A stretch of 64,000 nt of DNA from Microbacteriaceae bacterium VKM Ac-2854. Its GTDB lineage: Bacteria; Actinomycetota; Actinomycetes; Actinomycetales; Microbacteriaceae. Positions 1 through 64,000 of the stretch are shown in pieces. Each line of letters starts with the position of its first letter. Position 1 is the stretch's first letter. The notes under the pieces were generated by a model. It was not told the DNA's origin, did not search any database, and was given only the letters and a program-made list of their open reading frames with translations. A program made the position numbers and the translations under genes. The stretch is taken from contig JABMLH010000001.1 of the NCBI GenBank assembly GCA_013205085.1, positions 124,001 through 188,000 of the forward strand. The letters are read 5' to 3'.

Positions 1-194
1 ACGTCGGCGGCGAAGGCGTAGAGCTGGCCTTCCGGGGCCTCGAGCTTCTTGGCGGCTTCGTCGAGCGACTCCTGGTCCTGGTCCGAGATGACGACGACGG
101 CGTGCTCGTCGAGCAGCAGCCGCGCGGTCTCCCAACCGATTCCGGAATCGGCTCCGGTGATGAGTGCTGTACGTCCGGTGAGTCCGAGATCCAT
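1..194 (-). CDS. SDR family oxidoreductase, N-terminal part (runs off window)
   Basis: Only the first 64 codons are inside the window. The ATG is at 192-194 on the minus strand. The protein opens with a short-chain dehydrogenase Rossmann strand (GRTALITGADSGIGWETA, residues about 6-23), which carries the TGxxxGIG dinucleotide-binding motif, followed by a helix and a second strand (VVVISD) whose terminal Asp suggests NAD preference. It lies 32 bp downstream of the SMP-30/lactonase gene on the same strand, so the two probably form a sugar dehydrogenase plus lactonase unit. The substrate cannot be told because the catalytic Tyr-Lys part is outside the window. Confidence 0.85.
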   Translation of the reverse strand, partial: MDLGLTGRTALITGADSGIGWETARLLLDEHAVVVISDQDQESLDEAAKKLEAPEGQLYAFAAD

Positions 195-226
195 ATGTTC
201 TGGTCTACGCCTGGAAGTGAAGTGCC

Positions 227-1075
227 TCAACTGGGTTGCGCGAAGGTGCCGACTGGCCTACCTCGCGCACGCGTGGATAGGGCGTAGAGGCTGCCCGACT
301 CTGGATGTTCGCCGAGTTGTTCCTCCGTGAGGTTCTCGCGGGCGGTGCCGATGAAGAGAGTGCCCAGGTCGTCGCCGCCGAACGCGACGCCGGTGACGTT
401 CGGGGCGGGGATCTCGATCACCTCGTCGACCTCGCCGTCAGGCGTCCAGCGGATGACGGTGCCCTCGCCGTAACAGCCGTTCCAGAAGTAGCCGTCGGTG
501 TCGAGCGCGAGACCGTCGGAGGCATGGCCCACGAGGAACGGCTCCGGCTCGCCGATCGCGTCGTCGGGTCCGTAGTCGAGCCGGAAGACGGTGCTGACGC
601 TGGTGTCGGTGACGTACATGATGCTGCCGTCGTCGGACCACTCGAAGCCGTTCGCGACGCCGAAGCCGCCGAGCAGCGTCTCCAGCCGGCCGTCGGCGCT
701 GACGCGGTAGAGCGCGCCGTCCGGTTCGCCGGTGGTGACGTTCATCGAGCCGACGACGAAGCGGCCGAACGGATCGACCTTGCCCTCGTTCAGCCGGATG
801 CCGGCGTGCGCGTGCTCGATGACCGCGAGGGTGCGCGTCTGCGTCCCCTCCGCATCCAGCAGCACCACGCGGTCGCGCAGCGCCGCGACGAAACCGCCCC
901 CCTCTGCCGGCTGCACCGCGCTGAGCGGAGGCGGCAGCCGCACCACCTCGTCACTCGCGCTGTCGTGCAGCGTACCCGCTGAGATGTCGACCCAGCGCAG
1001 GCTGCCGGTCCGCTCATCCCAGAACGGACTCTCGATCAGGATCGCGCGCTCGGCGCGGAACACGGTGGGCTGCAT
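227..1075 (-). CDS. SMP-30/gluconolactonase family protein
   Basis: 282 residues, the usual size for the SMP-30/gluconolactonase/LRE family of six-bladed beta-propeller lactonases. Near the N-terminus, ESPFWDE carries the metal-binding Glu. GFGVANGFEWSDDGSIMYVTDT and GHASDGLALDTDGYFW carry the Asn and Asp metal ligands typical of the family. The reading frame stays open upstream to 1225, but that stretch is translated repeat sequence, so the ATG at 1073-1075 is preferred. The likely role is hydrolysis of a sugar lactone in the cytoplasm, paired with the downstream SDR dehydrogenase. Confidence 0.88.
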   Translation of the reverse strand: MQPTVFRAERAILIESPFWDERTGSLRWVDISAGTLHDSASDEVVRLPPPLSAVQPAEGGGFVAALRDRVVLLDAEGTQTRTLAVIEHAHAGIRLNEGKVDPFGRFVVGSMNVTTGEPDGALYRVSADGRLETLLGGFGVANGFEWSDDGSIMYVTDTSVSTVFRLDYGPDDAIGEPEPFLVGHASDGLALDTDGYFWNGCYGEGTVIRWTPDGEVDEVIEIPAPNVTGVAFGGDDLGTLFIGTARENLTEEQLGEHPESGSLYALSTRARGRPVGTFAQPS

Positions 1076-1126
1076 CCGTCCACCGTGCGCGCGTGATGGC
1101 GCGCCGCGATAGGGGTTGCGCCCACC

Positions 1127-1259
1127 GCTGGTTGAGCTTGCCGGGCCCTCTGCTGGTTGAGCTTGCCGAAACCTGCGCTGGTTGAGCGTGCCGAGTCCTC
1201 TGCTGGTTGAGCTTGCCGAAACCACCCTTTCAGCACGGGTGGTTTCGGCAGGCTCAACC
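1127..1259. repeat. 25-bp tandem repeat plus inverted copy (family E, copy 1)
   Basis: Four direct units of the form GCTGGTTGAGCNTGCCG(AAACC) start at 1127, 1152, 1177 and 1202, an exact 25-bp period. An inverted copy, GGTTTCGGCAGGCTCAACC, follows at 1241-1259, so the last unit and the inverted one can form a hairpin. It lies between the flavodoxin stop and the SMP-30 start. The same core recurs at 7163-7240 and in the longer copies at 52153-52360 and 57725-57866. Confidence 0.9.
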
Positions 1260-1301
1260 GGCGGGGTGAGACCTCATCCGGCGGGGGTTACGGCAACCCC
1301 C

Positions 1302-1748
1302 TCAGCCCTCGATCACGGAGGTGTCGAGGTTCTCCAGCCACTCGAAGGCCGCGTCGTTCGGGGCGGAGCCGTCGGCGGAGTCGTGCCGGCCGTACGCGCC
1401 GACGCGGCGGGCGCCGAGGCTGGTCAGCTTCTCGCTGATGATCTCGCTGCCGCGGCTGTGCGTCTTGTAGCTCGAGTCGCCGAGCCCGAACACCGCGTAC
1501 TCGATGCCCGTGAGGTCGGGCTTCTCGGCGTCGAGCGCGTCGTAGAACGGCTGCGCCCCCTGCGGCAGGTCGCCGTCGCCGTGCGTCGAGCAGACCACGA
1601 TGTAGAAGTCGGATGCGGCCAGATCGGCCGGCGCGAAGGTGCTCATGTCCTCCACCACCACGTCGCCCTCGAGGGCGTCGGCGAGGTCGTCGGCGACGAG
1701 TTCGGCGTTGCCGGATTCGGTGCCGAAGAGGATGACGGTGCGGCTCAT
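1302..1748 (-). CDS. Flavodoxin domain protein (MioC-like)
   Basis: 148 residues, a single flavodoxin-like domain. The FMN phosphate loop GTESGNAE is at residues 8-15. The loops that would contact the isoalloxazine ring are CSTHGDGD and FGLGDSSY. This resembles short-chain flavodoxins, MioC, and the FMN domains of sulfite and P450 reductases. Its ATG overlaps the stop of the upstream reductase gene by 4 bp (ATGA), so the two are translationally coupled. Its likely role is as a one-electron carrier accepting electrons from that reductase; the final acceptor is not encoded next to it. Confidence 0.88.
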   Translation of the reverse strand: MSRTVILFGTESGNAELVADDLADALEGDVVVEDMSTFAPADLAASDFYIVVCSTHGDGDLPQGAQPFYDALDAEKPDLTGIEYAVFGLGDSSYKTHSRGSEIISEKLTSLGARRVGAYGRHDSADGSAPNDAAFEWLENLDTSVIEG

Positions 1749-2857
1749 CGGAGCTCCTTGCTGTCGAAAGGTTCGAGGGACGAGTATCCGGGCTTGCCGG
1801 TAGGGAGGGCGCCGGACTCGACGGCCGCGGCGATCGCATCCGCGACCAGCCGGGCATCCGCCCGGTTCTCGGGGATGCTGCCGCGCGGGCCGCGGCGCAG
1901 CCAACCCACGCAGTAGAGGCCGTCGTCGAGCAGGCCGGTGGTCAACTCGGCGGCGACGGATTCGTGGTCGCTGCGGCGCAGGGCGGCGCTCGCCGCCTCG
2001 GTGAAGCCGATCGCGGTGCAGATCGCGTCGGCGTCGAGGCTCAGTTCGGCGCCGTCGGCGTCGCGAAAGACGATGCCCTCGACGCGCTCGTGGCCGAGCA
2101 CTCGTTCGGGCGTGAAGCCGAAGTGGAACCGCACCGTGCGGGCCGCGTCGGCGGGGGAGGAGGCGACCAGCGCATCCACCGCCGGAGTCGCCGCGGGCGC
2201 CTCGAAGCGCACGTCGGCGACGTGGGCCAACTCGTCAATCATCGCGGCGTCGAACTTCGCCTCACTCGGCGCGGAACGGCCGACCACGTCGATGTGCCGC
2301 ACCGGTCCCGCGGTCAACGCGCGCACCGCATCCTCGTCGATGCCCAGCTCGCGCAACCGCTCCGGCGGCATCAGGAACAGCCGCAGCAGGTCGATCGCCA
2401 CGTTGCCGTGACCGACGATCGCCACCCGTTCACCGAGGGCGAGGCCCGCGGCATCCTCCTCCGGATGGGCGTTCAGCAGCCGGGTGAGCCGGCCGGATCC
2501 GTAGACCTGCGGCAGCGTGAATCCGTCCAGCACCCGATCAGCGGGAAGCCCGGTAGCCAGCACAACGACGTCGTAGGCGCGGCGGAGCTGCGTGAGTTCG
2601 GCGACGCCGATCTCGGTGCCGCCGACGAAGCGCACCGCGCCGCGTTCGAACAGCCGGTCGAACTGGCGGGCGACCGCTTTGGTACCGAGGTGGTCGGGGG
2701 CGACGCCGTAGCGGATCAGGCCGTAGGGCTCGTCGAGCCGCTCGAACATCGTGATCTCGGCGTCCCGCCACTGTTTGCGCAGGAACTGCGCGGTGTAGCA
2801 GCCGGCGGGCCCGCTGCCGACGACGGCGATGCTGGGCGGAGCGGCGGGTGCAGCCAT
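1745..2857 (-). CDS. FAD-dependent NADPH:ferredoxin/flavodoxin reductase (FprA/adrenodoxin reductase type)
   Basis: 370 residues, somewhat shorter than the roughly 450 of classical FprA. An N-terminal FAD-binding Rossmann motif (VVGSGPAGCYTAQFL) is followed by ERLDEPYGLIRYGVAPDH, the hallmark of the adrenodoxin reductase/glutamate synthase beta-subunit group. An NADP-binding site lies in VAIVGHGNVAIDLLRLFL, and the C-terminal GWLRRGPRGSIPENRADA closes the FAD site. The ATG at 2855-2857 is chosen because upstream codons are non-homologous. It probably reduces the flavodoxin encoded just downstream, with which it overlaps. Confidence 0.9.
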   Translation of the reverse strand: MAAPAAPPSIAVVGSGPAGCYTAQFLRKQWRDAEITMFERLDEPYGLIRYGVAPDHLGTKAVARQFDRLFERGAVRFVGGTEIGVAELTQLRRAYDVVVLATGLPADRVLDGFTLPQVYGSGRLTRLLNAHPEEDAAGLALGERVAIVGHGNVAIDLLRLFLMPPERLRELGIDEDAVRALTAGPVRHIDVVGRSAPSEAKFDAAMIDELAHVADVRFEAPAATPAVDALVASSPADAARTVRFHFGFTPERVLGHERVEGIVFRDADGAELSLDADAICTAIGFTEAASAALRRSDHESVAAELTTGLLDDGLYCVGWLRRGPRGSIPENRADARLVADAIAAAVESGALPTGKPGYSSLEPFDSKELR

Positions 2858-2924
2858 GGATGCGGTTCCTCCACGGTCGGGACGCAAGCGCGCCGACGCT
2901 ATCACGGCACGGCAGGATGGAGCC

Positions 2925-3362
2925 ATGAGGCGGGTGGGAGTTGCGCTGTTGGCCGCGGGCACGATGCTGCTGAGCGGATGCGCGAACGAGCGATCGGATC
3001 CGCCGGCGGATCCGATCGCGGCGGCGCGGGCGTTGCCGGATGCCGCCGGCTCCGTGCGCACGGGTGAGGCGTCCTGCGGCGAGTTCGTGCTGGATCAGGG
3101 CGAGGAGATCCCGGCCGAGGCCGTCGACTGCCTCGCGTCCGCCGAGGGCGTGGCCGAGATCGCCTGGTCGACGCCGACGACCGAAGGCGACCCGATCGTG
3201 TCGTTCGCGCAGGTCGCGCCGTGGCAGCCGGGCGTGTACCTCTACCGGACCACCGCATTCGATGACTTCGGCGGCGACGGCTACAGCTGGACGATGTTCT
3301 CCTGCACCGATCGCCGCGACCTCGGCGCCGCCGGCGAGTGCGAGCAGTTGTTCGAGGGCTGA
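2925..3362 (+). CDS. Small secreted lipoprotein, function unknown
   Basis: 145 residues. A charged start (MRR), a hydrophobic segment and a lipobox LLSGC with the lipidation Cys at residue 19 indicate a membrane-anchored lipoprotein. The mature part is acidic with three further Cys (SCGEF, VDCLAS, FSCTDRR), which could form disulfides. It is divergent from the reductase gene, whose start is 67 bp away. I do not recognise the family. Confidence 0.75.
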   Translation: MRRVGVALLAAGTMLLSGCANERSDPPADPIAAARALPDAAGSVRTGEASCGEFVLDQGEEIPAEAVDCLASAEGVAEIAWSTPTTEGDPIVSFAQVAPWQPGVYLYRTTAFDDFGGDGYSWTMFSCTDRRDLGAAGECEQLFEG

Positions 3363-3384
3363 CGGATCCTCGTACGATGACCGC

Positions 3385-3957
3385 ATGGTGAGCTTTGCCG
3401 ACAAGCCGATCCTCGACCTCACGATCGCGGAGTGGGAGGCGTATCTCTCGGGAACGCCGGACGATGGCGGGGTGCGGCTCAAACTGCGCAAGCTCTCGTC
3501 GAAGGCGCCCGGCATCACCTGGTCGCAGGCGCTGGATGTGGCGCTCTGCTACGGCTGGATCGACGGGCAGTCCGCCCGCTTCGACGAGGACTACACGCTG
3601 CAGGCGTTCACCCCACGGCGCAAGAACAGCCCGTGGTCGCAGATCAACCGGGAGCACGCCGCGCGGTTGATCGCCGAGGGCCGGATGCGAGCGGGCGGCC
3701 ACGCCGAGATCGAGCGCGCGAAGGCCGACGGACGCTGGGACGTCGCCTACCGGCAGAAGGGCGCGGTGCCGCCGCCGGATCTGCAGGTCGCGCTGGACGC
3801 CTCCCCGGAGGCCACCGCGTTCATCGCGGGTCTGAGCGCGGTGGACCGCTTCCAGATCTACTTCCGCCTCGGCAACATCAAGACGCCCGCCATCCGCGCC
3901 GCGCGCATCCGCGACGTCGTCGAGAAGGCCGCTCGCGGCGAGCGGCACTACCGCTGA
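3385..3957 (+). CDS. YdeI/OmdA-like protein
   Basis: 190 residues. The sequence PGITWSQALDVALCYGWIDGQ, followed by TPRRKNSPWSQIN, is characteristic of the YdeI/OmdA ('bacteriocin-protection') family. The C-terminal basic helix (AIRAARIRDVVEKAARGERHYR) also fits. The biochemical function of the family is not settled. The gene begins 22 bp after the lipoprotein stop and ends at a convergent junction occupied by palindrome A1. Confidence 0.82.
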   Translation: MVSFADKPILDLTIAEWEAYLSGTPDDGGVRLKLRKLSSKAPGITWSQALDVALCYGWIDGQSARFDEDYTLQAFTPRRKNSPWSQINREHAARLIAEGRMRAGGHAEIERAKADGRWDVAYRQKGAVPPPDLQVALDASPEATAFIAGLSAVDRFQIYFRLGNIKTPAIRAARIRDVVEKAARGERHYR

Positions 3958-3965
3958 CCCTCCCC

Positions 3966-4024
3966 GCGAGATGCCTCTTCTGTACGATCCCCGCGGCGTG
4001 TCGCGTACAGAAGTGGCATCTCGC
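3966..4024. repeat. 59-bp intergenic palindrome, family A copy 1
   Basis: Twenty-one-base arms (3966-3986 and 4004-4024) enclose a 17-base loop. The arms start and end GCGAGATGCC...GGCATCTCGC and pair except at one position. It lies between the convergent ydeI-like and kinase genes. Identical-length copies occur at 10905, 18079 and 44697. Confidence 0.9.
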
Positions 4025-4029
4025 AGGGC

Positions 4030-4917
4030 TCAGTCGGCGAGCACGGCGGCGATCGTGTGCCGGGCGTTCGCGGCGAGGCCGGGGTTCGTCCGGTGGTAGT
4101 ACGGCAGCTGCACGAGGGCCTGGCTCAGCGCGTAGCCGCGACCGCGGGCCCAGGTGGCGGCGTCGACCTCGGCGCGGAGGGGGCCGCGGGCGGAGTCGGG
4201 CAGCAGGTTCCACGCGATCCGCAGGTCGTTCGCGGGGTCGCCGACGCCCGTGCCGGAGAAATCGATCACGGCGGCGAGGCGGTTCGCACGTAGCAGCAGG
4301 TTGCCGGGGGAGAGGTCGCCGTGCAGCCACACCGGTTCGCCGTCCCACGGCGGCGCGTCCAGGGCGTGCTGCCAGGCATCCGCGATGCCCGAGGTGTCGA
4401 TCAGCAGGTCCAGTTCGCTCAGCGCTCGTCGCGCATCCGCATCGCGTTCGGGCAGGGTGCGCCCGGCGACGGGTGCGCCCTCGGTCGGCATCGCCCGGAA
4501 CGCTCGCAGCATCGCGGCGATGTCGTCCGCGACGCCGAGCGGATCCGCCAGCGTGCCCTCCCGCGCGGAAGCGCCGTCGAGCCAGTCGTACACCGACCAC
4601 GGCCACGGGTACCCCGCACCCGGCGCCCCGAGCGCGACGGGATGCGGAACGGCGACCGGCAGCGAGAACCGCGGCAGCCAGCGCTGCTCGTGCGCCACGG
4701 CGTCGACGGCCCAGTGGATGCGCGGCAGCCGGGCCACGAGCGCGTCGCCGAGCCGGAACATCGCGTTGTCGGTGCCGATCGAGGGCACCCGCGAGACGGG
4801 CAGCGCCGCCCAATGCGGGAACTGTTCCCTCAGCAGAGCCCGCACGAGCGCCTCGTCGACGGCGATCTCGTCGGGATGCATCCGTACCGGCGGTCGAGGC
4901 GGGTTCGAGAACGTCAT
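4030..4917 (-). CDS. Aminoglycoside phosphotransferase-family kinase
   Basis: 295 residues. It has the protein-kinase-like APH fold, with catalytic loop WLHGDLSPGNLLL (Asp and Asn of the HxDxxxxN motif) and the metal-binding IDFSGTGVGDPANDL. The N-lobe has FRLGDALVARLPR, with the Arg near the usual ATP Lys position. Homologues often begin near MHPDEIAV, so the Met at 4879-4881 is an alternative start. The substrate is uncertain: many chromosomal members phosphorylate metabolites, and resistance should not be assumed. Confidence 0.85.
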   Translation of the reverse strand: MTFSNPPRPPVRMHPDEIAVDEALVRALLREQFPHWAALPVSRVPSIGTDNAMFRLGDALVARLPRIHWAVDAVAHEQRWLPRFSLPVAVPHPVALGAPGAGYPWPWSVYDWLDGASAREGTLADPLGVADDIAAMLRAFRAMPTEGAPVAGRTLPERDADARRALSELDLLIDTSGIADAWQHALDAPPWDGEPVWLHGDLSPGNLLLRANRLAAVIDFSGTGVGDPANDLRIAWNLLPDSARGPLRAEVDAATWARGRGYALSQALVQLPYYHRTNPGLAANARHTIAAVLAD

Positions 4918-4952
4918 CCCGTTCGTGAACCCTTCTCAGCCGCCGTTCGTGC

Positions 4953-5264
4953 TCAGACCACCGGCTCGATCAGCCGCACGTGGTACACGGCGACCCGCTG
5001 CGGCTGCCCGGCGAAGGCCTTCGCGCGCGACTCGGACGACATGTACGCCGCCTCCTTGGCCAGGAACGTCGGCGCGTCGCCGGAGGTGCTGGTCGCCCAG
5101 ACGAATTCGTTCACATCGCGGTCGGCGTAGGCGAACTCGATGGCGAAGCCCTCGGCCTCGCGCGCCGGCACCAGCGTGGAGCCGAACCACTCGATGAACG
5201 CGTCCAACTCCCCTTCCACGATCTCGTAGCGGCGGAGTTGAATGGTCTTGGTAGCGTCGGTCAC
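4953..5264 (-). CDS. NIPSNAP-like dimeric alpha/beta-barrel protein
   Basis: 103 residues from a GTG at 5262-5264. The sequence (TIQLRRYEIVEGELDAFIEWFGSTLVPA at the start; FVWATSTSGDAP and AVYHVRLIEPV later) has the length and strand-helix pattern of NIPSNAP/ferredoxin-like stress proteins. No catalytic residues can be assigned. Its start is divergent from the DUF6157 gene, 27 bp away. The start codon is inferred from the beginning of the conserved strand. Confidence 0.65.
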   Translation of the reverse strand: MTDATKTIQLRRYEIVEGELDAFIEWFGSTLVPAREAEGFAIEFAYADRDVNEFVWATSTSGDAPTFLAKEAAYMSSESRAKAFAGQPQRVAVYHVRLIEPVV

Positions 5265-5291
5265 GCGTTCCAGCCTATGGGGAGGCCCTCG

Positions 5292-5714
5292 ATGCACACC
5301 ACGAATTACACGGACACCTTCATCGCCGTCGCGGAGGACACGGCGGCGCTCGAGGCGATGCCGCCACCCGCGCGGGTCCAGCCCAGCGTCGCCGAGCTCA
5401 CACACCGGATGATCGCCGAGAACCCGTACCGCTACACCTCCGACGACGTCATCTTCACCGTCTGGGCCGACCGGCGCGGCGTGCCGGCCGACGAGCGGGA
5501 CGCGCAGCGCGAGCTGTTCTTCAGTAAGGGCCAGCCGTGCCTGCGCTCCAGCGATCTCGGCAAGCGCTACGGCTGGGGCGTGCACGCGGATGCGGAGAGC
5601 CGCGTCGCGCTCGTCGGCATGGACTCGCCCGAGTACGCGCTGTTCCTGGCCGGGAAGACACCGGAGGGCGAGGCCGTCACGGTGACGAAGGCGATGCGTT
5701 CCGCGCGGCGCTGA
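5292..5714 (+). CDS. DUF6157 family protein
   Basis: 140 residues. The opening MHTTNYTDTFIAVAEDTAA and the central HRMIAENPYRYTSDDVIF are those of the uncharacterised DUF6157 family, found in many actinobacteria and proteobacteria. The C-terminal half contains KRYGWGVHADAESRVALV. No transmembrane segment or signal peptide is visible, so it is probably cytoplasmic. GGGGAGG at 5279-5285 serves as ribosome binding site. No function is assigned. Confidence 0.8.
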   Translation: MHTTNYTDTFIAVAEDTAALEAMPPPARVQPSVAELTHRMIAENPYRYTSDDVIFTVWADRRGVPADERDAQRELFFSKGQPCLRSSDLGKRYGWGVHADAESRVALVGMDSPEYALFLAGKTPEGEAVTVTKAMRSARR

Positions 5715-5780
5715 GCTTTCCGACGGCAGGCCTCCCGGCGCTAGGCTTTGTCCGCACAAATACACGCGGAGGAGACCCAG

Positions 5781-7151
5781 CTGGACCCGAAACGACAGCG
5801 CGCGATCGCCCTCCTCGTCGCCGGCTGCTTCTTCATGGAGAACCTCGACGGCACGATCGTCACCACAGCGGCCCCCGCGATCGGCGCCGACCTCGGCGTC
5901 GACTCGGCCTCCGTCGGCCTCGCGGTGACCAGCTTCCTGCTCACCGTCGCGGTGCTCATCCCCGCCTCCGGCTGGCTCAGCGAACGCTTCGGCGTGCGCC
6001 GCATCTTCGCGCTCGCCATCGCGATCTTCACCATCGCCTCCCTGCTCTGCGCCCTCTCGACGAGTCTGCCGATGCTGGTTGGCATGCGGGTACTGCAGGG
6101 TGTCGGCGGCGCCCTGATGGTGCCCGTCGGGCGGATGGCCGTGCTCCGGGTCACCCCGACCAGCGGCATCATCAAGGCCATCGCGATCCTGGTCTGGCCG
6201 GGGCTCGTCGCGCCGATCCTCGCGCCCTTCGTCGGCGGACTGCTCACCACCTACGCCTCCTGGCATTGGATCTTCCTGATCAACGTGCCCCTGGGGGTCC
6301 TCGCCTTCGTGATCGCCCTGCGGATCGTGCCCGACGTCGACGGCCCGCCCGTACCCAGGCTCGACCTCGGCGGCCTCGCGCTCGTTGTGATCGGACTCGG
6401 CTCGCTGGTCTACGGATCCAGCCTGGTCAGCGAATCCGGCATCGACCTGTTCGGCTTCGGCGCCGCGATCGTGATCGGACTCGTGGTCTGCGGATTCGCG
6501 GTGCGGCACCTGCTGCGCGCGCCGCATCCGCTGGTGCAGTTGCGCACCCTGCGCTTCGAGTCGTTCCGGGTCGCCAACTCCAGCGGGTCCGTCTACCGCG
6601 CCACCATCAACGCGGTGCCGTTCCTGCTGCCGCTGATGTTCCAGGATGCGTTCCGCTGGTCGGCGGTCGAGGCCGGCGCGGTGGTGCTCTGGCTGTTCGT
6701 CGGCAACCTCGCGATCAAGCCGGCGACCACGTGGCTGCTGAAGACCTTCGGCTTCCGCTGGGTGCTGATCGTCGCGAACGCGGTGGGCATCGCCTGCATG
6801 GTGGGCATGGCGTTCCTCTCGGCCGACGTGCCGATCCTGATCGTGGTGCCGCTGCTGATCCTCAGTGGTGTCGCCCGTTCATCCGGATTCACGGCGTACA
6901 ACACGATCACCTTCGCCGAGATCGACCAGGCCTCGATGTCGGGCGCGAACACGCTGAGTTCGACGCTGCAGCAGGTGGCGTCGGGCCTGGGCGTCGCGAT
7001 CGGCGGGATGGCGCTGGCGATCGGGTTCAGCTTCGGCGATGGCCTGGTGCCGTACCGCTTCGCGTTCCTCGCGATCGCGGCGCTGACGCTGGTGCCGCTG
7101 GTCGCGTCCATCCGCTTGTCGCGCACGGCGGGCAGCACCCTCACCGCCTGA
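5781..7151 (+). CDS. MFS drug exporter, EmrB/QacA (DHA2) type
   Basis: About 456 residues and roughly 14 hydrophobic segments. ENLDGTIVTTAAPAIGADL is the DHA2 family motif in the first helix, and PVGRMAVLR and GLVAPILAPFVGGLL follow the expected pattern. No ATG is available. A TTG at 5748 is in frame, but a strong GGAGGAG (5768-5774) sits 6 bases before a CTG at 5781, so the CTG start is preferred. The substrate is unknown; families of this kind export cationic or amphipathic drugs by proton antiport. Confidence 0.85.
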   Translation: MDPKRQRAIALLVAGCFFMENLDGTIVTTAAPAIGADLGVDSASVGLAVTSFLLTVAVLIPASGWLSERFGVRRIFALAIAIFTIASLLCALSTSLPMLVGMRVLQGVGGALMVPVGRMAVLRVTPTSGIIKAIAILVWPGLVAPILAPFVGGLLTTYASWHWIFLINVPLGVLAFVIALRIVPDVDGPPVPRLDLGGLALVVIGLGSLVYGSSLVSESGIDLFGFGAAIVIGLVVCGFAVRHLLRAPHPLVQLRTLRFESFRVANSSGSVYRATINAVPFLLPLMFQDAFRWSAVEAGAVVLWLFVGNLAIKPATTWLLKTFGFRWVLIVANAVGIACMVGMAFLSADVPILIVVPLLILSGVARSSGFTAYNTITFAEIDQASMSGANTLSSTLQQVASGLGVAIGGMALAIGFSFGDGLVPYRFAFLAIAALTLVPLVASIRLSRTAGSTLTA

Positions 7152-7162
7152 TCGTGCGGTTC

Positions 7163-7240
7163 GGTGGTTGAGCCTGCGTCGGTGGTTGAGCCTGCCGAAA
7201 CCACCATCCTCTGAGCAGCGCGATGTCGGCAGGCTCAATC
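7163..7240. repeat. Family E repeat, copy 2
   Basis: Two direct units GGTGGTTGAGCCTGC (7163 and 7181) are followed by an inverted GTCGGCAGGCTCAATC ending at 7240. It fills the convergent junction between the MFS gene and the exopolyphosphatase gene. The TGA stop of the latter (7235-7237) lies inside the repeat, so the repeat may have supplied the stop codon. Confidence 0.85.
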
Positions 7241-8131
7241 CCCGTATTCGAGTGAGAGAGCGACCCCGTCGAGGATGTCGTGCAGGGTGACGGTGACCTC
7301 GCGGAGGGGGCCCGCGGCCTCGACCGCGGCGAGGACCTCCGACCAGATCACGGCGCCGGCGGCCAGTACGTCCTCCCGACCGGAGCGGACGTACGGCAGA
7401 GTCGCCAACCGTCCCGGATCGAGCGCGGCGATGTCGGCGCACGCCGCCTGCATCCGCTCGAACGAGAGGACGGCTCGGTCGAGGGCCGCGCGGTCCAGTG
7501 TGCTCAGCCGCAGCGCATGGGCAGCGATCGTCAGCACCGTCGCGGCGACACCGACGACGGCCCGCGCGGCACCGAGATCGACCGGCGAGGCCGCGAGCGC
7601 CGCACGCGCATCCGCCCGCATCGCCGCCGTGTCGGTGCCGTGCCGCTCGGTGAGTCGCACACACCCGACGTCCATCGAGTGCGCCCGCAGCGGTTCGCCG
7701 AGAACCAGTTCCGTCGAGCCGCCGCCCAGGTCCACCACGAGCGCCGGGCGCTCGGCCGCGACCGCCGAGACCGCGCCGCGGAACGAGAGCGCAGCCTCCT
7801 CCTCGCCCGAGATCGTCTCCGGCCGCACCCCGAGCAATCGCTCGACTGCGTCGAGGAACTGGTCCCGATCGGCCGCATCCCGGGTTGCGGACGTCGCGAC
7901 GAAGCCGATCCGCTCCGCGCCGGCCGCCCGGATCCGCTCCGCGTACTCCGCCGTCACCGCGAGCGTGCGCCGCAGGGCCTCCGGATCGAAGCGCCCGGTG
8001 CGGTCGACGCCCTGCCCGAGCCGGACGATCTCCGTTCGGCGCAGCACCTCGACCAGCCCGCCGTCTGCGACGTCGGCGATCAGCAGGCGGAGCGAATTGG
8101 TGCCGCAATCGACGGCCGCGACTCGGGTCAT
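7235..8131 (-). CDS. ppx: Exopolyphosphatase (Ppx/GppA family)
   Basis: 298 residues, the short actinobacterial form that lacks the C-terminal HD domain. It has the ASKHA fold: phosphate-binding loops VDCGTNSLRLL (residues 7-17) and VVDLGGGSTELVLG, and SGEEEAALSF, which carries the catalytic Glu. It would release phosphate from polyphosphate ends or act on pppGpp, in the cytoplasm. The ATG at 8129-8131 is the natural start. It is divergent from the F420-class gene, with repeat D1 in between. Confidence 0.88.
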   Translation of the reverse strand: MTRVAAVDCGTNSLRLLIADVADGGLVEVLRRTEIVRLGQGVDRTGRFDPEALRRTLAVTAEYAERIRAAGAERIGFVATSATRDAADRDQFLDAVERLLGVRPETISGEEEAALSFRGAVSAVAAERPALVVDLGGGSTELVLGEPLRAHSMDVGCVRLTERHGTDTAAMRADARAALAASPVDLGAARAVVGVAATVLTIAAHALRLSTLDRAALDRAVLSFERMQAACADIAALDPGRLATLPYVRSGREDVLAAGAVIWSEVLAAVEAAGPLREVTVTLHDILDGVALSLEYGD

Positions 8132-8152
8132 CGCCCCAGCCTGGCGCAGTGG

Positions 8153-8227
8153 CCGCAGTAAATGACGATGATCCTGCCGGATCGGGTCGTTTTCGCGGCC
8201 GGCGACCCCGATCGACGTCATTTGCGG
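8153..8227. repeat. Family D intergenic palindrome, copy 1
   Basis: CCGCAGTAAATGACG at 8153-8167 is mirrored by CGTCATTTGCGG at 8216-8227. Inside is an imperfect pair (CGGATCGGGTC / GACCCCGATCG). It sits between divergent genes, so it overlaps their promoter regions. Copies at 51067-51141 and 58929-59016 share only the outer (A)AATGACGT...ACGTCATTTGC arms. Confidence 0.8.
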
Positions 8228-8239
8228 TAGACACGAGTC

Positions 8240-8641
8240 ATGCCCGTCGACGTGATCCCCGAGAAGTACCGCCGCCTCCTCGACGCGGAGGTCATCGCCG
8301 CGCTCGGTACCGTCCGCCCCGACAACACCGCGCAGGTGAACCCGATGTGGTTCTTCTACGACCCCGAGTCCGAGACGCTGCGCTTCACCCACACCTCGAA
8401 GCGGGCGAAGTACCGCAACCTGCAGCAGAACCCGTCGATGTCGCTCGCGATCGTCGACCCGGAGGACCGCTACAGCTACGTCGAGATCCGCGGCGAGCTG
8501 GTGGAGTCGATCCCCGACCCGACCGGTGCCTTCTACGTCTTCCTGCAGAACCGCTACGGCAACCCGAGCGACGTGCCGCCGCCGGACAGCACCGACCGGG
8601 TCATCCTGGTGATGTCGATGACCCACTCCACCCACCAGTAA
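8240..8641 (+). CDS. PPOX-class F420-dependent oxidoreductase-like protein
   Basis: 133 residues forming a split-barrel FMN/F420-binding domain. The pattern is IAALGTVRPDNTAQVNPMWF, then HTSKRAKYRNLQQNPSMSLAI, and YSYVEIRGELVE, as in mycobacterial Rv1155-like proteins. Such proteins reduce small molecules with reduced F420; substrates are poorly known. The presence of such a gene suggests the organism makes F420. Start ATG at 8240; ends convergent to the CAP gene, with palindrome C1 between. Confidence 0.85.
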   Translation: MPVDVIPEKYRRLLDAEVIAALGTVRPDNTAQVNPMWFFYDPESETLRFTHTSKRAKYRNLQQNPSMSLAIVDPEDRYSYVEIRGELVESIPDPTGAFYVFLQNRYGNPSDVPPPDSTDRVILVMSMTHSTHQ

Positions 8642-8650
8642 CACCGTCTT

Positions 8651-8731
8651 CGCGAAATTTCGCGAGATTCGCATCGACGGACGAGACCGCCCGCCGCGGC
8701 GCGGCACGTCGTCCGCAACAGGGCATCTCGC
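8651..8731. repeat. Family C intergenic palindrome, copy 1
   Basis: CGCGAAATTTCGCG (8651-8664), a perfect 14-bp palindrome, is followed by a GC-rich stem-loop (GGACGA...GTCGTCC, 8679-8715) and a terminal GGGCATCTCGCG. Copies 2 (13468-13551) and 3 (14535-14614, inverted) keep the same order. It lies between convergent genes. Confidence 0.85.
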
Positions 8732-8747
8732 GTGACGGAAGCGGTGG

Positions 8748-9332
8748 TCACAGGGCTGAGAAGCGAGCGGTGAGCCATGCGCGGAAGTCGGCGAACCAGT
8801 CGGGTGCGGCATCGTTGGTGACCTCTGGAGCCGGCGAAGTCGAATCCTGTGCCACCGAACCCGAATCCGCCGCCGTCGGGTACGCGAACAGGTTCGCCAC
8901 GCCCACCGTGTCGCCGCCGCCCTCGCTCACGCCGATGCCGATGCGGGTGAACTGCGGATCCGAGATGATCGCCTCGTGCGTGGGCGAGTCGATCCACTGC
9001 TGCACGAAGGCCGCCGCGTCCGTGTCGCTGCGCTTCGCGATCACCTCGCCGGCGGCGGTCCAGCCGCTTGGGATGCGCTCGTCGGACGAGTACGTGTTCG
9101 AGTGTTCGAAGGCGCCGGTCGCGGCGAGGTGATCGCTCCAGCTCTGCGCGACGGCGGAGCTCTCGTCCAGCAGCGTGAGCGGTCCGGCACCCTGAGTGGC
9201 TCGGTAGTCGTTGATGCCGTCGAGGATGCTCGCGACATCCGAGTCGACGGAATCGGCGCCGGCGAGCGGCGCGGCGCCGAATGCCAGAACGCTCGCAGCG
9301 GCAACGGTCATGAAGGTACGTCGTGTCGTCAT
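8748..9332 (-). CDS. Secreted CAP/SCP-domain protein
   Basis: 194 residues. A Tat-like or Sec signal peptide (TTRRTFMTVAAASVLAFGAAPLAGA) precedes a CAP domain: ILDGINDYRATQGAGPLTLL, AQSWSDHLAATGAFEHSN (His), AGEVIA (Glu), WIDSPTHEAIISDPQFTRIGIG. These match bacterial YkwD-like SCP domains. A short Ala/Ser/Thr-rich linker leads to a C-terminal tail (DWFADFRAWLTARFSAL). TACAGT at 9340-9345 (minus strand) just upstream of the ATG could be a -10 element of a nearly leaderless transcript. Function unknown; possibly cell-wall associated. Confidence 0.83.
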   Translation of the reverse strand: MTTRRTFMTVAAASVLAFGAAPLAGADSVDSDVASILDGINDYRATQGAGPLTLLDESSAVAQSWSDHLAATGAFEHSNTYSSDERIPSGWTAAGEVIAKRSDTDAAAFVQQWIDSPTHEAIISDPQFTRIGIGVSEGGGDTVGVANLFAYPTAADSGSVAQDSTSPAPEVTNDAAPDWFADFRAWLTARFSAL

Positions 9333-9358
9333 GCGGGCCACTGTAACCCATTCGGGGG

Positions 9359-9970
9359 TCACGATCCGAGTGCGAGCGTCAGAGCGAGCACGAACATCAG
9401 CGCGGCGACGAAGCCGTCCAGGATGCGCCACGCTCGTGGTGAGCGGAACAGTGGGCGCAGGTAGCGCGCTCCGAATCCGAGCAGCGAGAACCACAGCACG
9501 CTGCCGATCGCCGCCCCCGCGCCGAAGAACCAGCGGTCGGCGCCGTGCGTGTTCGCGACCGAGCCGAGCAGCACCACCGTGTCGAGGTATACGTGCGGAT
9601 TCAGGAACGTCAGCGCGAGCACCGTGACCACGGCCGTGCGCAGCGACGTCGAGGCGCCGGCCGGATCCGCGTCGAGCGAACCGGGTCGCAGGGCGCGCCG
9701 CAGCGCCAGGATGCCGTAGGTCACCAGGAACACGATCCCGCCCCAGCGGATGATCACCAGCAGCCACGGCGCCCCCTGCAGGATCGCGCCGACCCCGCCG
9801 ATCCCGAGCAGGATCAGCACCGCATCCGCCAGCGCGCAGATCGCGACGACGGCGAATACGTGCTCGCGGCGCAGCCCCTGTCGCAGCACGAAGGCGTTCT
9901 GCGCGCCGATGGCGACGATGAGCGAGAGGCCGAAGCCGAGGCCCGCGAGAGCGGCGAGGAGCGAGGTCAT
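9359..9970 (-). CDS. lysE: LysE/ArgO family amino acid exporter
   Basis: 203 residues and about six hydrophobic helices. GLGFGLSLIVAIGAQNAFVLRQGLRREH is the diagnostic LysE N-terminal signature, and FLNPHVYLDTVVLLG is the conserved central motif. It exports basic amino acids (lysine/arginine) across the membrane. The start at 9968-9970 begins exactly at the family's conserved N-terminus. Divergent to a LysR gene, the arrangement of lysE-lysG in corynebacteria and argO-argP in enterics, so induction by the intracellular basic amino acid is expected. Confidence 0.9.
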   Translation of the reverse strand: MTSLLAALAGLGFGLSLIVAIGAQNAFVLRQGLRREHVFAVVAICALADAVLILLGIGGVGAILQGAPWLLVIIRWGGIVFLVTYGILALRRALRPGSLDADPAGASTSLRTAVVTVLALTFLNPHVYLDTVVLLGSVANTHGADRWFFGAGAAIGSVLWFSLLGFGARYLRPLFRSPRAWRILDGFVAALMFVLALTLALGS

Positions 9971-10039
9971 ACCAGCGAAACTAGGGCGGATCAGGCGCGT
10001 AGACCAGCTCACGGTTCTTCAGTACCGTAAGCAGTGCTT
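9971..10039. promoter_or_regulatory. Divergent lysE-lysG control region
   Basis: These 69 bp separate the two starts and must hold both promoters and the LysG site. The stretch GTACCGTAAGCAGTGCTTATGG near the lysG start (10022-10043) contains the interrupted inverted pair TAAGCA/TGCTTA, a plausible LysR-type recognition element overlapping the regulator's own start. The assignment to LysG is inferred from position. Confidence 0.5.
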
Positions 10040-10900
10040 ATGGACCTCGATCTCGCCCAGCTGCGCGCCCTCGGCGCCGCCGTCAGCCACGGTACCTTCG
10101 ACGCCGCCGCGCGAGCGCTGCACATCACCCCGTCCGCGGTGAGCCAACGGATCAAGGCGCTCGAGATCGCCACCGGCCGGGTTCTGCTGGTGCGCTCGAA
10201 GCCGGTCGCGGTCACGGATGCGGGCAGCGGCATCCTCCGGCTCGCCCGGCAGATCGAGGCTCTCAGCGCCGACGCCGCGCGCGAGCTCGCCCCGGAACCC
10301 GACGCCGCGCATCCGGTCTCCGTTCCGCTCGCCGTGAACGCCGACTCCCTCTCGACCTGGGTGCTGCCGGCGCTCGCCTCGATCGGCCAGGGCATCGTCT
10401 TCGAGATCCACCGCGAGGACGAGGAGCACACCACCGCGCTGCTGCGCGACGGCACGGTGATGGCCGCGATCACCGCGGTCGCCGAGCCCGTGCAGGGCTG
10501 CACTGTCACCCGGCTCGGCAGCATGACCTACCGGGCGAGCTGCTCGACGGCGTTCGCTGCGCGCTGGTTCCCCGACGGCGCGACGCCGAGTGCCCTCGCT
10601 GCGGCTCCCGTGGTGGTCTTCGACCGGAAGGACCGGCTGCAGCACCGTTTCCTCCGCTCGCGCCGCGCCGCGTATCCGCCGCAGCACCAGGTGCCCGCCT
10701 CGACCGACTTCGTCGTCGCCATCCGCCTCGGGCTCGGTTGGGGCATGCTGCCCGACCAGCAGTCCGGCCCGGAGTTCGTGCGGATGACCGGCGACCCCAT
10801 CGAGGTGCCCCTCTACTGGCAGCAGTGGAGCCTGCGCACGCCCTCCCTCGACGCGGTCGCCGCCGCCGTTGCGGACGCCGCCCGGACGGCCCTCGCCTGA
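10040..10900 (+). CDS. lysG: LysR-family regulator, ArgP/LysG type
   Basis: 286 residues. The N-terminal winged HTH is LAQLRALGAAVSHGTFDAAARALHITPSAVSQRIKALE (residues about 5-42), followed by the ArgP/IciA-type linker ATGRVLLVRSKP and a LysR substrate-binding domain. ArgP-like length and the divergent lysE identify it as the activator of the exporter, sensing basic amino acids. The ATG at 10040 is preferred over an in-frame GTG two codons earlier. Confidence 0.9.
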   Translation: MDLDLAQLRALGAAVSHGTFDAAARALHITPSAVSQRIKALEIATGRVLLVRSKPVAVTDAGSGILRLARQIEALSADAARELAPEPDAAHPVSVPLAVNADSLSTWVLPALASIGQGIVFEIHREDEEHTTALLRDGTVMAAITAVAEPVQGCTVTRLGSMTYRASCSTAFAARWFPDGATPSALAAAPVVVFDRKDRLQHRFLRSRRAAYPPQHQVPASTDFVVAIRLGLGWGMLPDQQSGPEFVRMTGDPIEVPLYWQQWSLRTPSLDAVAAAVADAARTALA

Positions 10901-10904
10901 TCCC

Positions 10905-10963
10905 GCGAGATGCCTCTTTCGCACGCTCCACCCGGCGTGTCGCGTACAGAAGAGGCATCTCGC
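10905..10963. repeat. 59-bp intergenic palindrome, family A copy 2
   Basis: The same GCGAGATGCC...GGCATCTCGC ends and the same 59-bp length as copy 1. Here the inner left arm has drifted (CTTTCGCACG against CGTACAGAAG), leaving mismatches. CCC and GGG flank it, extending the stem. It follows the lysG stop by 4 bp and may act as its terminator. Confidence 0.88.
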
Positions 10964-11029
10964 GGGGGATCGCAACGCTGGCGCGTCGCGGAGCGTAGGG
11001 TCGAAGGACCCCGACGTCGAGGAGCCCGA

Positions 11030-12553
11030 GTGAAGAACCACCACGTCCGCGTCTATCGCAGCAGCGAGCCCCTCCCACGCGAGGAGCAACTCGCCTGGCG
11101 GATCGCGGAGGTCGCGACGGATCCCGTCGAGGTGACACCCGAGGTCGCGGAGATGGTGATCAACCGCGTCATCGACAACGCCGCGGTCGCGGTCGCCTCG
11201 CTGACCCGCCGCCCGGTCGTCTCGGCCCGCTCGCAGGCGCTCGCGCATCCGTCCTCCACCGGCGGCGCGGGCGCGAACGTGTTCGGCGAGAGCCCCGATA
11301 CCCGGGTCTCGCCCGAGTGGGCGGCCTGGGCGAACGGGGTCGCCGTGCGCGAGCTCGACTACCACGACACCTTCCTGGCGGCGGAGTACTCGCATCCGGG
11401 CGACAACATCCCGCCGATCCTCGCGGTCGCCCAGCACGCGGGTATCGGAGGCGCGCAGCTGCTGCGCGGGATCGCGACCGGTTACGAGATCCAGGTCGAC
11501 CTGGTCCGCGCGATCAGCCTGCACGCCCACAAGATCGACCACGTCGCGCACCTCGGCCCGAGCGCCGCGGCCGGCATCGGCACCATGCTCGGCCTCGACG
11601 CCGGCACGATCTACCAGGCCGTCGGCCAGGCGCTGCACACCACCACCGCCACGCGGCAGTCCCGCAAGGGCGAGATCTCCAGCTGGAAGGCGCACGCCCC
11701 CGCCTTCGCCGGCAAGATGGCCGTCGAAGCGGTCGACCGGGCGATGCGCGGCGAGACCAGCCCATCGCCGATCTGGGAGGGCGAAGACGGCGTGATCGCC
11801 TGGCTGCTCGACGGCCCGCACGCGGCCTACGAGGTGCCGCTGCCCGAGCCGGGCGAGGCCAAGCGCGGCATCCTGGACACCTACACGAAGGAGCACTCGG
11901 CCGAGTACCAGGCGCAGGCGCTGATCGACCTCGCCCGGCGGCTGCACCGCACGCATCCCGAGATCGCCGATCCGTCCCGGGTGCGGAGCATCGTCATCCA
12001 CACCTCGCACCACACCCACTACGTGATCGGCTCGGGTGCCAACGATCCGCAGAAGTACGACCCCACCGCCTCGCGCGAGACGCTCGATCACTCGGTGCCG
12101 TACATCTTCACCGTGGCGCTGCAGGATGGCGGCTGGCACCACGTCGACAGCTATGCGCCCGAGCGCGCGGCCCGCCCCGACACCGTCGCGCTGTGGCAGA
12201 AGACCACCACGCAGGAGGACGCGGAGTGGACCCGCCGTTACCACTCCACCGACCCGGCCGAGAAGGCGTTCGGCGGTCGCGTCGAGGTGACGCTGACCGA
12301 CGGATCCGTGCTGGTCGACGAGATCGCGGTGGCGGATGCGCATCCTCTGGGCGCGCATCCGTTCACCCGGGAGCAGTACGTCGGCAAGTTCCGCACGCTC
12401 GCCGAGGGAGTGCTCGAGGAGGCCGAAGTCAGCCGATTCCTCGACCTGGCGCAGCGGCTGCCGACGCTGGATGCCGCGGGCGTCGCGGCGTTGACCGTCA
12501 CCGCTCGCCCCGGCCTGCTCGCCTCCGTCGCCACTCCGAAGGGTCTGTTCTGA
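11030..12553 (+). CDS. prpD: 2-methylcitrate dehydratase (MmgE/PrpD family)
   Basis: 507 residues from a GTG at 11030 with GAGGAG upstream (11019-11024). Conserved blocks include [10 protein letters not shown] with [54 protein letters not shown] and [15 protein letters not shown], all PrpD signatures. It dehydrates 2-methylcitrate to 2-methylaconitate in the methylcitrate cycle that removes propionyl-CoA. Its stop overlaps the prpB start by one base (TGATG). The usual third gene, prpC (methylcitrate synthase), is absent from this window. Confidence 0.93.
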
Positions 12554-13464
12554 TGCTGTCCTCCACCGTCGCCCCGCACGAGAAGCGTCGGCTGTTCCGC
12601 GAGAGGCTCGCGTCCGGCGGGTTGCTGCAGTTCCCCGGCGCGTTCAATCCGCTCTCGGCCCGGCTGATCGAGCAACGCGGCTTCGAGGGCGTCTACGTCT
12701 CGGGCGCCGTGCTCTCGGCCGACCTCGGCCTGCCCGACATCGGGCTCACCACGCTGACCGAGGTGGCCGGCCGCTCGGCGCAGATCGCGCGGATGACCGA
12801 CCTGCCCGTGCTGGTGGATGCGGACACGGGCTTCGGCGAGTCGATGAACGTCGCCCGCACGGTGCAGACCCTGGAGGACGCGGGGGTCGCCGGCTTGCAC
12901 ATCGAGGACCAGGTCAACCCCAAGAGGTGCGGCCACCTCGACGGCAAGCAGGTGGTCGGCGAGTCGACCGCCCTGCAGCGGATCCGCTCCGCCGCCGACG
13001 CCCGCCGCGACCCGAACCTGCTGATCATGGCCCGTACCGACATCCGCGCGATCGAGGGCTTCGACGCCGCCCTGGATCGGGCGAAGGCCCTGGTCGAAGC
13101 CGGCGCCGACGCGATCTTCCCGGAGGCGATGAAGGACCTCGGCGAGTTCGAGCGGATGGCCGCCGCGCTGGATGTGCCCGTGCTGGCGAACATGACCGAG
13201 TTCGGCAAGAGCGAGCTGTTCACGAGCCAGGAGCTGGCCGATGCCGGCATCCGCATCGTGATCTACCCGGTCTCGCTGCTGCGGATCGCGATGGGCGCCG
13301 CGATGCGCGCCTTGGACACGCTGCGCGACGAGGGCTCGCTGAAGAGCGAGGTGCCCCGGATGCAGACCCGCGCGGAACTCTACGAGCTGCTCGACTACGA
13401 GTCCTACAACCGCTTCGACTCCGGTGTCTTCAACTTCTCGCTGGAGGGGCACATCGACGCCTGA
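12553..13464 (+). CDS. prpB: Methylisocitrate lyase
   Basis: 303 residues, the usual PrpB size. The isocitrate lyase superfamily TIM barrel has DADTGFGE (metal-binding Asp), HIEDQVNPKRCGHLDGK with the catalytic Cys in KRCGH, IMARTDIRAIEGFDAAL, IFPEAM and NMTEFGKS. It splits 2-methylisocitrate into pyruvate and succinate. Translation is coupled to prpD by a TGATG junction. The stop is followed almost at once by palindrome C2. Confidence 0.94.
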   Translation: MLSSTVAPHEKRRLFRERLASGGLLQFPGAFNPLSARLIEQRGFEGVYVSGAVLSADLGLPDIGLTTLTEVAGRSAQIARMTDLPVLVDADTGFGESMNVARTVQTLEDAGVAGLHIEDQVNPKRCGHLDGKQVVGESTALQRIRSAADARRDPNLLIMARTDIRAIEGFDAALDRAKALVEAGADAIFPEAMKDLGEFERMAAALDVPVLANMTEFGKSELFTSQELADAGIRIVIYPVSLLRIAMGAAMRALDTLRDEGSLKSEVPRMQTRAELYELLDYESYNRFDSGVFNFSLEGHIDA

Positions 13465-13467
13465 AAT

Positions 13468-13551
13468 CTCGCGAAATTTCGCGAGATTCGGTGCTGCGGA
13501 CGAGGTGCCGCGCCGCGGCACGCGACCTCGTCCGCAGCGCCGTACCTCGCG
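13468..13551. repeat. Family C intergenic palindrome, copy 2
   Basis: The perfect 18-bp palindrome CTCGCGAAATTTCGCGAG (13468-13485) is followed by a long stem CTGCGGACGAGGT...ACCTCGTCCGCAG (about 13494-13537) and a terminal TACCTCGCGGG. This is the best-preserved stem of the family. It sits 4 bp after the prpB stop. Confidence 0.88.
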
Positions 13552-13567
13552 GGCGTCGCGGGCGGTC

Positions 13568-13596
13568 TTGCGGTTCCGTGGGTCGGCACGTACTCT
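13568..13596 (+). promoter_or_regulatory. Promoter of the rpmB-rpmG-rpsN operon
   Basis: TTGCGG (13568-13573) and TACTCT (13591-13596) are separated by exactly 17 bases, a good housekeeping-sigma promoter. Transcription would start near 13603, giving a leader of about 140 nt before rpmB. No AT-rich Zur-type palindrome is seen here. Confidence 0.6.
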
Positions 13597-13605
13597 AGGG
13601 AAGTT

Positions 13606-13621
13606 GCGTGCATCTGCACGC
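13606..13621 (+). promoter_or_regulatory. Hairpin at the 5' end of the ribosomal-protein leader
   Basis: GCGTGC-ATCT-GCACGC forms a perfect 6-bp hairpin with a 4-base loop at the predicted start of the transcript. A second possible pairing (GTGGG near 13685 with CCCAC near 13718) lies closer to rpmB. A stabilising or autoregulatory role is only inferred. Confidence 0.45.
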
Positions 13622-13742
13622 GCTTGCGTGCTGCCCTCCCAGATCCTCGGGTCCGGGTAACCAGTACGCCGACAAGTGACCTTGGGTGGGTCGGGCGCCG
13701 GTAGCGGTGCGTGGCCCACGGTATCCACACATGGAGGAAACC

Positions 13743-13979
13743 ATGGCAGCAGTCTGCCAGGTGACCGGAGCCGTTCCCGGTTTCGGACACGCGATTTCGC
13801 ACTCGCACCGTCGCACGAAGCGTCGCTTCGACCCGAACGTGCAGAAGAAGACCTACTACGTCCCGTCGCTTCGCCGTAACGTCACCCTGACGCTGTCGGC
13901 CAAGGGCATCAAGGTGATCGACGCTCGTGGCATCGAGTCCGTCGTCAAGGACATTCTCGCTCGTGGGGTGAAGATCTAA
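13743..13979 (+). CDS. rpmB: 50S ribosomal protein L28, Cys-less (zinc-independent) type
   Basis: 78 residues. [31 protein letters not shown] followed by [17 protein letters not shown] and [14 protein letters not shown] is the actinobacterial L28 form without paired CxxC zinc ligands (a single Cys at residue 5). It is a structural protein of the large subunit. GGAGG (13733-13737) precedes the ATG. Its TAA overlaps the rpmG ATG by one base. Confidence 0.97.
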
Positions 13980-14146
13980 TGGCAAAGCAGCAGGACGTCC
14001 GTCCCATCATCAAGCTCCGTTCGACGGCTGGTACTGGTTACACCTACGTGACCAAGAAGAACCGTCGTAACGACCCCGATCGTCTCGTGCTGAAGAAGTA
14101 CGACCCCGTAATTCGCAAGCACGTCGACTTCCGCGAGGAGCGCTAA
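13979..14146 (+). CDS. rpmG: 50S ribosomal protein L33, Cys-less type
   Basis: 55 residues: begins [18 protein letters not shown], contains [13 protein letters not shown] and ends [10 protein letters not shown]. There are no cysteines, so this is the zinc-independent paralogue type. It begins on the last base of the rpmB stop (TAATG) and is followed 2 bp later by rpsN. Confidence 0.97.
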
Positions 14147-14148
14147 GA

Positions 14149-14454
14149 ATGGCTAAGAAGAGCAAGATCGCCCGCAACGAGCAGCGTAAGGTGATCGTCG
14201 ATCGCTACGCCGCCAAGCGCCTCGAGATCAAGAAGGCCCTGGTCGACCCGGCCGGCACCGACGAGTCCCGCGAGGCCGCTCGCGTCGCGCTGCAGAAGCT
14301 GCCGCGCAACGCGTCGCCCATCCGCGTCCGCTCGCGCGACGCCGTCGACGGCCGCCCCCGCGGTGTCCTCACGAAGTTCGGCGTCTCGCGCGTCCGCTTC
14401 CGTGACATGGCCCACCGCGGCGAGCTGCCCGGCATCACCAAGTCGTCCTGGTAA
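14149..14454 (+). CDS. rpsN: 30S ribosomal protein S14, Cys-less (long) type
   Basis: 101 residues, the long S14 form that lacks the CxxC...CxxC zinc motif. The sequence starts [20 protein letters not shown] and ends [13 protein letters not shown], with [26 protein letters not shown] in between. In several actinobacteria, Cys-less L28/L33/S14 sets are Zur-controlled backups; here the strong ordinary promoter suggests constitutive use. The gene ends 14 bp before a strong terminator hairpin. Confidence 0.97.
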
Positions 14455-14468
14455 CCACCAGCTGACAC

Positions 14469-14506
14469 CCGAAGGGGCGAGGATCCACGGATCCTCGCCC
14501 CTTCGG
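14469..14506 (+). terminator. Terminator of the ribosomal-protein operon
   Basis: A perfect 16-bp stem CCGAAGGGGCGAGGAT / ATCCTCGCCCCTTCGG with a 6-base loop, followed by CGTT. The U tract is poor, but the stem is unique among the window's palindromes, so this is a dedicated terminator. Confidence 0.85.
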
Positions 14507-14534
14507 CGTTCCCGGGCCACCCGGCGGTGCGTTC

Positions 14535-14614
14535 GAGATGCCCACCTGCGGACGAGATAGCCCGCCGCGGCGCGGCACGTCGTCCGCAACACCGAATCTC
14601 GCGAAATTTCGCGG
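14535..14614. repeat. Family C intergenic palindrome, copy 3 (inverted)
   Basis: Same modules as copies 1 and 2 on the other strand: CGAGATGCCC, then TGCGGACGAGATAG...ACGTCGTCCGCAA, then CTCGCGAAATTTCGCG (14599-14614). It lies between rpsN and the dehydrogenase gene, 45 bp before the latter's start. Confidence 0.85.
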
Positions 14615-14658
14615 AGAGGCGGTTCGTAGACTGGGGGCTCCGTCGACTGGAGACCTCC

Positions 14659-15579
14659 GTGAAAGTTCTCGTTCCGAACACCATCCGACTCGAGCTGCCG
14701 GGGGTGGATGCGGTCGAGTACGACCCGACCGTGCCGGTGCCCGATGAGCACCTCGACGCCGAGGTGTTGGTCGTCTGGCGCAGTACATCCGCGAACGTGC
14801 AGGATGCGGCGCAGCGGATGCCCCGGTTGCGGCTCGTGCAGACGCTCGCCGCCGGTCCCGACCAGATCCAGACGGCCGGTTTCGCACCCGAGGTGATCCT
14901 CGCCTCCGGGCGTTCGCTGCACGACGACACGGTGACCGAGCACACCCTCGCCCTGGTGCTCGCCGCCGTGCGCCGCCTCGATCAGATGCTCGACGCGCAG
15001 CGCGCCTCCCGTTGGGCCGAGGACTTCAACGTCGCTCAGCGCGATCGTGACACAGCCCAGTGCTACACCCTCGCGGGCGCGCGGGTTGCGATCTGGGGCT
15101 TCGGCTCGATCGCGAGCACGCTCGCTCCGCTGCTGAAGGCCCTCGGCGCCGAGGTGTTCGGCGTCGCCTCGACCGCGGGTGAGCGTCACGGCTTCCCGGT
15201 CGTCGCCGACATCGAGAACCATCTCGGCGACGTCGACGTACTGATCTCCCTCCTGCCCGCCACCGCCGAGACGGAGAAGGCCTTCGGCGCCGAGCTGATC
15301 GCTCGGCTGAAGCCGTCGGCGATCTTCGTGAACGTCGGCCGCGGTGCGACGGTCGACGAGGAGGCGCTGATCGCGGCGTTGCGCGAGGGCCGGCTTCGTC
15401 TGGCTGCCCTGGACGTGATGCGCGAGGAACCGCTGCCCGAGGACTCGCCGCTGTGGACGGCCCCGAACGTCATCCTGACTCCGCACGCCGCCGGCAACCG
15501 GCCGCGGGGAGCATCCGCTCTTGTGCTGCGCAACCTGGCCGCGCTCGAAGCCGGCACCGAGGTGAGCAACCGCGTGTGA
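14659..15579 (+). CDS. D-2-hydroxyacid dehydrogenase family protein
   Basis: 306 residues from a GTG at 14659 with GGAG (14649-14652) upstream. The NAD(P)-binding stretch is VAIWGFGSIASTLAPLLKALGAEVFGV (GxGxxA form), followed by NVGRGATVDEEALIAAL (catalytic Arg region), REEPLPEDSPLW (Glu) and LTPHAAG (catalytic His). The family reduces 2-keto acids or oxidises D-2-hydroxy acids. The residue after the glycine loop does not keep the Asp of strictly NAD-specific enzymes. The substrate is unknown and the gene stands alone. Confidence 0.86.
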   Translation: MKVLVPNTIRLELPGVDAVEYDPTVPVPDEHLDAEVLVVWRSTSANVQDAAQRMPRLRLVQTLAAGPDQIQTAGFAPEVILASGRSLHDDTVTEHTLALVLAAVRRLDQMLDAQRASRWAEDFNVAQRDRDTAQCYTLAGARVAIWGFGSIASTLAPLLKALGAEVFGVASTAGERHGFPVVADIENHLGDVDVLISLLPATAETEKAFGAELIARLKPSAIFVNVGRGATVDEEALIAALREGRLRLAALDVMREEPLPEDSPLWTAPNVILTPHAAGNRPRGASALVLRNLAALEAGTEVSNRV

Positions 15580-15695
15580 GGGGGCAGTCGAGCATTCGTC
15601 GGCGATGAGCGTTTCGGCGCTGCTGTAACTAGCGTGGTGACGCGCCGTGCCCCGGGGAGGGGCGGCGAGTACCAGGAACCACGGGCAGGACACGC

Positions 15696-16781
15696 ATGAC
15701 TGAGATGACGAGAACGCAGACGGAAACGACGACGGGAGGCGTCGGGCGCCGCTCGATCGTCTCGGCAGGACTCTGGGCGACCCCGGTGGTCGCGATGGCG
15801 GCCGGCGCGCCGATGGCCGCCGCGAGCGGCCAGTGGGACCTGGCGCTGGATCCGCCGCAACTCGGCGACGGCGTCACGCTGTTCAGTGCCGACTTCAGCC
15901 GTCGCTACACGGTGGACGTGCCGATCGCCTGGGTGATCGCGAACCATGGCGCGGCCCAGAGCCCGGCGGGTTTCACGTTCTCGATCTCCTACGACAACCG
16001 GATCTGGGACATCACCGGTATGACCGCGCGGTGGAGCGGCGACGGCAGCGGCGCCGAGCCGACGACGCTGCCGTTCGCGTCGAAGACGGCCGACGGCGAC
16101 GTCACCACGGCGAGCGTGCTGATCCCGTTCGCGATCCCGGCGGGCACCGACTCCTACTCCGGGCTCTGGGTCGCGGTGCAGCGCGACTTCCTCGCCGCGT
16201 ATCCGAACGACGCCGTCGCGGAGCCGATCGGCACGGTCTGGGCGATCCAGCCGCCCGTCGGCGATCCGGATGCGACGAACGATCGTGTCGCGCTCTCGGG
16301 CTACACCGATCAGGGTCCGGCGGACGTCTGGGGCGCGACGGCCGTCGCGGAGTGGGAGCGCTTCGACTTCACCGACGGCTCCTACGTGTACCGCCCGACC
16401 TCCGGCACGATCACCTCGATCGGCCCGAAGCCGGCGGCGGTCGGCGGCGAGATCATGGTGCTGACGGATCAGAAGGCGTCGGCGTCGGTCGACCTGGCGG
16501 ACATCCGGATCAACGGCGAGCCCGCCGGCGATGCGATCGTCTTCGACCGGTTCGACAGCTACTTCGGCGTGATCACCTATGTCTATTACCGCCTCGCGGC
16601 CGAGTTGGCCGCCGGCGATGTGGTGACCTTCGACGTCGTCACGACCGACGGCGATCCGTCGGTCTCGGCGACGAAACTGTACGGCTCGCAGCTCGCTTTC
16701 AACGGCGCGGAGCCGAACGATCCGGATCGGCGTGCGCCCGAACTCGGCTTCGTGAACAACAACGACCGCTCGCCCGAGTAG
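15696..16781 (+). CDS. Secreted protein with twin-arginine-like signal, function unknown
   Basis: 361 residues. The N-terminus GRRSIVSAGLWATPVVAMAAGAPMAAA has RR before a hydrophobic run and an AxA-type cleavage site, pointing to Tat or Sec export. The mature part is acidic and rich in beta-type segments with Gly/Ala/Thr/Asp, like the Ig-like or adhesin-type surface proteins of actinobacteria. No LPxTG motif or C-terminal anchor is visible. GGCAGGA precedes the ATG. I do not recognise a specific family. Confidence 0.7.
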   Translation: MTEMTRTQTETTTGGVGRRSIVSAGLWATPVVAMAAGAPMAAASGQWDLALDPPQLGDGVTLFSADFSRRYTVDVPIAWVIANHGAAQSPAGFTFSISYDNRIWDITGMTARWSGDGSGAEPTTLPFASKTADGDVTTASVLIPFAIPAGTDSYSGLWVAVQRDFLAAYPNDAVAEPIGTVWAIQPPVGDPDATNDRVALSGYTDQGPADVWGATAVAEWERFDFTDGSYVYRPTSGTITSIGPKPAAVGGEIMVLTDQKASASVDLADIRINGEPAGDAIVFDRFDSYFGVITYVYYRLAAELAAGDVVTFDVVTTDGDPSVSATKLYGSQLAFNGAEPNDPDRRAPELGFVNNNDRSPE

Positions 16782-16837
16782 CGACCCGCGGGCTCCTCCG
16801 CTAACGTTCTAATGTCAGAACAAAGCTGGAGGAGCCC

Positions 16838-17275
16838 GTGCCCGAGCCCGAATCCGATGAGATCAACTTCCGCAGCCGGAAGTGGGTTCGCCCCGAAGAC
16901 CTGAACGCGAACGGCAGCCTGTTCGGCGGCAGCCTGCTGCGCTGGATCGACGAGGAGGCGGCGATCTACGCGATCCTGCAGCTCGGCAACGGCAATTGCG
17001 TCACCAAGTACATCTCCGAGATCAACTTCGTCTCCTCCGCCGAGCAGGGCGACTTGATCGAGATGGGGCTGCGCGCCACGCACTTCGGCCGCACCTCACT
17101 GACGATGCGCGCCGAGGTACGCAACATGATCACCCGGAAGAGCATCCTCACCATCGACACGATCGTCTTCGTGAACATCGGCGCGGACGGCCGCCCTGCG
17201 CCGCACGGCTACTCCGAGATCACCTACGACCGCGATCGGGTGCCGACCACCGGGCTGATCGACCTGCCCGCGTGA
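16838..17275 (+). CDS. Acyl-CoA thioesterase (hotdog fold, YciA/ACOT type)
   Basis: 145 residues starting at a GTG with GGAGGAG immediately upstream. NANGSLFGGSLLRWIDEEAAIYA carries the hotdog helix with the Asp of the HGG/NxxGxxFGG...D active site. FVSSAEQGDLIEMGLRATHFGRTSLTMRAEV is the conserved strand pair. It hydrolyses acyl-CoA thioesters in the cytoplasm; chain-length preference cannot be read. Confidence 0.85.
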   Translation: MPEPESDEINFRSRKWVRPEDLNANGSLFGGSLLRWIDEEAAIYAILQLGNGNCVTKYISEINFVSSAEQGDLIEMGLRATHFGRTSLTMRAEVRNMITRKSILTIDTIVFVNIGADGRPAPHGYSEITYDRDRVPTTGLIDLPA

Positions 17276-17342
17276 GCTCACCAGCGGGCGGTCGTTTCTG
17301 TGACGAGCGGCCGCCGAAGCCGCCGACGCGTACGCTGGAAGA

Positions 17343-18062
17343 ATGACTGCACTGCCCTCCGTCGCCGAGATCGCCGCCCTGATCGACCACGCCATCCTCA
17401 AGCCCGAGTTCACCCGGGAGGAGGTGGATGCGCAGCTCGCGGAGGCCGCGCAGTTCGGCGTGTTCAGCGTCTGCGTGCGCCCGTCCGACATCGCGCACGC
17501 GGTCGAGACGCTCGACGGCACGGACGTGCTGGTCGGCACCGTGATCGGCTTCCCGCACGGCACCACCTCGACCGCGGCGAAGGTCGCGGAGGTGACCCAG
17601 GCGCTGGCCGACGGCGCCTCCGAGCTCGACATGGTCGTCAACATCGGCTGGCTGCGCAGCGGGATGCTCGACGCGGTCGAGCGCGACATCCGTGCGGTGG
17701 TCGAGGCGGCGGGCGACCACATCGTGAAGGTCATCCTCGAGACGAACTACCTCGATGACGCGCAGATCGTGGCCGGGAGCGAGGCCTCCGAGCGCGCGGG
17801 CGCCGACTTCGTCAAGACGGCGACCGGCTTCGGCGGCGGCGGCGCGAACGCCCACGACCTCGCGCTGATGCGCGGCGCCGTGAGCGACGCGGTGCAGGTC
17901 AAGGCTTCCGGCGGCGTGCGCGACCTCGACACCCTGCTCGCCTTCCGCGAGCTCGGGGTGACCCGCTTCGGCACCAGCGGCTCCGCGGTCATCCTCTCCG
18001 ATCTCGCCGCGCGCCTCGCGGGCTCCGACTCCGCGGCCCGGGTCGACACGACCTCGTACTGA
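17343..18062 (+). CDS. deoC: Deoxyribose-phosphate aldolase
   Basis: 239 residues, standard class I DERA. LIDHAILKPEFT opens the barrel. FVKTATGFGGGGA contains the Schiff-base Lys and VKASGGVRDL the second essential Lys. It splits 2-deoxyribose-5-phosphate into glyceraldehyde-3-phosphate and acetaldehyde in deoxynucleoside catabolism. No other deo gene is adjacent. It ends at convergent palindrome A3. Confidence 0.95.
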   Translation: MTALPSVAEIAALIDHAILKPEFTREEVDAQLAEAAQFGVFSVCVRPSDIAHAVETLDGTDVLVGTVIGFPHGTTSTAAKVAEVTQALADGASELDMVVNIGWLRSGMLDAVERDIRAVVEAAGDHIVKVILETNYLDDAQIVAGSEASERAGADFVKTATGFGGGGANAHDLALMRGAVSDAVQVKASGGVRDLDTLLAFRELGVTRFGTSGSAVILSDLAARLAGSDSAARVDTTSY

Positions 18063-18078
18063 GGCCCGCGTCCTCCCC

Positions 18079-18137
18079 GCGAGATGCCTCTTTTGTACGC
18101 TTTGCACGGCGTGTCGGGTACACAAGAGGCATCTCGC
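18079..18137. repeat. 59-bp intergenic palindrome, family A copy 3
   Basis: Starts GCGAGATGCCTCTTTTGTACG and ends GGTACACAAGAGGCATCTCGC, flanked by CCCC and GGG. Same 59-bp length as the other copies, with two inner mismatches. It lies between the convergent deoC and hydrolase genes. Confidence 0.9.
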
Positions 18138-18172
18138 GGGGGTGCATCGCGCGGGGATGAGGGCGCGCGGGG

Positions 18173-19186
18173 TCAGCGGGTCATCGTGGACGTGAGGAAC
18201 GCGAGGGTCTTCTCCAGCGCGACGTGCGCATCCGTGAGGTACCAGTGGAACTGGTACTCGTGCGGCAGCTCGTCGCCGTGGTCGTCGGGGTAGAACAGCG
18301 CCGTCACCGGCACGCCGAGCGAGGCCAGGTGCGCGGCGAACGGCCGCGACTGCGGCTCGGTCAGCGGATCCGCGTTGCCGCCGCTGATGAAGGTCGGCGG
18401 GAACCGCGGGGTTACGTGATCGATCGTGGACATGTGGTCGCCGGCGAGCGTCTTCGACCAGTTCTTGCGCCCGGTGTACGACCACAGGGCGACCTGGAAC
18501 CCCCACTGCCCGAGCCCGGACGACTTCGACATCGTCTTGAGGTCGTAGATACCGCAGTGCAGCACCACGGCGCGGATGGCGTCGGTCGGCAGCTTGGTGG
18601 GCAGCCCGCTGGCGCGCGCGTAGGAGGGGTTCGTCACCACGGTGGCGAGCTGGCTCGCCAGCTGCGCGCCGGCGGAGTCGCCGGCCAGGGCGAGGCGGTC
18701 GCGGGCGATGCCGAGCCGACCCGCGTACTTGCGCAGGTGCTCCAGCGCAAGCAGCAATTGCTTCGGTGCGGTGGGGTAGACCGACTCGGGGCCCAGCGCG
18801 TAATCGAGACCGACCACGGTGTAGCCGCGCGCGGCGATCATCCGCAGATAGGGCTCGACCTGACCGCGGTCGCCCGAGATCCAGGCGCCGCCGTGGATCC
18901 ACACCACGGTGGGGAGCGGTCCGTCGACTCCGGCAGGACGGTACACGTCGGCGATGGTGTCGGGAGCACCGCGGTGCCCTGGAATGCCTTCGCGGATCCG
19001 GATGACGTCGGCCGGGGCGTCCGGCCACATCGTGGCCGCGGTGGACTTGGCGCCCTCCTCGAAGACCGAGCGGATCAGCATCGCCGACGGCCGCGGCGTG
19101 AATCGCAGCACGGCACCGACGCCCGCGAGCGCCGCGACGCCACCGGCGACGATCGCGGTCGTCGCGTTCTTCTTCCCCCTGAGCAC
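18173..19186 (-). CDS. Alpha/beta hydrolase (HSL-type esterase) with N-terminal membrane segment
   Basis: 337 residues from a GTG. An N-terminal hydrophobic helix (ATTAIVAGGVAALAGVGAVL, residues 8-27) could be a signal or anchor. The hydrolase core has HGGAW (oxyanion hole), GDSAG (nucleophile), an NADPLTE segment with the likely acid, and a C-terminal HGDELPHEYQFH region with the His. This fits the hormone-sensitive-lipase group of carboxylesterases. Located at the cell surface or membrane if the helix is a signal. Confidence 0.82.
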   Translation of the reverse strand: MLRGKKNATTAIVAGGVAALAGVGAVLRFTPRPSAMLIRSVFEEGAKSTAATMWPDAPADVIRIREGIPGHRGAPDTIADVYRPAGVDGPLPTVVWIHGGAWISGDRGQVEPYLRMIAARGYTVVGLDYALGPESVYPTAPKQLLLALEHLRKYAGRLGIARDRLALAGDSAGAQLASQLATVVTNPSYARASGLPTKLPTDAIRAVVLHCGIYDLKTMSKSSGLGQWGFQVALWSYTGRKNWSKTLAGDHMSTIDHVTPRFPPTFISGGNADPLTEPQSRPFAAHLASLGVPVTALFYPDDHGDELPHEYQFHWYLTDAHVALEKTLAFLTSTMTR

Positions 19187-19247
19187 CGGACCACCCTACG
19201 GGGGCGATGTTTCGAGCAGGCGAACGGGAGCCGGGAATCGATGCTGC

Positions 19248-19351
19248 GTGAAACGAAGGACGGCGCGGCGGGCCACCCCGTTTTCGCCTGCGACATCCGC
19301 GGATTCTCGCGGGTCGCTCGGGGTGCCCTTTCGCGTCGTCCTTCGTTTCAC
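19248..19351. repeat. Family F 104-bp intergenic palindrome
   Basis: GTGAAACGAAGGACGGCGCG (19248-19267) is mirrored by CGCGTCGTCCTTCGTTTCAC (19332-19351), with an inner pair GGGCCACCCCG / CGGGGTGCCC. It lies between the divergent hydrolase and TSUP genes. Only one copy is in the window. Confidence 0.85.
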
Positions 19352-19395
19352 ACACCGATTCGGTCCGACCGCTCCCGTGGTGGTCGGATGGACGT

Positions 19396-20148
19396 GTGAA
19401 AACTCTCGTTCTGCTCGCGATCGGTGCCGTCGGCGGCGTCCTCTCCGGAGCGTTCGGCGTCGGCGGCGGCATCGTGATGGTGCCGATGCTGATCGCCTGG
19501 GCCGGGTTCGATCAGCGCCAGGCCTCCGCGACCTCACTGCTCGCGATCGTGCCGACCTCGATCGCCGGCGCGATCGGCTACGCCGCCGAAGGCGAGGTGG
19601 CCTGGGGCCCAGCCGCGGTGATCGCCGCCGGGGCCATCGTCGGCACGCTGATCGGCACCTGGCTGCTGGTGCGCATCCCGCTGCGGATCCTGCAGTGGAT
19701 GTTCGTGGTGCTGCTGCTGCTCGCGGCGGTGCGGATGGCCGTGTTCGGCTCCAACGAGACCGGCGCTCCGGGTGAGGGCTGGGGCGTCTGGGTCGGTTTC
19801 GTCGGGCTCGGGCTGCTGATGGGTGTCGCCTCCGGGCTCTTCGGCATCGGCGGCGGTGCGATCGCCGTTCCCGTGCTGGTGGGCGCGTTCGGCATCGGTG
19901 ATCTGCTCGCGAAGGGCACCTCGCTCGCCGCGATGATCCCGACCGCGATCACGGGCACGGTGTCGAACGCGCGCCGCGGCCTGGTGCACCTGCGCGCCGG
20001 GCTGTTGGTCGGCGTCGCCGCCACGGCGTTCACCTTCGTCGGCGTGCTGGTGTCGTTCCTGCTCCCGGCTCAGCTCTCGGGCATCCTGTTCGCCGTGTTC
20101 CTCGTGGCGGCCGCCGTGCAGCTGGCGGTGAAGATCCGTCGGAGTTGA
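19396..20148 (+). CDS. TSUP (TauE/SafE) family membrane permease
   Basis: 250 residues and about eight hydrophobic helices in two related halves. Each half opens with the family motif: VGGVLSGAFGVGGGIVMVPML and LLMGVASGLFGIGGGAIAVPVLV. TSUP proteins move sulfite, sulfonates or other small organic anions; specificity is not evident. A GTG at 19396 is the start. It is followed 56 bp later by the PoxB-like gene. Confidence 0.87.
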   Translation: MKTLVLLAIGAVGGVLSGAFGVGGGIVMVPMLIAWAGFDQRQASATSLLAIVPTSIAGAIGYAAEGEVAWGPAAVIAAGAIVGTLIGTWLLVRIPLRILQWMFVVLLLLAAVRMAVFGSNETGAPGEGWGVWVGFVGLGLLMGVASGLFGIGGGAIAVPVLVGAFGIGDLLAKGTSLAAMIPTAITGTVSNARRGLVHLRAGLLVGVAATAFTFVGVLVSFLLPAQLSGILFAVFLVAAAVQLAVKIRRS

Positions 20149-20204
20149 AGAACTTCCGACGCAAGCCGTAGCGGATGCCCATCGCCCTCGGCTCGAATGG
20201 ACCC

Positions 20205-21959
20205 ATGGCTGAACAGACCGTTGCAGATCAACTCGTGGCTCAACTCGTGGAGGCCGGGGTCCGGCACATCTACGGCATCGTCGGCGACTCGCTCAATCCG
20301 ATCGTCGATTCGGTGCGCCGAACCGGCGGCTCCGCGAAGGGCGGCATCGACTGGATCCACACGCGCAATGAGGAGGCGGCGGCGTTCGCGGCGGGCGCGG
20401 AGGCACAGCTCACCGGCCGCCTGGCCGTCTGCGCCGGCAGTTGCGGGCCGGGGAATCTGCACCTGATCAACGGACTCTTCGACGCGCACCGCTCCTCCGC
20501 GCCGGTGCTGGCGATCGCCAGCCACATCCCGAGCACCGAGATCGGCTCGTCGTACTTCCAGGAGACGCATCCCGATCGGCTCTTCGTCGAGTGCTCGAAC
20601 TACCGCGAGCTGATCTCCACCGCCGCCCAGGCGCCGCGGGTGATCAACGCGGCGATGCGGCACGCGGTCGGCCTGCGCGGCGTCGCCGTCGTCACCATCC
20701 CGGGCGACGTGGCCGAGCTGAAGGCCGAGGGCACTGCGCCCGCCTTCGTGCTGCCGTCCGCGCCGACCCTGGTGCCCGCCGCCGCCGACGTCCAGGCCCT
20801 CGCCGAGGCCCTGAACACGGCCAAGACGGTCGCGATCTTCGCGGGTGCCGGCGTGCAGAACGCTCACGACGAGGTGGTCGCCTTCGCGGAGTTGCTCGGG
20901 GCGCCGGTGGGCCATTCGCTGCGCGGCAAGGAGTGGATCCAGTACGACAACCCGTTCGACGTCGGGATGACCGGCCTGCTCGGCTACGGCGCGGCGCACG
21001 CCGGGATGCACGACGCCGATCTCCTGCTGCTGCTCGGCACCGACTTCCCGTACGAGCAGTTCCTGCCGGATGCCTCGAAGGTCGTGATCGCGCAGGTGGA
21101 TGCGGATGCGTCGCACCTCGGTCGCCGGGTCAGCGTCGCGCATCCGGTGCACGGCGACGTGGCCGCGACCCTCCGAGCGTTGACGCCGCTGGTGCAGCGC
21201 AAGGACGACCGGCGCTTCCTCGAGAAGACGCTGAAGAAGCACCAGAAGCTGGTCACCGGCGTGGTGGGGAAGTACACCGACGTCGACACGCGCAGTCCGA
21301 TCCATCCCGAGTTCGCGGCCTCGCGGCTGGATGCGCACCTCGCGGACGACGCGATCGTCACGGCGGACACCGGCATGGGCAACGTCTGGCAGGCGCGCTA
21401 CCTCACGCCGAACGGGCGGCGCCGCCTGATCGGCTCGTACCTGCACGGCTCGATGGCCAACGCACTGCCGCAGGCGATCGGCGCGCAGATCTCGCATCCT
21501 GGTCGCCAGGTGGTCTCGCTCAGCGGCGACGGCGGGCTCTCGATGCTGATGGGCGAGCTGGTCACCGTCGCGATGTACAAGCTGCCGGTGAAGATCGTGG
21601 TGTTCAACAACTCCACGCTGGGTCTGGTGAAGGTGGAGATGCTGGTCGACGGCTTCCCGGACTTCGGCGTCGACGTGCCGATGGTGGATTACGCGGCCGT
21701 AGCGAACGCACTCGGGATCACGGGCATCAGGGTGGAGGATCCGCGCACGCTGGACGACGCGCTAGCCGCCGCGTTCGCCGCGGAGGGTCCGGCCCTCGTC
21801 GACATCGTCACCGACCCGCTCGCCCTGAGCCTGCCGCCCACGATCACGGGAACGCAGGTGAAGGGTTTCGCCCTGGCCATGTCGAAGATCGTGATGAACG
21901 GCGGCGCCGGCGAGGCGGTGGCGATGGCCCGCACCAACATCCGCCACGCCCTGCCCTGA
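20205..21959 (+). CDS. poxB: Pyruvate dehydrogenase (quinone)/pyruvate oxidase-like ThDP enzyme
   Basis: 584 residues. The three ThDP-enzyme domains are visible. The N-terminal PYR domain has the catalytic Glu in TRNEEAAAFAAGAEAQLTG, a central FAD-type domain follows, and the C-terminal domain has GDGGLSMLMGELVTVAMY...VFNNSTLG (Mg-ThDP motif GDGx-NN). The C-terminus extends past the core, as in PoxB proteins that bind the membrane. It likely oxidises pyruvate to acetate and CO2, passing electrons to menaquinone. The ATG at 20205 is preferred to one at 20175. Confidence 0.88.
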   Translation: MAEQTVADQLVAQLVEAGVRHIYGIVGDSLNPIVDSVRRTGGSAKGGIDWIHTRNEEAAAFAAGAEAQLTGRLAVCAGSCGPGNLHLINGLFDAHRSSAPVLAIASHIPSTEIGSSYFQETHPDRLFVECSNYRELISTAAQAPRVINAAMRHAVGLRGVAVVTIPGDVAELKAEGTAPAFVLPSAPTLVPAAADVQALAEALNTAKTVAIFAGAGVQNAHDEVVAFAELLGAPVGHSLRGKEWIQYDNPFDVGMTGLLGYGAAHAGMHDADLLLLLGTDFPYEQFLPDASKVVIAQVDADASHLGRRVSVAHPVHGDVAATLRALTPLVQRKDDRRFLEKTLKKHQKLVTGVVGKYTDVDTRSPIHPEFAASRLDAHLADDAIVTADTGMGNVWQARYLTPNGRRRLIGSYLHGSMANALPQAIGAQISHPGRQVVSLSGDGGLSMLMGELVTVAMYKLPVKIVVFNNSTLGLVKVEMLVDGFPDFGVDVPMVDYAAVANALGITGIRVEDPRTLDDALAAAFAAEGPALVDIVTDPLALSLPPTITGTQVKGFALAMSKIVMNGGAGEAVAMARTNIRHALP

Positions 21960-22083
21960 TCCGGGGTGACGTTCGCGCACGCGCTTGGCGCGTCACACGA
22001 AGTTCCTTGATGCGCCGACACCCCGAGAGTCGCTTGGGCCACCGTGGCTGATGTGTCACACTTAAGTAGCTTCAAAAGCGTTC

Positions 22084-22145
22084 GCCGCACACCGTGCGGC
22101 AAGTCCTACAGCCACCCCGTTGCTCGGGGTGGCTGTAGTTGTTTT
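22084..22145 (+). terminator. Leader hairpin and intrinsic terminator just before the DUF3800 gene
   Basis: A small hairpin GCCGCAC-ACC-GTGCGGC (22084-22100) is followed by a perfect 14-bp stem CTACAGCCACCCCG / CGGGGTGGCTGTAG (22106-22119, 22125-22138) and TTGTTTT. The U tract ends 5 bases before the GGAGGT of the DUF3800 gene. It is 146 bp past poxB, so it may be a transcription attenuator or the end of a small RNA rather than the poxB terminator. Confidence 0.8.
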
Positions 22146-22159
22146 GGTTCGGAGGTCAC

Positions 22160-23062
22160 ATGCTCCTTTGCTACGTCGACGAGTCGGGCGACGAACAGCC
22201 ACTCCGGACTCGAACCGACCCGCCAGTTCTCGTCATCGGCGGCCTCATCGTCCAGCACGAGCAGGCCAAATCGCTGATCTGGAAGTTCCTCCAGATCAAG
22301 AAAAAATACAACAACAGCCTGAGCCTTGACGACGCAAAACTATCTGACGTCGTCAGCTTGGAGATGAAAGGCAGTGACCTGCGGAGGGACGTGCGGTCCT
22401 CTTCGCGTCGACCGCGGCGTCGTGCTTTCGGAATCCTTGACGACGTGATGGCCTTGCTCGAGCAGCACAACGTCTCCCTGATCGGCGAGGTCCATGTCAA
22501 AGGCCAGCGTCCGCTGCGGCGGTGGGTCTACTCTGATGCGATCGCCTGGATGACTGAGCAGTTCGAGTCGGCGTTGCGGGCAGCAGATGCGCCGGGCCAG
22601 ATGATCCTGGACGCGCGCACGAAGGCTAAGAATGTTCCGAGTGTGCATCGGATCACGACGAAGCGGTTCAAAAGCGGCGGAGACCCGTTTCCCCGACTCG
22701 TCGAGTCGCCTCTGTTCGGCCACAGTGACGCGCACGTTGTACTTCAGATCGCCGACATCGTCGTCTCGGGGCTACTGTTCCCGATGGCCTGCGCCGGATT
22801 CTGTTCTTCGTTGATTGACAACGTCCACATCAATCCCGACTTCAGTCAGGTGAGGACGCGGTACGGAGCCAGGCTGCGGCTACTAGAGCATCGATACACG
22901 ACGGCCGGCGGAGGGCGCGCTGGGGGAGTCCGCGTTACGGACCACATGAACCATCAAACCGGACTCAACCTCTATCTCGAGGTGCCGTTCGAGTACCGGC
23001 CAGGAGCATCGACGTCGAACAACGCAACGATCTCAGTGAACGTCGCCGAGTCTACGAAGTAG
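22160..23062 (+). CDS. DUF3800 domain protein (predicted RNase H-fold nuclease)
   Basis: 300 residues. The N-terminus MLLCYVDESGDE is the DUF3800 hallmark (Asp7, Glu8). MILDARTKAK and the later HVVLQIADIVVSGLL supply further acidic positions. The family is predicted to adopt an RNase H-like nuclease fold and often turns up alone in accessory regions. Base composition and codon use differ from the neighbours (AAA/ATC-rich, lower GC), which suggests recent transfer. GGAGGT at 22151-22156 gives the start. A defence role is possible but unproven. Confidence 0.8.
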   Translation: MLLCYVDESGDEQPLRTRTDPPVLVIGGLIVQHEQAKSLIWKFLQIKKKYNNSLSLDDAKLSDVVSLEMKGSDLRRDVRSSSRRPRRRAFGILDDVMALLEQHNVSLIGEVHVKGQRPLRRWVYSDAIAWMTEQFESALRAADAPGQMILDARTKAKNVPSVHRITTKRFKSGGDPFPRLVESPLFGHSDAHVVLQIADIVVSGLLFPMACAGFCSSLIDNVHINPDFSQVRTRYGARLRLLEHRYTTAGGGRAGGVRVTDHMNHQTGLNLYLEVPFEYRPGASTSNNATISVNVAESTK

Positions 23063-23086
23063 TAGCGAACGCACCTGTCAATACAG

Positions 23087-23120
23087 AAGTTGCAGGTCAA
23101 CTTGCGTTGACCTGCAACTT
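23087..23120. terminator. Bidirectional hairpin terminator (family H copy 1)
   Basis: A perfect 14-bp stem AAGTTGCAGGTCAA / TTGACCTGCAACTT with a 6-base loop between the convergent DUF3800 and MFS genes. The outer AAGTTGCAG...CTGCAACTT is shared with the hairpin at 61961-62011. Confidence 0.85.
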
Positions 23121-23162
23121 TCACCGGAGGGGAGTGTCGCGGAGGGCGGCGCCGGGCCGCGC

Positions 23163-24389
23163 CTACTCGGCGCCGACGGCGACTGCTTCGGCCTCGACGA
23201 GCGCCGGCTCGGGGCCGTCGTCCACGCGAGCCAGGGCGTGGCGGCCGAGGAAGACCAGCAGCACGGCGACGAGGACGCACACCGCGGCGGCGAACATCGG
23301 GAACGCCGGCGAGATCGCGGCGGCCAAGGCGGAGGCGGCGGGCGGTGCGATCGCGCCGCCGAGGAAGCGGACGCCGGAGTAGGAGGACGAGGCAACCGAG
23401 CGCGGCAGGTCGGAGGCTTCCATCACGCACTCGGTGAGCACGGTGTTCACCACGCCGAGCATCAGGCCGCCGACCACGATGCAGACGATCAGGCCCACCT
23501 GCGACTGGATCAGCAGCCCGCCGGCGACGAGGTCGAGCGCGAGCAGCGTCAGCGCGAGCTTCAGCACGCTGGTGCGCTTCATCCGCGCGGTGAGCAGGGG
23601 CGCCACGAACACCGAGGTGATCGCGACGGCGAGCCCCCAGCCGAAGAAGGTGAAGCCCAGCCCCATCTCGTTCAGGCCCAGCGGATACGGGGTGTACGCG
23701 AGCAGGGTGAAGAAACCGATGTTGTAGAACAGCGCGGCGCCCGCGAGGTAGCGGATGCTGGCGACCTTGAGCGCGGCGAACGGCGCGGAGAGCTTGGTGG
23801 GGGTGCGCGGCGCGTTCTTGTCCTCGCGCAGCAGCACCATGATCGCGATGAAGCCGATGGCCATCAGCACGGCGGTGCCGAAGAACGGTCCGCGCCAGGA
23901 GATGGTGCCGAGGGATCCACCCAGCAGCGGACCCACGGCGATGCCGACGCCCAGGGCGGCCTCGTACAGGATGATCGCCGCGCTGGAGCCGCCGCTCGCG
24001 GCGCCGACGATGGTCGACAAAGCGGTGGAGATGAAGAGGGCGTTGCCCAGGCCCCAGCCGGCGCGGAATCCGATCACACCCTCGACGCTGCCCGCGGTGC
24101 CGGCCAAGGCGGCGAACACAACGATCAGGGCGAGGCCGATCATCAGCGTCTTCTTCGCACCGATCCGGCTGGAGAGGTACGAGGTGAAGAACATCACGAC
24201 GCCGGTGATCACCAGGTAGCTGGTGAACAGCAGCGACGTCTCGGTCGGGGTCGCCTTCAAGGCCTCGGCGATGGCGGGCAGGATCGGGTCGACGAGTCCG
24301 ATGCCCATAAAGGCGATGACCGCGGCGAACGCCACGGCCCAGACGGCGAGCGGTTGTTTGAGGATGGAGCCGGTGGGAGCGTGGGTCAC
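23163..24389 (-). CDS. MFS efflux transporter under MarR control
   Basis: 408 residues and about 12 hydrophobic helices. LVDPILPAIAEAL sits in helix 1, SRIGAKKTLMIGLAL is the loop 2-3 signature, and ALGVGIAVGPLLGGSLG is antiporter motif C, as in DHA1-type drug exporters. A GTG start overlaps the marR stop by 4 bp (GTGA), so it is cotranscribed with and probably repressed by that regulator. Confidence 0.87.
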   Translation of the reverse strand: MTHAPTGSILKQPLAVWAVAFAAVIAFMGIGLVDPILPAIAEALKATPTETSLLFTSYLVITGVVMFFTSYLSSRIGAKKTLMIGLALIVVFAALAGTAGSVEGVIGFRAGWGLGNALFISTALSTIVGAASGGSSAAIILYEAALGVGIAVGPLLGGSLGTISWRGPFFGTAVLMAIGFIAIMVLLREDKNAPRTPTKLSAPFAALKVASIRYLAGAALFYNIGFFTLLAYTPYPLGLNEMGLGFTFFGWGLAVAITSVFVAPLLTARMKRTSVLKLALTLLALDLVAGGLLIQSQVGLIVCIVVGGLMLGVVNTVLTECVMEASDLPRSVASSSYSGVRFLGGAIAPPAASALAAAISPAFPMFAAAVCVLVAVLLVFLGRHALARVDDGPEPALVEAEAVAVGAE

Positions 24390-24832
24390 GAGGTGGCGCC
24401 TTTCTGACGGGGAGTGGCGGGGCGGATGCTCGCCAGGCGGGATTCGATGATCCCGACGGCGCGCGCGATCGTGTCGCGCTCGTCATCGGCGAGGTCGGCG
24501 AACAGCGGCTGCATCGCGATGTCGATCCGCCGGCGCCAGTCGTCCAGCGCAGCGAATCCCGCATCCGTGCCCTCGACGAGCCAGGCCCGTCCGTCGGAGG
24601 GATCCGGCGCGCGGGTGCCCCAGCCGAGTTCTTCGAGACGCGAGACGATCGCGGTCATCGATGGCTGGCTGACGCGCACGTTCCGGGCGAGTTCGCCCAG
24701 CCGTACGGATCCGCGCTGCTGCAACTCGGCGAGAGCGTGCCACACCGCGGCGGACTGGCTGCCGCCCGCCTCTAACGAGGCGTACCGCGTCAGCGAATTC
24801 GTCGCATTGGCGAGCCGACTAACGTTGTTCAC
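24386..24832 (-). CDS. MarR-family transcriptional regulator
   Basis: 148 residues from a GTG at 24830-24832. The winged HTH is AVWHALAELQQRGSVRLGELARNVRVSQPSMTAIVSRLEELGW, followed by the wing RAPDPSDGRAWLVE. A longer frame starting at an ATG at 24866-24868 is rejected because it would translate the promoter and operator. It is the first gene of a two-gene unit with the MFS exporter and is likely an autorepressor released by the exporter's substrate. Confidence 0.87.
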   Translation of the reverse strand: MNNVSRLANATNSLTRYASLEAGGSQSAAVWHALAELQQRGSVRLGELARNVRVSQPSMTAIVSRLEELGWGTRAPDPSDGRAWLVEGTDAGFAALDDWRRRIDIAMQPLFADLADDERDTIARAVGIIESRLASIRPATPRQKGATS

Positions 24833-24837
24833 TCCCC

Positions 24838-24868
24838 AACCATATAGCGCATCTATATAGTTTGGCAA
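24838..24868 (-). promoter_or_regulatory. marR promoter with embedded MarR operator
   Basis: On the minus strand, TTGCCA (24863-24868) and TATATG (24841-24846) form -35 and -10 boxes 16 bases apart. The interval is filled by a near-perfect inverted repeat AACTATATAG-ATGCG-CTATATGGTT (24838-24862). Transcription would start at about the GTG of marR, so the mRNA may be leaderless. AT-rich dyads of this size are typical MarR sites. Confidence 0.75.
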
Positions 24869-24879
24869 TGTTTGTGCTT

Positions 24880-24949
24880 GCGAGGGACCCCCTCAGCGCG
24901 CGAGGACCCGCGGGCGGCGGGTCCCTCGCGCGCTGGAGGGGTCCCTCGC
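24880..24949. repeat. Family G 70-bp intergenic palindrome
   Basis: GCGAGGGACCCCCTCAGCGCGCGAGG-type left half (from 24880) is mirrored by CCTCGCGCGCTGGAGGGGTCCCTCGC (to 24949), with ACCCGC/GCGGGT at the tip. It lies between the P450 stop and the marR promoter, 3 bp from the P450 stop. Probably terminator-like. Single copy here. Confidence 0.8.
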
Positions 24950-24952
24950 AGG

Positions 24953-26317
24953 TCAGTGCGGGACGGGGCAGCGGGATGGGGCGCCGACCGCGCGGATGCG
25001 GCCGCCGGAGGCGGGCTTGGTCGGCAAGCGGCGCAGGTTCACGTCGAGGCCGGAGCCGAGGATGCGCACCCGCGGGTCGCTCAGCGCCGCGACGGCCGCC
25101 GAGAGCCCCGCGATCGAGAGCTTCTCGCCCGGGCAGCGGTGGCCGGTGGCGACGTCGGAGCCGCCGTGCGGCACGAACGCGGCCAGCGCCTCGTAGTCCT
25201 CGACGCCGACGAAGCGCTCGGGATCGAACTCCGCTGCGTGCTGCCACGACGCCGGATCCGTGTTCGTGCCGGCGACGTCGAGCACCACGCGATCACCGGC
25301 GCGGACACGGTGGCCGTCGAGCTCGATGTCGGTGAGGGCGCGGCCCGGCAGCATCGGCACGAACGGCGCGGTCCGGCGCACCTCCTGGGCGAACGCCGTC
25401 GCGAGGGGCCCGCTCACGAGCGAGCCCCGCTCCGCCGTCTCCGCCGCGATGCGCTCCCGCCACTCCGGGCGCTCGTGCAGGCGCTTCGCGGCGAACGCCA
25501 CGAAGCGGGCCACCGCGATCATGGGGCGGATGCTGTTCTGCAGCTCGATCCCCGCGAGGTGCGCCGAGAGCGTCTCGCCCTGCGCGTCGCGGTAGTCGGC
25601 CCAGGCTCGCAGCGCGGTGCCTTCCTCCGCGGCCAGCGTGCCGGCGCGGGCGGCCGCGATCAGCTGGGCGGCGTGCCGATCCGACCAGAGCCGGTTCGCC
25701 TTCGCCAGCAGGTACTCGGGGGAGAACGGCACGCCGAACGCGTCCACGATCTGCGCGAGCCGCGCCGACCACCGGGTCTTCGCCGCGCGGGTGCCGGGCA
25801 CCCCGGCCCAGGTCATGCTGGCGCGGCCGAACGCGCCGACCGCGGCGGCGTACGCGGAGCGATCACCGCCGGCGATCCACGCGCTCAGCTCCAGCCGCCA
25901 TTCCCGCTCGAACAGCGGGCGCATCCGCTCGACCTGGGCGTCTTCGTAGGCGAGCTCGACGAAGAGCGCCTTGCGGTGCAGGTGGGCCGGGCCATCCATG
26001 CCGTGCAGGGAACCGGTGCCGAACAGCGGATCGCCGAAGATGCCGGGCATAGCACCCTGCCGGGCGATCCGGCTCTGGTCGTAGAACAGCTCGACGCCCT
26101 CTGCGCCGCGGACGAAGAGGGCGTCACTGCCGAGCGCGTGCGTCGACGCCGAGCGGGAGCCGCTGCGGACGCGGCGCCAGAGCCGCCCCGTGAAGAGGTA
26201 GCCGCTGGTGAGGAAGGCGAGGGATTCGTCCCGGGGTGAGCGGGCCGTGGGTCGGGTCATCGGGCGGGCCGTTCGTGTCGACGCGCGGGGATGCGGGTGG
26301 GGATGAGATTCATTCAT
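24953..26317 (-). CDS. Cytochrome P450, CYP152 family (fatty-acid peroxygenase/decarboxylase type)
   Basis: 454 residues. The heme loop FVPHGGSDVATGHRCPGE (Cys395), EVRRTAPFVP and the I-helix stretch NSIRPMIAVARF (Arg264-Pro265 in place of the usual acid-alcohol pair) identify CYP152, which uses hydrogen peroxide on fatty acids. PLFGTGSLHGMDGPAHLHRK puts Phe99 and His105 where OleT has Phe79 and His85, and Arg264 where it has Arg245. So alkene-forming decarboxylation is possible besides hydroxylation. An ATG at 26258-26260 is an alternative start. It lies 23 bp after the response regulator gene, in the same direction. Confidence 0.85.
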   Translation of the reverse strand: MNESHPHPHPRASTRTARPMTRPTARSPRDESLAFLTSGYLFTGRLWRRVRSGSRSASTHALGSDALFVRGAEGVELFYDQSRIARQGAMPGIFGDPLFGTGSLHGMDGPAHLHRKALFVELAYEDAQVERMRPLFEREWRLELSAWIAGGDRSAYAAAVGAFGRASMTWAGVPGTRAAKTRWSARLAQIVDAFGVPFSPEYLLAKANRLWSDRHAAQLIAAARAGTLAAEEGTALRAWADYRDAQGETLSAHLAGIELQNSIRPMIAVARFVAFAAKRLHERPEWRERIAAETAERGSLVSGPLATAFAQEVRRTAPFVPMLPGRALTDIELDGHRVRAGDRVVLDVAGTNTDPASWQHAAEFDPERFVGVEDYEALAAFVPHGGSDVATGHRCPGEKLSIAGLSAAVAALSDPRVRILGSGLDVNLRRLPTKPASGGRIRAVGAPSRCPVPH

Positions 26318-26340
26318 CTATCGTGACCCACGGCACCCGA

Positions 26341-26964
26341 TCAGTCGAGCAGGCCCGCCTCCATCGCCCGGCGCACGGCGGAGGTGCGGTCGGAGACACC
26401 GAGCTTCTCGTACGCCCGACTCAGGTAGGTCTTCACGGTCGCCTCACCGATGAACAGTTCGGCGCCGATCGCCGCGTTGGTCAGCCCGTCCGCGGCCAGT
26501 GCCAGCACCTTCACCTCGCGAGCCGACAGCGTCGGCGCGGCGCCGCGGCCCTGTACCCGGCCGAGCAGAGCGGATGCGGCCGACGTCGCCAGCACGGTCT
26601 CGCCGCGCGCCGCGGCGCGGATCGACCGCGCCAGCTCCTCGGGTGCGATGTCCTTGAGCAGGTATCCGGCGGCGCCGGCCTCGATCGCGCGCAGGATGTC
26701 GGCATCCGTTTCATACGTCGTCAGAACGACCACTCGTGTCGCCGGATGCGCGCTCGCGATGCTCCTCGTGGCCGCGACGCCGTCGCCGCCCGGCATCCGC
26801 AGGTCCATCAGGACGAGCTCGGGCTCGAGCGCCGCGACGAGAGCGAGCGCCTCGGGGCCGCTGGACGCCTGCCCGACGACCTCGATGTCGGGGTACGCCG
26901 CGAGCATCCCGCGGATGCCCTCCCGCACCATCGGATGATCGTCGGCCAGGATGATCCGGATCAT
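26341..26964 (-). CDS. NarL/LuxR-family response regulator
   Basis: 207 residues. The receiver domain has acidic residues DD (8-9), phosphoacceptor Asp54 (LMDLRMPGGDG), and Thr and Lys in VLTTYETD and YLLKDI. The C-terminal HTH is LSAREVKVLALAADGLTNAAIGAELFIGEATVKTYLSRAYEKL. It overlaps the histidine kinase stop by 4 bp (ATGA), so they are cognate partners. The adjacent P450 and MFS genes are candidate targets. Confidence 0.93.
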   Translation of the reverse strand: MIRIILADDHPMVREGIRGMLAAYPDIEVVGQASSGPEALALVAALEPELVLMDLRMPGGDGVAATRSIASAHPATRVVVLTTYETDADILRAIEAGAAGYLLKDIAPEELARSIRAAARGETVLATSAASALLGRVQGRGAAPTLSAREVKVLALAADGLTNAAIGAELFIGEATVKTYLSRAYEKLGVSDRTSAVRRAMEAGLLD

Positions 26965-28127
26965 CGTTCCTCCAGGAGCGGCAGCTCGACCCGCACCAGG
27001 GTGCCGCGGCCGGGCGCGCTGGCCATGGCGATCCGTCCGCCGACCTCGGCCACGCGGGCGCGCATGCCGCGCAGCCCGTAGCCCTCGGCCGGGACGGTCT
27101 CGTCGTAGCCGACGCCGTCGTCGCCCACCGAGAGGGAGAACGCGTTCTCGCTGTAGTCCAGCGTCACGGTGACGTTCGCCGGGCGGGCGTGCTTGCGGAT
27201 GTTCGCGAGGCTCTCCTGAGCGACCCGGAGGGCGACGACCTCGAGCGCGGGCGGGGCCACGCGCGCCGACCCGCGCACCGAGAAGTCGACCGGGACGTCG
27301 AGTTCATCGCCCAGCCGCGCGGCCACCCGCTCGATCGCCTGGGCGAGGGTCGCCTCGTCCAAGCGTGCGGGGGTGAGCGCGGCGATGATCCGCCGCGATT
27401 CCTGCAGGTTCTCCTGCGCCGTCTCGGTGATCAACTCGACGTGCCGACGGGCGAGCGCGGGATCCGCGTCCAGCTCGCCCTGCACGGCTCGGCCGAGGGT
27501 GAGGATGCTCGTGAAGCCCTGCGCGAGCGTGTCGTGCATCTCGCGCGCGATCCGCTCCCGTTCGGCGGCCGCGCCCTGCTCCTCCGAGAGCACGGCGAGC
27601 TGACCCTGGGACCGGCGCAGCTGTTCGATCAGCGCGCCGCGGGCCGCACTCTCGTCCGCGATGCTGGTCATCCGGCTGCTGAGGAAGACCGAGCCGACGA
27701 TCACGAGCGCCGTGACCCCGAACGCCTCGCCGAGTTCGGCGGGCCGCACGTCGCCGCTGAGGATGCGCAGGCCGAAGGCGAGCAGGTTCGCCGCGGCGAT
27801 CGCGACGGTCGCAGCGCGGGGCCCCAGCAGGATGAAGAACTGGGGGCTCAGAACGAAGAGGATCACGTTCGACCAGGCGTTCAGCCACGTCGCCGCGAGC
27901 AGGCCGCCGATCGCGACCACGGTGTAGAGCACGGCGCGGGCGCTGTTCGCCCGGACTCCCGCGAGCGTCGGCCGCGCGATCAGCCAGTAGAGGCCCTGCA
28001 CCGCCAGGAGGATGCCGGCGGCCGCGAAGGCGCTCGCCGCCCCGCGGTACGGGTTGGCGAGCACGATCAGCGCGGATGCGCCCGTCGCGGCGAGGAAGAA
28101 CAGCTTCCATTCGCGGTAGTTCGTCAT
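26961..28127 (-). CDS. Sensor histidine kinase (DesK/NarX-like, HisKA_3)
   Basis: 388 residues. Five or six hydrophobic helices (residues about 8-150) form a membrane sensor with little extracellular sequence. The dimerisation motif ERERIAREMHDTLAQGF carries phospho-acceptor His198. The HATPase domain has an N-box (ANIRKHARPANVTV), DDGVGYDE and GYGLRGMRARVAEVGG. Such kinases often sense membrane state or lipophilic stress, which would suit a downstream fatty-acid P450; that link is inference. Confidence 0.9.
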   Translation of the reverse strand: MTNYREWKLFFLAATGASALIVLANPYRGAASAFAAAGILLAVQGLYWLIARPTLAGVRANSARAVLYTVVAIGGLLAATWLNAWSNVILFVLSPQFFILLGPRAATVAIAAANLLAFGLRILSGDVRPAELGEAFGVTALVIVGSVFLSSRMTSIADESAARGALIEQLRRSQGQLAVLSEEQGAAAERERIAREMHDTLAQGFTSILTLGRAVQGELDADPALARRHVELITETAQENLQESRRIIAALTPARLDEATLAQAIERVAARLGDELDVPVDFSVRGSARVAPPALEVVALRVAQESLANIRKHARPANVTVTLDYSENAFSLSVGDDGVGYDETVPAEGYGLRGMRARVAEVGGRIAMASAPGRGTLVRVELPLLEER

Positions 28128-28143
28128 CTGGTTCTCCCTGGCA

Positions 28144-28192
28144 GGGGGTTGTCACTTCGTCCCGCTTCGCGTGGGACGGAGTGACAACCCCC
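28144..28192. repeat. 49-bp palindrome, family B copy 1
   Basis: GGGGGTTGTCACTTCGTCCC (28144-28163) pairs with GGGACGGAGTGACAACCCCC (28173-28192), with one mismatch. Between the MFS stop and the kinase start, both on the minus strand. Full-length copies recur at 47319 and 58640, and half copies at 45888 and 50151. Confidence 0.9.
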
Positions 28193-28197
28193 TTTCA

Positions 28198-29781
28198 TCA
28201 AACAGCAACGGCGACCGGGGCGTCGGCGGGAGTGACACTGGAGACCGCGCCCTTCGGGTAGAGCACGCCGAGCACCGCGACGACGGCCATCGCGATCGCC
28301 ATGCCGGCGAACGCGAACTGTACGCCACCGGCGTAGTCGTTCTGCACCGCGGCCACGAACTGCGCGCGCACTGCGTCCGGCAGCGCATCCAGCGACGAGG
28401 ATCCGCCCGATGCGCCCGAGATCTGCTGCACGGCGGAGGCGGCGGCGCTCGCCGGAGCGCCGAGCGCGGCGAAGGAGGCGGTCAGCTTGTCGGTGAGCAC
28501 GTTCGTCACCACGGTGGTGAACACCGCGAGGCCGAGCGCGCCGCCGAAGTTCTTCATGGTCTGCGAGACGGCGCTGACCTCGCCGTAGGAGGCGCCGACC
28601 GCACGGTTCACCGCATCGGTGGAGACGGCGCTGAGCATGTAGCCGATGCCGGCGCCCGCCACCACGATCGGCCACGTCTGCGCGTTGAGGAAGTCGCCCG
28701 CATCCGTGGGGATGGTGGTGACCGTCGCGGCCAGCCACGCGAATCCGACCGCCCCGACGACCCCGCCGATCAGGATCACGCCGCGGGCGCCGCTGCGGTC
28801 GAACCGCGTCGAGCCGAGCCGCGAGGCGATCACGAACCCGATGAAGAACTTCAAGAACAGCAGCCCCGTCTCGCCCGCCGACAACTGCAGGGACACCTGG
28901 CCGTACACGCTGAGGAAGAAGAACGTGCTGACGAACGCGATCGAGGCGAACAGGGTGGCGAGCGTGGACAGGGTGAAGCCGCGGTCGCGGAACGCGTCGA
29001 CACGCAGCAGCGGCTGGGCGGCGCGGCGCTGCACGAGCACGAACGCGGCGAGCAGGGCCACGCCGGCGACCAGGCTGCCGATCACGCCCGGGTTGCTCCA
29101 GCCCCACGGGCTCGCCTGCTGCAGGCCGAAGACGACACCGGCCATGCCGGCCGCGACCAGCGCAGCGCCGAGCCCGTCGATCCGGCCGTGCCGGCGCGGA
29201 GTCGGCGCCGCGGCGATCGCGACGATGACGAAGGCGAGGACGGCCAGCGGGACGTTGACCCAGAAGATCGCGCGCCAGGTCCACTGGGTGAGGTAGCCGC
29301 CGGCGATCGGGCCGACGCAGGTCATCGCTCCGGTGATCGCGAAGAACGCCGCCATCGCGCGGCCGCGGCGCTCGCGTTCGAAGCCCTGCACCACGATGCC
29401 GATCGCGGCGGGGAACATGATCGCGCCGAACACGCCCTGCAGCGCGCGGGCGGCGACGAGGGCCGGTTCGGCCCAGTCGCCGGTCGGCGCGAGGCCGCAC
29501 AGCAGCGAGGTGACGCCGAAGCCGGCGATGCCGATCAGCGCCATCTTCTTGTGCCCGAACAGGTCGGCCATCCGGCCGCCGAGCAGGAAGAACGCGGCCG
29601 TCGTGAGCAGGTACACGTTGACGGCCCACTGCATCCCGTCGTGCGAAAGGCCGAGGTTCTGCTGGATGGTCGGCGCCGAGAGGGCGACGATGGTCTGGTC
29701 GATCGTGGTCATCGACACGGCGACGATGAGTCCGGCGAGGGCGAGGGTGTTGCCCTTGGTGCCGGTCGCGGCTGCGGTCAT
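28198..29781 (-). CDS. MFS drug exporter, EmrB/QacA (DHA2) type
   Basis: 527 residues and 14 predicted helices. MTTIDQTIVALSAPTIQQNLGLS is the DHA2 signature in helix 1, GGRMADLFGHKKM the loop 2-3 motif, and FFAITGAMTCVGPIAGGYLTQ motif C. The ATG at 29779-29781 has AAGGAG upstream (29787-29792). The two-component genes lie downstream on the same strand, separated by palindrome B1. Confidence 0.88.
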   Translation of the reverse strand: MTAAATGTKGNTLALAGLIVAVSMTTIDQTIVALSAPTIQQNLGLSHDGMQWAVNVYLLTTAAFFLLGGRMADLFGHKKMALIGIAGFGVTSLLCGLAPTGDWAEPALVAARALQGVFGAIMFPAAIGIVVQGFERERRGRAMAAFFAITGAMTCVGPIAGGYLTQWTWRAIFWVNVPLAVLAFVIVAIAAAPTPRRHGRIDGLGAALVAAGMAGVVFGLQQASPWGWSNPGVIGSLVAGVALLAAFVLVQRRAAQPLLRVDAFRDRGFTLSTLATLFASIAFVSTFFFLSVYGQVSLQLSAGETGLLFLKFFIGFVIASRLGSTRFDRSGARGVILIGGVVGAVGFAWLAATVTTIPTDAGDFLNAQTWPIVVAGAGIGYMLSAVSTDAVNRAVGASYGEVSAVSQTMKNFGGALGLAVFTTVVTNVLTDKLTASFAALGAPASAAASAVQQISGASGGSSSLDALPDAVRAQFVAAVQNDYAGGVQFAFAGMAIAMAVVAVLGVLYPKGAVSSVTPADAPVAVAV

Positions 29782-29980
29782 GGGGTGCTCCTTCGAGGTG
29801 TTTCTGACTGCATCCACACTCCCGCCGTCGCCGCGCGGGCGGCACCGCCCGGTGGACGTCAGCGGTGTCCGCCGATCGGTGGACGCCGCGCAACCCCCAC
29901 CCGGCGTGCACCGAGGCTCGCTAAGGTTTCGGCGCTGTTGTTTTCGAACGACAGCGCGATGAAGAAGGAGAGCGGGCAGG

Positions 29981-30997
29981 ATGCGCGTGTTCGGATGCCC
30001 GCACTGCGGCGCCTGGGTGGAGTTCGAGGACACGGTGTGCCTCGCCTGCGACACCGAGATCGCCTACGCGCTCGACCAGGACGACATCGTCGCCGCCGAG
30101 GGGCGCGCACTCTGCCGGTTCCGTGGCACGCTGAGCTGCTCGTGGGTCGCGGATCCGGCCGGTGCCGGCGCCTGCGCCTCCTGCGTGCTCACCACCGTGC
30201 GTCCGGCCACGTACACCAAGCGGGTGCTGGCCGAGCTGGTGGTCGCGGAGTACGCGAAGCGGCGCCTGATCCGGCAGCTGCGCCACCTCATCCTGCCGAT
30301 CGTGCGTCGCCGCAACGGCGTCGGACTCACCTTCGAGCTGCTGGCCAGCTCGCAGCAGGGCGAGAAGGTCACGATCGGGCACGAGAACGGCATCATCACC
30401 GTCGACCTCGACGAGTCGAACGATGCGCACCGCGAGGCGTTGAAGGCCAGGCTGGGCGAGCCGTATCGCACGATGCTCGGCCACTTCCGGCACGAGATCG
30501 GGCACTACTACTGGCAGGCGCTGGTCTTCGGCACCGATCGGATCCACGGCTTCCGCGAGCGCTTCGGCGACGAACGGGTCGACTACGGCCGCGCCCTCGA
30601 CGCCCACTACGGCGACGGCGCGAACGCCGATTGGCAGCGCGACCACATCTCGCAGTACGCGACCACGCATCCGTGGGAGGACTTCGCCGAGACCTTCGCG
30701 CACTACCTCCACATCGCGGATGCTCTGGAGACGACCGACTCGGTGGGCATCGCCGTCGATGGGCCGACGGGGCGCATCCCGGACTCGCTGGCCGAGACCA
30801 TCCACTCGCGCGGCGCCGCGGTGATCGCGCGGATGGAGATGCCCGAGGTGCTGCGGCGCTGGCACGGCTTCTCGCTCGCGCTGAACGCGGTGAACCGCTC
30901 GATCGGCAAGGACGACCTCTACCCGTTCGTGATCACGCCGCGGATCGCGGAGAAGCTGGCGTGGGTGCACGAGTTGGTGCGGGGGAGTAGTACGTAG
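29981..30997 (+). CDS. Zinc-ribbon putative metallopeptidase
   Basis: 338 residues. Two Cys pairs at the N-terminus (CPHCG and CLACD, residues 6-25) look like a zinc ribbon, and another pair occurs at CASC. The central HEIGHYYW is an HExxH zinc-protease motif, and a downstream EDFAETFAHYLH supplies the likely third ligand. The layout matches the 'putative zinc-binding metallopeptidase' family common in actinobacteria. No signal peptide, so cytoplasmic. It is divergent from the MFS gene; substrate unknown. Confidence 0.82.
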   Translation: MRVFGCPHCGAWVEFEDTVCLACDTEIAYALDQDDIVAAEGRALCRFRGTLSCSWVADPAGAGACASCVLTTVRPATYTKRVLAELVVAEYAKRRLIRQLRHLILPIVRRRNGVGLTFELLASSQQGEKVTIGHENGIITVDLDESNDAHREALKARLGEPYRTMLGHFRHEIGHYYWQALVFGTDRIHGFRERFGDERVDYGRALDAHYGDGANADWQRDHISQYATTHPWEDFAETFAHYLHIADALETTDSVGIAVDGPTGRIPDSLAETIHSRGAAVIARMEMPEVLRRWHGFSLALNAVNRSIGKDDLYPFVITPRIAEKLAWVHELVRGSST

Positions 30998-31063
30998 GCC
31001 GAAGTCTCGAGGCGCAGGGAACGATCGCTCCGGTAGAGCGACCTTCGCCGCCAGGTCACCCTC

Positions 31064-31074
31064 TGGCATACAAT
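31064..31074 (+). promoter_or_regulatory. gntR -10 element overlapping a possible GntR/FCD half-site
   Basis: TACAAT at 31069-31074 is a good -10 box 36 bases before the ATG; no clear -35 is visible. It overlaps TGGCATACAA, which is close to TGGTATACAG (minus strand, 31937-31946) in front of the catabolic operon. A shared motif at both promoters would fit autoregulation by the FCD regulator. Confidence 0.45.
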
Positions 31075-31109
31075 CGACCCACCAGCCGCCGCCACCAGGA
31101 GGACCTCCG

Positions 31110-31802
31110 ATGACGCCAACGACCCTCTCCCTCGGTCTCGCCGACCAGTCGCTCTCCGCGAAGATCTACGAGGAGTTGCGCGAGCGGATCATCGAGGGAG
31201 TCATCCCGGCGGGCGAACGGATCAGGGAGCGCGAGCTCGCGGAGGAGTTCAACGTCTCGCGCATCCCGATCCGTGAGGCGATGCCCCGGCTGGAGAGTGA
31301 GGGCTTCATCCGCACGGTGCCGCGGCGAGGCGCCATCGTCACCGAGATGACGCTGCGGGACGTGGAGGAATTGTTCCAGGTGCGCAGCAGCCTCGAGGTG
31401 CTGGCCGCCCGACTTGCGGCCGAGGCCTGTACCTCCGGGGTGTCGGGCGAGCGACTGCTGGAGTTGGTCGCAGCGGCCGACGCGGCGACGAAAAGCGCGG
31501 ATGACCGGGGGATCGCTGCGGCCAACTCGGCGCTGCACGAAGAGATCCTTGTGCTGTCCTCGAATGCGCTGCTGGTCTCGCTGATGGGCCCGATCAACGG
31601 CCGGGTGCGCCGGCTGTTCCGCCTGGAGGCCGAGCGTGATCAGTTGGTGCTCTGCGCCGAGCATCGCGATCTGTGCAAGGCGATCGTGGACGGCAAGGCC
31701 GAGCTGGCCGCGTCTCTCGCCTACGCGCACGTCGAGCACAGCCGCGCGGATTCGCTCGAGCTGCTCGGCAAGACGCTGCCGCACGAGACCTCGGCCGACT
31801 GA
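31110..31802 (+). CDS. GntR-family regulator, FCD subfamily
   Basis: 230 residues. The winged HTH is KIYEELRERIIEGVIPAGERIRERELAEEFNVSRIPIREAMPRLESEGFI (residues about 14-63), followed by an all-helical FCD domain with the metal/ligand Asp-His pattern (ELFQVRSSLEVLAARLA; HEEILVLSSNALL; EHRDLCKAI; YAHVEHS). FCD regulators commonly repress sugar-acid and organic-acid catabolic genes. It sits directly in front of the 12-gene operon in the same direction and is its probable repressor. The 'REAMPRL' variant replaces the usual REALRRL. Confidence 0.9.
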   Translation: MTPTTLSLGLADQSLSAKIYEELRERIIEGVIPAGERIRERELAEEFNVSRIPIREAMPRLESEGFIRTVPRRGAIVTEMTLRDVEELFQVRSSLEVLAARLAAEACTSGVSGERLLELVAAADAATKSADDRGIAAANSALHEEILVLSSNALLVSLMGPINGRVRRLFRLEAERDQLVLCAEHRDLCKAIVDGKAELAASLAYAHVEHSRADSLELLGKTLPHETSAD

Positions 31803-31936
31803 GTCGACGATGAGGCCGTCGCCCGTCGGGGCGGCGGCCTTCGCCGTCTCCGCCGCGCGTCGGCGAGCGATTCTCGCCGATGCGAAACACGTTGTTCACA
31901 GTACCCCGCACCTCGCCGAAACAAACGGATGGAATT

Positions 31937-31946
31937 CTGTATACCA
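31937..31946 (-). promoter_or_regulatory. Candidate GntR/FCD operator before the catabolic operon
   Basis: On the minus strand this reads TGGTATACAG with a palindromic GTATAC core, 8 of 10 bases matching TGGCATACAA at the gntR promoter. It lies 30 bases upstream of the amidohydrolase start. TATACC at 31939-31944 could also serve as the -10. Found by eye only. Confidence 0.4.
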
Positions 31947-31975
31947 AGTTGCTCCTCCGAAACGAAGGAAACCTG

Positions 31976-33193
31976 GTGTACGAAAGCCCCACTCTCCGCA
32001 ACGCCCGCCTGGCGGACGGCCGGCTCGTCGACGTCGCTCTCGACGGCGCGAGCATCGCCGCCGTCACGCCGGCCGCCGCGGCAGCGTCCGGCGCCGACGA
32101 CCTCGACCTGGCGGGCGCGCTCCTGCTGCCCGCCCTGGTGAACGGTCACGCCCACCTCGATAAGACCTTCGTCGGTGCCCCGTGGCAGCCGCACCGCGCC
32201 GGCGACACCGTGCCGGCCCGCGTCGCCGCGGAGCGGGCCATCCGCTCCACCGTCGCCACTTCCGTCGCCGAACGCGCCGAGGCACTTGCCCTCGAGATGG
32301 TGCGCTTCGGCACCGGCACCGTCCGCAGTCACGTCGACATCGATACCGAGCTGGGACTGAGTTCGCTCGACACCCTGCTCGAGCTGCGCGAGCGGATGCA
32401 GGACAGCCTGGCGATGCAGATCGTCGCCTTCCCGCAGAGCGGGATCCTGGCCAGCCCGGGCGTCGCCGCGCTGCTGGAGGAGGCGGTGCTGCGCGGGGCG
32501 GATGTGATCGGCGGCCTCGACCCGCACGGCTTCGACCGCGACGCGGTGGCGCACCTCGACATCGTCTTCGACCTGGCCGCGAAGCACGGCGTCGCCGTCG
32601 ACATCCACCTGCACGATCTCGGTTCCGCCGCGGTGCGCCAGTTCGACCTGATCGCCGATCGCACTCGTGCACTCGGGCTCTCCGGGCGAGTCGTGGTCAG
32701 CCACGCCTACGGCCTCGGCTCGATCGCGCTGGACGAGGCCAAGCGGATCGGCGGGATGCTCGCGCACGCCGGCATCTCGGTGATGACCAACGGCCCGGCC
32801 GGCCCGATGCCGCCGGTGTTGGCGATGCGGGCCGAGGGGGCCACCGTCTTCTCCGGCTCCGACAACATCCGCGACGCGTGGTGGCCCTACGGCAACGGCG
32901 ACATGCTCGACGTCGCCCGCACCGTGGCCTACCAGTCCAACTTCCGCACCGACACCGAGCTCGAGGTCGCCCTCGACCTGGTGACGGCGGCGGCGGCCAC
33001 GGCGATCGGTCTCGATCGCTACGGCATCCATCCCGGCGCGCGCGCCGACCTCCTCGTGCTCGACGGATCCGCGGCGGCGCAGGCCGTGGCGAGTCCGCCC
33101 GAGCGGCGCACCGTCTTCCACGCCGGCCGCATCGTCTCGACCACTCGGGTCACGACGGAGCAGCCGACGAACCCCATCCTCACCTCGCTGTAG
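31976..33193 (+). CDS. Cytosine deaminase-like metal-dependent amidohydrolase
   Basis: 405 residues from a GTG with AAGGAA 5 bases upstream. It has the amidohydrolase-superfamily N-terminal beta-sandwich, then NGHAHLDKTF (His58, His60), DIHLHD, VVSHAYGLG and SGSDNIRDAW (catalytic Asp). The pattern HxHLDK...SHA...SDN is that of cytosine deaminase/AtzC-type enzymes acting on cyclic amides or amidines. It is first in the operon and homologous to the amidohydrolase at its end. Substrate unknown; probably an N-heterocycle or N-acyl compound. Confidence 0.87.
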   Translation: MYESPTLRNARLADGRLVDVALDGASIAAVTPAAAAASGADDLDLAGALLLPALVNGHAHLDKTFVGAPWQPHRAGDTVPARVAAERAIRSTVATSVAERAEALALEMVRFGTGTVRSHVDIDTELGLSSLDTLLELRERMQDSLAMQIVAFPQSGILASPGVAALLEEAVLRGADVIGGLDPHGFDRDAVAHLDIVFDLAAKHGVAVDIHLHDLGSAAVRQFDLIADRTRALGLSGRVVVSHAYGLGSIALDEAKRIGGMLAHAGISVMTNGPAGPMPPVLAMRAEGATVFSGSDNIRDAWWPYGNGDMLDVARTVAYQSNFRTDTELEVALDLVTAAAATAIGLDRYGIHPGARADLLVLDGSAAAQAVASPPERRTVFHAGRIVSTTRVTTEQPTNPILTSL

Positions 33194-33228
33194 CTCCACC
33201 CCACCCCTTCCCTGGAGACAGAACCCCT

Positions 33229-34797
33229 ATGAATCGACCCCGCCTCCGCGCCGCAGCGACCGCCTTCGTCGCGTTCTCGGCCGCGATCGTGCTCAGCTCG
33301 TGCAGCGGCACCGCCACCGGATCCGACTCCGGCTCGAGCCGCTCCGACACCGTGATCATCGGCACCGGCGCGACTCCGCAGAGCCTGGACCCGATCCTCG
33401 CCTCGGATGTGCAGACCGACTTCACCGACGCCGCCATGTACGACAAGCTCGTCAGCTACGACGAGAACGGCGAGCTCTCGCCGCAGATCTCGACCGAGTG
33501 GAGCTACTCCGCCGACGCCACCTCGGTCACGCTGACCCTGCGTGACGACGTCGTCTTCCACAGTGGCACGAAGCTGACCGCGGCCGACGTGGTCTACACG
33601 CTCGACCGCGACAAGCGGCTCGGCATCGGCGTGTCGTCCTTCCTCTCCAGCTACGAGAGCGCGAACGCGGTGGACGACAGCCACGTCGAGATCACCCTGA
33701 ACACCCCGAACACGACCTTCGTCGGTGCGCTCGCGAAGGTCTACGTGATCGACTCCACGCTGGTCACCGAGAACGCGGGCAGCGACGACGGCCAGGCCTG
33801 GCTCGCCAGCAACGACGCGGGATCCGGCGTCTACGCGCTGACCGACTACACCGCGAACCAGACCGCCGAGTTCGAGCGCTTCGACGACTCCTGGCGCTTC
33901 GACGACGCTCGCCCGGAGGCGATCGTCTACCGCTACATCACCGAGTCGGCGACCCTGCGCGACGAGCTCTCGTCGGGCGGCGTCGACGTGGTGACGGGCC
34001 TCACCGCCACCGACCTCGCCACCTTCGACGGCAAGAGCGGCTTCACGGTCAACACGCTGCCCTCGTACCTCCAGCTGTACGCGATGATGAACACCCAGAG
34101 CGGCGCGCTGGCGGATGAGCGGGTACGCGAGGCGATCTCGCTCGCCTACGACTACCAGGGCCACGTCGACACCATCCTCTCCGGAAACGGCGAGGTCGCC
34201 TCCGGCGTCGTCGCGCCCAACCTGGCCTGCCGGGTCGACACGGGCACCAGCGAGCAGGACGTCGACACAGCCAAGGATCTGCTGGCCGAAGCCGGCGTCT
34301 CGAACCTGACGCTGACGCTGGCTTACCAGAGCACGATCCCGGAGCACCAGAAGGCGGCGACCCTGCTGCAGTCGAACCTCGCCGACATCGGCGTGACGCT
34401 GAACCTGCAGACGGTCACCTTCCCGGAGTACTCCTCGATGGTCACCTCGGCCGACACCACCCCCGACATGGCACTGCTCTGGGACTTCCCCTACTACCCC
34501 GAGATCGGCCCGATGCTCTACCGCGTCTACGACTCGCAGTTCATCGACCAGACCAACTACGGCCGCTACGCCAACCCGGAGGTCGACCAGCTGCTCGAGG
34601 CCGGCATCGCCAGCACCGACACCGCCGCGGCGTGCTCGGACTACGAGCAGGCGCAGGAGTTGATCGCGGCCGACCACGTGGGACTGAACATCTCCAATCC
34701 GACCACCTCGCAGGTGCTGCGCGAGGGTCTGGGCGGCATCACCTTCGACCCGACGTCGCAGCTGTTCAACGTCACGACGCTGACGCTCACCGAATAA
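33229..34797 (+). CDS. ABC transporter substrate-binding lipoprotein, family 5 (peptide/nickel type)
   Basis: 522 residues. The signal peptide ends in lipobox VLSSC (lipidated Cys25). The SBP_bac_5 fold is shown by PQSLDPILASDVQTDF near the N-terminus, then LTLRDDVVFHSGTKLTAADVVYTLDR and LADERVREAISLAYD. Many family members bind non-peptide ligands such as opines, sugars and chelators. It is followed by permeases and ATPases of one importer. GGAGA lies 11 bases before the ATG. Confidence 0.92.
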   Translation: MNRPRLRAAATAFVAFSAAIVLSSCSGTATGSDSGSSRSDTVIIGTGATPQSLDPILASDVQTDFTDAAMYDKLVSYDENGELSPQISTEWSYSADATSVTLTLRDDVVFHSGTKLTAADVVYTLDRDKRLGIGVSSFLSSYESANAVDDSHVEITLNTPNTTFVGALAKVYVIDSTLVTENAGSDDGQAWLASNDAGSGVYALTDYTANQTAEFERFDDSWRFDDARPEAIVYRYITESATLRDELSSGGVDVVTGLTATDLATFDGKSGFTVNTLPSYLQLYAMMNTQSGALADERVREAISLAYDYQGHVDTILSGNGEVASGVVAPNLACRVDTGTSEQDVDTAKDLLAEAGVSNLTLTLAYQSTIPEHQKAATLLQSNLADIGVTLNLQTVTFPEYSSMVTSADTTPDMALLWDFPYYPEIGPMLYRVYDSQFIDQTNYGRYANPEVDQLLEAGIASTDTAAACSDYEQAQELIAADHVGLNISNPTTSQVLREGLGGITFDPTSQLFNVTTLTLTE

Positions 34798-34861
34798 GCA
34801 CACCCGGGGGCCGGACTCCGGCCCGGCCCCCGGAAACACCCCACGAGAGGAGGTGGAACGG

Positions 34862-35884
34862 ATGACGAGATTCATCGCGAAGCGCATCGGTCTGGCGGCC
34901 CTGAGCATCTGGGGCATCATCACGGTCGTCTTCTTCCTGACCAAGCTGATCCCCGGTGACGCGGCCCGGATCGCGGCCGGACGCACGGCCACGGCCGAGC
35001 AGATCGAGCAGGCCCGGCAGCGGCTGGGCCTGGACCTGCCGGTGATCCAGCAGTACCTGGCCTTCCTGTTCAAGGCGGTGGGCGGCGACCTCGGCCAGTC
35101 CGCCTCCACGCACCAGCCGGTCACGGCCGACCTGGCGAACACCCTGCCGGTGACCCTGCAGCTGGTGATCGTGAGCATGCTCGTCACGGTCGTGATCGCG
35201 GTGCCGCTCGGCGTGCTCGCCGCGGTGCAGCAGGGCAAGGCCGCCGACATCGCCTCGCGGGTGATCTTCGTGCTGGCCGGCGGCGTGCCGGTGTTCTGGC
35301 TCGCCATCCTGCTGCAGTGGACTATCGGCTCGAACCTCGGGCTGTTCCCGATCTCCGGCTCGAACAGCTTCGGGATGGACTCGCCACGCGTCACCGGCTT
35401 CACGCTGGTGGATGCCCTGCTCGCCGGCAATCCCACCGGCTTCGGCGACTCGCTGGCTCACCTCATCCTGCCGGCGCTGGCGCTGGCCGCACCGTTCCTC
35501 TCCACGATCGCCCGCAACGTCCGCTCGACCATGATCGGCGTGCTGCAGACCGACTACATCTCGTTCGCGATCTCGAAGGGCGCCTCCCGACCCCGCGTGA
35601 TCGTGGGGCACGGTCTGCGCTCCACCGCCGGATCGACGCTGACCATCCTCGGCATGCAGTTCGGCTGGATGCTCGGCGCGGCCCTGCTCGTCGAGAGCGT
35701 GTTCGCGCTGCCGGGCATCGGCGTCTACCTCAACGCCGCCGTGCTGAACCAGGACACCTTCGCCGTGCTGGGTTGTGTGCTCGTGATCGGCGTGGTGTTC
35801 ACCCTGTCCAGCCTCGTGGTGGACGGCCTGCAGATCGGCCTCGACCCGCGGGTCCGCGCATCCCACCTCGGAGGAGCAGCATGA
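34862..35884 (+). CDS. ABC transporter permease (DppB type)
   Basis: 340 residues and six membrane helices. The N-terminal MTRFIAKRIGLAALSIWGIITVVFFLTKLIPGD and the EAA loop region (DYISFAISKGASRPRVIVGHGLRS) are those of DppB/OppB. GAGGAGG at 34847-34853 sets the ATG at 34862. An in-frame GTG three codons earlier overlaps that site and is rejected. The stop overlaps the next permease by 4 bp. Confidence 0.93.
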   Translation: MTRFIAKRIGLAALSIWGIITVVFFLTKLIPGDAARIAAGRTATAEQIEQARQRLGLDLPVIQQYLAFLFKAVGGDLGQSASTHQPVTADLANTLPVTLQLVIVSMLVTVVIAVPLGVLAAVQQGKAADIASRVIFVLAGGVPVFWLAILLQWTIGSNLGLFPISGSNSFGMDSPRVTGFTLVDALLAGNPTGFGDSLAHLILPALALAAPFLSTIARNVRSTMIGVLQTDYISFAISKGASRPRVIVGHGLRSTAGSTLTILGMQFGWMLGAALLVESVFALPGIGVYLNAAVLNQDTFAVLGCVLVIGVVFTLSSLVVDGLQIGLDPRVRASHLGGAA

Positions 35885-36780
35885 CGCTCACCAAGACCCC
35901 CGCGACGGTGCTCGCCCCGGCAACGATCGGTTCCGGGCTCTCCCGCGGCCTGCGCGGCGCGTTCCGCCGCAGTCCCGTGATCGACCTGATCGCCGTGGTG
36001 CTGGTCGCCCTGCTGTTGGCCGTCGCGATCGTCGGCGCGCTGTGGCAGCCGTTCGACCCCTACCGGGCGGTGCCGACGGATGCGCTGCTCGCGCCGGGCG
36101 TCGAGGGTCACCTGCTCGGCACCGACGACGCGGGGCGCGACGTGCTCTCGCGAGTGCTTGCCGGCGCCGGCACCACACTGCTCGCCGCGATCGCCGTAGT
36201 GCTGATCACGACCGTGATCGGAGTGGTCGTGGCCTGCATCGCCGCGATCTCGCCGCGCTTCGTCGATGAGGGCATCATGCGCTTCTGCGACATCTTCATG
36301 GCTCTGCCCGCGATGGTGCTCGCGCTGGGCATCGCCGCCGCGCTCGGCCCCTCGCTCGGCTCGGTGATCGTGGCGATGGTGATCGCGATGTGGCCCGGCA
36401 CCACTCGACTCGTGCGCGGCATCCTGCGCGAGACGATGTCGGCCTCGTCGGTGGAGGCGGCGCGGGTGATGGGCGTGTCGACGCCGCGGATCATGCTCCG
36501 GCATGTGCTGCCGAACTCGCTCGACTCGGTCTACGTGCAGGCGTCGATGGAGATCTCGGGCACCGTCGTGATCATGGCGGGCCTGGCCTACCTGGGCGTC
36601 GGTGCCCCGCCACCGAGTCCGGACTGGGGCGCGATGGTGGCCCAGGGTCGCGAGTACGTGACCACCGCCTGGTGGGTCACCACCTTTCCTGGCCTGGCGA
36701 TCACGGTCGCCGCCGTGGCCTTCGGCCTGCTCGGCGACGCGATCCGGCTGCGCCTGGACCCGTCGGTGCGGGCCCGCTGA
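35881..36780 (+). CDS. ABC transporter permease (DppC type)
   Basis: 299 residues. GTDDAGRDVLSRVLAG is the DppC/OppC signature, and ASSVEAARVMGVSTPRIMLRHVLPNSLD is the EAA loop that contacts the ATPase. About six helices. The ATGA overlap at its start couples it to the DppB-type gene. Confidence 0.94.
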   Translation: MTLTKTPATVLAPATIGSGLSRGLRGAFRRSPVIDLIAVVLVALLLAVAIVGALWQPFDPYRAVPTDALLAPGVEGHLLGTDDAGRDVLSRVLAGAGTTLLAAIAVVLITTVIGVVVACIAAISPRFVDEGIMRFCDIFMALPAMVLALGIAAALGPSLGSVIVAMVIAMWPGTTRLVRGILRETMSASSVEAARVMGVSTPRIMLRHVLPNSLDSVYVQASMEISGTVVIMAGLAYLGVGAPPPSPDWGAMVAQGREYVTTAWWVTTFPGLAITVAAVAFGLLGDAIRLRLDPSVRAR

Positions 36781-36809
36781 TGGCGACCGACAACGGAAAG
36801 GAGCACGCG

Positions 36810-37682
36810 ATGACCGACATCCTCACCATCGAGGGCCTCTCGGTGAAGGTGCCCGAGAAGGACCGGATCGACCGCGACAAGCCCGGCCGCTCGCCCGGCG
36901 ACCTCACTCTGGTCGACGACGTCTCGCTGCGGATCGCGGCGGGCGAACGGGTGGCCCTGGTCGGCGAATCCGGCTCGGGCAAGTCGATGACTGCGAAGGC
37001 GATCATGCGACTGGACACGACGGTGGCCCTCTCCGGCTCCCTCCGCGTCGCCGGCACCGAGACGATCGGCCTGCCGCTGCGCGCGATGCAGCGGCTGCGC
37101 GGATCCGCGGTGTCGATGGTCTTCCAGGACCCGATGACCGCGCTGAACCCCGTGCTCACCGTGGGGGCGCAGGTCGCCGAGCCGCTCGTGATCCGCGGCG
37201 TGCCGCGCCGCGAGGCCAAGCGCCGGGCGATCGAGATGCTCGACCGCCTCGGCGTGCCGAATGCGGCGAAGCGGGCGGGTGCCTATCCGAACGAGTTCTC
37301 CGGCGGGATGCGTCAGCGGGTGGTGCTCGCCGCCGCCCTGATCGGCCGGCCGCAGCTGCTGATCGCGGACGAGCCGACCACTGCACTGGATGTGCGGGTG
37401 CAGGAGCAGGTGCTCGACCTGATCGAGGAGCAGTCGCGCGAGCTCGGCCTGGCCGTGCTGCTGATCACGCACGACCTGGCGATCGTCGCCGGTTTCGCCC
37501 AGCGCGTCGCGGTGATGTACCGCGGCCGGCTCGTGGAGGACCGACCGGTGGACGAGATCTTCGCGCACCCCGCGCATCCGTACACGCAGGGCCTGCTGGC
37601 CTCGATCCCGCGGATCGACGCCGACCCGAGCCGGCGACTCTCGACGGTGGCGGACTACATGAGAGGACAGGTGCCGGCATGA
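36810..37682 (+). CDS. ABC transporter ATP-binding protein (DppD type)
   Basis: 290 residues. Walker A GESGSGKS (52-59), Q-loop FQDPMTALNPV, signature FSGGMRQR, Walker B LLIADEPT, and the H-loop in ITHDLAIV. GGAAAGGAG upstream of 36810 picks this ATG over one at 36780. The C-terminus is shorter than the usual 320-330 residues and lacks the Cys-rich [Fe-S]-like tail of many DppD proteins. It works with the DppF-type protein as the motor of the importer. Confidence 0.92.
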   Translation: MTDILTIEGLSVKVPEKDRIDRDKPGRSPGDLTLVDDVSLRIAAGERVALVGESGSGKSMTAKAIMRLDTTVALSGSLRVAGTETIGLPLRAMQRLRGSAVSMVFQDPMTALNPVLTVGAQVAEPLVIRGVPRREAKRRAIEMLDRLGVPNAAKRAGAYPNEFSGGMRQRVVLAAALIGRPQLLIADEPTTALDVRVQEQVLDLIEEQSRELGLAVLLITHDLAIVAGFAQRVAVMYRGRLVEDRPVDEIFAHPAHPYTQGLLASIPRIDADPSRRLSTVADYMRGQVPA

Positions 37683-38530
37683 CCGCCCTGCTCAGCGTGA
37701 CGAAGCTGACCAAGCGCTTCGGCCACGGCCACAATGTGCACACCGCCGTCGATGCCGTGAGCTTCGAGCTGCGCGAGGGCGAGGTGCTCGGCCTCGTCGG
37801 CGAGTCCGGCTCGGGCAAGTCCACGACCGTGCGCTGCCTGGTCGGGCTCGAACGCCCCGAGGTCGGCTCGATCGTCTACGACGGCATGGACATGCGCCGG
37901 CCCACGTTCGCGCAGCGCAAGCGCTTCCGCGACGAGGTGCAGATGGTCTTTCAAGACCCGTACTCCTCGCTCGACCCGCGGATGAGCATCCGCCGGATCC
38001 TCGAGGAGCCGCTGCTGGTGCGCGGCGGGATGAGCCCCGCCCAGCGCCTGGACCGGATCGTGGAGACGCTCGAGACCGTGGGCCTGGAGGCGAGCCAGCT
38101 CGACCGCTACCCGCGCTCGTTCTCGGGTGGCCAGCGCCAGCGCATCGCGATCGCCCGCGCCCTCGTGGTGCGCCCGCGGGTGCTGATCTGCGACGAGCCG
38201 GTCTCGGCGCTGGACGTCTCGGTGCAGGCGCAGGTGCTGAACCTGCTCAAGGACATGCAGGCTCAGCTCTCGCTCACCGTGCTCTTCATCGCGCACGATC
38301 TCGCCGTGGTGCGCTACCTCTGCGACCGCCTGGTCGTGCTGCAGAACGGCGTCGCGGTCGAGACCGGAACCCGCGACGAGGTGTACCTGAACCCGCAGCA
38401 CTCCTACACGCAGTCGCTGCTGGAAGCGGTGCCGCGCGCGGATCCGGCGGGCGAGCGCCTGCGCCGAGAACGGCGCCACGAACTCAGAAGGGCGAGTCAG
38501 ATCGCCGAGAACGAAGGGATCCTGCAGTGA
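37679..38530 (+). CDS. ABC transporter ATP-binding protein (DppF type)
   Basis: 283 residues. Walker A GESGSGKST, Q-loop FQDPYSSLDPRMSIRRIL, signature FSGGQRQR, Walker B LICDEPVSALD, H-loop IAHDLAVV, and the C-terminal NPQHSYTQSLLEAVP typical of oligopeptide ATPases. Overlaps the DppD-type gene by 4 bp and the isomerase-like gene by 4 bp, so importer and enzymes are made together. Confidence 0.93.
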   Translation: MTALLSVTKLTKRFGHGHNVHTAVDAVSFELREGEVLGLVGESGSGKSTTVRCLVGLERPEVGSIVYDGMDMRRPTFAQRKRFRDEVQMVFQDPYSSLDPRMSIRRILEEPLLVRGGMSPAQRLDRIVETLETVGLEASQLDRYPRSFSGGQRQRIAIARALVVRPRVLICDEPVSALDVSVQAQVLNLLKDMQAQLSLTVLFIAHDLAVVRYLCDRLVVLQNGVAVETGTRDEVYLNPQHSYTQSLLEAVPRADPAGERLRRERRHELRRASQIAENEGILQ

Positions 38531-39618
38531 CCACGGCGATCAACCGCGTCGGAACCGACGTGAAGTTCACGAACGGCGCGACGCTCTGGGGCAGCGGCCC
38601 CGACGCGCTGCGCTACGCGGCCTCGGCCGGACTGGAGGGGGTGAACGTGCGCACCCTCGACGAGCTCTCGCCCACCCTCGACACCGGGGAGTTGCGCGAC
38701 TTCGCCCAACTGGCCGCGGAGCTCGACCTCTACGTCGAGATGGGCGTCGGCAAGGTGAACCCGTACATGACCGCCGAGCTACCGCGCGTGCGCAGCCTCG
38801 GCGAGGGCAGCTACCTGCTCGGCATGCAGCGGATGATCGAGACCTGCGCCGCCTTCGGCTGGAGCGAGACGTGGACGGCCGTCGGCGGCTTCAAGCCCTA
38901 CCCCGGCATCTTCTTCACCGACCGGTTCCGCACGGATGCGGATTGGACCGACCAGCTCGCCGCGACCGAGGAGTTCCTGCTGCGCCTCGCGCCGACGCTG
39001 CGCGCGACCGGGGTCCGGCTGAACCTCGAGACCCACGAGGAGCTGACCACCTTCGAGCTGATCCGCCTGATCGAGGCCGTCGGAGACGACGTGCTCGGCA
39101 TCTGCCTCGACCCGGGCAACCTGGCCGTGCGCGCCGAGCCGCCGCTGGAGGGCATCGCCCGGATCGCGCCGTACGTGCGCACGACGCAGCTGCGGGATGC
39201 GGCGCTCTGGCGCAACGAGGACGGCACGCTCTCGCGCTTCCTCGCCCCGTGCGGCGAGGGCGTCATCGACTGGAGCGCCGCGCTCGATCTGCTGCTCACG
39301 GCGAACCCCGGTATCAACCTCACCATCGAGGGCATCGGCGGCGTGCGCGCCGAGATGAAGCTGCACGTCGACGACCCGACCTGGCAGGTCGGGCACCCCG
39401 ACCTCACGCCGGCGGCGCTCGCCGAGCTGTACCGGCTGGCCGACGGCTACCACGCCCGGGCCGAGGCCGCTCTGGCGCCCACCGCCGAGCAGCTACGCGA
39501 GCGGGTCGACCCGGTGCCCGCGCACAACGCCTTCGTCGCCGCCTCCGCCGCGCACCTGCGCGAGCGGATGACCGCGCGCGCCGCCTCTTTCGTCCCCACC
39601 CTCAGCAAGGAGAACTGA
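38527..39618 (+). CDS. TIM-barrel sugar isomerase/epimerase-like protein (paralogue 1)
   Basis: 363 residues, GTG start coupled to the ATPase gene. It resembles xylose-isomerase-like TIM barrels (AP_endonuc_2): LNLETHEELTTFEL with a metal-type Glu, GICLDPGNLAVRAE (Asp), YVRTTQLRDA, and NLTIEGIGG (Glu). It is clearly paralogous to the gene at 41104 (shared ELSPTLD, KVNP, SYLLG/DYLLG, DRFRTD, LETHEE, VDDP/IDDP-WQ-GHPDLT). Members of the superfamily isomerise, epimerise or cleave keto sugars. Substrate unknown. Confidence 0.82.
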   Translation: MTTAINRVGTDVKFTNGATLWGSGPDALRYAASAGLEGVNVRTLDELSPTLDTGELRDFAQLAAELDLYVEMGVGKVNPYMTAELPRVRSLGEGSYLLGMQRMIETCAAFGWSETWTAVGGFKPYPGIFFTDRFRTDADWTDQLAATEEFLLRLAPTLRATGVRLNLETHEELTTFELIRLIEAVGDDVLGICLDPGNLAVRAEPPLEGIARIAPYVRTTQLRDAALWRNEDGTLSRFLAPCGEGVIDWSAALDLLLTANPGINLTIEGIGGVRAEMKLHVDDPTWQVGHPDLTPAALAELYRLADGYHARAEAALAPTAEQLRERVDPVPAHNAFVAASAAHLRERMTARAASFVPTLSKEN

Positions 39619-39622
39619 CCCC

Positions 39623-41107
39623 ATGACCGTTGTGGAGACCGCCGTGACGGCGCAGACCCTCGCCGATGCCCTCGCCTGCGAGGTCGTGCTGCCCGCGCAT
39701 CCGGACTACGACCTGCTGCGCCGGGTCTGGAACGCCGACATCAACCGCTTCCCGGCCGCGATCGTGCGCGCCCGCACCGCGCAGGACGTCTCGGATGCGC
39801 TGCTGCGCTGCATCGAGCTGGGCCTGCCCGTCACGGTGCGCGGCGGCGGCCACAACCTGGCCGGCACGGCCGTGGCGACGGATGCGGTGCTGATCGACAC
39901 CGCGCTGCTGAACGACATCGTTTTCGACACGGCGGCGGGCACCGTCTCGGTCGGCGCCGGCAACCGCTGGGGCGACGTCGACCGTGCGGCGGAGCCGTAC
40001 GGCGTCGCCGTTCCCGCGGGGGTCGTTTCGCACACCGGTGTCGCCGGGCTCACCCTCGGCGGCGGCGCGGGCTACCTCGCGCGGATGCACGGCTCGACGG
40101 TCGACGCCGTGACCGAGATCGAGGTGGTCGTCGCCGACGGGCGCATCCTCACCGCCTCCGCGGTCAGCGAGCCGGAGCTGTTCTGGGCGCTGAAGGGCGC
40201 CGGCCACAACTACGGCATCGCCACCCGCTTCACCTACCGTTACGTGCCCCTGCCCGGCGAGGCGACGGTGCGCCAGGCCCTCTACGGCGCGGCCGACCGC
40301 ACGAAGATCCTGGAGTTCTTCACCGCGTGGGGGCCGGACCGTCCCGCGAACATGGGCACCTACATCCGCCTGCTGCGCGCGCCGGAGTACTGGTCGCAGA
40401 TCCCCGCCGAGCACCGCGGCGAGCCGATCATCTCGGTCGCCACGATCTTCTACGGCGACCCGGCCGAGGAGGCGGCGGCGAGCGCCGCGATCTTCGAATT
40501 GGCCGAGCCGATCTACACGAGCCTGCGCACCATGCCGCACGTCACGCTGCAGCACGCCACCGACGACGAGTTCCGCTACGGCGTCTCGCACTACTGGAAG
40601 CACCAGTCGCTCGCGGCGCTGCCGAGCGAGGCGATCGAGCTGATCATCGAGAAGGCGGATGCGTATCCGGGCCGCTCGCTGAACTCCTCCGCACACATCG
40701 CGCACCAGCTGATGTGCCCGTTCGAGCTGATCGCGGGCTCGCGCACGGCGCGCGAGCACTCCAACGACTCGACCGCGGGCATCCACGGGCTGTTCGCCGC
40801 GAACATCGGCGCCGACTGGGAGTACCCGGGCGAGAAGAAGCCGCTGGTCGCCTGGGCGAAGGACTTCGACGCCGCGATGGCGCCGTACCGCTCGGGCACC
40901 TACATCAACTTCGCCTCCGACGCCGGCGACGACTCGGTCGCGCGCGCCGTCTACGGGCCGAAGTACGACCGCCTGGTCGAGATCAAGAAGCGGTACGACC
41001 CCGCCAACGTGTTCGCTCGCGGCCTGGTCGACCTGCGCGACAACGCCGAGGTCGAGGCCGTGGTGGCCGCCGAGGCGCAGACGTCGTTCGATGGCGGTGC
41101 GCTGTGA
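39623..41107 (+). CDS. FAD-linked oxidase, berberine-bridge-enzyme type
   Basis: 494 residues. PCMH-type FAD domain with TVRGGGHNLAGTA, where His77 is the usual covalent flavin site, and GVAGLTLGGGAGYLARMHG. The second covalent Cys of bicovalent enzymes is absent (VVSHTGVAG). The C-terminal BBE domain ends with a NFASDAGDDSVARAVYGPKYDRLVEIKKRYDP-like stretch. The family oxidises sugars, alcohols or amines with oxygen as acceptor. It sits between the two TIM-barrel paralogues, suggesting oxidation of a sugar-like substrate before isomerisation or cleavage. Confidence 0.88.
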   Translation: MTVVETAVTAQTLADALACEVVLPAHPDYDLLRRVWNADINRFPAAIVRARTAQDVSDALLRCIELGLPVTVRGGGHNLAGTAVATDAVLIDTALLNDIVFDTAAGTVSVGAGNRWGDVDRAAEPYGVAVPAGVVSHTGVAGLTLGGGAGYLARMHGSTVDAVTEIEVVVADGRILTASAVSEPELFWALKGAGHNYGIATRFTYRYVPLPGEATVRQALYGAADRTKILEFFTAWGPDRPANMGTYIRLLRAPEYWSQIPAEHRGEPIISVATIFYGDPAEEAAASAAIFELAEPIYTSLRTMPHVTLQHATDDEFRYGVSHYWKHQSLAALPSEAIELIIEKADAYPGRSLNSSAHIAHQLMCPFELIAGSRTAREHSNDSTAGIHGLFAANIGADWEYPGEKKPLVAWAKDFDAAMAPYRSGTYINFASDAGDDSVARAVYGPKYDRLVEIKKRYDPANVFARGLVDLRDNAEVEAVVAAEAQTSFDGGAL

Positions 41108-42174
41108 GCCTGCGCGTCGGGACCGACACCTCGAAGTTCCCGCAATCAGCCGCGCGCGGGGCGCTGTGGACCCTGGAACGTATCTCCGCACTGGGCCTGG
41201 ACGGCGCGTTCTTCCGCTCCGCGTTCGAGCTCTCGCCCACCCTCGACCACGGCGAGCTGAGCGCGGTCGCGGAGGCGGCGCGCGACCTGGGGCTGTACCT
41301 GGAGGTGGGCGCGGCTAAGGTGAATCCCTTCGCGACGCCGGAGTTCCCCGAGATCCGCCGGCTCGGCGATGGTGACTACCTGCTCGGGCTGGAGAAGATC
41401 ATCCGCGCCGTCACGGCGGTTGGTGTCACCGAGCTGTGGACCGCGACGGCGAACTACCAGTTCCGCATCCGCGGGCTGTACGCGTGCGACCGCTTCCGCA
41501 CGGATGTGGACTGGTCGACGCAGCTCGCCGCGACGGCGAAGGTGCTGCACCGGATCGCCCCGGTGCTGCGCGACACCGGGGCGCACCTGAACCTCGAGAC
41601 GCATGAGGAGATCACCTCGTTCGAGGTCGTCCGCCTGGTCGAGGAGGCGGGGCCGGACGCGTTCGGCATCACCTTCGACACCGCGAACGTGCTGGTGCGG
41701 GCCGAGGACCCGGTCGCCGCCGCGCGCCGGGTTGCGCCGTACGTGCGCTCGACCCACGTGCGGGACGTCGCGCTCGCGTTCACGCAGGACGGCATCGGCC
41801 GCTTCCTCGCGCCCGTCGGCGACGGTGTGCTCGACTGGAGCACGATCCTCGCCGTGCTCGAAGAGGCGAACCCGGAGCTGAACCTCTCGATCGAGGGCGT
41901 CGCCGGCGGCACCAACGCCGAGATGTCGCTGTTCATCGACGACCCGGTGTGGCAGGCGGGGCACCCCGACCTGACCATCGCCGAGTTCGCCGAGGTGATC
42001 CGGCTCACCCGCGACTACGAAGCCCGCGCCGCCGCGGGGGTGCTGCCCACGCTCGCCGAGCTCCGGGCGCCGCTGGCCCCCGATGCCGCCGAGCGCTTCA
42101 TCCGGCGCTCCGCTGACGCCCTGCGTGCCGCGATGGCGCCCGTCCCGCTCACACATCCACTCACGAAGGAGTAA
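41104..42174 (+). CDS. TIM-barrel sugar isomerase/epimerase-like protein (paralogue 2)
   Basis: 356 residues from a GTG overlapping the oxidase stop by 4 bp. The TIM-barrel metal pattern is LNLETHEEITSFEV, GITFDTANVLVRAE, YVRSTHVRDVAL and NLSIEGVAGG. It keeps Asp-Thr (FDTAN) where paralogue 1 has Asp-Pro (LDPGN), so the two may have different substrates or form a heteromer. The arrangement around an oxidase is unusual. Confidence 0.82.
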   Translation: MSLRVGTDTSKFPQSAARGALWTLERISALGLDGAFFRSAFELSPTLDHGELSAVAEAARDLGLYLEVGAAKVNPFATPEFPEIRRLGDGDYLLGLEKIIRAVTAVGVTELWTATANYQFRIRGLYACDRFRTDVDWSTQLAATAKVLHRIAPVLRDTGAHLNLETHEEITSFEVVRLVEEAGPDAFGITFDTANVLVRAEDPVAAARRVAPYVRSTHVRDVALAFTQDGIGRFLAPVGDGVLDWSTILAVLEEANPELNLSIEGVAGGTNAEMSLFIDDPVWQAGHPDLTIAEFAEVIRLTRDYEARAAAGVLPTLAELRAPLAPDAAERFIRRSADALRAAMAPVPLTHPLTKE

Positions 42175-42178
42175 CCCC

Positions 42179-43432
42179 ATGACCCTGCTCGACACCCCCA
42201 CCGGCACCGAGTTCTTCCCGACGCTGAGCCTCGCCGAGCGCGACCGGCGCTGGGCCGCCGTCCGCACGCTGATGAGCGCCAACGGCGTCGACGCCCTGAT
42301 CGTCTTCGGTCAGGGCCGCAACGCCAACGACTCCTACCTCACCAACGAGGAGGCGCACGCGACGGTGCTCTTCACCCAGACGGAGGAGCCGCTGCAGCTG
42401 GTCGGCGACGTACCGATCAACCGCTACGACGGAGCCGGCGCCCGCTACGAGCGCTGGACCGATTCCTGGCTGCACGGCAACCCGATCGCGAACCTGATCA
42501 GCAGCCTCGATGAGCGCGGACTGACCGGCGCGACGCTGGGCATCGTCGGCCTCTCCTCCCGCGCCGTCGGCCAGTGGTCCGGCGTGATCCCCTTCTCCAC
42601 CTGGAACCGCGTGCTCGACGCACTGCCGAACGCAACCTTCGTCGACGTCTCGGAGGCGTTCGAGATCCTCACCCTCGTCAAGAGCGAGGAGGAGCAGGAG
42701 ATGGTGCGCAAGGCCGCGCAGCTGGGCGAGGCCGCGTCGGCCGCCTACCTCGCGGCCTCCGGCGTCGGCGTGCTCGAGAGCGTGCCGACGGCCGCCGCGG
42801 TGAACGCGATCATGGCCGGCGGCGGCTGGATGCGCGCCCCGTTCATCCTGGAGCGCGCCGGCGCCCACCGCTTCGGCTGGGGCCAGCCGGAGTGGTTCGG
42901 CATGGGCGGCAAGCCGCACGTGCTGCAGAAGGGCGACTCGATCGCCTCCGAGCTGTTCGCGTTCTACGGCGGCTTCGAGTCGCAGCAGCAGATCGACGTG
43001 TCGATCGGGGAGCCGGATGCGCTGCTGCGCGAGCTGGAGGACATCTGCCTGCAGTCGTACCACGCGGGCCTGGAGGCGCTGCGCCCTGGCCTGCGCTTCG
43101 CCGAGCTCGCCGAGATCATGGACGAGCCGCTGCGCCGCAACAAGGTGTGGAACACGGGCCCGATGGTGCAGACCGTCGCCCCAGTGATCTTCAACAGCAG
43201 CACCCGACTCAACCCCGAGGTCGACCCGGCTCTGGGTCACCTGCCCAAGCTGCCCTCGGGTGTGGGCCTGGACGGCGACTTCGAGATCACCGAAGGCGTC
43301 GCCTTCGCCTGGGAGCCCAACGCCCTGCGCGACGGCAAACGCGTCTGCATCGGCGGCACGGTGCTGCTCTCCTCCCGCGGAGTCGAAGAACTGAACACGA
43401 TCCCGAACCGCCTCCAGGTGGTGCCCGCGTGA
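42179..43432 (+). CDS. M24-family 'pita-bread' protein with altered metal ligands
   Basis: 417 residues. The N-terminal creatinase-like domain (RWAAVRTLMSANGVDALIVFG...) and the C-terminal M24 fold match Xaa-Pro peptidase/creatinase relatives. However, the usual metal ligands are lost: where D...D are expected (residues 253-275) the sequence is GDSIASELFAFYGGFESQQQID, and the usual HG.GH region reads VWNTGPMVQTVAPV. His230 (GAHRFGWG) is a possible catalytic base, as in metal-free creatinase. A hydrolase of a guanidino or cyclic amide compound is plausible; peptidase action is unlikely. Confidence 0.8.
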   Translation: MTLLDTPTGTEFFPTLSLAERDRRWAAVRTLMSANGVDALIVFGQGRNANDSYLTNEEAHATVLFTQTEEPLQLVGDVPINRYDGAGARYERWTDSWLHGNPIANLISSLDERGLTGATLGIVGLSSRAVGQWSGVIPFSTWNRVLDALPNATFVDVSEAFEILTLVKSEEEQEMVRKAAQLGEAASAAYLAASGVGVLESVPTAAAVNAIMAGGGWMRAPFILERAGAHRFGWGQPEWFGMGGKPHVLQKGDSIASELFAFYGGFESQQQIDVSIGEPDALLRELEDICLQSYHAGLEALRPGLRFAELAEIMDEPLRRNKVWNTGPMVQTVAPVIFNSSTRLNPEVDPALGHLPKLPSGVGLDGDFEITEGVAFAWEPNALRDGKRVCIGGTVLLSSRGVEELNTIPNRLQVVPA

Positions 43433-44601
43433 GTCAGACCGCACTCCGCGTCGGTCCGGCCACCCTCGTCGAGGGGGCCGCGACCGGCCCCCTCGCGGGC
43501 ACCGGTACCGTGGTGAAGGACCTCTTCGACGTGGCAGGCCAGCGCACCGGCGCCGGCAATCCGGATTGGCTGGCCGCCGCCGCCGTCAACGAGTCCAGCG
43601 CCTGGGCGGTGCAGGCGCTGGTCGACGCGGGGGCCGGGGTGATCGGCATCGCGCACAGCGACGAGCTGGCGTTCAGCCTCTCGGGCACCAACGTGCACTA
43701 CGGCACTCCGCCGAATCCACGCGCGCCCGGACGCATCCCCGGCGGCTCGTCCAGCGGATCCGCCTCCGCCGTGGCGAGCGGCTTGGTGGACTACGCGCTG
43801 GCCACCGACACCGGCGGCTCCACCCGCATCCCCGCCTCGTACACCGGCACCTTCGGACTCCGGCCCACCCACGGCCGACTGCCGATGGATGGCGTGGTCG
43901 GCCTGGCGCCGCGCTACGACACCGTCGGCGTGCTCGCGTCGAGCGGAGAGTGGCTGCGTGCCGCCGGTTCCGTGCTGCTCGAAGCGGCGGGCGAGTCGCG
44001 CCCGGCCGAGCCGCTCTCGATGATCGTGCTCGCCACCGACTTGCTCGCGCTGGCCGATCCGGACACGGCGGAGGCGGTCTCGGTGGCCGCCGTGGCCCTG
44101 GCCGAGCGGCTCGGCGTGCCGATGGTGGTCCGCGAGTTCGTCGGAGCCGAGACGCTCGCGGACTGGAAGGCGCGTTTTATGGCCGGCCAGATGGCGGCGA
44201 TCTGGGCGACGCACGGCGAGTGGGTGACGGCGACGGATCCGTCCTTCGGCCCCGGGGTGGGCACGCGGATGAACGATGCGCGCGCCGCAGACCCTGATCG
44301 GCAGTACCTCGCCGACGAGGGGCGGACGCTGGTGCGCTCGGCGATCGACGCGGCGCTGCCGGCCGGCGCCGTGCTCGCGTTCGCCTCTGCCTCCGGCCCC
44401 GCTCCGCTGATCGAGTTGGATGCGGCGGCCAAGGGCGCGTTGCGCTCGCAGACGATCGGGATGACCTGTGTCGCCGGGCTCGGCGGCCTGCCCGCCGTGT
44501 CGCTGCCGCTGGCCGAGGTCGACGGCCTGCCCGTCGGACTCTGCCTGGTGGGCCGCCCGTTCGACGACGAGCTGCTGCTGCAGGTGGCCGCCGCCTCGTG
44601 A
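43429..44601 (+). CDS. Amidase signature family enzyme
   Basis: 390 residues, GTG start overlapping the M24 stop (GTGA). The catalytic triad is visible: Lys30 ([10 protein letters not shown]), cis-Ser in [15 protein letters not shown] (near residue 107), and nucleophile Ser131 ([14 protein letters not shown]). It hydrolyses a carboxamide to acid plus ammonia or amine. Its stop overlaps the next gene by 4 bp. Short compared with the 450-500 residues of many amidases, like AtzE/allophanate-type relatives. Confidence 0.9.
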
Positions 44602-45899
44602 CGAGCCTCATCCGCAACGCCCTGGTCGACGGCACGCTCGTCGACCTCGCCCTCGATGGCGGGGTGATCTCCGCGGTCCAGCCCGCGACCGACCCCGCGA
44701 GATGCCTCTTGTGTACGCCCGGCACGGCGTGTCGCGTACACAAGTGGCATGCCGCGGGGTCCGACATCGACGCCGCCGGGCGGGTGGTCGCCCGCGCGTT
44801 CGTGGAACCGCACCTGCACCTCGACAAGGCGTACCTCGGTACGCCCGAACAAGGCGGCACGCTGGCCGATGCGATCGCGGAGACCGCGCGACGCAAGGCC
44901 GCATTCACGGTGGCGGATGTGCGTGCGCGGGCGGAGCGGGTGCTGCGGCGCGCCGTCGCGCACGGCACAACGGCCGTGCGCGCGCACACCGAAGTCGACC
45001 CCGGCGTCGGGATGACCGGCGTCACCGCGATCGCCGAGCTGGCCGAGTCGGCGCGGTCGAGCATCCGGGTGCAGCTCGCGGTGTTCCCGCAGGAGGGCAT
45101 CCTCTGTCGGCCGGGGACGTGGGATCTGATGACCGAAGCACTGCGCCTGCCGGACGCGGTGGTCGGCGGTTGCCCCTACACGGAGTCGAGCGCTGCGGAT
45201 GCGCGCGCCCACGTCGACCTGGTACTCGACCTGGCCGAGCGGCTCGGGGTGCCCGCCGACCTGCACCTGGACTTCGCGGACGACGACGGCGACCCGCGCT
45301 TCGCGCTCGCCGGCTACCTGGCGGAGGCGGTGATCGGCCGGAGCCTGCAGGGTCGGGTCTCGATCGGACACGCCACCTCGCTCGGCTCGCTGAGCCCCCA
45401 GGCGCTGGCCCCGGTGCTGGAGCGCCTCGCGGAGGCCCGGGTCACCGTGGTCACGCTGCCCGCGACCGACCTCTACCTCGGCGGTCGCGCCGACGAGCGC
45501 AACGTGCGGCGCGGGCTCGCCCCGCTGCGTGCGCTCTGGGCGGCCGGTGTGCCGACGGCGGTGTCGTCGAACAACATCCGCAACGCCTTCACGCCGACCG
45601 GCGACGCGGACCCGCTCGACATCGGGTTGTTGCTGGCGCGGGTCGGTCACCTCTCGTCAGTCGCGGAGTTCGAACGGGTGCTGGCCATGACTCGGCGAGC
45701 CGACGTGCTCGATCCCGGCGCACCGACCGGAGTCGTCGTCGGTGCTCCCGCCGACCTCGTACTGTTCGACACGACCGACGCCGCCGCGCTGCTGGTGGAC
45801 CAGCCGGGCCGTGTCGCGGTTCTGCGCGCGGGCACTGTCGTCTACGCGGAGGAGCGCTCGACGGTGTGGCCGGGGTGGGTCGGGCGCGGGACGGAGTGA
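44598..45899 (+). CDS. Cytosine deaminase-like amidohydrolase with in-frame palindrome insert
   Basis: 433 residues, GTG start overlapping the amidase stop. Metal motifs: EPHLHLDKAY (His72, His74), RAHTEVDP, DLHLDFADDD, SIGHATSLG and SSNNIRNAF, where Asn replaces the usual Asp of SDN. Aligned with the first amidohydrolase of the operon, it carries about 25 extra residues (31-55) in the N-terminal sandwich, encoded by family A palindrome copy 4. Its last codons and stop lie in a half copy of family B. The Asn substitution and the insert may mean altered or lost activity. Confidence 0.83.
   Translation: MTSLIRNALVDGTLVDLALDGGVISAVQPATDPARCLLCTPGTACRVHKWHAAGSDIDAAGRVVARAFVEPHLHLDKAYLGTPEQGGTLADAIAETARRKAAFTVADVRARAERVLRRAVAHGTTAVRAHTEVDPGVGMTGVTAIAELAESARSSIRVQLAVFPQEGILCRPGTWDLMTEALRLPDAVVGGCPYTESSAADARAHVDLVLDLAERLGVPADLHLDFADDDGDPRFALAGYLAEAVIGRSLQGRVSIGHATSLGSLSPQALAPVLERLAEARVTVVTLPATDLYLGGRADERNVRRGLAPLRALWAAGVPTAVSSNNIRNAFTPTGDADPLDIGLLLARVGHLSSVAEFERVLAMTRRADVLDPGAPTGVVVGAPADLVLFDTTDAAALLVDQPGRVAVLRAGTVVYAEERSTVWPGWVGRGTE
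44697..44755. repeat. 59-bp palindrome, family A copy 4, inside a coding gene
   Basis: GCGAGATGCCTCTTGTGTACG / CGTACACAAGTGGCATGCCGC, with GACCCC and GGGGTC extending the stem (44691-44761). Relative to copy 1 the inner pair C-G has become G-C in both arms, a compensatory change. The element is read through in frame and has no stop in that frame. It would place a 21-bp hairpin in the mRNA about 100 nt after the start codon. Confidence 0.92.
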
Positions 45900-45909
45900 C
45901 AACCCCCTT
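45888..45909. repeat. Half copy of family B at the end of the amidohydrolase gene
   Basis: GGGACGGAGTGACAACCCCCTT matches the right arm of the family B palindrome; no left arm is present. The TGA at 45897-45899 that ends the amidohydrolase gene is part of the element (GAGTGACAA), so the repeat supplies the last codons and the stop. Confidence 0.8.
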
Positions 45910-45981
45910 CCTCCGGCAAAACGACAAATGTCGGACGCCGGTATTGCGCATGTGCTGACATGACGCCTACGATGGCGAAAG

Positions 45982-46002
45982 CCAACCGGCGGTTGGTATT
46001 TA
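45982..46002 (+). promoter_or_regulatory. Operator/promoter of the GPH symporter gene
   Basis: CCAACCG-G-CGGTTGG (45982-45996) is a perfect 15-bp inverted repeat directly followed by TATTTA (45997-46002), a -10 box 23 bases before the ATG. The dyad therefore occupies the -35/-10 spacer, a repressor position. The TetR protein encoded downstream is the obvious candidate. Confidence 0.6.
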
Positions 46003-46025
46003 GTCACTGACTCAAGGAGGCGTCG

Positions 46026-47306
46026 ATGTCGTCGAAGATGACGGACCCTGTAGCACCAGCACCATTCACCACCCCGGTCAGCACCGAGCGCGTGTCGAAG
46101 GTCTACATGTGGGCGCTCGGCGCCGCGCAGTTCGGCCTCTTCATCGCCCTGCTCGCCCCGGTCTACGTCACCATGCAGCTCAAGGCGCAGGAGATCAACC
46201 CGGACGACCCGGCGAGCATCATCGCCACCGTCCTGCCGATCGGCGCCCTCGGTGCGCTGTTCGCGAATCCGCTCGCCGGCGCGCTGAGCGACCGCACCCG
46301 CACCCGCTGGGGCCGGCGTCGGCCGTGGCTGGTCGGTGGTGTCCTCGCCTTCCTCGGCTCGCTGGTCTGGCTCGGCTTCTCGAACGACGTGCTGATGCTC
46401 ACCCTCGGCTGGCTGCTCTGCCAGATCGCCGCGAACTCCGTCTTCGCCGCCCTGACCGCGAGCTTCGCCGACAACGTGCCGTTCGTGCAGCGCGGCGCCG
46501 CCTCCTCCGTGATCGCCCTCGCCCAGAACCTCGCCGTGCTCGCCGGCACCTACCTCGCCGTTGTGCTGGTCGGCGACCTGCCGATGCTGTTCATCGCTCC
46601 GGGCATCTTCGCCGTGGTGCTCGTGCTGGTCTACGCCTTCGTCGCGAAGGACGAGCTGCCGAACTACGAGCTGAAGAAGTTCACCTTCCTGAACCTGATC
46701 TCGTCCTTCTGGACCAACCCGTTCAAGAACCCCGATTTCGGTTTCGCCTGGTGGTCGCGCTTCCTGATCATCTTCGCGACGTTCATGTTCACCACCTACC
46801 GCCTGCTCTACATGCAGGACCACATCGGCATGGGCGCCGTCGAGGCCACCCAGGCCGTCGCGTTCGGTGTGCTGCTGTACACGATCGCCCTGCTGATCAG
46901 TTCCGCCTTCTCCGGCTGGGCCTCCGACAAGCTCGGCCGCCGCAAGATCTTCGTGGGCGGCTCGACCGCGCTGTTCGCCGTCGGCCTCATCCTGCTGGTC
47001 ACCACCGACACGCTGGCGATGTTCTACGTCGCCGAGATCGTGATGGGCTTCGCCTACGGCATCTACGCCGCCGTCGACACCGCCCTGATCGTGGATGTGC
47101 TGCCCAACGCCGACCGTCCCGGCAAGGACCTGGGCGTGGTCAACATCGCCAACGCCCTGCCGCAGTCGCTCGCCCCCGCCTTCGCCGGCTTCCTGCTCAG
47201 CATCGGCGGCGTCGGCTCCGGCAACTACGTGCTGATGCTCTGGGGCGCCGGAATCATCGGCATCCTCGGCGCGCTCGCGATCATCCCGATCAAGCGCGTC
47301 CGCTAA
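46026..47306 (+). CDS. MFS symporter of the GPH (glycoside-pentoside-hexuronide) type
   Basis: 426 residues and 12 predicted helices. NPLAGALSDRTRTRWGRRRPWLVGG is the GPH cytoplasmic loop motif, and the second-half loop has SGWASDKLGRRKIFVGG. It probably imports a glycoside or sugar acid with a cation. AAGGAGG (46014-46020) precedes the ATG. It follows the 12-gene operon by 126 bp with its own operator. Confidence 0.88.
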   Translation: MSSKMTDPVAPAPFTTPVSTERVSKVYMWALGAAQFGLFIALLAPVYVTMQLKAQEINPDDPASIIATVLPIGALGALFANPLAGALSDRTRTRWGRRRPWLVGGVLAFLGSLVWLGFSNDVLMLTLGWLLCQIAANSVFAALTASFADNVPFVQRGAASSVIALAQNLAVLAGTYLAVVLVGDLPMLFIAPGIFAVVLVLVYAFVAKDELPNYELKKFTFLNLISSFWTNPFKNPDFGFAWWSRFLIIFATFMFTTYRLLYMQDHIGMGAVEATQAVAFGVLLYTIALLISSAFSGWASDKLGRRKIFVGGSTALFAVGLILLVTTDTLAMFYVAEIVMGFAYGIYAAVDTALIVDVLPNADRPGKDLGVVNIANALPQSLAPAFAGFLLSIGGVGSGNYVLMLWGAGIIGILGALAIIPIKRVR

Positions 47307-47315
47307 GGGACGGTA

Positions 47316-47376
47316 GGAGGGGGTTGTCACTCCGTCCCACGTTTCGTGGGACGGAGTGACAACCCCCTCCTTTTTT
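47316..47376. terminator. Family B palindrome copy 2, acting as terminator between convergent genes
   Basis: GGA-GGGGGTTGTCACTCCGTCCCA...TGGGACGGAGTGACAACCCCC-TCC; the core is 47319-47367 with perfect 21-bp arms. A T6 run (47371-47376) follows on the plus strand, so it is a good intrinsic terminator for the symporter gene. The TetR stop TTA complement (47375-47377) overlaps the T run. Confidence 0.9.
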
Positions 47377-47980
47377 ACGCGCTCAGGAGTTGCTCGAGCA
47401 GTTCGAGGGAGGCCTCCATGTCGACCTCGGGTTCGAGCAGCCATTGGATCTGCAGGCCGTCGGAGGCGCCGATGATCAGGGCGGCGACGGCAGCGGGATC
47501 GACGTCGGCGCGGATGCGGCCCTCGCGCTGCTCGGTCGTGACCTGCTCGGTGAGCTCGCGGCGCAGCCGGGCGAAGCGGGCGCTGAAGTGCTGCTGGGCG
47601 TCGTCGTGGCCGTCCTCCAAGGCGCTCGCGACGAGCGTGGAGTAAAGCTGCACGAGCCCGGGGACGCCGCGGTTGCGCCGAGCCGCGGCGGTCATCCCGG
47701 CGACGGGGGAGTCGCGCTCCGGCACCGGCTTGTGCTCGCGCAGCTTCTCCTCCGCGGCGCGGAAGACCTCGACCAGGAGTTGCTCGCGCGACGCGAAGTA
47801 GTGCAGCAGGGCCGCGTGCGAGACGCCGATCGCCTCGGCGATCGCCCGCAGCGAGGTGCCGTTGGCGCCCCGTTCGGCGAAGACCTCGATCGCCCGGTCC
47901 AGGATCTCCTGCCGGCGCGCGACGCCCTTGGCGTAGGTGCCGCTGCGGCCGGTTCTGGAGGGTGCACTGTCACTGGGCAT
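47375..47980 (-). CDS. TetR-family transcriptional regulator
   Basis: 201 residues. HTH: ARRQEILDRAIEVFAERGANGTSLRAIAEAIGVSHAALLHYFASREQLLVEVF (residues about 21-73). The ligand-binding half resembles BetI-type TetR_C domains. Convergent to the symporter and divergent from the isomerase/dehydrogenase pair; palindromes before both units are candidate operators. It probably controls both in response to a sugar or related inducer. Confidence 0.9.
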   Translation of the reverse strand: MPSDSAPSRTGRSGTYAKGVARRQEILDRAIEVFAERGANGTSLRAIAEAIGVSHAALLHYFASREQLLVEVFRAAEEKLREHKPVPERDSPVAGMTAAARRNRGVPGLVQLYSTLVASALEDGHDDAQQHFSARFARLRRELTEQVTTEQREGRIRADVDPAAVAALIIGASDGLQIQWLLEPEVDMEASLELLEQLLSA

Positions 47981-48011
47981 GCGGCCATCCTAGGTGCGGG
48001 GACGGCCGCCG

Positions 48012-48046
48012 AACAGAAAAAACCTCCGTCCGTAGGTTTTTCTGTT
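48012..48046. promoter_or_regulatory. Candidate TetR operator in the divergent region
   Basis: AACAGAAAAAACCT (48012-48025) and AGGTTTTTCTGTT (48034-48046) form a nearly perfect inverted repeat (one extra A) around CCGTCCGT, AT-rich against a GC-rich background. It lies between the tetR start (47980) and the isomerase start (48115). The size and position suit a TetR-type dimer-of-dimers site. Confidence 0.65.
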
Positions 48047-48114
48047 AGCCTCGGCATCACCCGCCTCGGAGCCGCTGCCGGGTCTGACGATGACGTTGTG
48101 AAAGAAGGACACGG

Positions 48115-48927
48115 GTGACGACACCGACCATCTCGCTCCAGCTCTACTCGGTGAACGACATCCTGGTGCAGGACATCGACGCCACCCTCGCCCGTCTCGC
48201 CGGGATCGGCCTCACCACTGTCGAGGCCTTCGACTTCGTGAGCCGCGCCGACGAGCTCGCCGCCGCGTTCATCCGCCACGGCCTCACCGCGAAGACCGGC
48301 CACGCCTTCATCGCCTCCGAGAGCGTCGCGCGGCCGGATGGCACGACCATCGCCGCCCCGACGCACGACGAGGTGTTCACCGCCGCGAAGACGCTCGGCA
48401 TCGACACCGTGTTCGACCCCTACGTCGCGCCGGAGCGCTGGACCAGCCTCGCCGACATCGAGGAGACCGCGCGCCTGCTCAACGCGGCCGCCGCCTCCGC
48501 CGCCGTGCACGGACTCCGCGTGGGGTACCACAATCACGCCCACGAGATCCAGAGCGCGATCGACGGGCGGATCGCGCTGGAGGTCTTCGCCGATCTGCTC
48601 GACCCCGCCGTGGTGCTGGAGGTCGACCTCTACTGGGCCGCCCTCGGAGCCGCGGACGTGCCCGAGTTGCTCACCCGCCTCGGCGACCGGGTGATCGCGG
48701 TGCACGTGAAGGACGGCACCCTCGACTCCGAGCCGACCGAGGACTTCGCGCTGCCCACCGACCAGGTACCGGCCGGCCAGGGCGCCGTGCCGCTGGCAGC
48801 CGCGCTCGCCGCCGCTGCGACCATCGAATACGCCGTGATCGAGTTCGACGCCTACCCGGGCGGCGACATCATCGACGGCATCGCCGCCAGCTACGCCTGG
48901 CTGACCGAGCAAGGACTGAATTCATGA
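48115..48927 (+). CDS. Sugar phosphate isomerase/epimerase-like TIM-barrel protein
   Basis: 270 residues from a GTG. The xylose isomerase-like fold appears in ISLQLYSVNDILVQDIDATLARLAGIGLTTVEAF, then VGYHNHAHEI (His/Glu), LEVDLYWAALGAAD (Glu, Asp), VIAVHVKDG (His, Lys/Asp) and YAVIEFDAY (Glu), the metal ligand pattern. Length is standard, unlike the two 356-363-residue proteins upstream. Coupled by ATGA to the Gfo/Idh/MocA gene, an association common in inositol and 3-keto-glycoside catabolism. Confidence 0.88.
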   Translation: MTTPTISLQLYSVNDILVQDIDATLARLAGIGLTTVEAFDFVSRADELAAAFIRHGLTAKTGHAFIASESVARPDGTTIAAPTHDEVFTAAKTLGIDTVFDPYVAPERWTSLADIEETARLLNAAAASAAVHGLRVGYHNHAHEIQSAIDGRIALEVFADLLDPAVVLEVDLYWAALGAADVPELLTRLGDRVIAVHVKDGTLDSEPTEDFALPTDQVPAGQGAVPLAAALAAAATIEYAVIEFDAYPGGDIIDGIAASYAWLTEQGLNS

Positions 48928-50063
48928 CTTTCGAACCCCTCGGCTCCGGAACCGTCGGCGTCGCCTTCATCGGTGCCGGCAACATCTCCGACCAGTACCT
49001 GAGCAACCTCGTCACGTTCCCCGACGTCGAGGTGCTGATCATCGCCGACCTCGACCAGGACCGCGCCAAGGCCCAGGCCGAGAAGTACGGCGTGCCCGCG
49101 TTCGGCACGACCGAGGACGTGCTCGCGCACCCCGGCGTCGAGATCGTGATCAACCTGACGATCCCGGCCGTGCACGCCGAGATCTCCTCCGCGATCATCG
49201 CCGCCGGCAAGAACGTCTGGAGCGAGAAGCCGATCGCGGTCACCCGCGAGAGCGCCCTCGCGCTGCTCGCGCAGGCGGATGCGGCCGGCCTGCGCGTCGG
49301 CATCGCGCCGGACACGGTGCTCGGCCCCGGCATCCAGACCGCGAAGCGGGCGATCGAGGCGGGCGCGATCGGGCGTCCGCTGTTCGCGCAGACCTCGATG
49401 CAGTGGCAGGGCCCCGACCTGTTCCACCCGAGCCCCGCGTTCCTGTTCGCGAACGGCGGCGGGCCGCTGTTCGACATGGGGCCCTACTACTTCACCGCGC
49501 TGGTGCAGATCTTCGGGCCCATCGCCACCGTCGGCGCCCTCGGCCTGAAGGCGCACGAGCAGCGCACGATCAAGGCCGGGCCGGATGCGGGCGCGACGTT
49601 CCCGGTAGAGGTGCCCTCGACCGTGAGCGTGCTGGCGCAGTTCGAGCGCGGCGGCCAGGCCACGAACCTGCTCAGCTTCGACTCGCCGCTGTTCCGCCAC
49701 GGCGTCTTCGAGATCTCGGGCACCGAGGGCACCATCGTGCTGCCGGACCCGAACACCTTCTCGGGCCGCGTCGCGATCGTGCGCCCGCTGACCGAGCTGG
49801 CGCTGCCGATCGAGCAGGAGTGGCTCGAGGTCGAGGAGGAGGGTGTGGTCTCCGGCCGCGGTCTCGGCGTGCTCGACATGGCCCGCGCCATCCGCACCGG
49901 CCGGCCGCACCTCGCCACCGGCGAGCTCGGCTACCACGTGCTCGATGCGCTGGTCGCGATCGAGGAGTCGGCCGCCACGGGCGCCTTCGTGCCGGTCGCG
50001 TCGACCGTCGAGCCGATCGGCTCCGTGCCCGTCGACTTCGACCCCCTGGCGAGGACCCTGTAG
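48924..50063 (+). CDS. Gfo/Idh/MocA family NAD(P)-dependent oxidoreductase
   Basis: 379 residues. VGVAFIGAGNISDQYLSNL is the Rossmann motif (GxGxxx), SEKPIAVTRESALALL is the family EKP motif, and GGGPLFDMGPYYFTAL carries the catalytic Asp region (GGxxxDxGxH-like, with Tyr in place of His). It oxidises or reduces a cyclic polyol, sugar or keto-glycoside. Forms a pair with the isomerase upstream; a strong terminator follows at once. Confidence 0.9.
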   Translation: MTFEPLGSGTVGVAFIGAGNISDQYLSNLVTFPDVEVLIIADLDQDRAKAQAEKYGVPAFGTTEDVLAHPGVEIVINLTIPAVHAEISSAIIAAGKNVWSEKPIAVTRESALALLAQADAAGLRVGIAPDTVLGPGIQTAKRAIEAGAIGRPLFAQTSMQWQGPDLFHPSPAFLFANGGGPLFDMGPYYFTALVQIFGPIATVGALGLKAHEQRTIKAGPDAGATFPVEVPSTVSVLAQFERGGQATNLLSFDSPLFRHGVFEISGTEGTIVLPDPNTFSGRVAIVRPLTELALPIEQEWLEVEEEGVVSGRGLGVLDMARAIRTGRPHLATGELGYHVLDALVAIEESAATGAFVPVASTVEPIGSVPVDFDPLARTL

Positions 50064-50065
50064 GG

Positions 50066-50114
50066 AAAGGGTTGTCACTTTGTCGGCTACCCGCCGACAA
50101 AGTGACAACCCTTT
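50066..50114. terminator. Perfect 22-bp hairpin terminator (family B-related)
   Basis: AAAGGGTTGTCACTTTGTCGGC (50066-50087) pairs fully with its complement at 50093-50114, ending in CTTTT. The GGGTTGTCACT...AGTGACAACCC arms match family B, but the inner part is different (TTGTCGGC in place of CCGTCCCA). It starts 2 bp after the dehydrogenase stop. Confidence 0.9.
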
Positions 50115-50371
50115 TCTCCGGGTGACGGTCAAAGAACGTCGACCCGCTGAGGGACGGAGTGACAACCCCCTTCTTCTGCGTGTGCGCGGCGGCGGAATGG
50201 GCCGCGGCCGGGATGCTGAGGGGATGCCGGTCGGCGGATGCGCGGCGCAATCCCGGCCGGATCCGCGGGAATCCGCGGGTCGGAGCGGCGCAATAGAAAC
50301 GTGCGCTGGCGGTCTCGACGGCGTAACGGCGGGGGCGTTGTATTGAAGCGTCCGCCGAAGGGGAGTCAGCC
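50115..50371. repeat. Spacer with half family B copy and GCGGCGCAAT direct repeats
   Basis: A lone right arm of family B (GGGACGGAGTGACAACCCCC) starts at 50151. Further on, GCGGCGCAAT occurs twice (about 50239 and 50287) around a CCGCGGG-rich stretch. TATTGA near 50340, followed by AAGGGGAG (50357-50364), probably represents the promoter and ribosome site of the riboflavin kinase gene. No coding potential is seen. Confidence 0.5.
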
Positions 50372-51064
50372 ATGTCGATCGCCGAACGTTCCACCGCCGT
50401 CAGCACCGAGACCATCGAGTCGTCCGCCCTCTACGTCGCCACCGGCGTCGTTGTGCCGGGTGACCAGCGCGGTCGCCTGCTCGGCTTCCCCACCGCGAAT
50501 CTGCCGATGGACGACTCCTCGCTCGCCGACGGCGTCTACGCCGGTACGGTCTACGACGAGACGACGGGCACCGAACACGTCGCCGCCGTCTCCATCGGCC
50601 GACGCACCAGCTTCTACGGCCGCGACGGCGAGCGCCTGCTCGAGGCGCACCTGCTCGACTTCGACGGCAGCCTCTACGGGCACACCATCGTGGTCGAACT
50701 CAGCGCCAAGCTGCGCCCGCAGCGCCGCTACCGCGGGGCCGAGGCGCTCGTCGAGCAGCTCGTGCGCGACGTCGAGGCCACCCGCACCTGGTCGCGCGAG
50801 CGGATGGGCACGGCCCCGCACCGGCAGGGGCGCTTCGAGACCGGCCCCCGCCGCGAGGCCCGCGAGACCGAGCGGATCCGAGCCGAGCGCGAGCGGCGCC
50901 GGGTCGCCGCGATCGCTCAGACCGTCGGCGAGATCGGCGCGGCCGGTGTGACGTACGAGATCGTCGCCGAGCGCAGCCGCATCCCCGTGGCGTACCTGCG
51001 CTGGGCGTACCCGAGCATCGACGCGCTGCTGGCCGTCGCCCGGTCGGTGCAGCCGGCGCACTGA
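50372..51064 (+). CDS. Riboflavin kinase fused to a C-terminal helix-turn-helix
   Basis: 230 residues. Residues 20-135 are a riboflavin kinase domain: GRLLGFPTANL (34-44), GVYAG (54-58), and EAHLLDFDGSLYG with the catalytic Glu91. The FAD-synthetase nucleotidyltransferase half of bifunctional RibF is missing. A charged linker (150-176) leads to a helical domain (178-225: IAQTVGEIGAAGVTYEIVAERSRIPVAYLRWAYPSIDALLAVAR) that looks like a TetR-type HTH. It would make FMN from riboflavin, and perhaps bind DNA, next to a cluster of flavin-dependent enzymes. The fusion order differs from archaeal RbkR, which has an N-terminal HTH. Confidence 0.82.
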   Translation: MSIAERSTAVSTETIESSALYVATGVVVPGDQRGRLLGFPTANLPMDDSSLADGVYAGTVYDETTGTEHVAAVSIGRRTSFYGRDGERLLEAHLLDFDGSLYGHTIVVELSAKLRPQRRYRGAEALVEQLVRDVEATRTWSRERMGTAPHRQGRFETGPRREARETERIRAERERRRVAAIAQTVGEIGAAGVTYEIVAERSRIPVAYLRWAYPSIDALLAVARSVQPAH

Positions 51065-51066
51065 CC

Positions 51067-51141
51067 GCAGCAAATGACGTCGAGGCGGGCGAATAGCCCT
51101 CCGGATGCGGTCGGCGGCCTCGATCATCGTCATTTGCTGTC
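51067..51141. repeat. Family D intergenic palindrome, copy 2
   Basis: GCAGCAAATGACGTCGAGGC (from 51067) against GCCTCGATCATCGTCATTTGCTG (to 51139), with an inner CGG/CCG-rich loop. It begins 3 bp after the riboflavin kinase stop. Confidence 0.8.
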
Positions 51142-51180
51142 GGCACCCTCGCTCCGAACCCGAGGGAAACTGCAACAGAC

Positions 51181-51228
51181 GTAACGCAGCCGTTACTCCC
51201 CGCGCCTTCTGTCGCAATTCAAGCGACA
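51181..51228. promoter_or_regulatory. Two adjacent palindromes upstream of the GntR/UTRA gene
   Basis: GTAACG-CAGC-CGTTAC (51181-51196) and TGTCGC-AATTCAA-GCGACA (51210-51228) are both perfect 6-bp-arm inverted repeats. TATGTT (51229-51234) just after the second could be a -10 box. Such paired dyads in front of a GntR gene suggest autoregulation, or sites for the riboflavin kinase-HTH protein. Confidence 0.55.
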
Positions 51229-51276
51229 TATGTTGATTTGACGAGGCGATGCGCCTCAGCTCTGGAGGCTGCACCC

Positions 51277-52086
51277 ATGGACGACGACTTCGAACTCGCC
51301 GAGGCGCTCGGCCGTGCCCGCGAGGGCAGCCAGCGCCGGATCCGCGAGCTGCTGCAGAGCAGCCCGCGCCGCGCGCACGCGTTGCTGCGCGCCAGCATCC
51401 GGCGCGGACTGATCACCGAGAAGGACCTCGTCGAGGAGCACTCTTTGGTCATGTCGATGATGATGAGCCGCAACTCGATCCGCAGCGCGCTGCAGCAGCT
51501 GGGCGAGGAGGGCCTTATCCGCCGCCGGCAGCGCATCGGCACCAACGTCGTCGGGCAGATCTGGGAGCTGCCGCTGCTCTCCCTGCTTCCCGGCGCCGGC
51601 TGGGCGATGGGGTCCGACTCCTCGCAGCACCCGGGCGGACGCGACATGTCGATCGAAATGACCGAGGTGAGCGAGGTGATCGCGCACCAGCACATCCGCG
51701 ACCGCCTCGAACTCGACGTCGACCGCGTGGTGATGGCCGAACAACTGGTCTCGATCGAGGGCACGCCGGCCGGCATCATCGTCGGCTACCACCCGATCGC
51801 CGGAACGACTCCGCGCGGCGAGCGTCCGGATCCGCGGCCGTTCATCGACGCCGTCCGTGCTGCGCCGGGCAATCAGGTCGAGGCCACCGTGGAGGCCGTG
51901 AACGCGGATGAGCGCACGGCGCGCATCCTCGGGCTGAAGGAGGGCGCGGCGATCCTCACCCGGGAGACCCTCGTGCGCAACGCGGCCGGCGTGCCGCAGT
52001 TCCTCGCCTACGGCCACTACCGCGGCGACCGCGTCGCCCTCTGGGCCGAGGACCCCGATGTGGAAGCCATGCGCTTCACCGCCTGA
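51277..52086 (+). CDS. GntR-family regulator with UTRA ligand domain
   Basis: 269 residues. The DNA-binding part (residues 15-95) has LVEEHSLVMSMMMSRNSIRSALQQLGEEGLIRRRQRIGTNVVG, the GntR recognition helix and wing. The rest is a UTRA domain (VVMAEQLVSIEGTPAGIIVGYHP; QVEATVEAVNADERTARILGLKEGAAILTRETLV). The N-terminal 35 residues are longer than usual. GGAGG lies 8 bases before the ATG. It is the likely regulator of the transporter and monooxygenase genes that follow. Confidence 0.87.
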   Translation: MDDDFELAEALGRAREGSQRRIRELLQSSPRRAHALLRASIRRGLITEKDLVEEHSLVMSMMMSRNSIRSALQQLGEEGLIRRRQRIGTNVVGQIWELPLLSLLPGAGWAMGSDSSQHPGGRDMSIEMTEVSEVIAHQHIRDRLELDVDRVVMAEQLVSIEGTPAGIIVGYHPIAGTTPRGERPDPRPFIDAVRAAPGNQVEATVEAVNADERTARILGLKEGAAILTRETLVRNAAGVPQFLAYGHYRGDRVALWAEDPDVEAMRFTA

Positions 52087-52545
52087 AGAAGGTGCCTCGG
52101 CAAGACGGCACGGGCGACGTTAAGCACAGCCCGGCGCAGCCGGTCTTCTTTCGGTGGTCGAGTAGCCCGTTCGCTCTGCGAACTGGCGTATCGAGACCCG
52201 GTGCGCTTCGTCTCGAGATGCGGTGCTCGATCGCTTCAACTCGAGAGAACGCGCGATGGGTTTCGATACGCGTCGGCCGGATTTCGGCAGGCTCAATCAC
52301 CGCGGGGACCGGCTCCGCCGGGCTGCGCCTCACAAGCGGCCTTTGGCTACTCAACCAGCGAAGGGGGCGACGCGGGGTGGTTGATCGTGCGGCGAATTGA
52401 CGCCGAGAGAATGCGATTCCCCTGGTCAACCCCACATTCCGCCCACAGGTCGCGATGCGCAATCAGAAGTTGACGGCCGCGACCCGGTAGCGAAATACCC
52501 GCCGGGTTCACTGATACCAACCACCCTCGAGGAAAGGAGCCCGAC
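52087..52545. other. 459-bp non-coding spacer before the second ABC operon
   Basis: Mostly occupied by repeat E3 (52153-52360). After it comes a lower-GC stretch (52380-52500) that should hold the operon promoter, although no convincing -35/-10 pair was found by eye. GGAAAGGAG (52531-52539) is the ribosome binding site of the first permease. No gene was recognised in it. Confidence 0.6.
52153..52360 (+). repeat. Family E long repeat, copy 3 (left flank of ABC operon)
   Basis: Begins GGTGGTCGAGTAGCCCGTTC and contains CTGCGAACTGGCGTATCGAGACCC, CGATACGCGTCGGCCGG, ATTTCGGCAGGCTCAATC, and ends TACTCAACCAGCG. The same blocks, in reverse orientation, form copy 4 at 57725-57866. Internal arms (TCGAGAC/GTCTCGA) allow a hairpin. 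Confidence 0.85.
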
Positions 52546-53463
52546 GTGGTCCGTTTCGTCTCCCGCCGGCTCATCCAGGGCCTCGTCACCGTCTTCGGCG
52601 TTGTGACCGTCGCCTTCTTCCTGGTGCGGCTCTCCGGCAACCCGGCGGCGCTGCTGCTGGGGCCCGAAGCCTCGCAGGACGACATCGCCCGGCTCTCCGC
52701 GTCGCTCGGCTTCGATCAGCCCTTGTTCTTCCAGTACACGAACTTCCTCGCGAACGCCGTCACCGGCGACTTCGGCGCCTCGCTGCGGCAGGGCACGCCC
52801 TCGCTCGACCTCGTGCTGCAGCGCTTGCCCGCGACCCTGCAGCTCGCGCTGACCAGCTTCGTGCTCGGCCTCGTGCTCGCCTTCATCGTGGTGCTGATCA
52901 TGCAGCTCTCCGACTCGTCGCGGCTGCGCAGCGCGGTGCTCTGGTTCGCCAGCGCGCGGCAGGCGATCCCCTCGTTCTGGTTCGGCATCCTGCTGGTGAT
53001 GGTGTTCGCCGTCAGCCTGGGCGTGCTACCCGCGCTCGGGAACAACTCGCCGCTGTCGATCATCCTGCCGTCGGTGACGATCGCGACCCTCGAACTCGCG
53101 CTGTACATCCGGTTGCTGGACACCGGCTTCGCCGATCAGTACCGGATGGACTACGTGCGCACCGCCTACGCCAAGGGTCAGCGCCGCAGTGTGATCATCC
53201 TGCGGCACATGCTGCCCAACGCCCTGCTCCCCGTGATCACGGTCGCGGGCCTCAACCTCGGAGCCCTCCTCGGCGGCACGGTCGTGGTCGAGCTGGTGTT
53301 CAACTGGCCCGGCGTCGGCCAGCTGCTGATGCAGTCGATCTCGAACCGCGACTACACCGTGGTGCAGTCGGCCATCCTCGTCATCGCGCTGTTCTTCGTG
53401 CTGGTGAACTTCCTCGTCGACCTCGTCTACGCCGCCCTCGACCCGAGAGTGAGACTCCAGTGA
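52546..53463 (+). CDS. ABC transporter permease (DppB type), second importer
   Basis: 305 residues, GTG start behind GGAAAGGAG. N-terminal FVSRRLIQGLVTVFGVVTVAFFLVRLSGNPA; EAA loop DYVRTAYAKGQRRSVIILRHMLPNAL; six helices. First gene of a four-gene importer; the stop overlaps the next gene by 4 bp (GTGA). Confidence 0.93.
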   Translation: MVRFVSRRLIQGLVTVFGVVTVAFFLVRLSGNPAALLLGPEASQDDIARLSASLGFDQPLFFQYTNFLANAVTGDFGASLRQGTPSLDLVLQRLPATLQLALTSFVLGLVLAFIVVLIMQLSDSSRLRSAVLWFASARQAIPSFWFGILLVMVFAVSLGVLPALGNNSPLSIILPSVTIATLELALYIRLLDTGFADQYRMDYVRTAYAKGQRRSVIILRHMLPNALLPVITVAGLNLGALLGGTVVVELVFNWPGVGQLLMQSISNRDYTVVQSAILVIALFFVLVNFLVDLVYAALDPRVRLQ

Positions 53464-54391
53464 CCCCGGCCCCCACCGAGCTGGACGTCCCGACGCCCGC
53501 CTCGACCACCACCGTCACCCAGAAGCTGGCGATCCAGCGGGTGCGCTGGCCGTTCCGCCGCCCGCAGCCCGGCGCGCGACGCCCCAAGCTGAGCGCCTCC
53601 TTCTACGTGGCGACCGCCCTGGTCGCGATCGTGTTCCTGACCATCGTCGTGGTGCCGCTGCTGCCGTTCTTCGACCCCGACACGCAGGATCTGCGCGGCC
53701 GCTTCCTGCTGCCGTTCGCCGACCCCGCGCACCTGCTCGGCACGGATGCGCTGGGTCGCGACATGCTCTCCCGCCTGGCGGTCGCCGGCCGCGTCTCGCT
53801 CTCGATCGCGGTGCCCGCGGTCGCGCTGAACCTGCTGATCGGCGTGACGCTCGGCCTGATCGCCGGCTACTACGGCGGCAAGCTCGACAACGTGATCTCG
53901 GCGCTGTCCGACATCCAGCTGGCCATCCCGATCATGCTGCTGCTGATCGCCATCGTCTCGGCGATCGGCCCCTCGGTGATCACGCTGATCGTCGTGATCG
54001 GCGTCGCGAACTGGGTCGGCTACGCCCGGGTCTCCCGCGCCACCGCCTGGTCGCTGCGCGAGCGCGAGTTCATCTGGGCGCCGAAGACGCACGGCGCGAG
54101 CAACGGCTGGATCCTGCGCAAGCACCTGATCCCGAACGTGATCCCGGCGCTGGCCGTGCTGGTGCCGTTCGACCTCGGCGTCATCGTGCTGCTCGAGGCC
54201 GCGCTGTCCTTCCTGGGCCTGGGCATCCAGGCGCCCACCCCGAGCTGGGGCGGCATGATCGAGGAGGGCCAGACCTATCTACGCGACTCCCCGATGATCA
54301 CGATCCTGCCCGGCGTCATGCTCTTTATGCTCGTCGCCGGCCTTCAGTTCATGAGCCAGCGCCTCACCGGCGTGCAGTCGCAGAAGGCGGA

Positions 54392-54395
<4 letters not shown>
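53460..54395 (+). CDS. ABC transporter permease (DppC type), second importer
   Basis: 311 residues, GTG start. A hydrophilic N-terminal 50 residues precede the membrane domain. GTDALGRDMLSRLAVAGR is the DppC signature, and SLREREFIWAPKTHGASNGWILRKHLIPNVIP the EAA loop. ATGA overlap with the ATPase gene. Confidence 0.94.
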
Positions 54396-56062
<1,667 letters not shown>

Positions 56063-56170
56063 TCCTCCGCTCCACGCCTCCCCGTTCCCCTGCGCACCCG
56101 CGCGACCGGTCGGTGCTGCCCACCCGGATCCCCATCCGTGCATCCGACCCTCGACGAAAGGCACTTCCCG

Positions 56171-57700
56171 ATGCTCAAACGCACCGCACGAATCGCCGTG
56201 GCGGCTACCGCCGCGGCGTCCGTCCTCCTGCTCGCCGCCTGCAGCGGCGGCTCCTCCGCCGACACCGCCGCTTCGACGAAGGACTCCATCGTCGTCGCGC
56301 AGCCGAGCGACCTCGCCAATGCTGATCCCGTGATCGACAACGGCCTCTACAGCACCAACATCTTCCACGCCGTCTACGACCAGCTCACCACGGTCGACGG
56401 CGAGGGCGCCCTGCAGCCGCGCCTGGCCACCGAGTGGACCGCGAGCGAGGATGCGAAGACGTGGAGCTTCACCCTCCGCGACGACGCCACCTTCAGCGAC
56501 GGCACCGCAGTGACGGCGGAGGACGTGCGATTCAGCTTCCAGGCCGTGATCGACGACCCCGACTCGCTGAACAAGATCTACACGAACAACATCGAGTCGA
56601 TGACCGTGGTCAGCGACACCGAGATCACCTTCCAGCTCAAGGCCGGCGACTCCGCGTTCACCCGCCGCGTCTACTACATCTCGATCGTGCCCGAGGCGTA
56701 CTACACCTCGCTCGGCTCCGAGGGCTTCGCGGCCGAGCCCGTCGGCTCCGGCCCGTACACCTTCGTGAGCTGGACTCCGGGTGTGTCCGTGGTGCTCAAG
56801 GCCAACGCCGACTACTGGGGCGGCGAGCCGGCCATCGAGAACGTGACCGTCGAGCCGATCGCGGATGCGGACGCCCGGTTGAACGGTCTGCTCTCGGGCG
56901 ACATCGACCTCACCGCGATCGCGCCCGCGCAGGTCGCCTCCGTCGAGAGCTCGGGCTACACCGTGGCCGAGGGCCAGTCGAACCAGCTGATCTACGTCGG
57001 CTTCAACGAGACCTCGAACGCGGCGCTGGCGAACGCGGATCTGCGTAACGCGATCAGCCTCGCGATCGACCGCGAGACCATCATCGACACGATCCAGGAC
57101 GGCTACGGCACCATCGCCAACGCCTCCTCCGTGGCGCCGAACGTGAACGGCTTCGACGTCGATCTGCCCGACCTCGCCTACGACCCCGACGAGGCCGAGG
57201 CGCTGGTCGCCTCCTCCGGCTACGACGGCAGCCCCATCCCGTTCCAGTACCCGACCGGCGGCAACGTGCCGAACTCGGCGGAGGTGGCGCAGGCCATGGC
57301 CTCGCAGCTCGCGGAGGTCGGCATCAACGTCGAACTCGAGGGCATCGAGTACTCCTCCTACGTGCTGCTGACCTCGTCGAAGGCGCACACCGGCATGTAC
57401 ATCACCCAGTTCTCGCCCTCGATGATGGACGCGTCGACCACGCTGAACTACCTCTACGGCCCCACCGGCTACGCGATCTTCGCCGATGAGGACATCAACG
57501 CCCTGATCGTGGAGGCGAACGCCACGGTCGACGTGGATGCCCGCAACGACGTCATCGCCCAGATCTGGGAACTGAACGCCGAGCGCACCCACCTCGCCAA
57601 CATCGACTACACGGTCGCGACGTACGGCGTCGCGCCCGACCTCGACTGGACCCCGCGCGCCGACGGCCACGTCGACTGGCGCGAGGCGAGCTGGAAGTAA
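56171..57700 (+). CDS. ABC transporter substrate-binding lipoprotein, family 5, second importer
   Basis: 509 residues. Lipobox LLAAC (Cys24). SBP_bac_5 features: QPSDLANADPVIDNGLYS, LRDDATFSDGTAVTAEDVRFSF, YWGGEPAIENVTVE and LRNAISLAIDRETI. An upstream ATG at 56138 gives a non-signal N-terminus and is rejected. The ligand is unknown; family relatives include the EDTA-binding EppA. It is followed by repeat E4. Confidence 0.93.
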   Translation: MLKRTARIAVAATAAASVLLLAACSGGSSADTAASTKDSIVVAQPSDLANADPVIDNGLYSTNIFHAVYDQLTTVDGEGALQPRLATEWTASEDAKTWSFTLRDDATFSDGTAVTAEDVRFSFQAVIDDPDSLNKIYTNNIESMTVVSDTEITFQLKAGDSAFTRRVYYISIVPEAYYTSLGSEGFAAEPVGSGPYTFVSWTPGVSVVLKANADYWGGEPAIENVTVEPIADADARLNGLLSGDIDLTAIAPAQVASVESSGYTVAEGQSNQLIYVGFNETSNAALANADLRNAISLAIDRETIIDTIQDGYGTIANASSVAPNVNGFDVDLPDLAYDPDEAEALVASSGYDGSPIPFQYPTGGNVPNSAEVAQAMASQLAEVGINVELEGIEYSSYVLLTSSKAHTGMYITQFSPSMMDASTTLNYLYGPTGYAIFADEDINALIVEANATVDVDARNDVIAQIWELNAERTHLANIDYTVATYGVAPDLDWTPRADGHVDWREASWK

Positions 57701-57724
57701 GCACCACTCGGTGGTCCGTCAACT

Positions 57725-57866
57725 CGCTGGTTGAGCTTGCCGACTTGTCCTGAGCCTGTCGAAGGGAACCCGGCCGACCGTATCGAGATCCTTGCGCCTC
57801 ATCTCAAGGGAGGGTGCAAGGGTCTCGGTACGCCAGTTCGCAGAGCGAACGGGCTACTCGACCACC
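57725..57866 (-). repeat. Family E long repeat, copy 4 (right flank, inverted)
   Basis: Read on the minus strand it starts GGTGGTCGAGTAGCCCGTTC, as in copy 3, continues CTGCGAACTGGCGTACCGAGACCC and CGATACGGTCGGCCGG, and ends GGCAAGCTCAACCAGCG. With copy 3 it forms inverted flanks around the 52546-57700 transporter operon. Confidence 0.85.
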
Positions 57867-57931
57867 GGAGATGACCTGCTGCGCCGGGCTGTATTCAACT
57901 TCTCCCGGGCTGTCAATCGAAAGGAATTCTT

Positions 57932-58624
57932 TTGTATCTGGACTCCGAGAGCAGCACGCACGACTTCACCTGGATGGTGAAGAACGCGGTCGTGCCGCGG
58001 CCCATCGCGTGGGTGGGCAGCGAGAGCGCGGCCGGGGTGGCCAACCTCGCGCCGTTCTCCTACTTCACGCTGGTGACGATGGATCCGCCGACGCTGATGA
58101 TCTCGTTCACGGGCGAGAAGGATTCGTACGACAACATCCGCGAGACCGGCGAGTTCGTGATCAACATGGTCACCGACGGCCAGGCCGAGGTGGAGACGGC
58201 GACCGCCGCGATCACCCCGCCCTCGGTCGACGAGGCGGCGCTGCTCGGGCTGGAACTCGTCGCCTCCACGAAGGTGACCCCGAAGCGGCTCGCGATGGCG
58301 AAGGTCGCGCTGGAGTGCGTCTTCCTCTCCGAGACCACCCTGTTCGACGCGCACGTCGTGTTCGGTCAGGTGGTCGCGGTGCACACCGACGACGCGATCC
58401 TCGATGCGAACGGGCGCATCGACGTGGCGAAGTACCGCCCCGTCGCCCGCCTGGGCGGCTCGCTGTACACAACGGTGACGACCGACTACAAGCACCCGGT
58501 GCCGGTCGCGACCGCCGAGTGGCTGGCCGCCCAGCCCGGCGGCGGCGCCGCCGCGACGGTGGATGCGGACGAGCTCGCCGCTGCCGCGGCCTGGTCCCGC
58601 GAGCAGGCGGCCGCCGCGGTCTGA
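57932..58624 (+). CDS. Flavin reductase-like split-barrel protein
   Basis: 230 residues from a TTG with AAAGGAA at 57919-57925. The flavin-reductase domain is seen in VVPRPIAWVGSESAAGVANLAPFSYFTLVTMDPPTLMISF, followed by KDSYDNIRETGEFVINMV and the late RLGGSLYTTV. It would reduce free FMN with NAD(P)H and supply the two downstream luciferase-like monooxygenases. The domain is extended C-terminally by an Ala-rich helix. Confidence 0.87.
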   Translation: MYLDSESSTHDFTWMVKNAVVPRPIAWVGSESAAGVANLAPFSYFTLVTMDPPTLMISFTGEKDSYDNIRETGEFVINMVTDGQAEVETATAAITPPSVDEAALLGLELVASTKVTPKRLAMAKVALECVFLSETTLFDAHVVFGQVVAVHTDDAILDANGRIDVAKYRPVARLGGSLYTTVTTDYKHPVPVATAEWLAAQPGGGAAATVDADELAAAAAWSREQAAAAV

Positions 58625-58639
58625 CGCGCTCCCTGACCA

Positions 58640-58688
58640 GGGGGTTGTCACTCCGTCCCACCCTCCGTGGGACGCGGTGACAACCCCC
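58640..58688. repeat. 49-bp palindrome, family B copy 3
   Basis: GGGGGTTGTCACTCCGTCCCA / TGGGACGCGGTGACAACCCCC with one mismatch pair. Starts 15 bp after the flavin reductase stop. The next 7 bases join directly onto a truncated gene. Confidence 0.9.
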
Positions 58689-58694
58689 TCTTCC

Positions 58695-58859
58695 TTGTTC
58701 GCCGGCACCGTCGCGGTCGCACAGCCCGCCTCCGCCGGTGAACGCGTCTACACGAACGGCGGCCCCGACAGCGGCTGCAACGAGACGTCGGTGCTGAAGA
58801 CGAAGGTCAGCGACAGCTCCTCGGTCAGCGCGAAGTTCGACAAGCTCGTGACCTGCTGA
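58695..58859 (+). pseudogene. 5'-truncated gene for a small secreted protein
   Basis: The frame reads LFAGTVAVAQPASAGERVYTNGG-type sequence to a TGA at 58857-58859 (about 54 residues). FAGTVAVAQPASA is the end of a signal peptide with an AxA cleavage site, and the mature remnant has two Cys (GCNE, VTC), which could form a disulfide. The signal peptide's basic N-terminus and ATG are missing; palindrome B lies where they should be, and no ribosome site precedes the TTG at 58695. It keeps its own terminator at 58877. Confidence 0.6.
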
Positions 58860-58876
58860 GTCGCAATCGCCCCTCG

Positions 58877-58910
58877 ACGGCCCGTCGGAACCCCGGTTCC
58901 GGCGGGCCGT
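58877..58910 (+). terminator. Terminator after the truncated secreted-protein gene
   Basis: ACGGCCCGTCGGAACC (58877-58892) pairs with GGTTCCGGCGGGCCGT (58895-58910), with one mismatch and a 2-base gap, followed by TCGTC. Unrelated to the repeat families. Confidence 0.75.
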
Positions 58911-58928
58911 TCGTCATCCGCGGAGCAC

Positions 58929-59016
58929 GGTGCCTGCAGTGAATGACGTTGATCGAGGGTCGCGAGCGTCCCATCGTCTCGAATCGGGCCATCCGACGTC
59001 ATTTGCTGCAGGCACC
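58929..59016. repeat. Family D intergenic palindrome, copy 3
   Basis: GGTGCCTGCAG...AATGACGT at the left and ACGTCATTTGCTGCAGGCACC at the right, with TCGA-rich inner arms. Lies between the truncated gene and the monooxygenase operon. Confidence 0.8.
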
Positions 59017-59280
59017 GCCTCGGTGGCGGATACGCGCATCGGCCTCCGCGCCAGTCGCGACCCGAGCCTCAGGGACCGGCGAATACGGAGCGAACGGAAC
59101 GGAAAGACCTGGTCAGCGCCCGATCCGCCCGGTAACGCCGTGCGCAATCAGATCGCTACCGCCCCGCTCCAGGGGCGAAATGTCGAGCGGATGGAATGGG
59201 TACCGGGCAGCACCACCGAACCACCCGCGGGAGGCGGCTCGCCCGCCTCCCGCTCCCGAACACTTCCAAGGAGACAGCTC
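59017..59280 (+). promoter_or_regulatory. Leader of the monooxygenase operon with GC-rich hairpin
   Basis: 264 bp without a gene. A perfect 11-bp hairpin GCGGGAGGCGG-CTCGC-CCGCCTCCCGC (59227-59253) lies 27 bases before the ATG. AAGGAGA (59268-59274) is the ribosome site. No riboswitch (SAM, FMN) consensus could be recognised by eye, and no convincing promoter. Confidence 0.5.
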
Positions 59281-60594
59281 ATGGTCACCCCGTTCCACAT
59301 GGCGTGGTTCACGCCGTTCAAGACGCCCGCCTGGAAGAGCCCGTGGGCCGCGGACACCCCGCTCACCTGGCTGAACGGCGACTACTACATCGACATGGCC
59401 AAGCAGCTCGAACGGGCCGGCTTCGACTTCATGATGTTCGAGGACTCGACCCTCGTCTCCGACACCTACGGCGGCACCACCGAGAACGACCTCAAGCACG
59501 GCCTGCACTCGCCCAAGGGCGACCCCGTGCCGCTGCTGCCGGTGCTCGCGCAGCACACCTCCAAGATGGGCTTCATCGCCACGATGTCGACCAGCTTCTA
59601 CCCGCCTTTCATCCTCGCGCGCACCATGGCCACGATGGACCACCTCACCAAGGGTCGCGTCGGCTGGAACGTCGTCACCTCGTCCGAAGACCTGGCCGGC
59701 CAGAACTACGGCCTCGACCACCTGCTCCCGCACGACGAGCGCTACGTGATGGCCGAGGAATACGTGCAGGTCGTCAAGGCGCTCTGGGATTCGTGGGAGC
59801 CCGGCGCCATCGTCGCCGACCGCGAGACCGGCGTGCTGGCCGATCACACGAAGGTGCATCCGATCCACCACGACGGAAAGTACTTCAAGGTGCGCGGCCC
59901 ACTGAACCTGCCGGCCGGCCCGCAGGGTCATCCGGTGATCTGCCAGGCGGGCGGCTCGCCCGCGGGCCGCGACTTCGCCGCCAAGCACGCCAACGTGCTG
60001 CTCTCGCAGCCCAAGGGTGTGGAGGGGATGAAGGAGTACCGCGACGACATCCGCGCCCGCGCGCTGAAGCACGGCCGCAACCCCGACGACATCAAGGTGA
60101 TGTACATCATCCAGCCCGTTCTGGGCGAGACGCAGGCGGACGCGGAGGAGATGGCCCGGCGCCGCTACGAGCTCACGCAGGACCAGATCGAGACCGTGCT
60201 CGGCATCATGTCGATCACCACCGAGGTCGACTTCAAGCAATTCGATCTCGACCAGCCGCTGCCGGACGACGTGACCACCAACGGCCACCAGTCGGGCCTC
60301 GAGCAGTTCAAGAAGCGCGCGGCGGGCAAGACCGTCCGCGAGGCGCTGATGGGCCAGTCCTCCGAATCCGTGATGCTGGTCGGCACGCCCGACTCGGTTG
60401 CGGAGCAGATGGAGGAGGTCATCGACTTCGTCGGCGGTGACGGCTTCCTCGTCCGCGGCGAGCCGGTGCGGACGCACTCGCGCCGCTACATCGACGAGAT
60501 CGCCTCCGGTCTCGCGCCGGCCCTGCGCCGCCGCGGCCTGATCCGCAGCGACTACTCCGAGCCCACCTTCAAGCAGAACCTGGCCGCGTTCTGA
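59281..60594 (+). CDS. NtaA/SnaA/DszA-family FMN-dependent monooxygenase (1)
   Basis: 437 residues, bacterial-luciferase-like TIM barrel. GWNVVTSSEDLAGQNYGLD, ERYVMAEEYVQVVKALWDSWEP, KVHPIHHDGKYFKVRGPLNLP and PVICQAGGSPAGRDFAAKHAN are signature blocks of the nitrilotriacetate/EDTA/dibenzothiophene-sulfone monooxygenase subgroup. It uses reduced FMN and oxygen to break a C-N or C-S bond or to hydroxylate. The stop overlaps the next, paralogous gene by one base. Confidence 0.92.
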   Translation: MVTPFHMAWFTPFKTPAWKSPWAADTPLTWLNGDYYIDMAKQLERAGFDFMMFEDSTLVSDTYGGTTENDLKHGLHSPKGDPVPLLPVLAQHTSKMGFIATMSTSFYPPFILARTMATMDHLTKGRVGWNVVTSSEDLAGQNYGLDHLLPHDERYVMAEEYVQVVKALWDSWEPGAIVADRETGVLADHTKVHPIHHDGKYFKVRGPLNLPAGPQGHPVICQAGGSPAGRDFAAKHANVLLSQPKGVEGMKEYRDDIRARALKHGRNPDDIKVMYIIQPVLGETQADAEEMARRRYELTQDQIETVLGIMSITTEVDFKQFDLDQPLPDDVTTNGHQSGLEQFKKRAAGKTVREALMGQSSESVMLVGTPDSVAEQMEEVIDFVGGDGFLVRGEPVRTHSRRYIDEIASGLAPALRRRGLIRSDYSEPTFKQNLAAF

Positions 60595-61904
60595 TGACGG
60601 ACCCCTTCCACCTCGGCTGGTTCCTGAACGGCACGAGCGTGCCCGCCTGGGGGCAGGAGTTCTCGGGCGCGATCGGCACGCAGTGGCAGCAGGCCGAGAT
60701 CTTCGTCGACCTGGCCCGGGCGATGGAGCGGGCCCGCTTCGACTACGTGCTGATCGAGGACAACACCTTCGTCGGCGACCGCTACGGCGACTCGATGGAG
60801 CTGTACCTCAAGCACGCGTTCCAGACGCCGCGGCAGGATCCGATGATCACCGCGACGCTGATGGCCCAGGCCACGCAGCACCTCGGCATCATCGCCACGG
60901 CGGGAACCTTCGCCTACCATCCGTACATGCTGGCCCGGCTGGCCGCCTCGATCGATCAGATCTCCCGCGGCCGGATGGGCGTCAACATCGTCACGGGCAC
61001 CTCCGACCGGGCGCTGCAGAACTACGGCTACCCCGGCATGGCGGAGCACGACTCCCGCTACGACGTGGCCGAGGACTTCCTCAAGGCCGCGATCGCCCTC
61101 TGGGACACTTGGGAGCCGGGCGCTGTGGTGGCGGATCCGGAGAGCGGCTACTGGGCCGATCACACCAAGGTGCACCGCGCGGACTACGAGGGCACGCACT
61201 ACTCCACCCGCGGCCCGCTGAACACCGGCCCGCTGCCGCAGGGTCGACCGGTGATCTCGCAGGCCGGCGGCTCGCCGCGCGGCATCGACTTCGCCTCCGA
61301 GTACGCCGACACGATCGTGGCGATCCAGGCGACCCCCGGCGCGATGAAGGTCTATCGCGACAAGGTGCACGCCTCAGCGCGCGCAGCCGGGCGGGATCCG
61401 TCGCGAATCAAGGTGCTCTTCGGCGTCGGCCCGATCATCGGGGCGACGGAGGCGGAGGCGCAGGAGCGGATCCGGCTGCGGCGCGAGGAGATGGCCGAGA
61501 ACATCGAGGTGCACCTGGCCGCGATGGCGAAGTCGACCGACATCGACTTCTCGACCATCCCGCTGGACGTGCCGCTGGGCGAGCTCGACCTGCGCACCAA
61601 CGGCACGCAGCAGCTCACCGACTTCGTCGCCCGAAACGCCACCAAGACCCTCCGCGAGGCCGTGGTCTCCCGTGGCATCGGCAACGGTCCGCTGCTGGTC
61701 GGCACCCCCGAGACGGTGGCCGACCAGATGGAGGAGATGATGCGCGTGGCCGGGGGCGACGGCTTCCTGATCTCCACCAACGGCGTGACCCGGCGCTTCA
61801 TCGCCGAGGTCTGCGACGGCCTGGTGCCCGAGCTGCAGCGCCGCGGCCTCACCCGCCGCGAGTACACGGCTGGCACCCTGCGCGAGAACCTCCTCGCCTT
61901 CTGA
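60594..61904 (+). CDS. NtaA/SnaA/DszA-family FMN-dependent monooxygenase (2)
   Basis: 436 residues, same subgroup as the preceding gene: GVNIVTGTSDRALQNYGYP, DSRYDVAEDFLKAAIALWDTWEP, HYSTRGPLNTGPLPQGRPVISQAGGSPRG. Moderately diverged, so the two probably act on successive intermediates or form different activities. ATG in a TGATG junction with gene 1. Followed by a strong hairpin. Confidence 0.92.
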   Translation: MTDPFHLGWFLNGTSVPAWGQEFSGAIGTQWQQAEIFVDLARAMERARFDYVLIEDNTFVGDRYGDSMELYLKHAFQTPRQDPMITATLMAQATQHLGIIATAGTFAYHPYMLARLAASIDQISRGRMGVNIVTGTSDRALQNYGYPGMAEHDSRYDVAEDFLKAAIALWDTWEPGAVVADPESGYWADHTKVHRADYEGTHYSTRGPLNTGPLPQGRPVISQAGGSPRGIDFASEYADTIVAIQATPGAMKVYRDKVHASARAAGRDPSRIKVLFGVGPIIGATEAEAQERIRLRREEMAENIEVHLAAMAKSTDIDFSTIPLDVPLGELDLRTNGTQQLTDFVARNATKTLREAVVSRGIGNGPLLVGTPETVADQMEEMMRVAGGDGFLISTNGVTRRFIAEVCDGLVPELQRRGLTRREYTAGTLRENLLAF

Positions 61905-61960
61905 CCGGCGCGGGGCGGGAACCGTTTCGAGCGACCGAACCCCCGTCCCGCGCCCACCCC

Positions 61961-62011
61961 CTGGCGAAAAGTTGCAGCCCTCGGGACCCCAGGGCTGCAA
62001 CTTTTCGCCAG
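61961..62011 (+). terminator. Perfect 21-bp hairpin (family H copy 2)
   Basis: CTGGCGAAAAGTTGCAGCCCT (61961-61981) pairs exactly with AGGGCTGCAACTTTTCGCCAG (61991-62011). It shares AAGTTGCAG/CTGCAACTT with the hairpin at 23087. Placed 57 bp after the monooxygenase stop and 41 bp before the hydrolase start; probable terminator or processing signal inside the cluster. Confidence 0.85.
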
Positions 62012-62052
62012 AACAGCAGCGGAACCATCGACCTGAAGGAGAAGACGAGAGC

Positions 62053-62871
62053 ATGCGCGGATATGTGGACACGGACTGGGGACAGCTGCATTACCGGCAG
62101 AGCGGCGGGCAGCCGAGCGCGGGCGCGCCGGTGGTGGTGCTTTTTCACGAGTCGCCGCGGACCTCGGCGGTGTACGAGCCGATCATGGCCGCCCTCGGGG
62201 AGACGGTGAGCGCATACGCGTTCGATACGCCCGGGTTCGGGCAGAGCGACTCGGCGCCGGTGGATCAGCCGCTGGCGGAGTACGCCCGGATCTTCGTGCA
62301 GGCCATCGACGCGCTGGGCATCGACTCCTTCATCCCGGTGGGCATGAAGACCGGCAGCTCGATCGTCACGGCGATCGCGACCCTCCTGCTCGGCACCGGC
62401 CGCGTCGACCGCGCCGTGCTCTACGCACAGGAGAAGCCGGACGCGGCGGATGCGGAGTACTGGGCGCAGAACTGGGCGCCCGAGCTGCCGGTCACCGCCG
62501 ACGGCGCGATCCTCGACTACCTCTGGCAGAAGAACATCGGCCTCTACGACGCCGACGACCCCACGGCGCTGCTCGGCTGCGTCGCCGACACCATCTCCAA
62601 CCTCGACCGCTACAACTCGATCTACCCCGCGGTGTTCCGCGGCCGGGTGCAGACCTGGCAGCACAACCTCGAGCTGATCGAGGCCGGCGTCGAACTCACC
62701 GTGATCCGCCCGCCGTGGGCACGGATGAAGCTGGACATCCCGATCGAGTTCGCGACGCTGCCCGGCGCGACCGAGGTCACGATGCCGGTCAGCGGCCAGT
62801 TCCCGGCCCGCGCCCCCGAGGAGTTCGTCGCGGCCGTGCTCGCCGTGGCGACCCCCAGCGCGATCGTATGA
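62053..62871 (+). CDS. Alpha/beta hydrolase-fold protein with non-canonical nucleophile elbow
   Basis: 272 residues. The fold is recognisable from QLHYRQSGG, VVVLFHESPRTSAVYEPIMAAL, YAFDTPGFGQSDSAP and the following VGMKTGSSIVTAIATLLL. The nucleophile elbow GxSxG reads GMKTG (97-101), with Lys99 in place of Ser, and the oxyanion-hole HG is HE. The enzyme may use a neighbouring Thr or Ser, act without a covalent step, or be inactive. Cotranscribed by ATGA overlap with the exporter. Confidence 0.8.
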   Translation: MRGYVDTDWGQLHYRQSGGQPSAGAPVVVLFHESPRTSAVYEPIMAALGETVSAYAFDTPGFGQSDSAPVDQPLAEYARIFVQAIDALGIDSFIPVGMKTGSSIVTAIATLLLGTGRVDRAVLYAQEKPDAADAEYWAQNWAPELPVTADGAILDYLWQKNIGLYDADDPTALLGCVADTISNLDRYNSIYPAVFRGRVQTWQHNLELIEAGVELTVIRPPWARMKLDIPIEFATLPGATEVTMPVSGQFPARAPEEFVAAVLAVATPSAIV

Positions 62872-64000
62872 GTACCGTCGGGGCGGATGCGCCGCCGCGC
62901 ACCCGCCCCGCTCCCACCAGCCTGCGCCCCATCCTCGCGCCGCTGTCCGGCCTGATGATCGCCCAGTTCGTCTCCGGACTCTCGGCGACCATTGTCGCCA
63001 CCTCCATCCCGACGATCATGCGCACCCTCGAGGGCCCGGCGAGCATGTCCACCTGGCTGGTGGCCGCGACGATCCTGGGCAACACCGCGTCGACGCCGAT
63101 CTGGGGGCGCCTGGCCGATCTGTTCCCACCCAAGCGCATCCTGCAGGCCTCGATCTCCATCTTCATCGTCGGTTCCGTGCTGGCCGGACTCTCGGTCTCG
63201 ACCGGGATGCTGCTGGCGGCCCGAGCCCTGCAGGGCATCGGCCTCGGCGGCACCGGCGCGGTCACCCTCGCGGTGGTCGCATACCTGGTCGTCCCGCGCG
63301 AGCGCGGGCGGGTGAACGGATACCTGCAGTCGCTGCAGACCGCCGCGACGATCCTCGGCCCGATCGTCGGCGGCGTGATCGTGCAGTACCTCGGTTGGCG
63401 CTGGTGCTTCTTCGTCGCGCTGCCGCTGGCGATCGTGTCGATCCTGGTGCTCTCGCTCAAGCTGCACATCCGAGCCCAGCCGCGCACCGGTGCCCGCACC
63501 GACTACGCCGGCGCCGCCCTGATCGCCACGGGCATCCCTTCGGCGCTGATCTGCCTGACGATGCTCGGCGACGACGGCGGGCTCACTCCGGTGTCCGCTG
63601 CGTTCGGAGCGTTCGGGCTGCTCGCGCTGGTGGCGCTGGTGATCGTCGAGCTGCGCGTCAGCGCGCCGATCATCCCGGTGCGGCTGCTCGCGCGGCGGGT
63701 GCCCTTCGTCTGCGTGCTGGCCGGCTTCCTGCTCGGGTCCACGCTGTTCGGTGGCTCGGTGTTCGTGACGCAGTATCTGCAGATCGGCCTGGGCATCGAG
63801 CCCGCCGTCTCGGGCTTCCTCCTGGCGCCGATGGCGCTGGGCGCGGTCGCCGCCTCGTGGATCGCGGGCCGCGCGATCAGCCGCACCGCACGCGTGAAAC
63901 CGGTGTTGCTGATCGCCGCCACGCTGATGCTGCTCGGCAACGTCGCCCTCGCGCTCGCGCCGTTCGCCCCAATGCCGCTCGCGCTGGCCGGTGCCCTGCT
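62868..64000 (+). CDS. MFS transporter, EmrB/QacA (DHA2) type, cut by window end
   Basis: 377 codons present, no stop in the window. IAQFVSGLSATIVATSIPTIMRTLEG is the helix-1 motif, TPIWGRLADLFPPKRILQ the loop 2-3 motif, LQTAATILGPIVGGVIVQYLGWRWCFF motif C. About 11 helices are visible so far. ATG overlaps the hydrolase stop (ATGA). It may export a product or toxic intermediate of the monooxygenase pathway. Confidence 0.88.
   Translation, partial: MSTVGADAPPRTRPAPTSLRPILAPLSGLMIAQFVSGLSATIVATSIPTIMRTLEGPASMSTWLVAATILGNTASTPIWGRLADLFPPKRILQASISIFIVGSVLAGLSVSTGMLLAARALQGIGLGGTGAVTLAVVAYLVVPRERGRVNGYLQSLQTAATILGPIVGGVIVQYLGWRWCFFVALPLAIVSILVLSLKLHIRAQPRTGARTDYAGAALIATGIPSALICLTMLGDDGGLTPVSAAFGAFGLLALVALVIVELRVSAPIIPVRLLARRVPFVCVLAGFLLGSTLFGGSVFVTQYLQIGLGIEPAVSGFLLAPMALGAVAASWIAGRAISRTARVKPVLLIAATLMLLGNVALALAPFAPMPLALAGAL

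Follow-up and report, generated by a model that had tools for sequence, protein, structure and literature searches.

Gene Content of the Locus

The locus belongs to a genome of Rathayibacter, a plant- and soil-type actinobacterium. In the 64-kb window (the whole stretch of DNA that was analyzed) and just past its end, eleven genes, all on the + strand, extend from position 50372 to approximately 64343; we refer to them as the island. The original prediction listed a riboflavin kinase with a C-terminal HTH, a GntR/UTRA regulator, a family-5 importer, a flavin reductase, two monooxygenases, and an exporter, and this gene set was confirmed, with the gene starts corrected. The features are as follows.

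50372..51064, + strand: riboflavin kinase carrying a TetR-type HTH-like part at its C terminus (RFK-HTH); Pfam PF01687, six orthologues aligned, AF2 model, VIA alignment
51277..52086, + strand: GntR/UTRA regulator; Pfam GntR and UTRA, start from ribosome site and orthologues
52104..52199, strand not assigned: left arm of a 95-bp inverted repeat that encloses the importer genes
52546..53463, + strand: ABC importer permease 1; Pfam BPD_transp_1
53460..54395, + strand: ABC importer permease 2; NCBIfam Opp2C/NikC-type matches, under their cut-offs
54392..56062, + strand: ABC importer double ATPase; two ABC_tran stretches and oligo_HPY
56171..57700, + strand: family-5 solute-binding lipoprotein; Pfam SBP_bac_5
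57820..57914, strand not assigned: right arm of the 95-bp inverted repeat
57932..58624, + strand: flavin reductase; Pfam Flavin_Reduct, nearest solved chains 4z85 and NtaB 3bpk
59281..60594, + strand: NtaA-type FMN monooxygenase MonoA; TIGR03860, own clade
60594..61904, + strand: NtaA-type FMN monooxygenase MonoB; TIGR03860, own clade
62053..62871, + strand: alpha/beta-hydrolase-fold protein without the nucleophile Ser or the catalytic His
62868..64000, + strand, running on to about 64343 in the genome: MFS transporter; Pfam MFS_1

A hydrolase had also been predicted. The alpha/beta-hydrolase fold was upheld; however, the catalytic residues of a serine hydrolase were not. The elbow reads VGMKTGS, with Lys99 at the nucleophile position, and Gln249 occupies the position of the catalytic His. 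Both residues were invariant in all ten loci compared (9/9 aligned loci and the tenth), and the Lys in the nucleophile's place makes this protein of the conserved island notable. The nearest solved chains of the binding lipoprotein are agrocinopine, nickel, and peptide binders, which do not indicate its substrate. Rfam detected no RNA family in the 64-kb window at the gathering threshold and, thus, no FMN riboswitch by this test. No tRNA was found in the window.

Conservation of the Island

We compared ten loci from Rathayibacter, Nocardia, Subtercola, Curtobacterium, Frondihabitans, and the genome G021. The core, from GntR through the alpha/beta-fold protein, was kept together in all ten, which represent at least five genera; the genes were not dispersed in these loci. 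Identity to the proteins of the window was 82-95% for MonoA and 69-86% for MonoB across the relatives. Orthologues of the MFS transporter were present in six loci, our own counted. RFK-HTH was missing from six of the ten loci, all of which have the same monooxygenases, and, therefore, lies outside the core. It was found in Rathayibacter alone (5/15 genomes). We concluded that RFK-HTH is a Rathayibacter addition to the island. Among 396 genomes of the order and 394 of the class (overlapping samples, four candidates scored per genome), MonoB orthologues at an E value of 1e-160 were found in the own genome alone; the island is, thus, rare in these samples or was missed.

GlnR-Like Elements

An element of four half-sites with 11-bp periodicity, which resembles the GlnR nitrogen box, was located upstream of the kinase, GntR, the importer, and MonoA.

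50290..50327, + strand: GlnR-like element upstream of RFK-HTH, GCAAT-n28-GTAAC; 2/4 half-sites fit, the weakest of the four boxes
51181..51218, + strand: GlnR-like box preceding GntR, GTAAC-n6-GTTAC plus GCAAT; 3/4 half-sites
52459..52496, + strand: GlnR-like box preceding permease 1, GCAAT-TTGAC-GACCC-GAAAT with 11-bp steps; 3/4 half-sites
59144..59181, + strand: GlnR-like box upstream of MonoA, GCAAT-GCTAC-GCTCC-GAAAT; 3/4 half-sites

The pattern G[CA]AAY-N28-G[AT]AAY occurred three times in the 64-kb window, always on the + strand and before the kinase, permease 1, and MonoA, against 0.3 occurrences expected under an order-1 null (sd 0.53, 30 runs). It was present at the same three places in G003, G007, and G011, and upstream of all six RFK-HTH genes. 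In G021, which was held out when the pattern was defined, a single copy was present in the 19,901 bases, and it precedes permease 1 by 114 bases. A broader scan, with half-sites simplified from the GlnR boxes published in the available part of PMC10704036, yielded 31 arrays in the ten loci. Thirteen of these, representing 11 promoters, precede an island gene at a distance of 38-320 bases, where at most about 1.7 were expected from the area. G021 also carries two overlapping half-site arrays approximately 1.5 kb before GntR, away from the island promoters. The Curtobacterium element has a slightly different spacing, as judged by eye alone.

The genome encodes a GlnR orthologue (L148, 282 aa), the solved matches of which include the GlnR chains 4o1h and 4o1i. 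Canonical GlnR-type boxes were found in the host genome, with GTAAC-n6-GAAAC at glnA and amtB and GTAAC-n6-TTTAC at amtB, and the latter form also stands before GntR in three relatives. The half-sites, the 11-bp spacing, the GlnR orthologue, and the amtB/glnA boxes of the host genome are all similar to the GlnR regulon of actinomycetes, as described in the same part of PMC10704036. A search of open-licence PMC found nothing, among the titles of the matches listed, that linked GlnR to NtaA-type monooxygenases like these, and a flavokinase was not met as a regulon member in the GlnR literature searched (the available part of PMC10704036 and the matches listed). Of three plasmid relatives of MonoA that were inspected, two have nitrogen-related neighbors: either a creatininase together with a putative urea transporter, or else an amine oxidase. 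From these sequence patterns, we infer that the island is under nitrogen control via the predicted GlnR-like boxes.

An 11-bp spacing is common to OmpR-type regulators, and the element may instead be the site of another such regulator (MtrA or PhoP) or of GntR, with nitrogen not being the signal. In Streptomyces, MtrA sites have nearly the same sequence as those of GlnR; however, nitrogen genes are also under MtrA (both from the available part of PMC9045223). The presence of half-sites of the same kind at amtB and glnA, together with that of the GlnR orthologue, also argues against a different signal. We consider this alternative to be unlikely, although it deserves appreciable weight.

The Riboflavin Kinase with a C-Terminal HTH-Like Part

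The motifs GFPTAN and LLEAHLLDF, which we take to be kinase active-site motifs with a catalytic role, were invariant in the six aligned RFK-HTH orthologues, and the kinase and HTH parts were both under purifying selection. Residues 167-230 of 230 adopt an HTH-like, TetR-type fold in the AF2 model and the VIA alignment, with nothing after it. Pfam gave no match to an HTH domain even at an E value of 10, and Foldseek matches beyond riboflavin kinases were noise. An ordinary TetR regulator was ruled out because the HTH-like part is C-terminal and is not followed by a ligand-binding helical domain. The genome also encodes a bifunctional RibF elsewhere. A kinase search of 299 family genomes at an E value of 1e-23 returned eight matches: the HTH form in the own genome and G011, short kinases without the HTH in G021 and G210, a bifunctional enzyme in G328, and three further matches in G116, G124, and G178.

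RFK-HTH may be a mere neighbor, namely, a Rathayibacter gene that lies by chance beside a travelling island. In G004, it stands between the same flanks and the island is absent, and identity among the four Rathayibacter loci was lower for RFK-HTH (62-66%) than for the island genes (71-95%). However, RFK-HTH adjoins GntR in the same orientation in all four Rathayibacter islands, three of which have other upstream neighbors. It also adjoins the paralogous cluster 2 in G011, and its promoter has the same element as the island. A chance association is, therefore, improbable in our view.

The archaeal protein RbkR, a bifunctional regulator and enzyme, similarly joins a flavokinase and an HTH in a single protein, and its kinase part is of the archaeal CTP type. 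The HTH of RbkR is N-terminal (available part of PMC8305020), whereas RFK-HTH has a RibF-type kinase fold and a C-terminal TetR-type HTH. No report of a flavokinase-HTH fusion in bacteria was found in open-licence PMC among the titles of the matches listed. We tentatively speculate that RFK-HTH may be both a flavokinase and a transcription factor, in which the TetR-type HTH lacks the usual ligand-binding domain, the kinase domain acts as a flavin sensor, and the operation of a nitrogen-scavenging FMN-monooxygenase pathway depends on FMN status.

Relationships of the Monooxygenases

MonoA (417 bits) and MonoB (386 bits) both exceeded the TIGR03860 (NtaA/DmoA) cut-off of 279.7 bits. In a tree of 37 rows, which included the island rows and 10 of 52 further loci and did not include RcaE, they formed their own clades (support 100/99 each), apart from CmoJ/YtnJ, DszA, LadA, and HcbA1. 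These four references were placed outside the MonoA/MonoB subfamily (100/100), with long branches and one partial row; the long branches are those of G000c2_3, HcbA1, DszA, and YtnJ, the joins of which are uncertain, and LadA is partial. The best solved relatives were YtnJ for MonoA (258 bits) and DszA for MonoB (232 bits). Among the NtaA-type solved chains, the RcaE chain 5w48 scored second lowest (202 bits with MonoA and 198 with MonoB) and the EmoA chain 5dqp lowest (163 and 157 bits).

The emo/epp and NtaA/NtaB systems degrade EDTA and NTA, and comprise an importer, an NtaA-type monooxygenase, and a flavin reductase. The island has an importer of a similar type, NtaA-type monooxygenases, and a flavin reductase with NtaB among its nearest solved chains; however, it has two paired monooxygenases and the alpha/beta-fold protein. 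Orthology to the EDTA/NTA systems was rejected, with EmoA being the most distant NtaA-type reference by score.

In B. subtilis, RibR and CmoO/CmoJ are encoded in one operon. In the available parts of the sources, RibR is described as a monofunctional flavokinase in a sulfur unit (PMC7693651) and CmoO/CmoJ as acting in S-alkylcysteine salvage (PMC10863075). RibR in its sulfur operon, which the original prediction did not mention, is the nearest precedent for the island: an extra flavokinase is found in a unit with an importer and FMN-dependent monooxygenases, and RibR also combines its kinase with the binding of a nucleic acid (RNA). The island may, like the ytm/cmo operon, be a sulfur-scavenging unit for C-S cleavage with the kinase in the role of RibR, and the highest-scoring solved relatives, YtnJ and DszA, are consistent with this. 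However, MonoA and MonoB did not group with the sulfur enzymes in the tree (CmoJ/YtnJ and DszA), neither is a CmoJ (YtnJ) orthologue by this placement, no N-acetyltransferase or deacetylase domain was present among the island proteins scanned, and the upstream boxes are of the nitrogen type. The island also differs in its TetR-type HTH and family-5 importer. Membership in ytm/cmo was rejected, and we regard a sulfur-scavenging role as rather improbable.

The rca cluster of Microbacterium maritypicum comprises a kinase, a reductase, a lyase, and a ribokinase. RcaE is its riboflavin lyase (available part of PMC12746152). A flavin-catabolic island, in which MonoA or MonoB is the lyase beside an rca-like kinase and reductase, is very improbable: although the three types of gene occur together in both, MonoA and MonoB are no closer to RcaE, which outscores EmoA alone, no ribokinase was seen among the island proteins scanned, an importer and GntR are present instead, and the same monooxygenases occur without the kinase in most of the loci compared. 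Membership in rca was rejected on the bit score of RcaE and the absence of a ribokinase, an absence that the original prediction had recorded; its suggestion that a flavin itself is broken down is, thus, disfavored.

Proposed Function of the Island

We lean toward the view that the island is a nitrogen-scavenging unit, which cleaves C-N bonds in an imported compound and has a built-in FMN supply. Under nitrogen limitation, GlnR (or MtrA) would act at the box-like sites before the kinase, GntR, the importer, and MonoA, and the GntR/UTRA protein may add induction by the substrate or product. The family-5 importer would take up a nitrogen-containing organic compound, the flavin reductase would generate FMNH2, and MonoA and MonoB would use FMNH2 and oxygen to cleave C-N bonds. 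The alpha/beta-fold protein may then process the resulting product through unconventional chemistry. In Rathayibacter, the additional riboflavin kinase may raise the FMN supply while the pathway is on, and its TetR-type HTH probably also allows it to bind DNA, such that flavin status would feed back on transcription.

Between the C-N and C-S bonds originally predicted as targets, the GlnR-like boxes favor C-N chemistry and nitrogen. The predicted pathway with a dedicated FMN supply holds in that import and a two-component FMN-monooxygenase unit are conserved and the flavokinase has the same upstream element; however, the core does not include the kinase. Neither of the two results named beforehand as contrary to that prediction was obtained: the genes were not scattered in the loci compared, and the monooxygenases did not cluster with the sulfur enzymes placed in the tree.

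Two-component FMN monooxygenases use up free reduced FMN, and how flavin supply is matched to this demand is little known outside Bacillus RibR. RFK-HTH, with a likely DNA-binding domain, has promoter elements in common with the importer and oxygenase, and provides a directly testable case. If our speculation is correct, it would add a third independent case of a flavokinase coupled to gene control, the other two being archaeal RbkR (DNA) and RibR of Bacillus (RNA). The conserved island points to several actinobacterial genera that would use some common nitrogen compound.

Gene content and conservation of the island

The window (bases 124001-188000 of contig C1 in a 4.75-Mb genome, probably a Rathayibacter) carries an island of eleven genes, all on the + strand, from 50372 to about 64343:

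50372..51064, +, riboflavin kinase with a C-terminal extension, a putative TetR-type HTH (kinase-HTH)
+, GntR/UTRA regulator
from 52546, +, permease 1
+, second permease
+, fused double ATPase
+, family-5 binding protein
+, flavin reductase
+, MonoA, NtaA-type monooxygenase
+, MonoB, NtaA-type monooxygenase
+, alpha/beta-fold protein
+, MFS transporter

A separate bifunctional RibF is encoded elsewhere in this genome. Conserved synteny of the gene set in other actinobacteria was confirmed for the core (GntR through alpha/beta-fold protein), which was kept in one orientation in 10/10 loci compared; the kinase was present in 4/10 and the MFS gene in 6/10. The ten comprise every distinct locus recovered at a MonoA identity of 82% or more: four Rathayibacter, Nocardia jinanensis, Subtercola boreus, two Curtobacterium, Frondihabitans, and G021, a genome of the same family. 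Among more distant relatives, the mapping covered L083 and L084 (64%), members of a paralogous cluster. Nocardia has its reductase gene ahead of the importer; in Curtobacterium and Frondihabitans, the ATPase follows the binding protein. Since Nocardia MonoA is 82% identical to that of the window across families, sequence comparison suggests horizontal transfer. In genome G004, both flanks and the kinase are present and the stretch equivalent to ~51040 to 64370 is missing.

Beside the G004 kinase-HTH gene, a ~70-bp unit occurs five times at a spacing of about 192 bp (C21 352596-353435). A possibly mobile DUF222/HNH gene (Pfam call on the L033 copy only), not in the window, separates the reductase from MonoA in three Rathayibacter (L033 895-2433; L035 2207-3598; L029 16879-18264); by eye, a DoxX-like frame accompanies it in some of them.

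Relationships of MonoA and MonoB

MonoA and MonoB each formed one clade (support 100/99 each). The original prediction would have failed had they clustered firmly with a known sulphur-scavenging operon; in the tree, YtnJ/CmoJ and DszA, together with LadA and HcbA1, fall outside the subfamily containing both clades. No characterised orthologue of either protein was found in the tree or among solved chains; therefore, no substrate is assignable.

Bit scores against solved chains (MonoA, MonoB)
YtnJ: 258, 218
LadA: 244, 210
DszA: 241, 232
DmoA: 239, 207
NtaA: 238, 211
7e36_B: 222, 210
HcbA1: 218, 227
RcaE: 202, 198
EmoA: 163, 157

Upstream elements and proposed nitrogen control

Upstream-region alignments revealed a conserved element of four half-sites at 11-bp steps. 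Because the pattern G[CA]AAY-N28-G[AT]AAY was drawn from Rathayibacter alignments, the following window and nine-locus counts are partly circular: three matches in the 64-kb window, one each upstream of the genes for the kinase, permease 1, and MonoA (order-1 random sequence gave 0.3), and 15/16 matches upstream of an island gene across nine loci (235,096 bases), with none in either Curtobacterium locus. The equivalent three positions matched in three relatives. The G021 locus is a fair test because it was fetched after the pattern was set; its 19,901 bases held one match, 114 bases before permease 1.

Published GlnR boxes include gTnAc-n6-GaAAc, GTnAC-n6-GTnAC, and t/gTAAC-n6-Gc/aAAC (PMC10704036). 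Simplified half-sites taken from these (G[ACT]NA[CT] or TTNAC) gave four arrays in the window, not above the null of 3.8; all four were upstream of GntR, permease 1, and MonoA. Across the ten loci, 13/31 arrays, representing 11 promoters, lay inside the upstream space of island genes, where at most about 1.7 were expected; Nocardia, Subtercola, G021, and one of the two Curtobacterium loci contributed none of these. The Rathayibacter genome encodes a GlnR orthologue and has canonical GlnR-type boxes at amtB and at L144, which we take to be glnA; none was found at L145, presumably glnII-like. Similar elements precede the GntR gene and one monooxygenase gene of its paralogous second cluster. MtrA, whose recognition sequence in Streptomyces is close to that of GlnR (PMC9045223), could also act at the putative GlnR-like sites of the island.

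Repeats and related clusters

The four importer genes, with the permease-1 box, sit between the arms of a 95-bp inverted repeat (87.5%; arms 52104-52199 and 57820-57914). No third copy turned up in the 199 kb of this genome that was searched, and the repeat could permit inversion or mark module exchange. A dispersed palindromic repeat, GAGGGGGTTGTCACTCCGTCCCAC...GTGGGACGGAGTGACAACCCCCTC, has copies at 28143-28193, 47317-47369, and 58639-58690 and half copies near 45885 and 50151; those at 47317, 50151, and 58639 are intergenic, and other Rathayibacter also carry it.

The paralogous cluster occurs in the same genome (C1 58.6-79 kb; L130, L131), G004 (C4), and G011 (C20), the last with its own kinase-HTH gene. 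The first comprises four NtaA-type monooxygenases plus one luciferase-like enzyme that is less closely related, along with three MFS genes and an importer of the oligopeptide type; its regulator (L130 8597-10216; C1, about 56.6-58.2 kb) joins two tandem GntR/UTRA units in one polypeptide, as also in G011 (L084).

In several genomes, a second-type importer and an isochorismatase-type hydrolase lie beside or within the island (L033 14498-15124, L035, L080, L108, L081). The L033 hydrolase is nearest to RutB, ureidoacrylate amidohydrolase; the window's genome has only a 32% relative.

Proposed role of the island

In Nocardia jinanensis, RibBA and FMN_red-type genes lie directly upstream of the island (L082 494-2810), which is a second link to flavin supply; this RibBA is one of three RibB-domain genes above the cut-off in that genome. 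Printed precedents for the flavin theme include RibR (PMC7693651) and RbkR (PMC8305020). No precedent for the TetR-type fusion, or for its setting within a nitrogen-type unit, stood among the open-licence literature matches listed.

The original prediction was a pathway that breaks C-N or C-S bonds, or a flavin. Flavin breakdown is unlikely, and nitrogen scavenging via C-N cleavage is more likely than sulphur scavenging as the role of this island.
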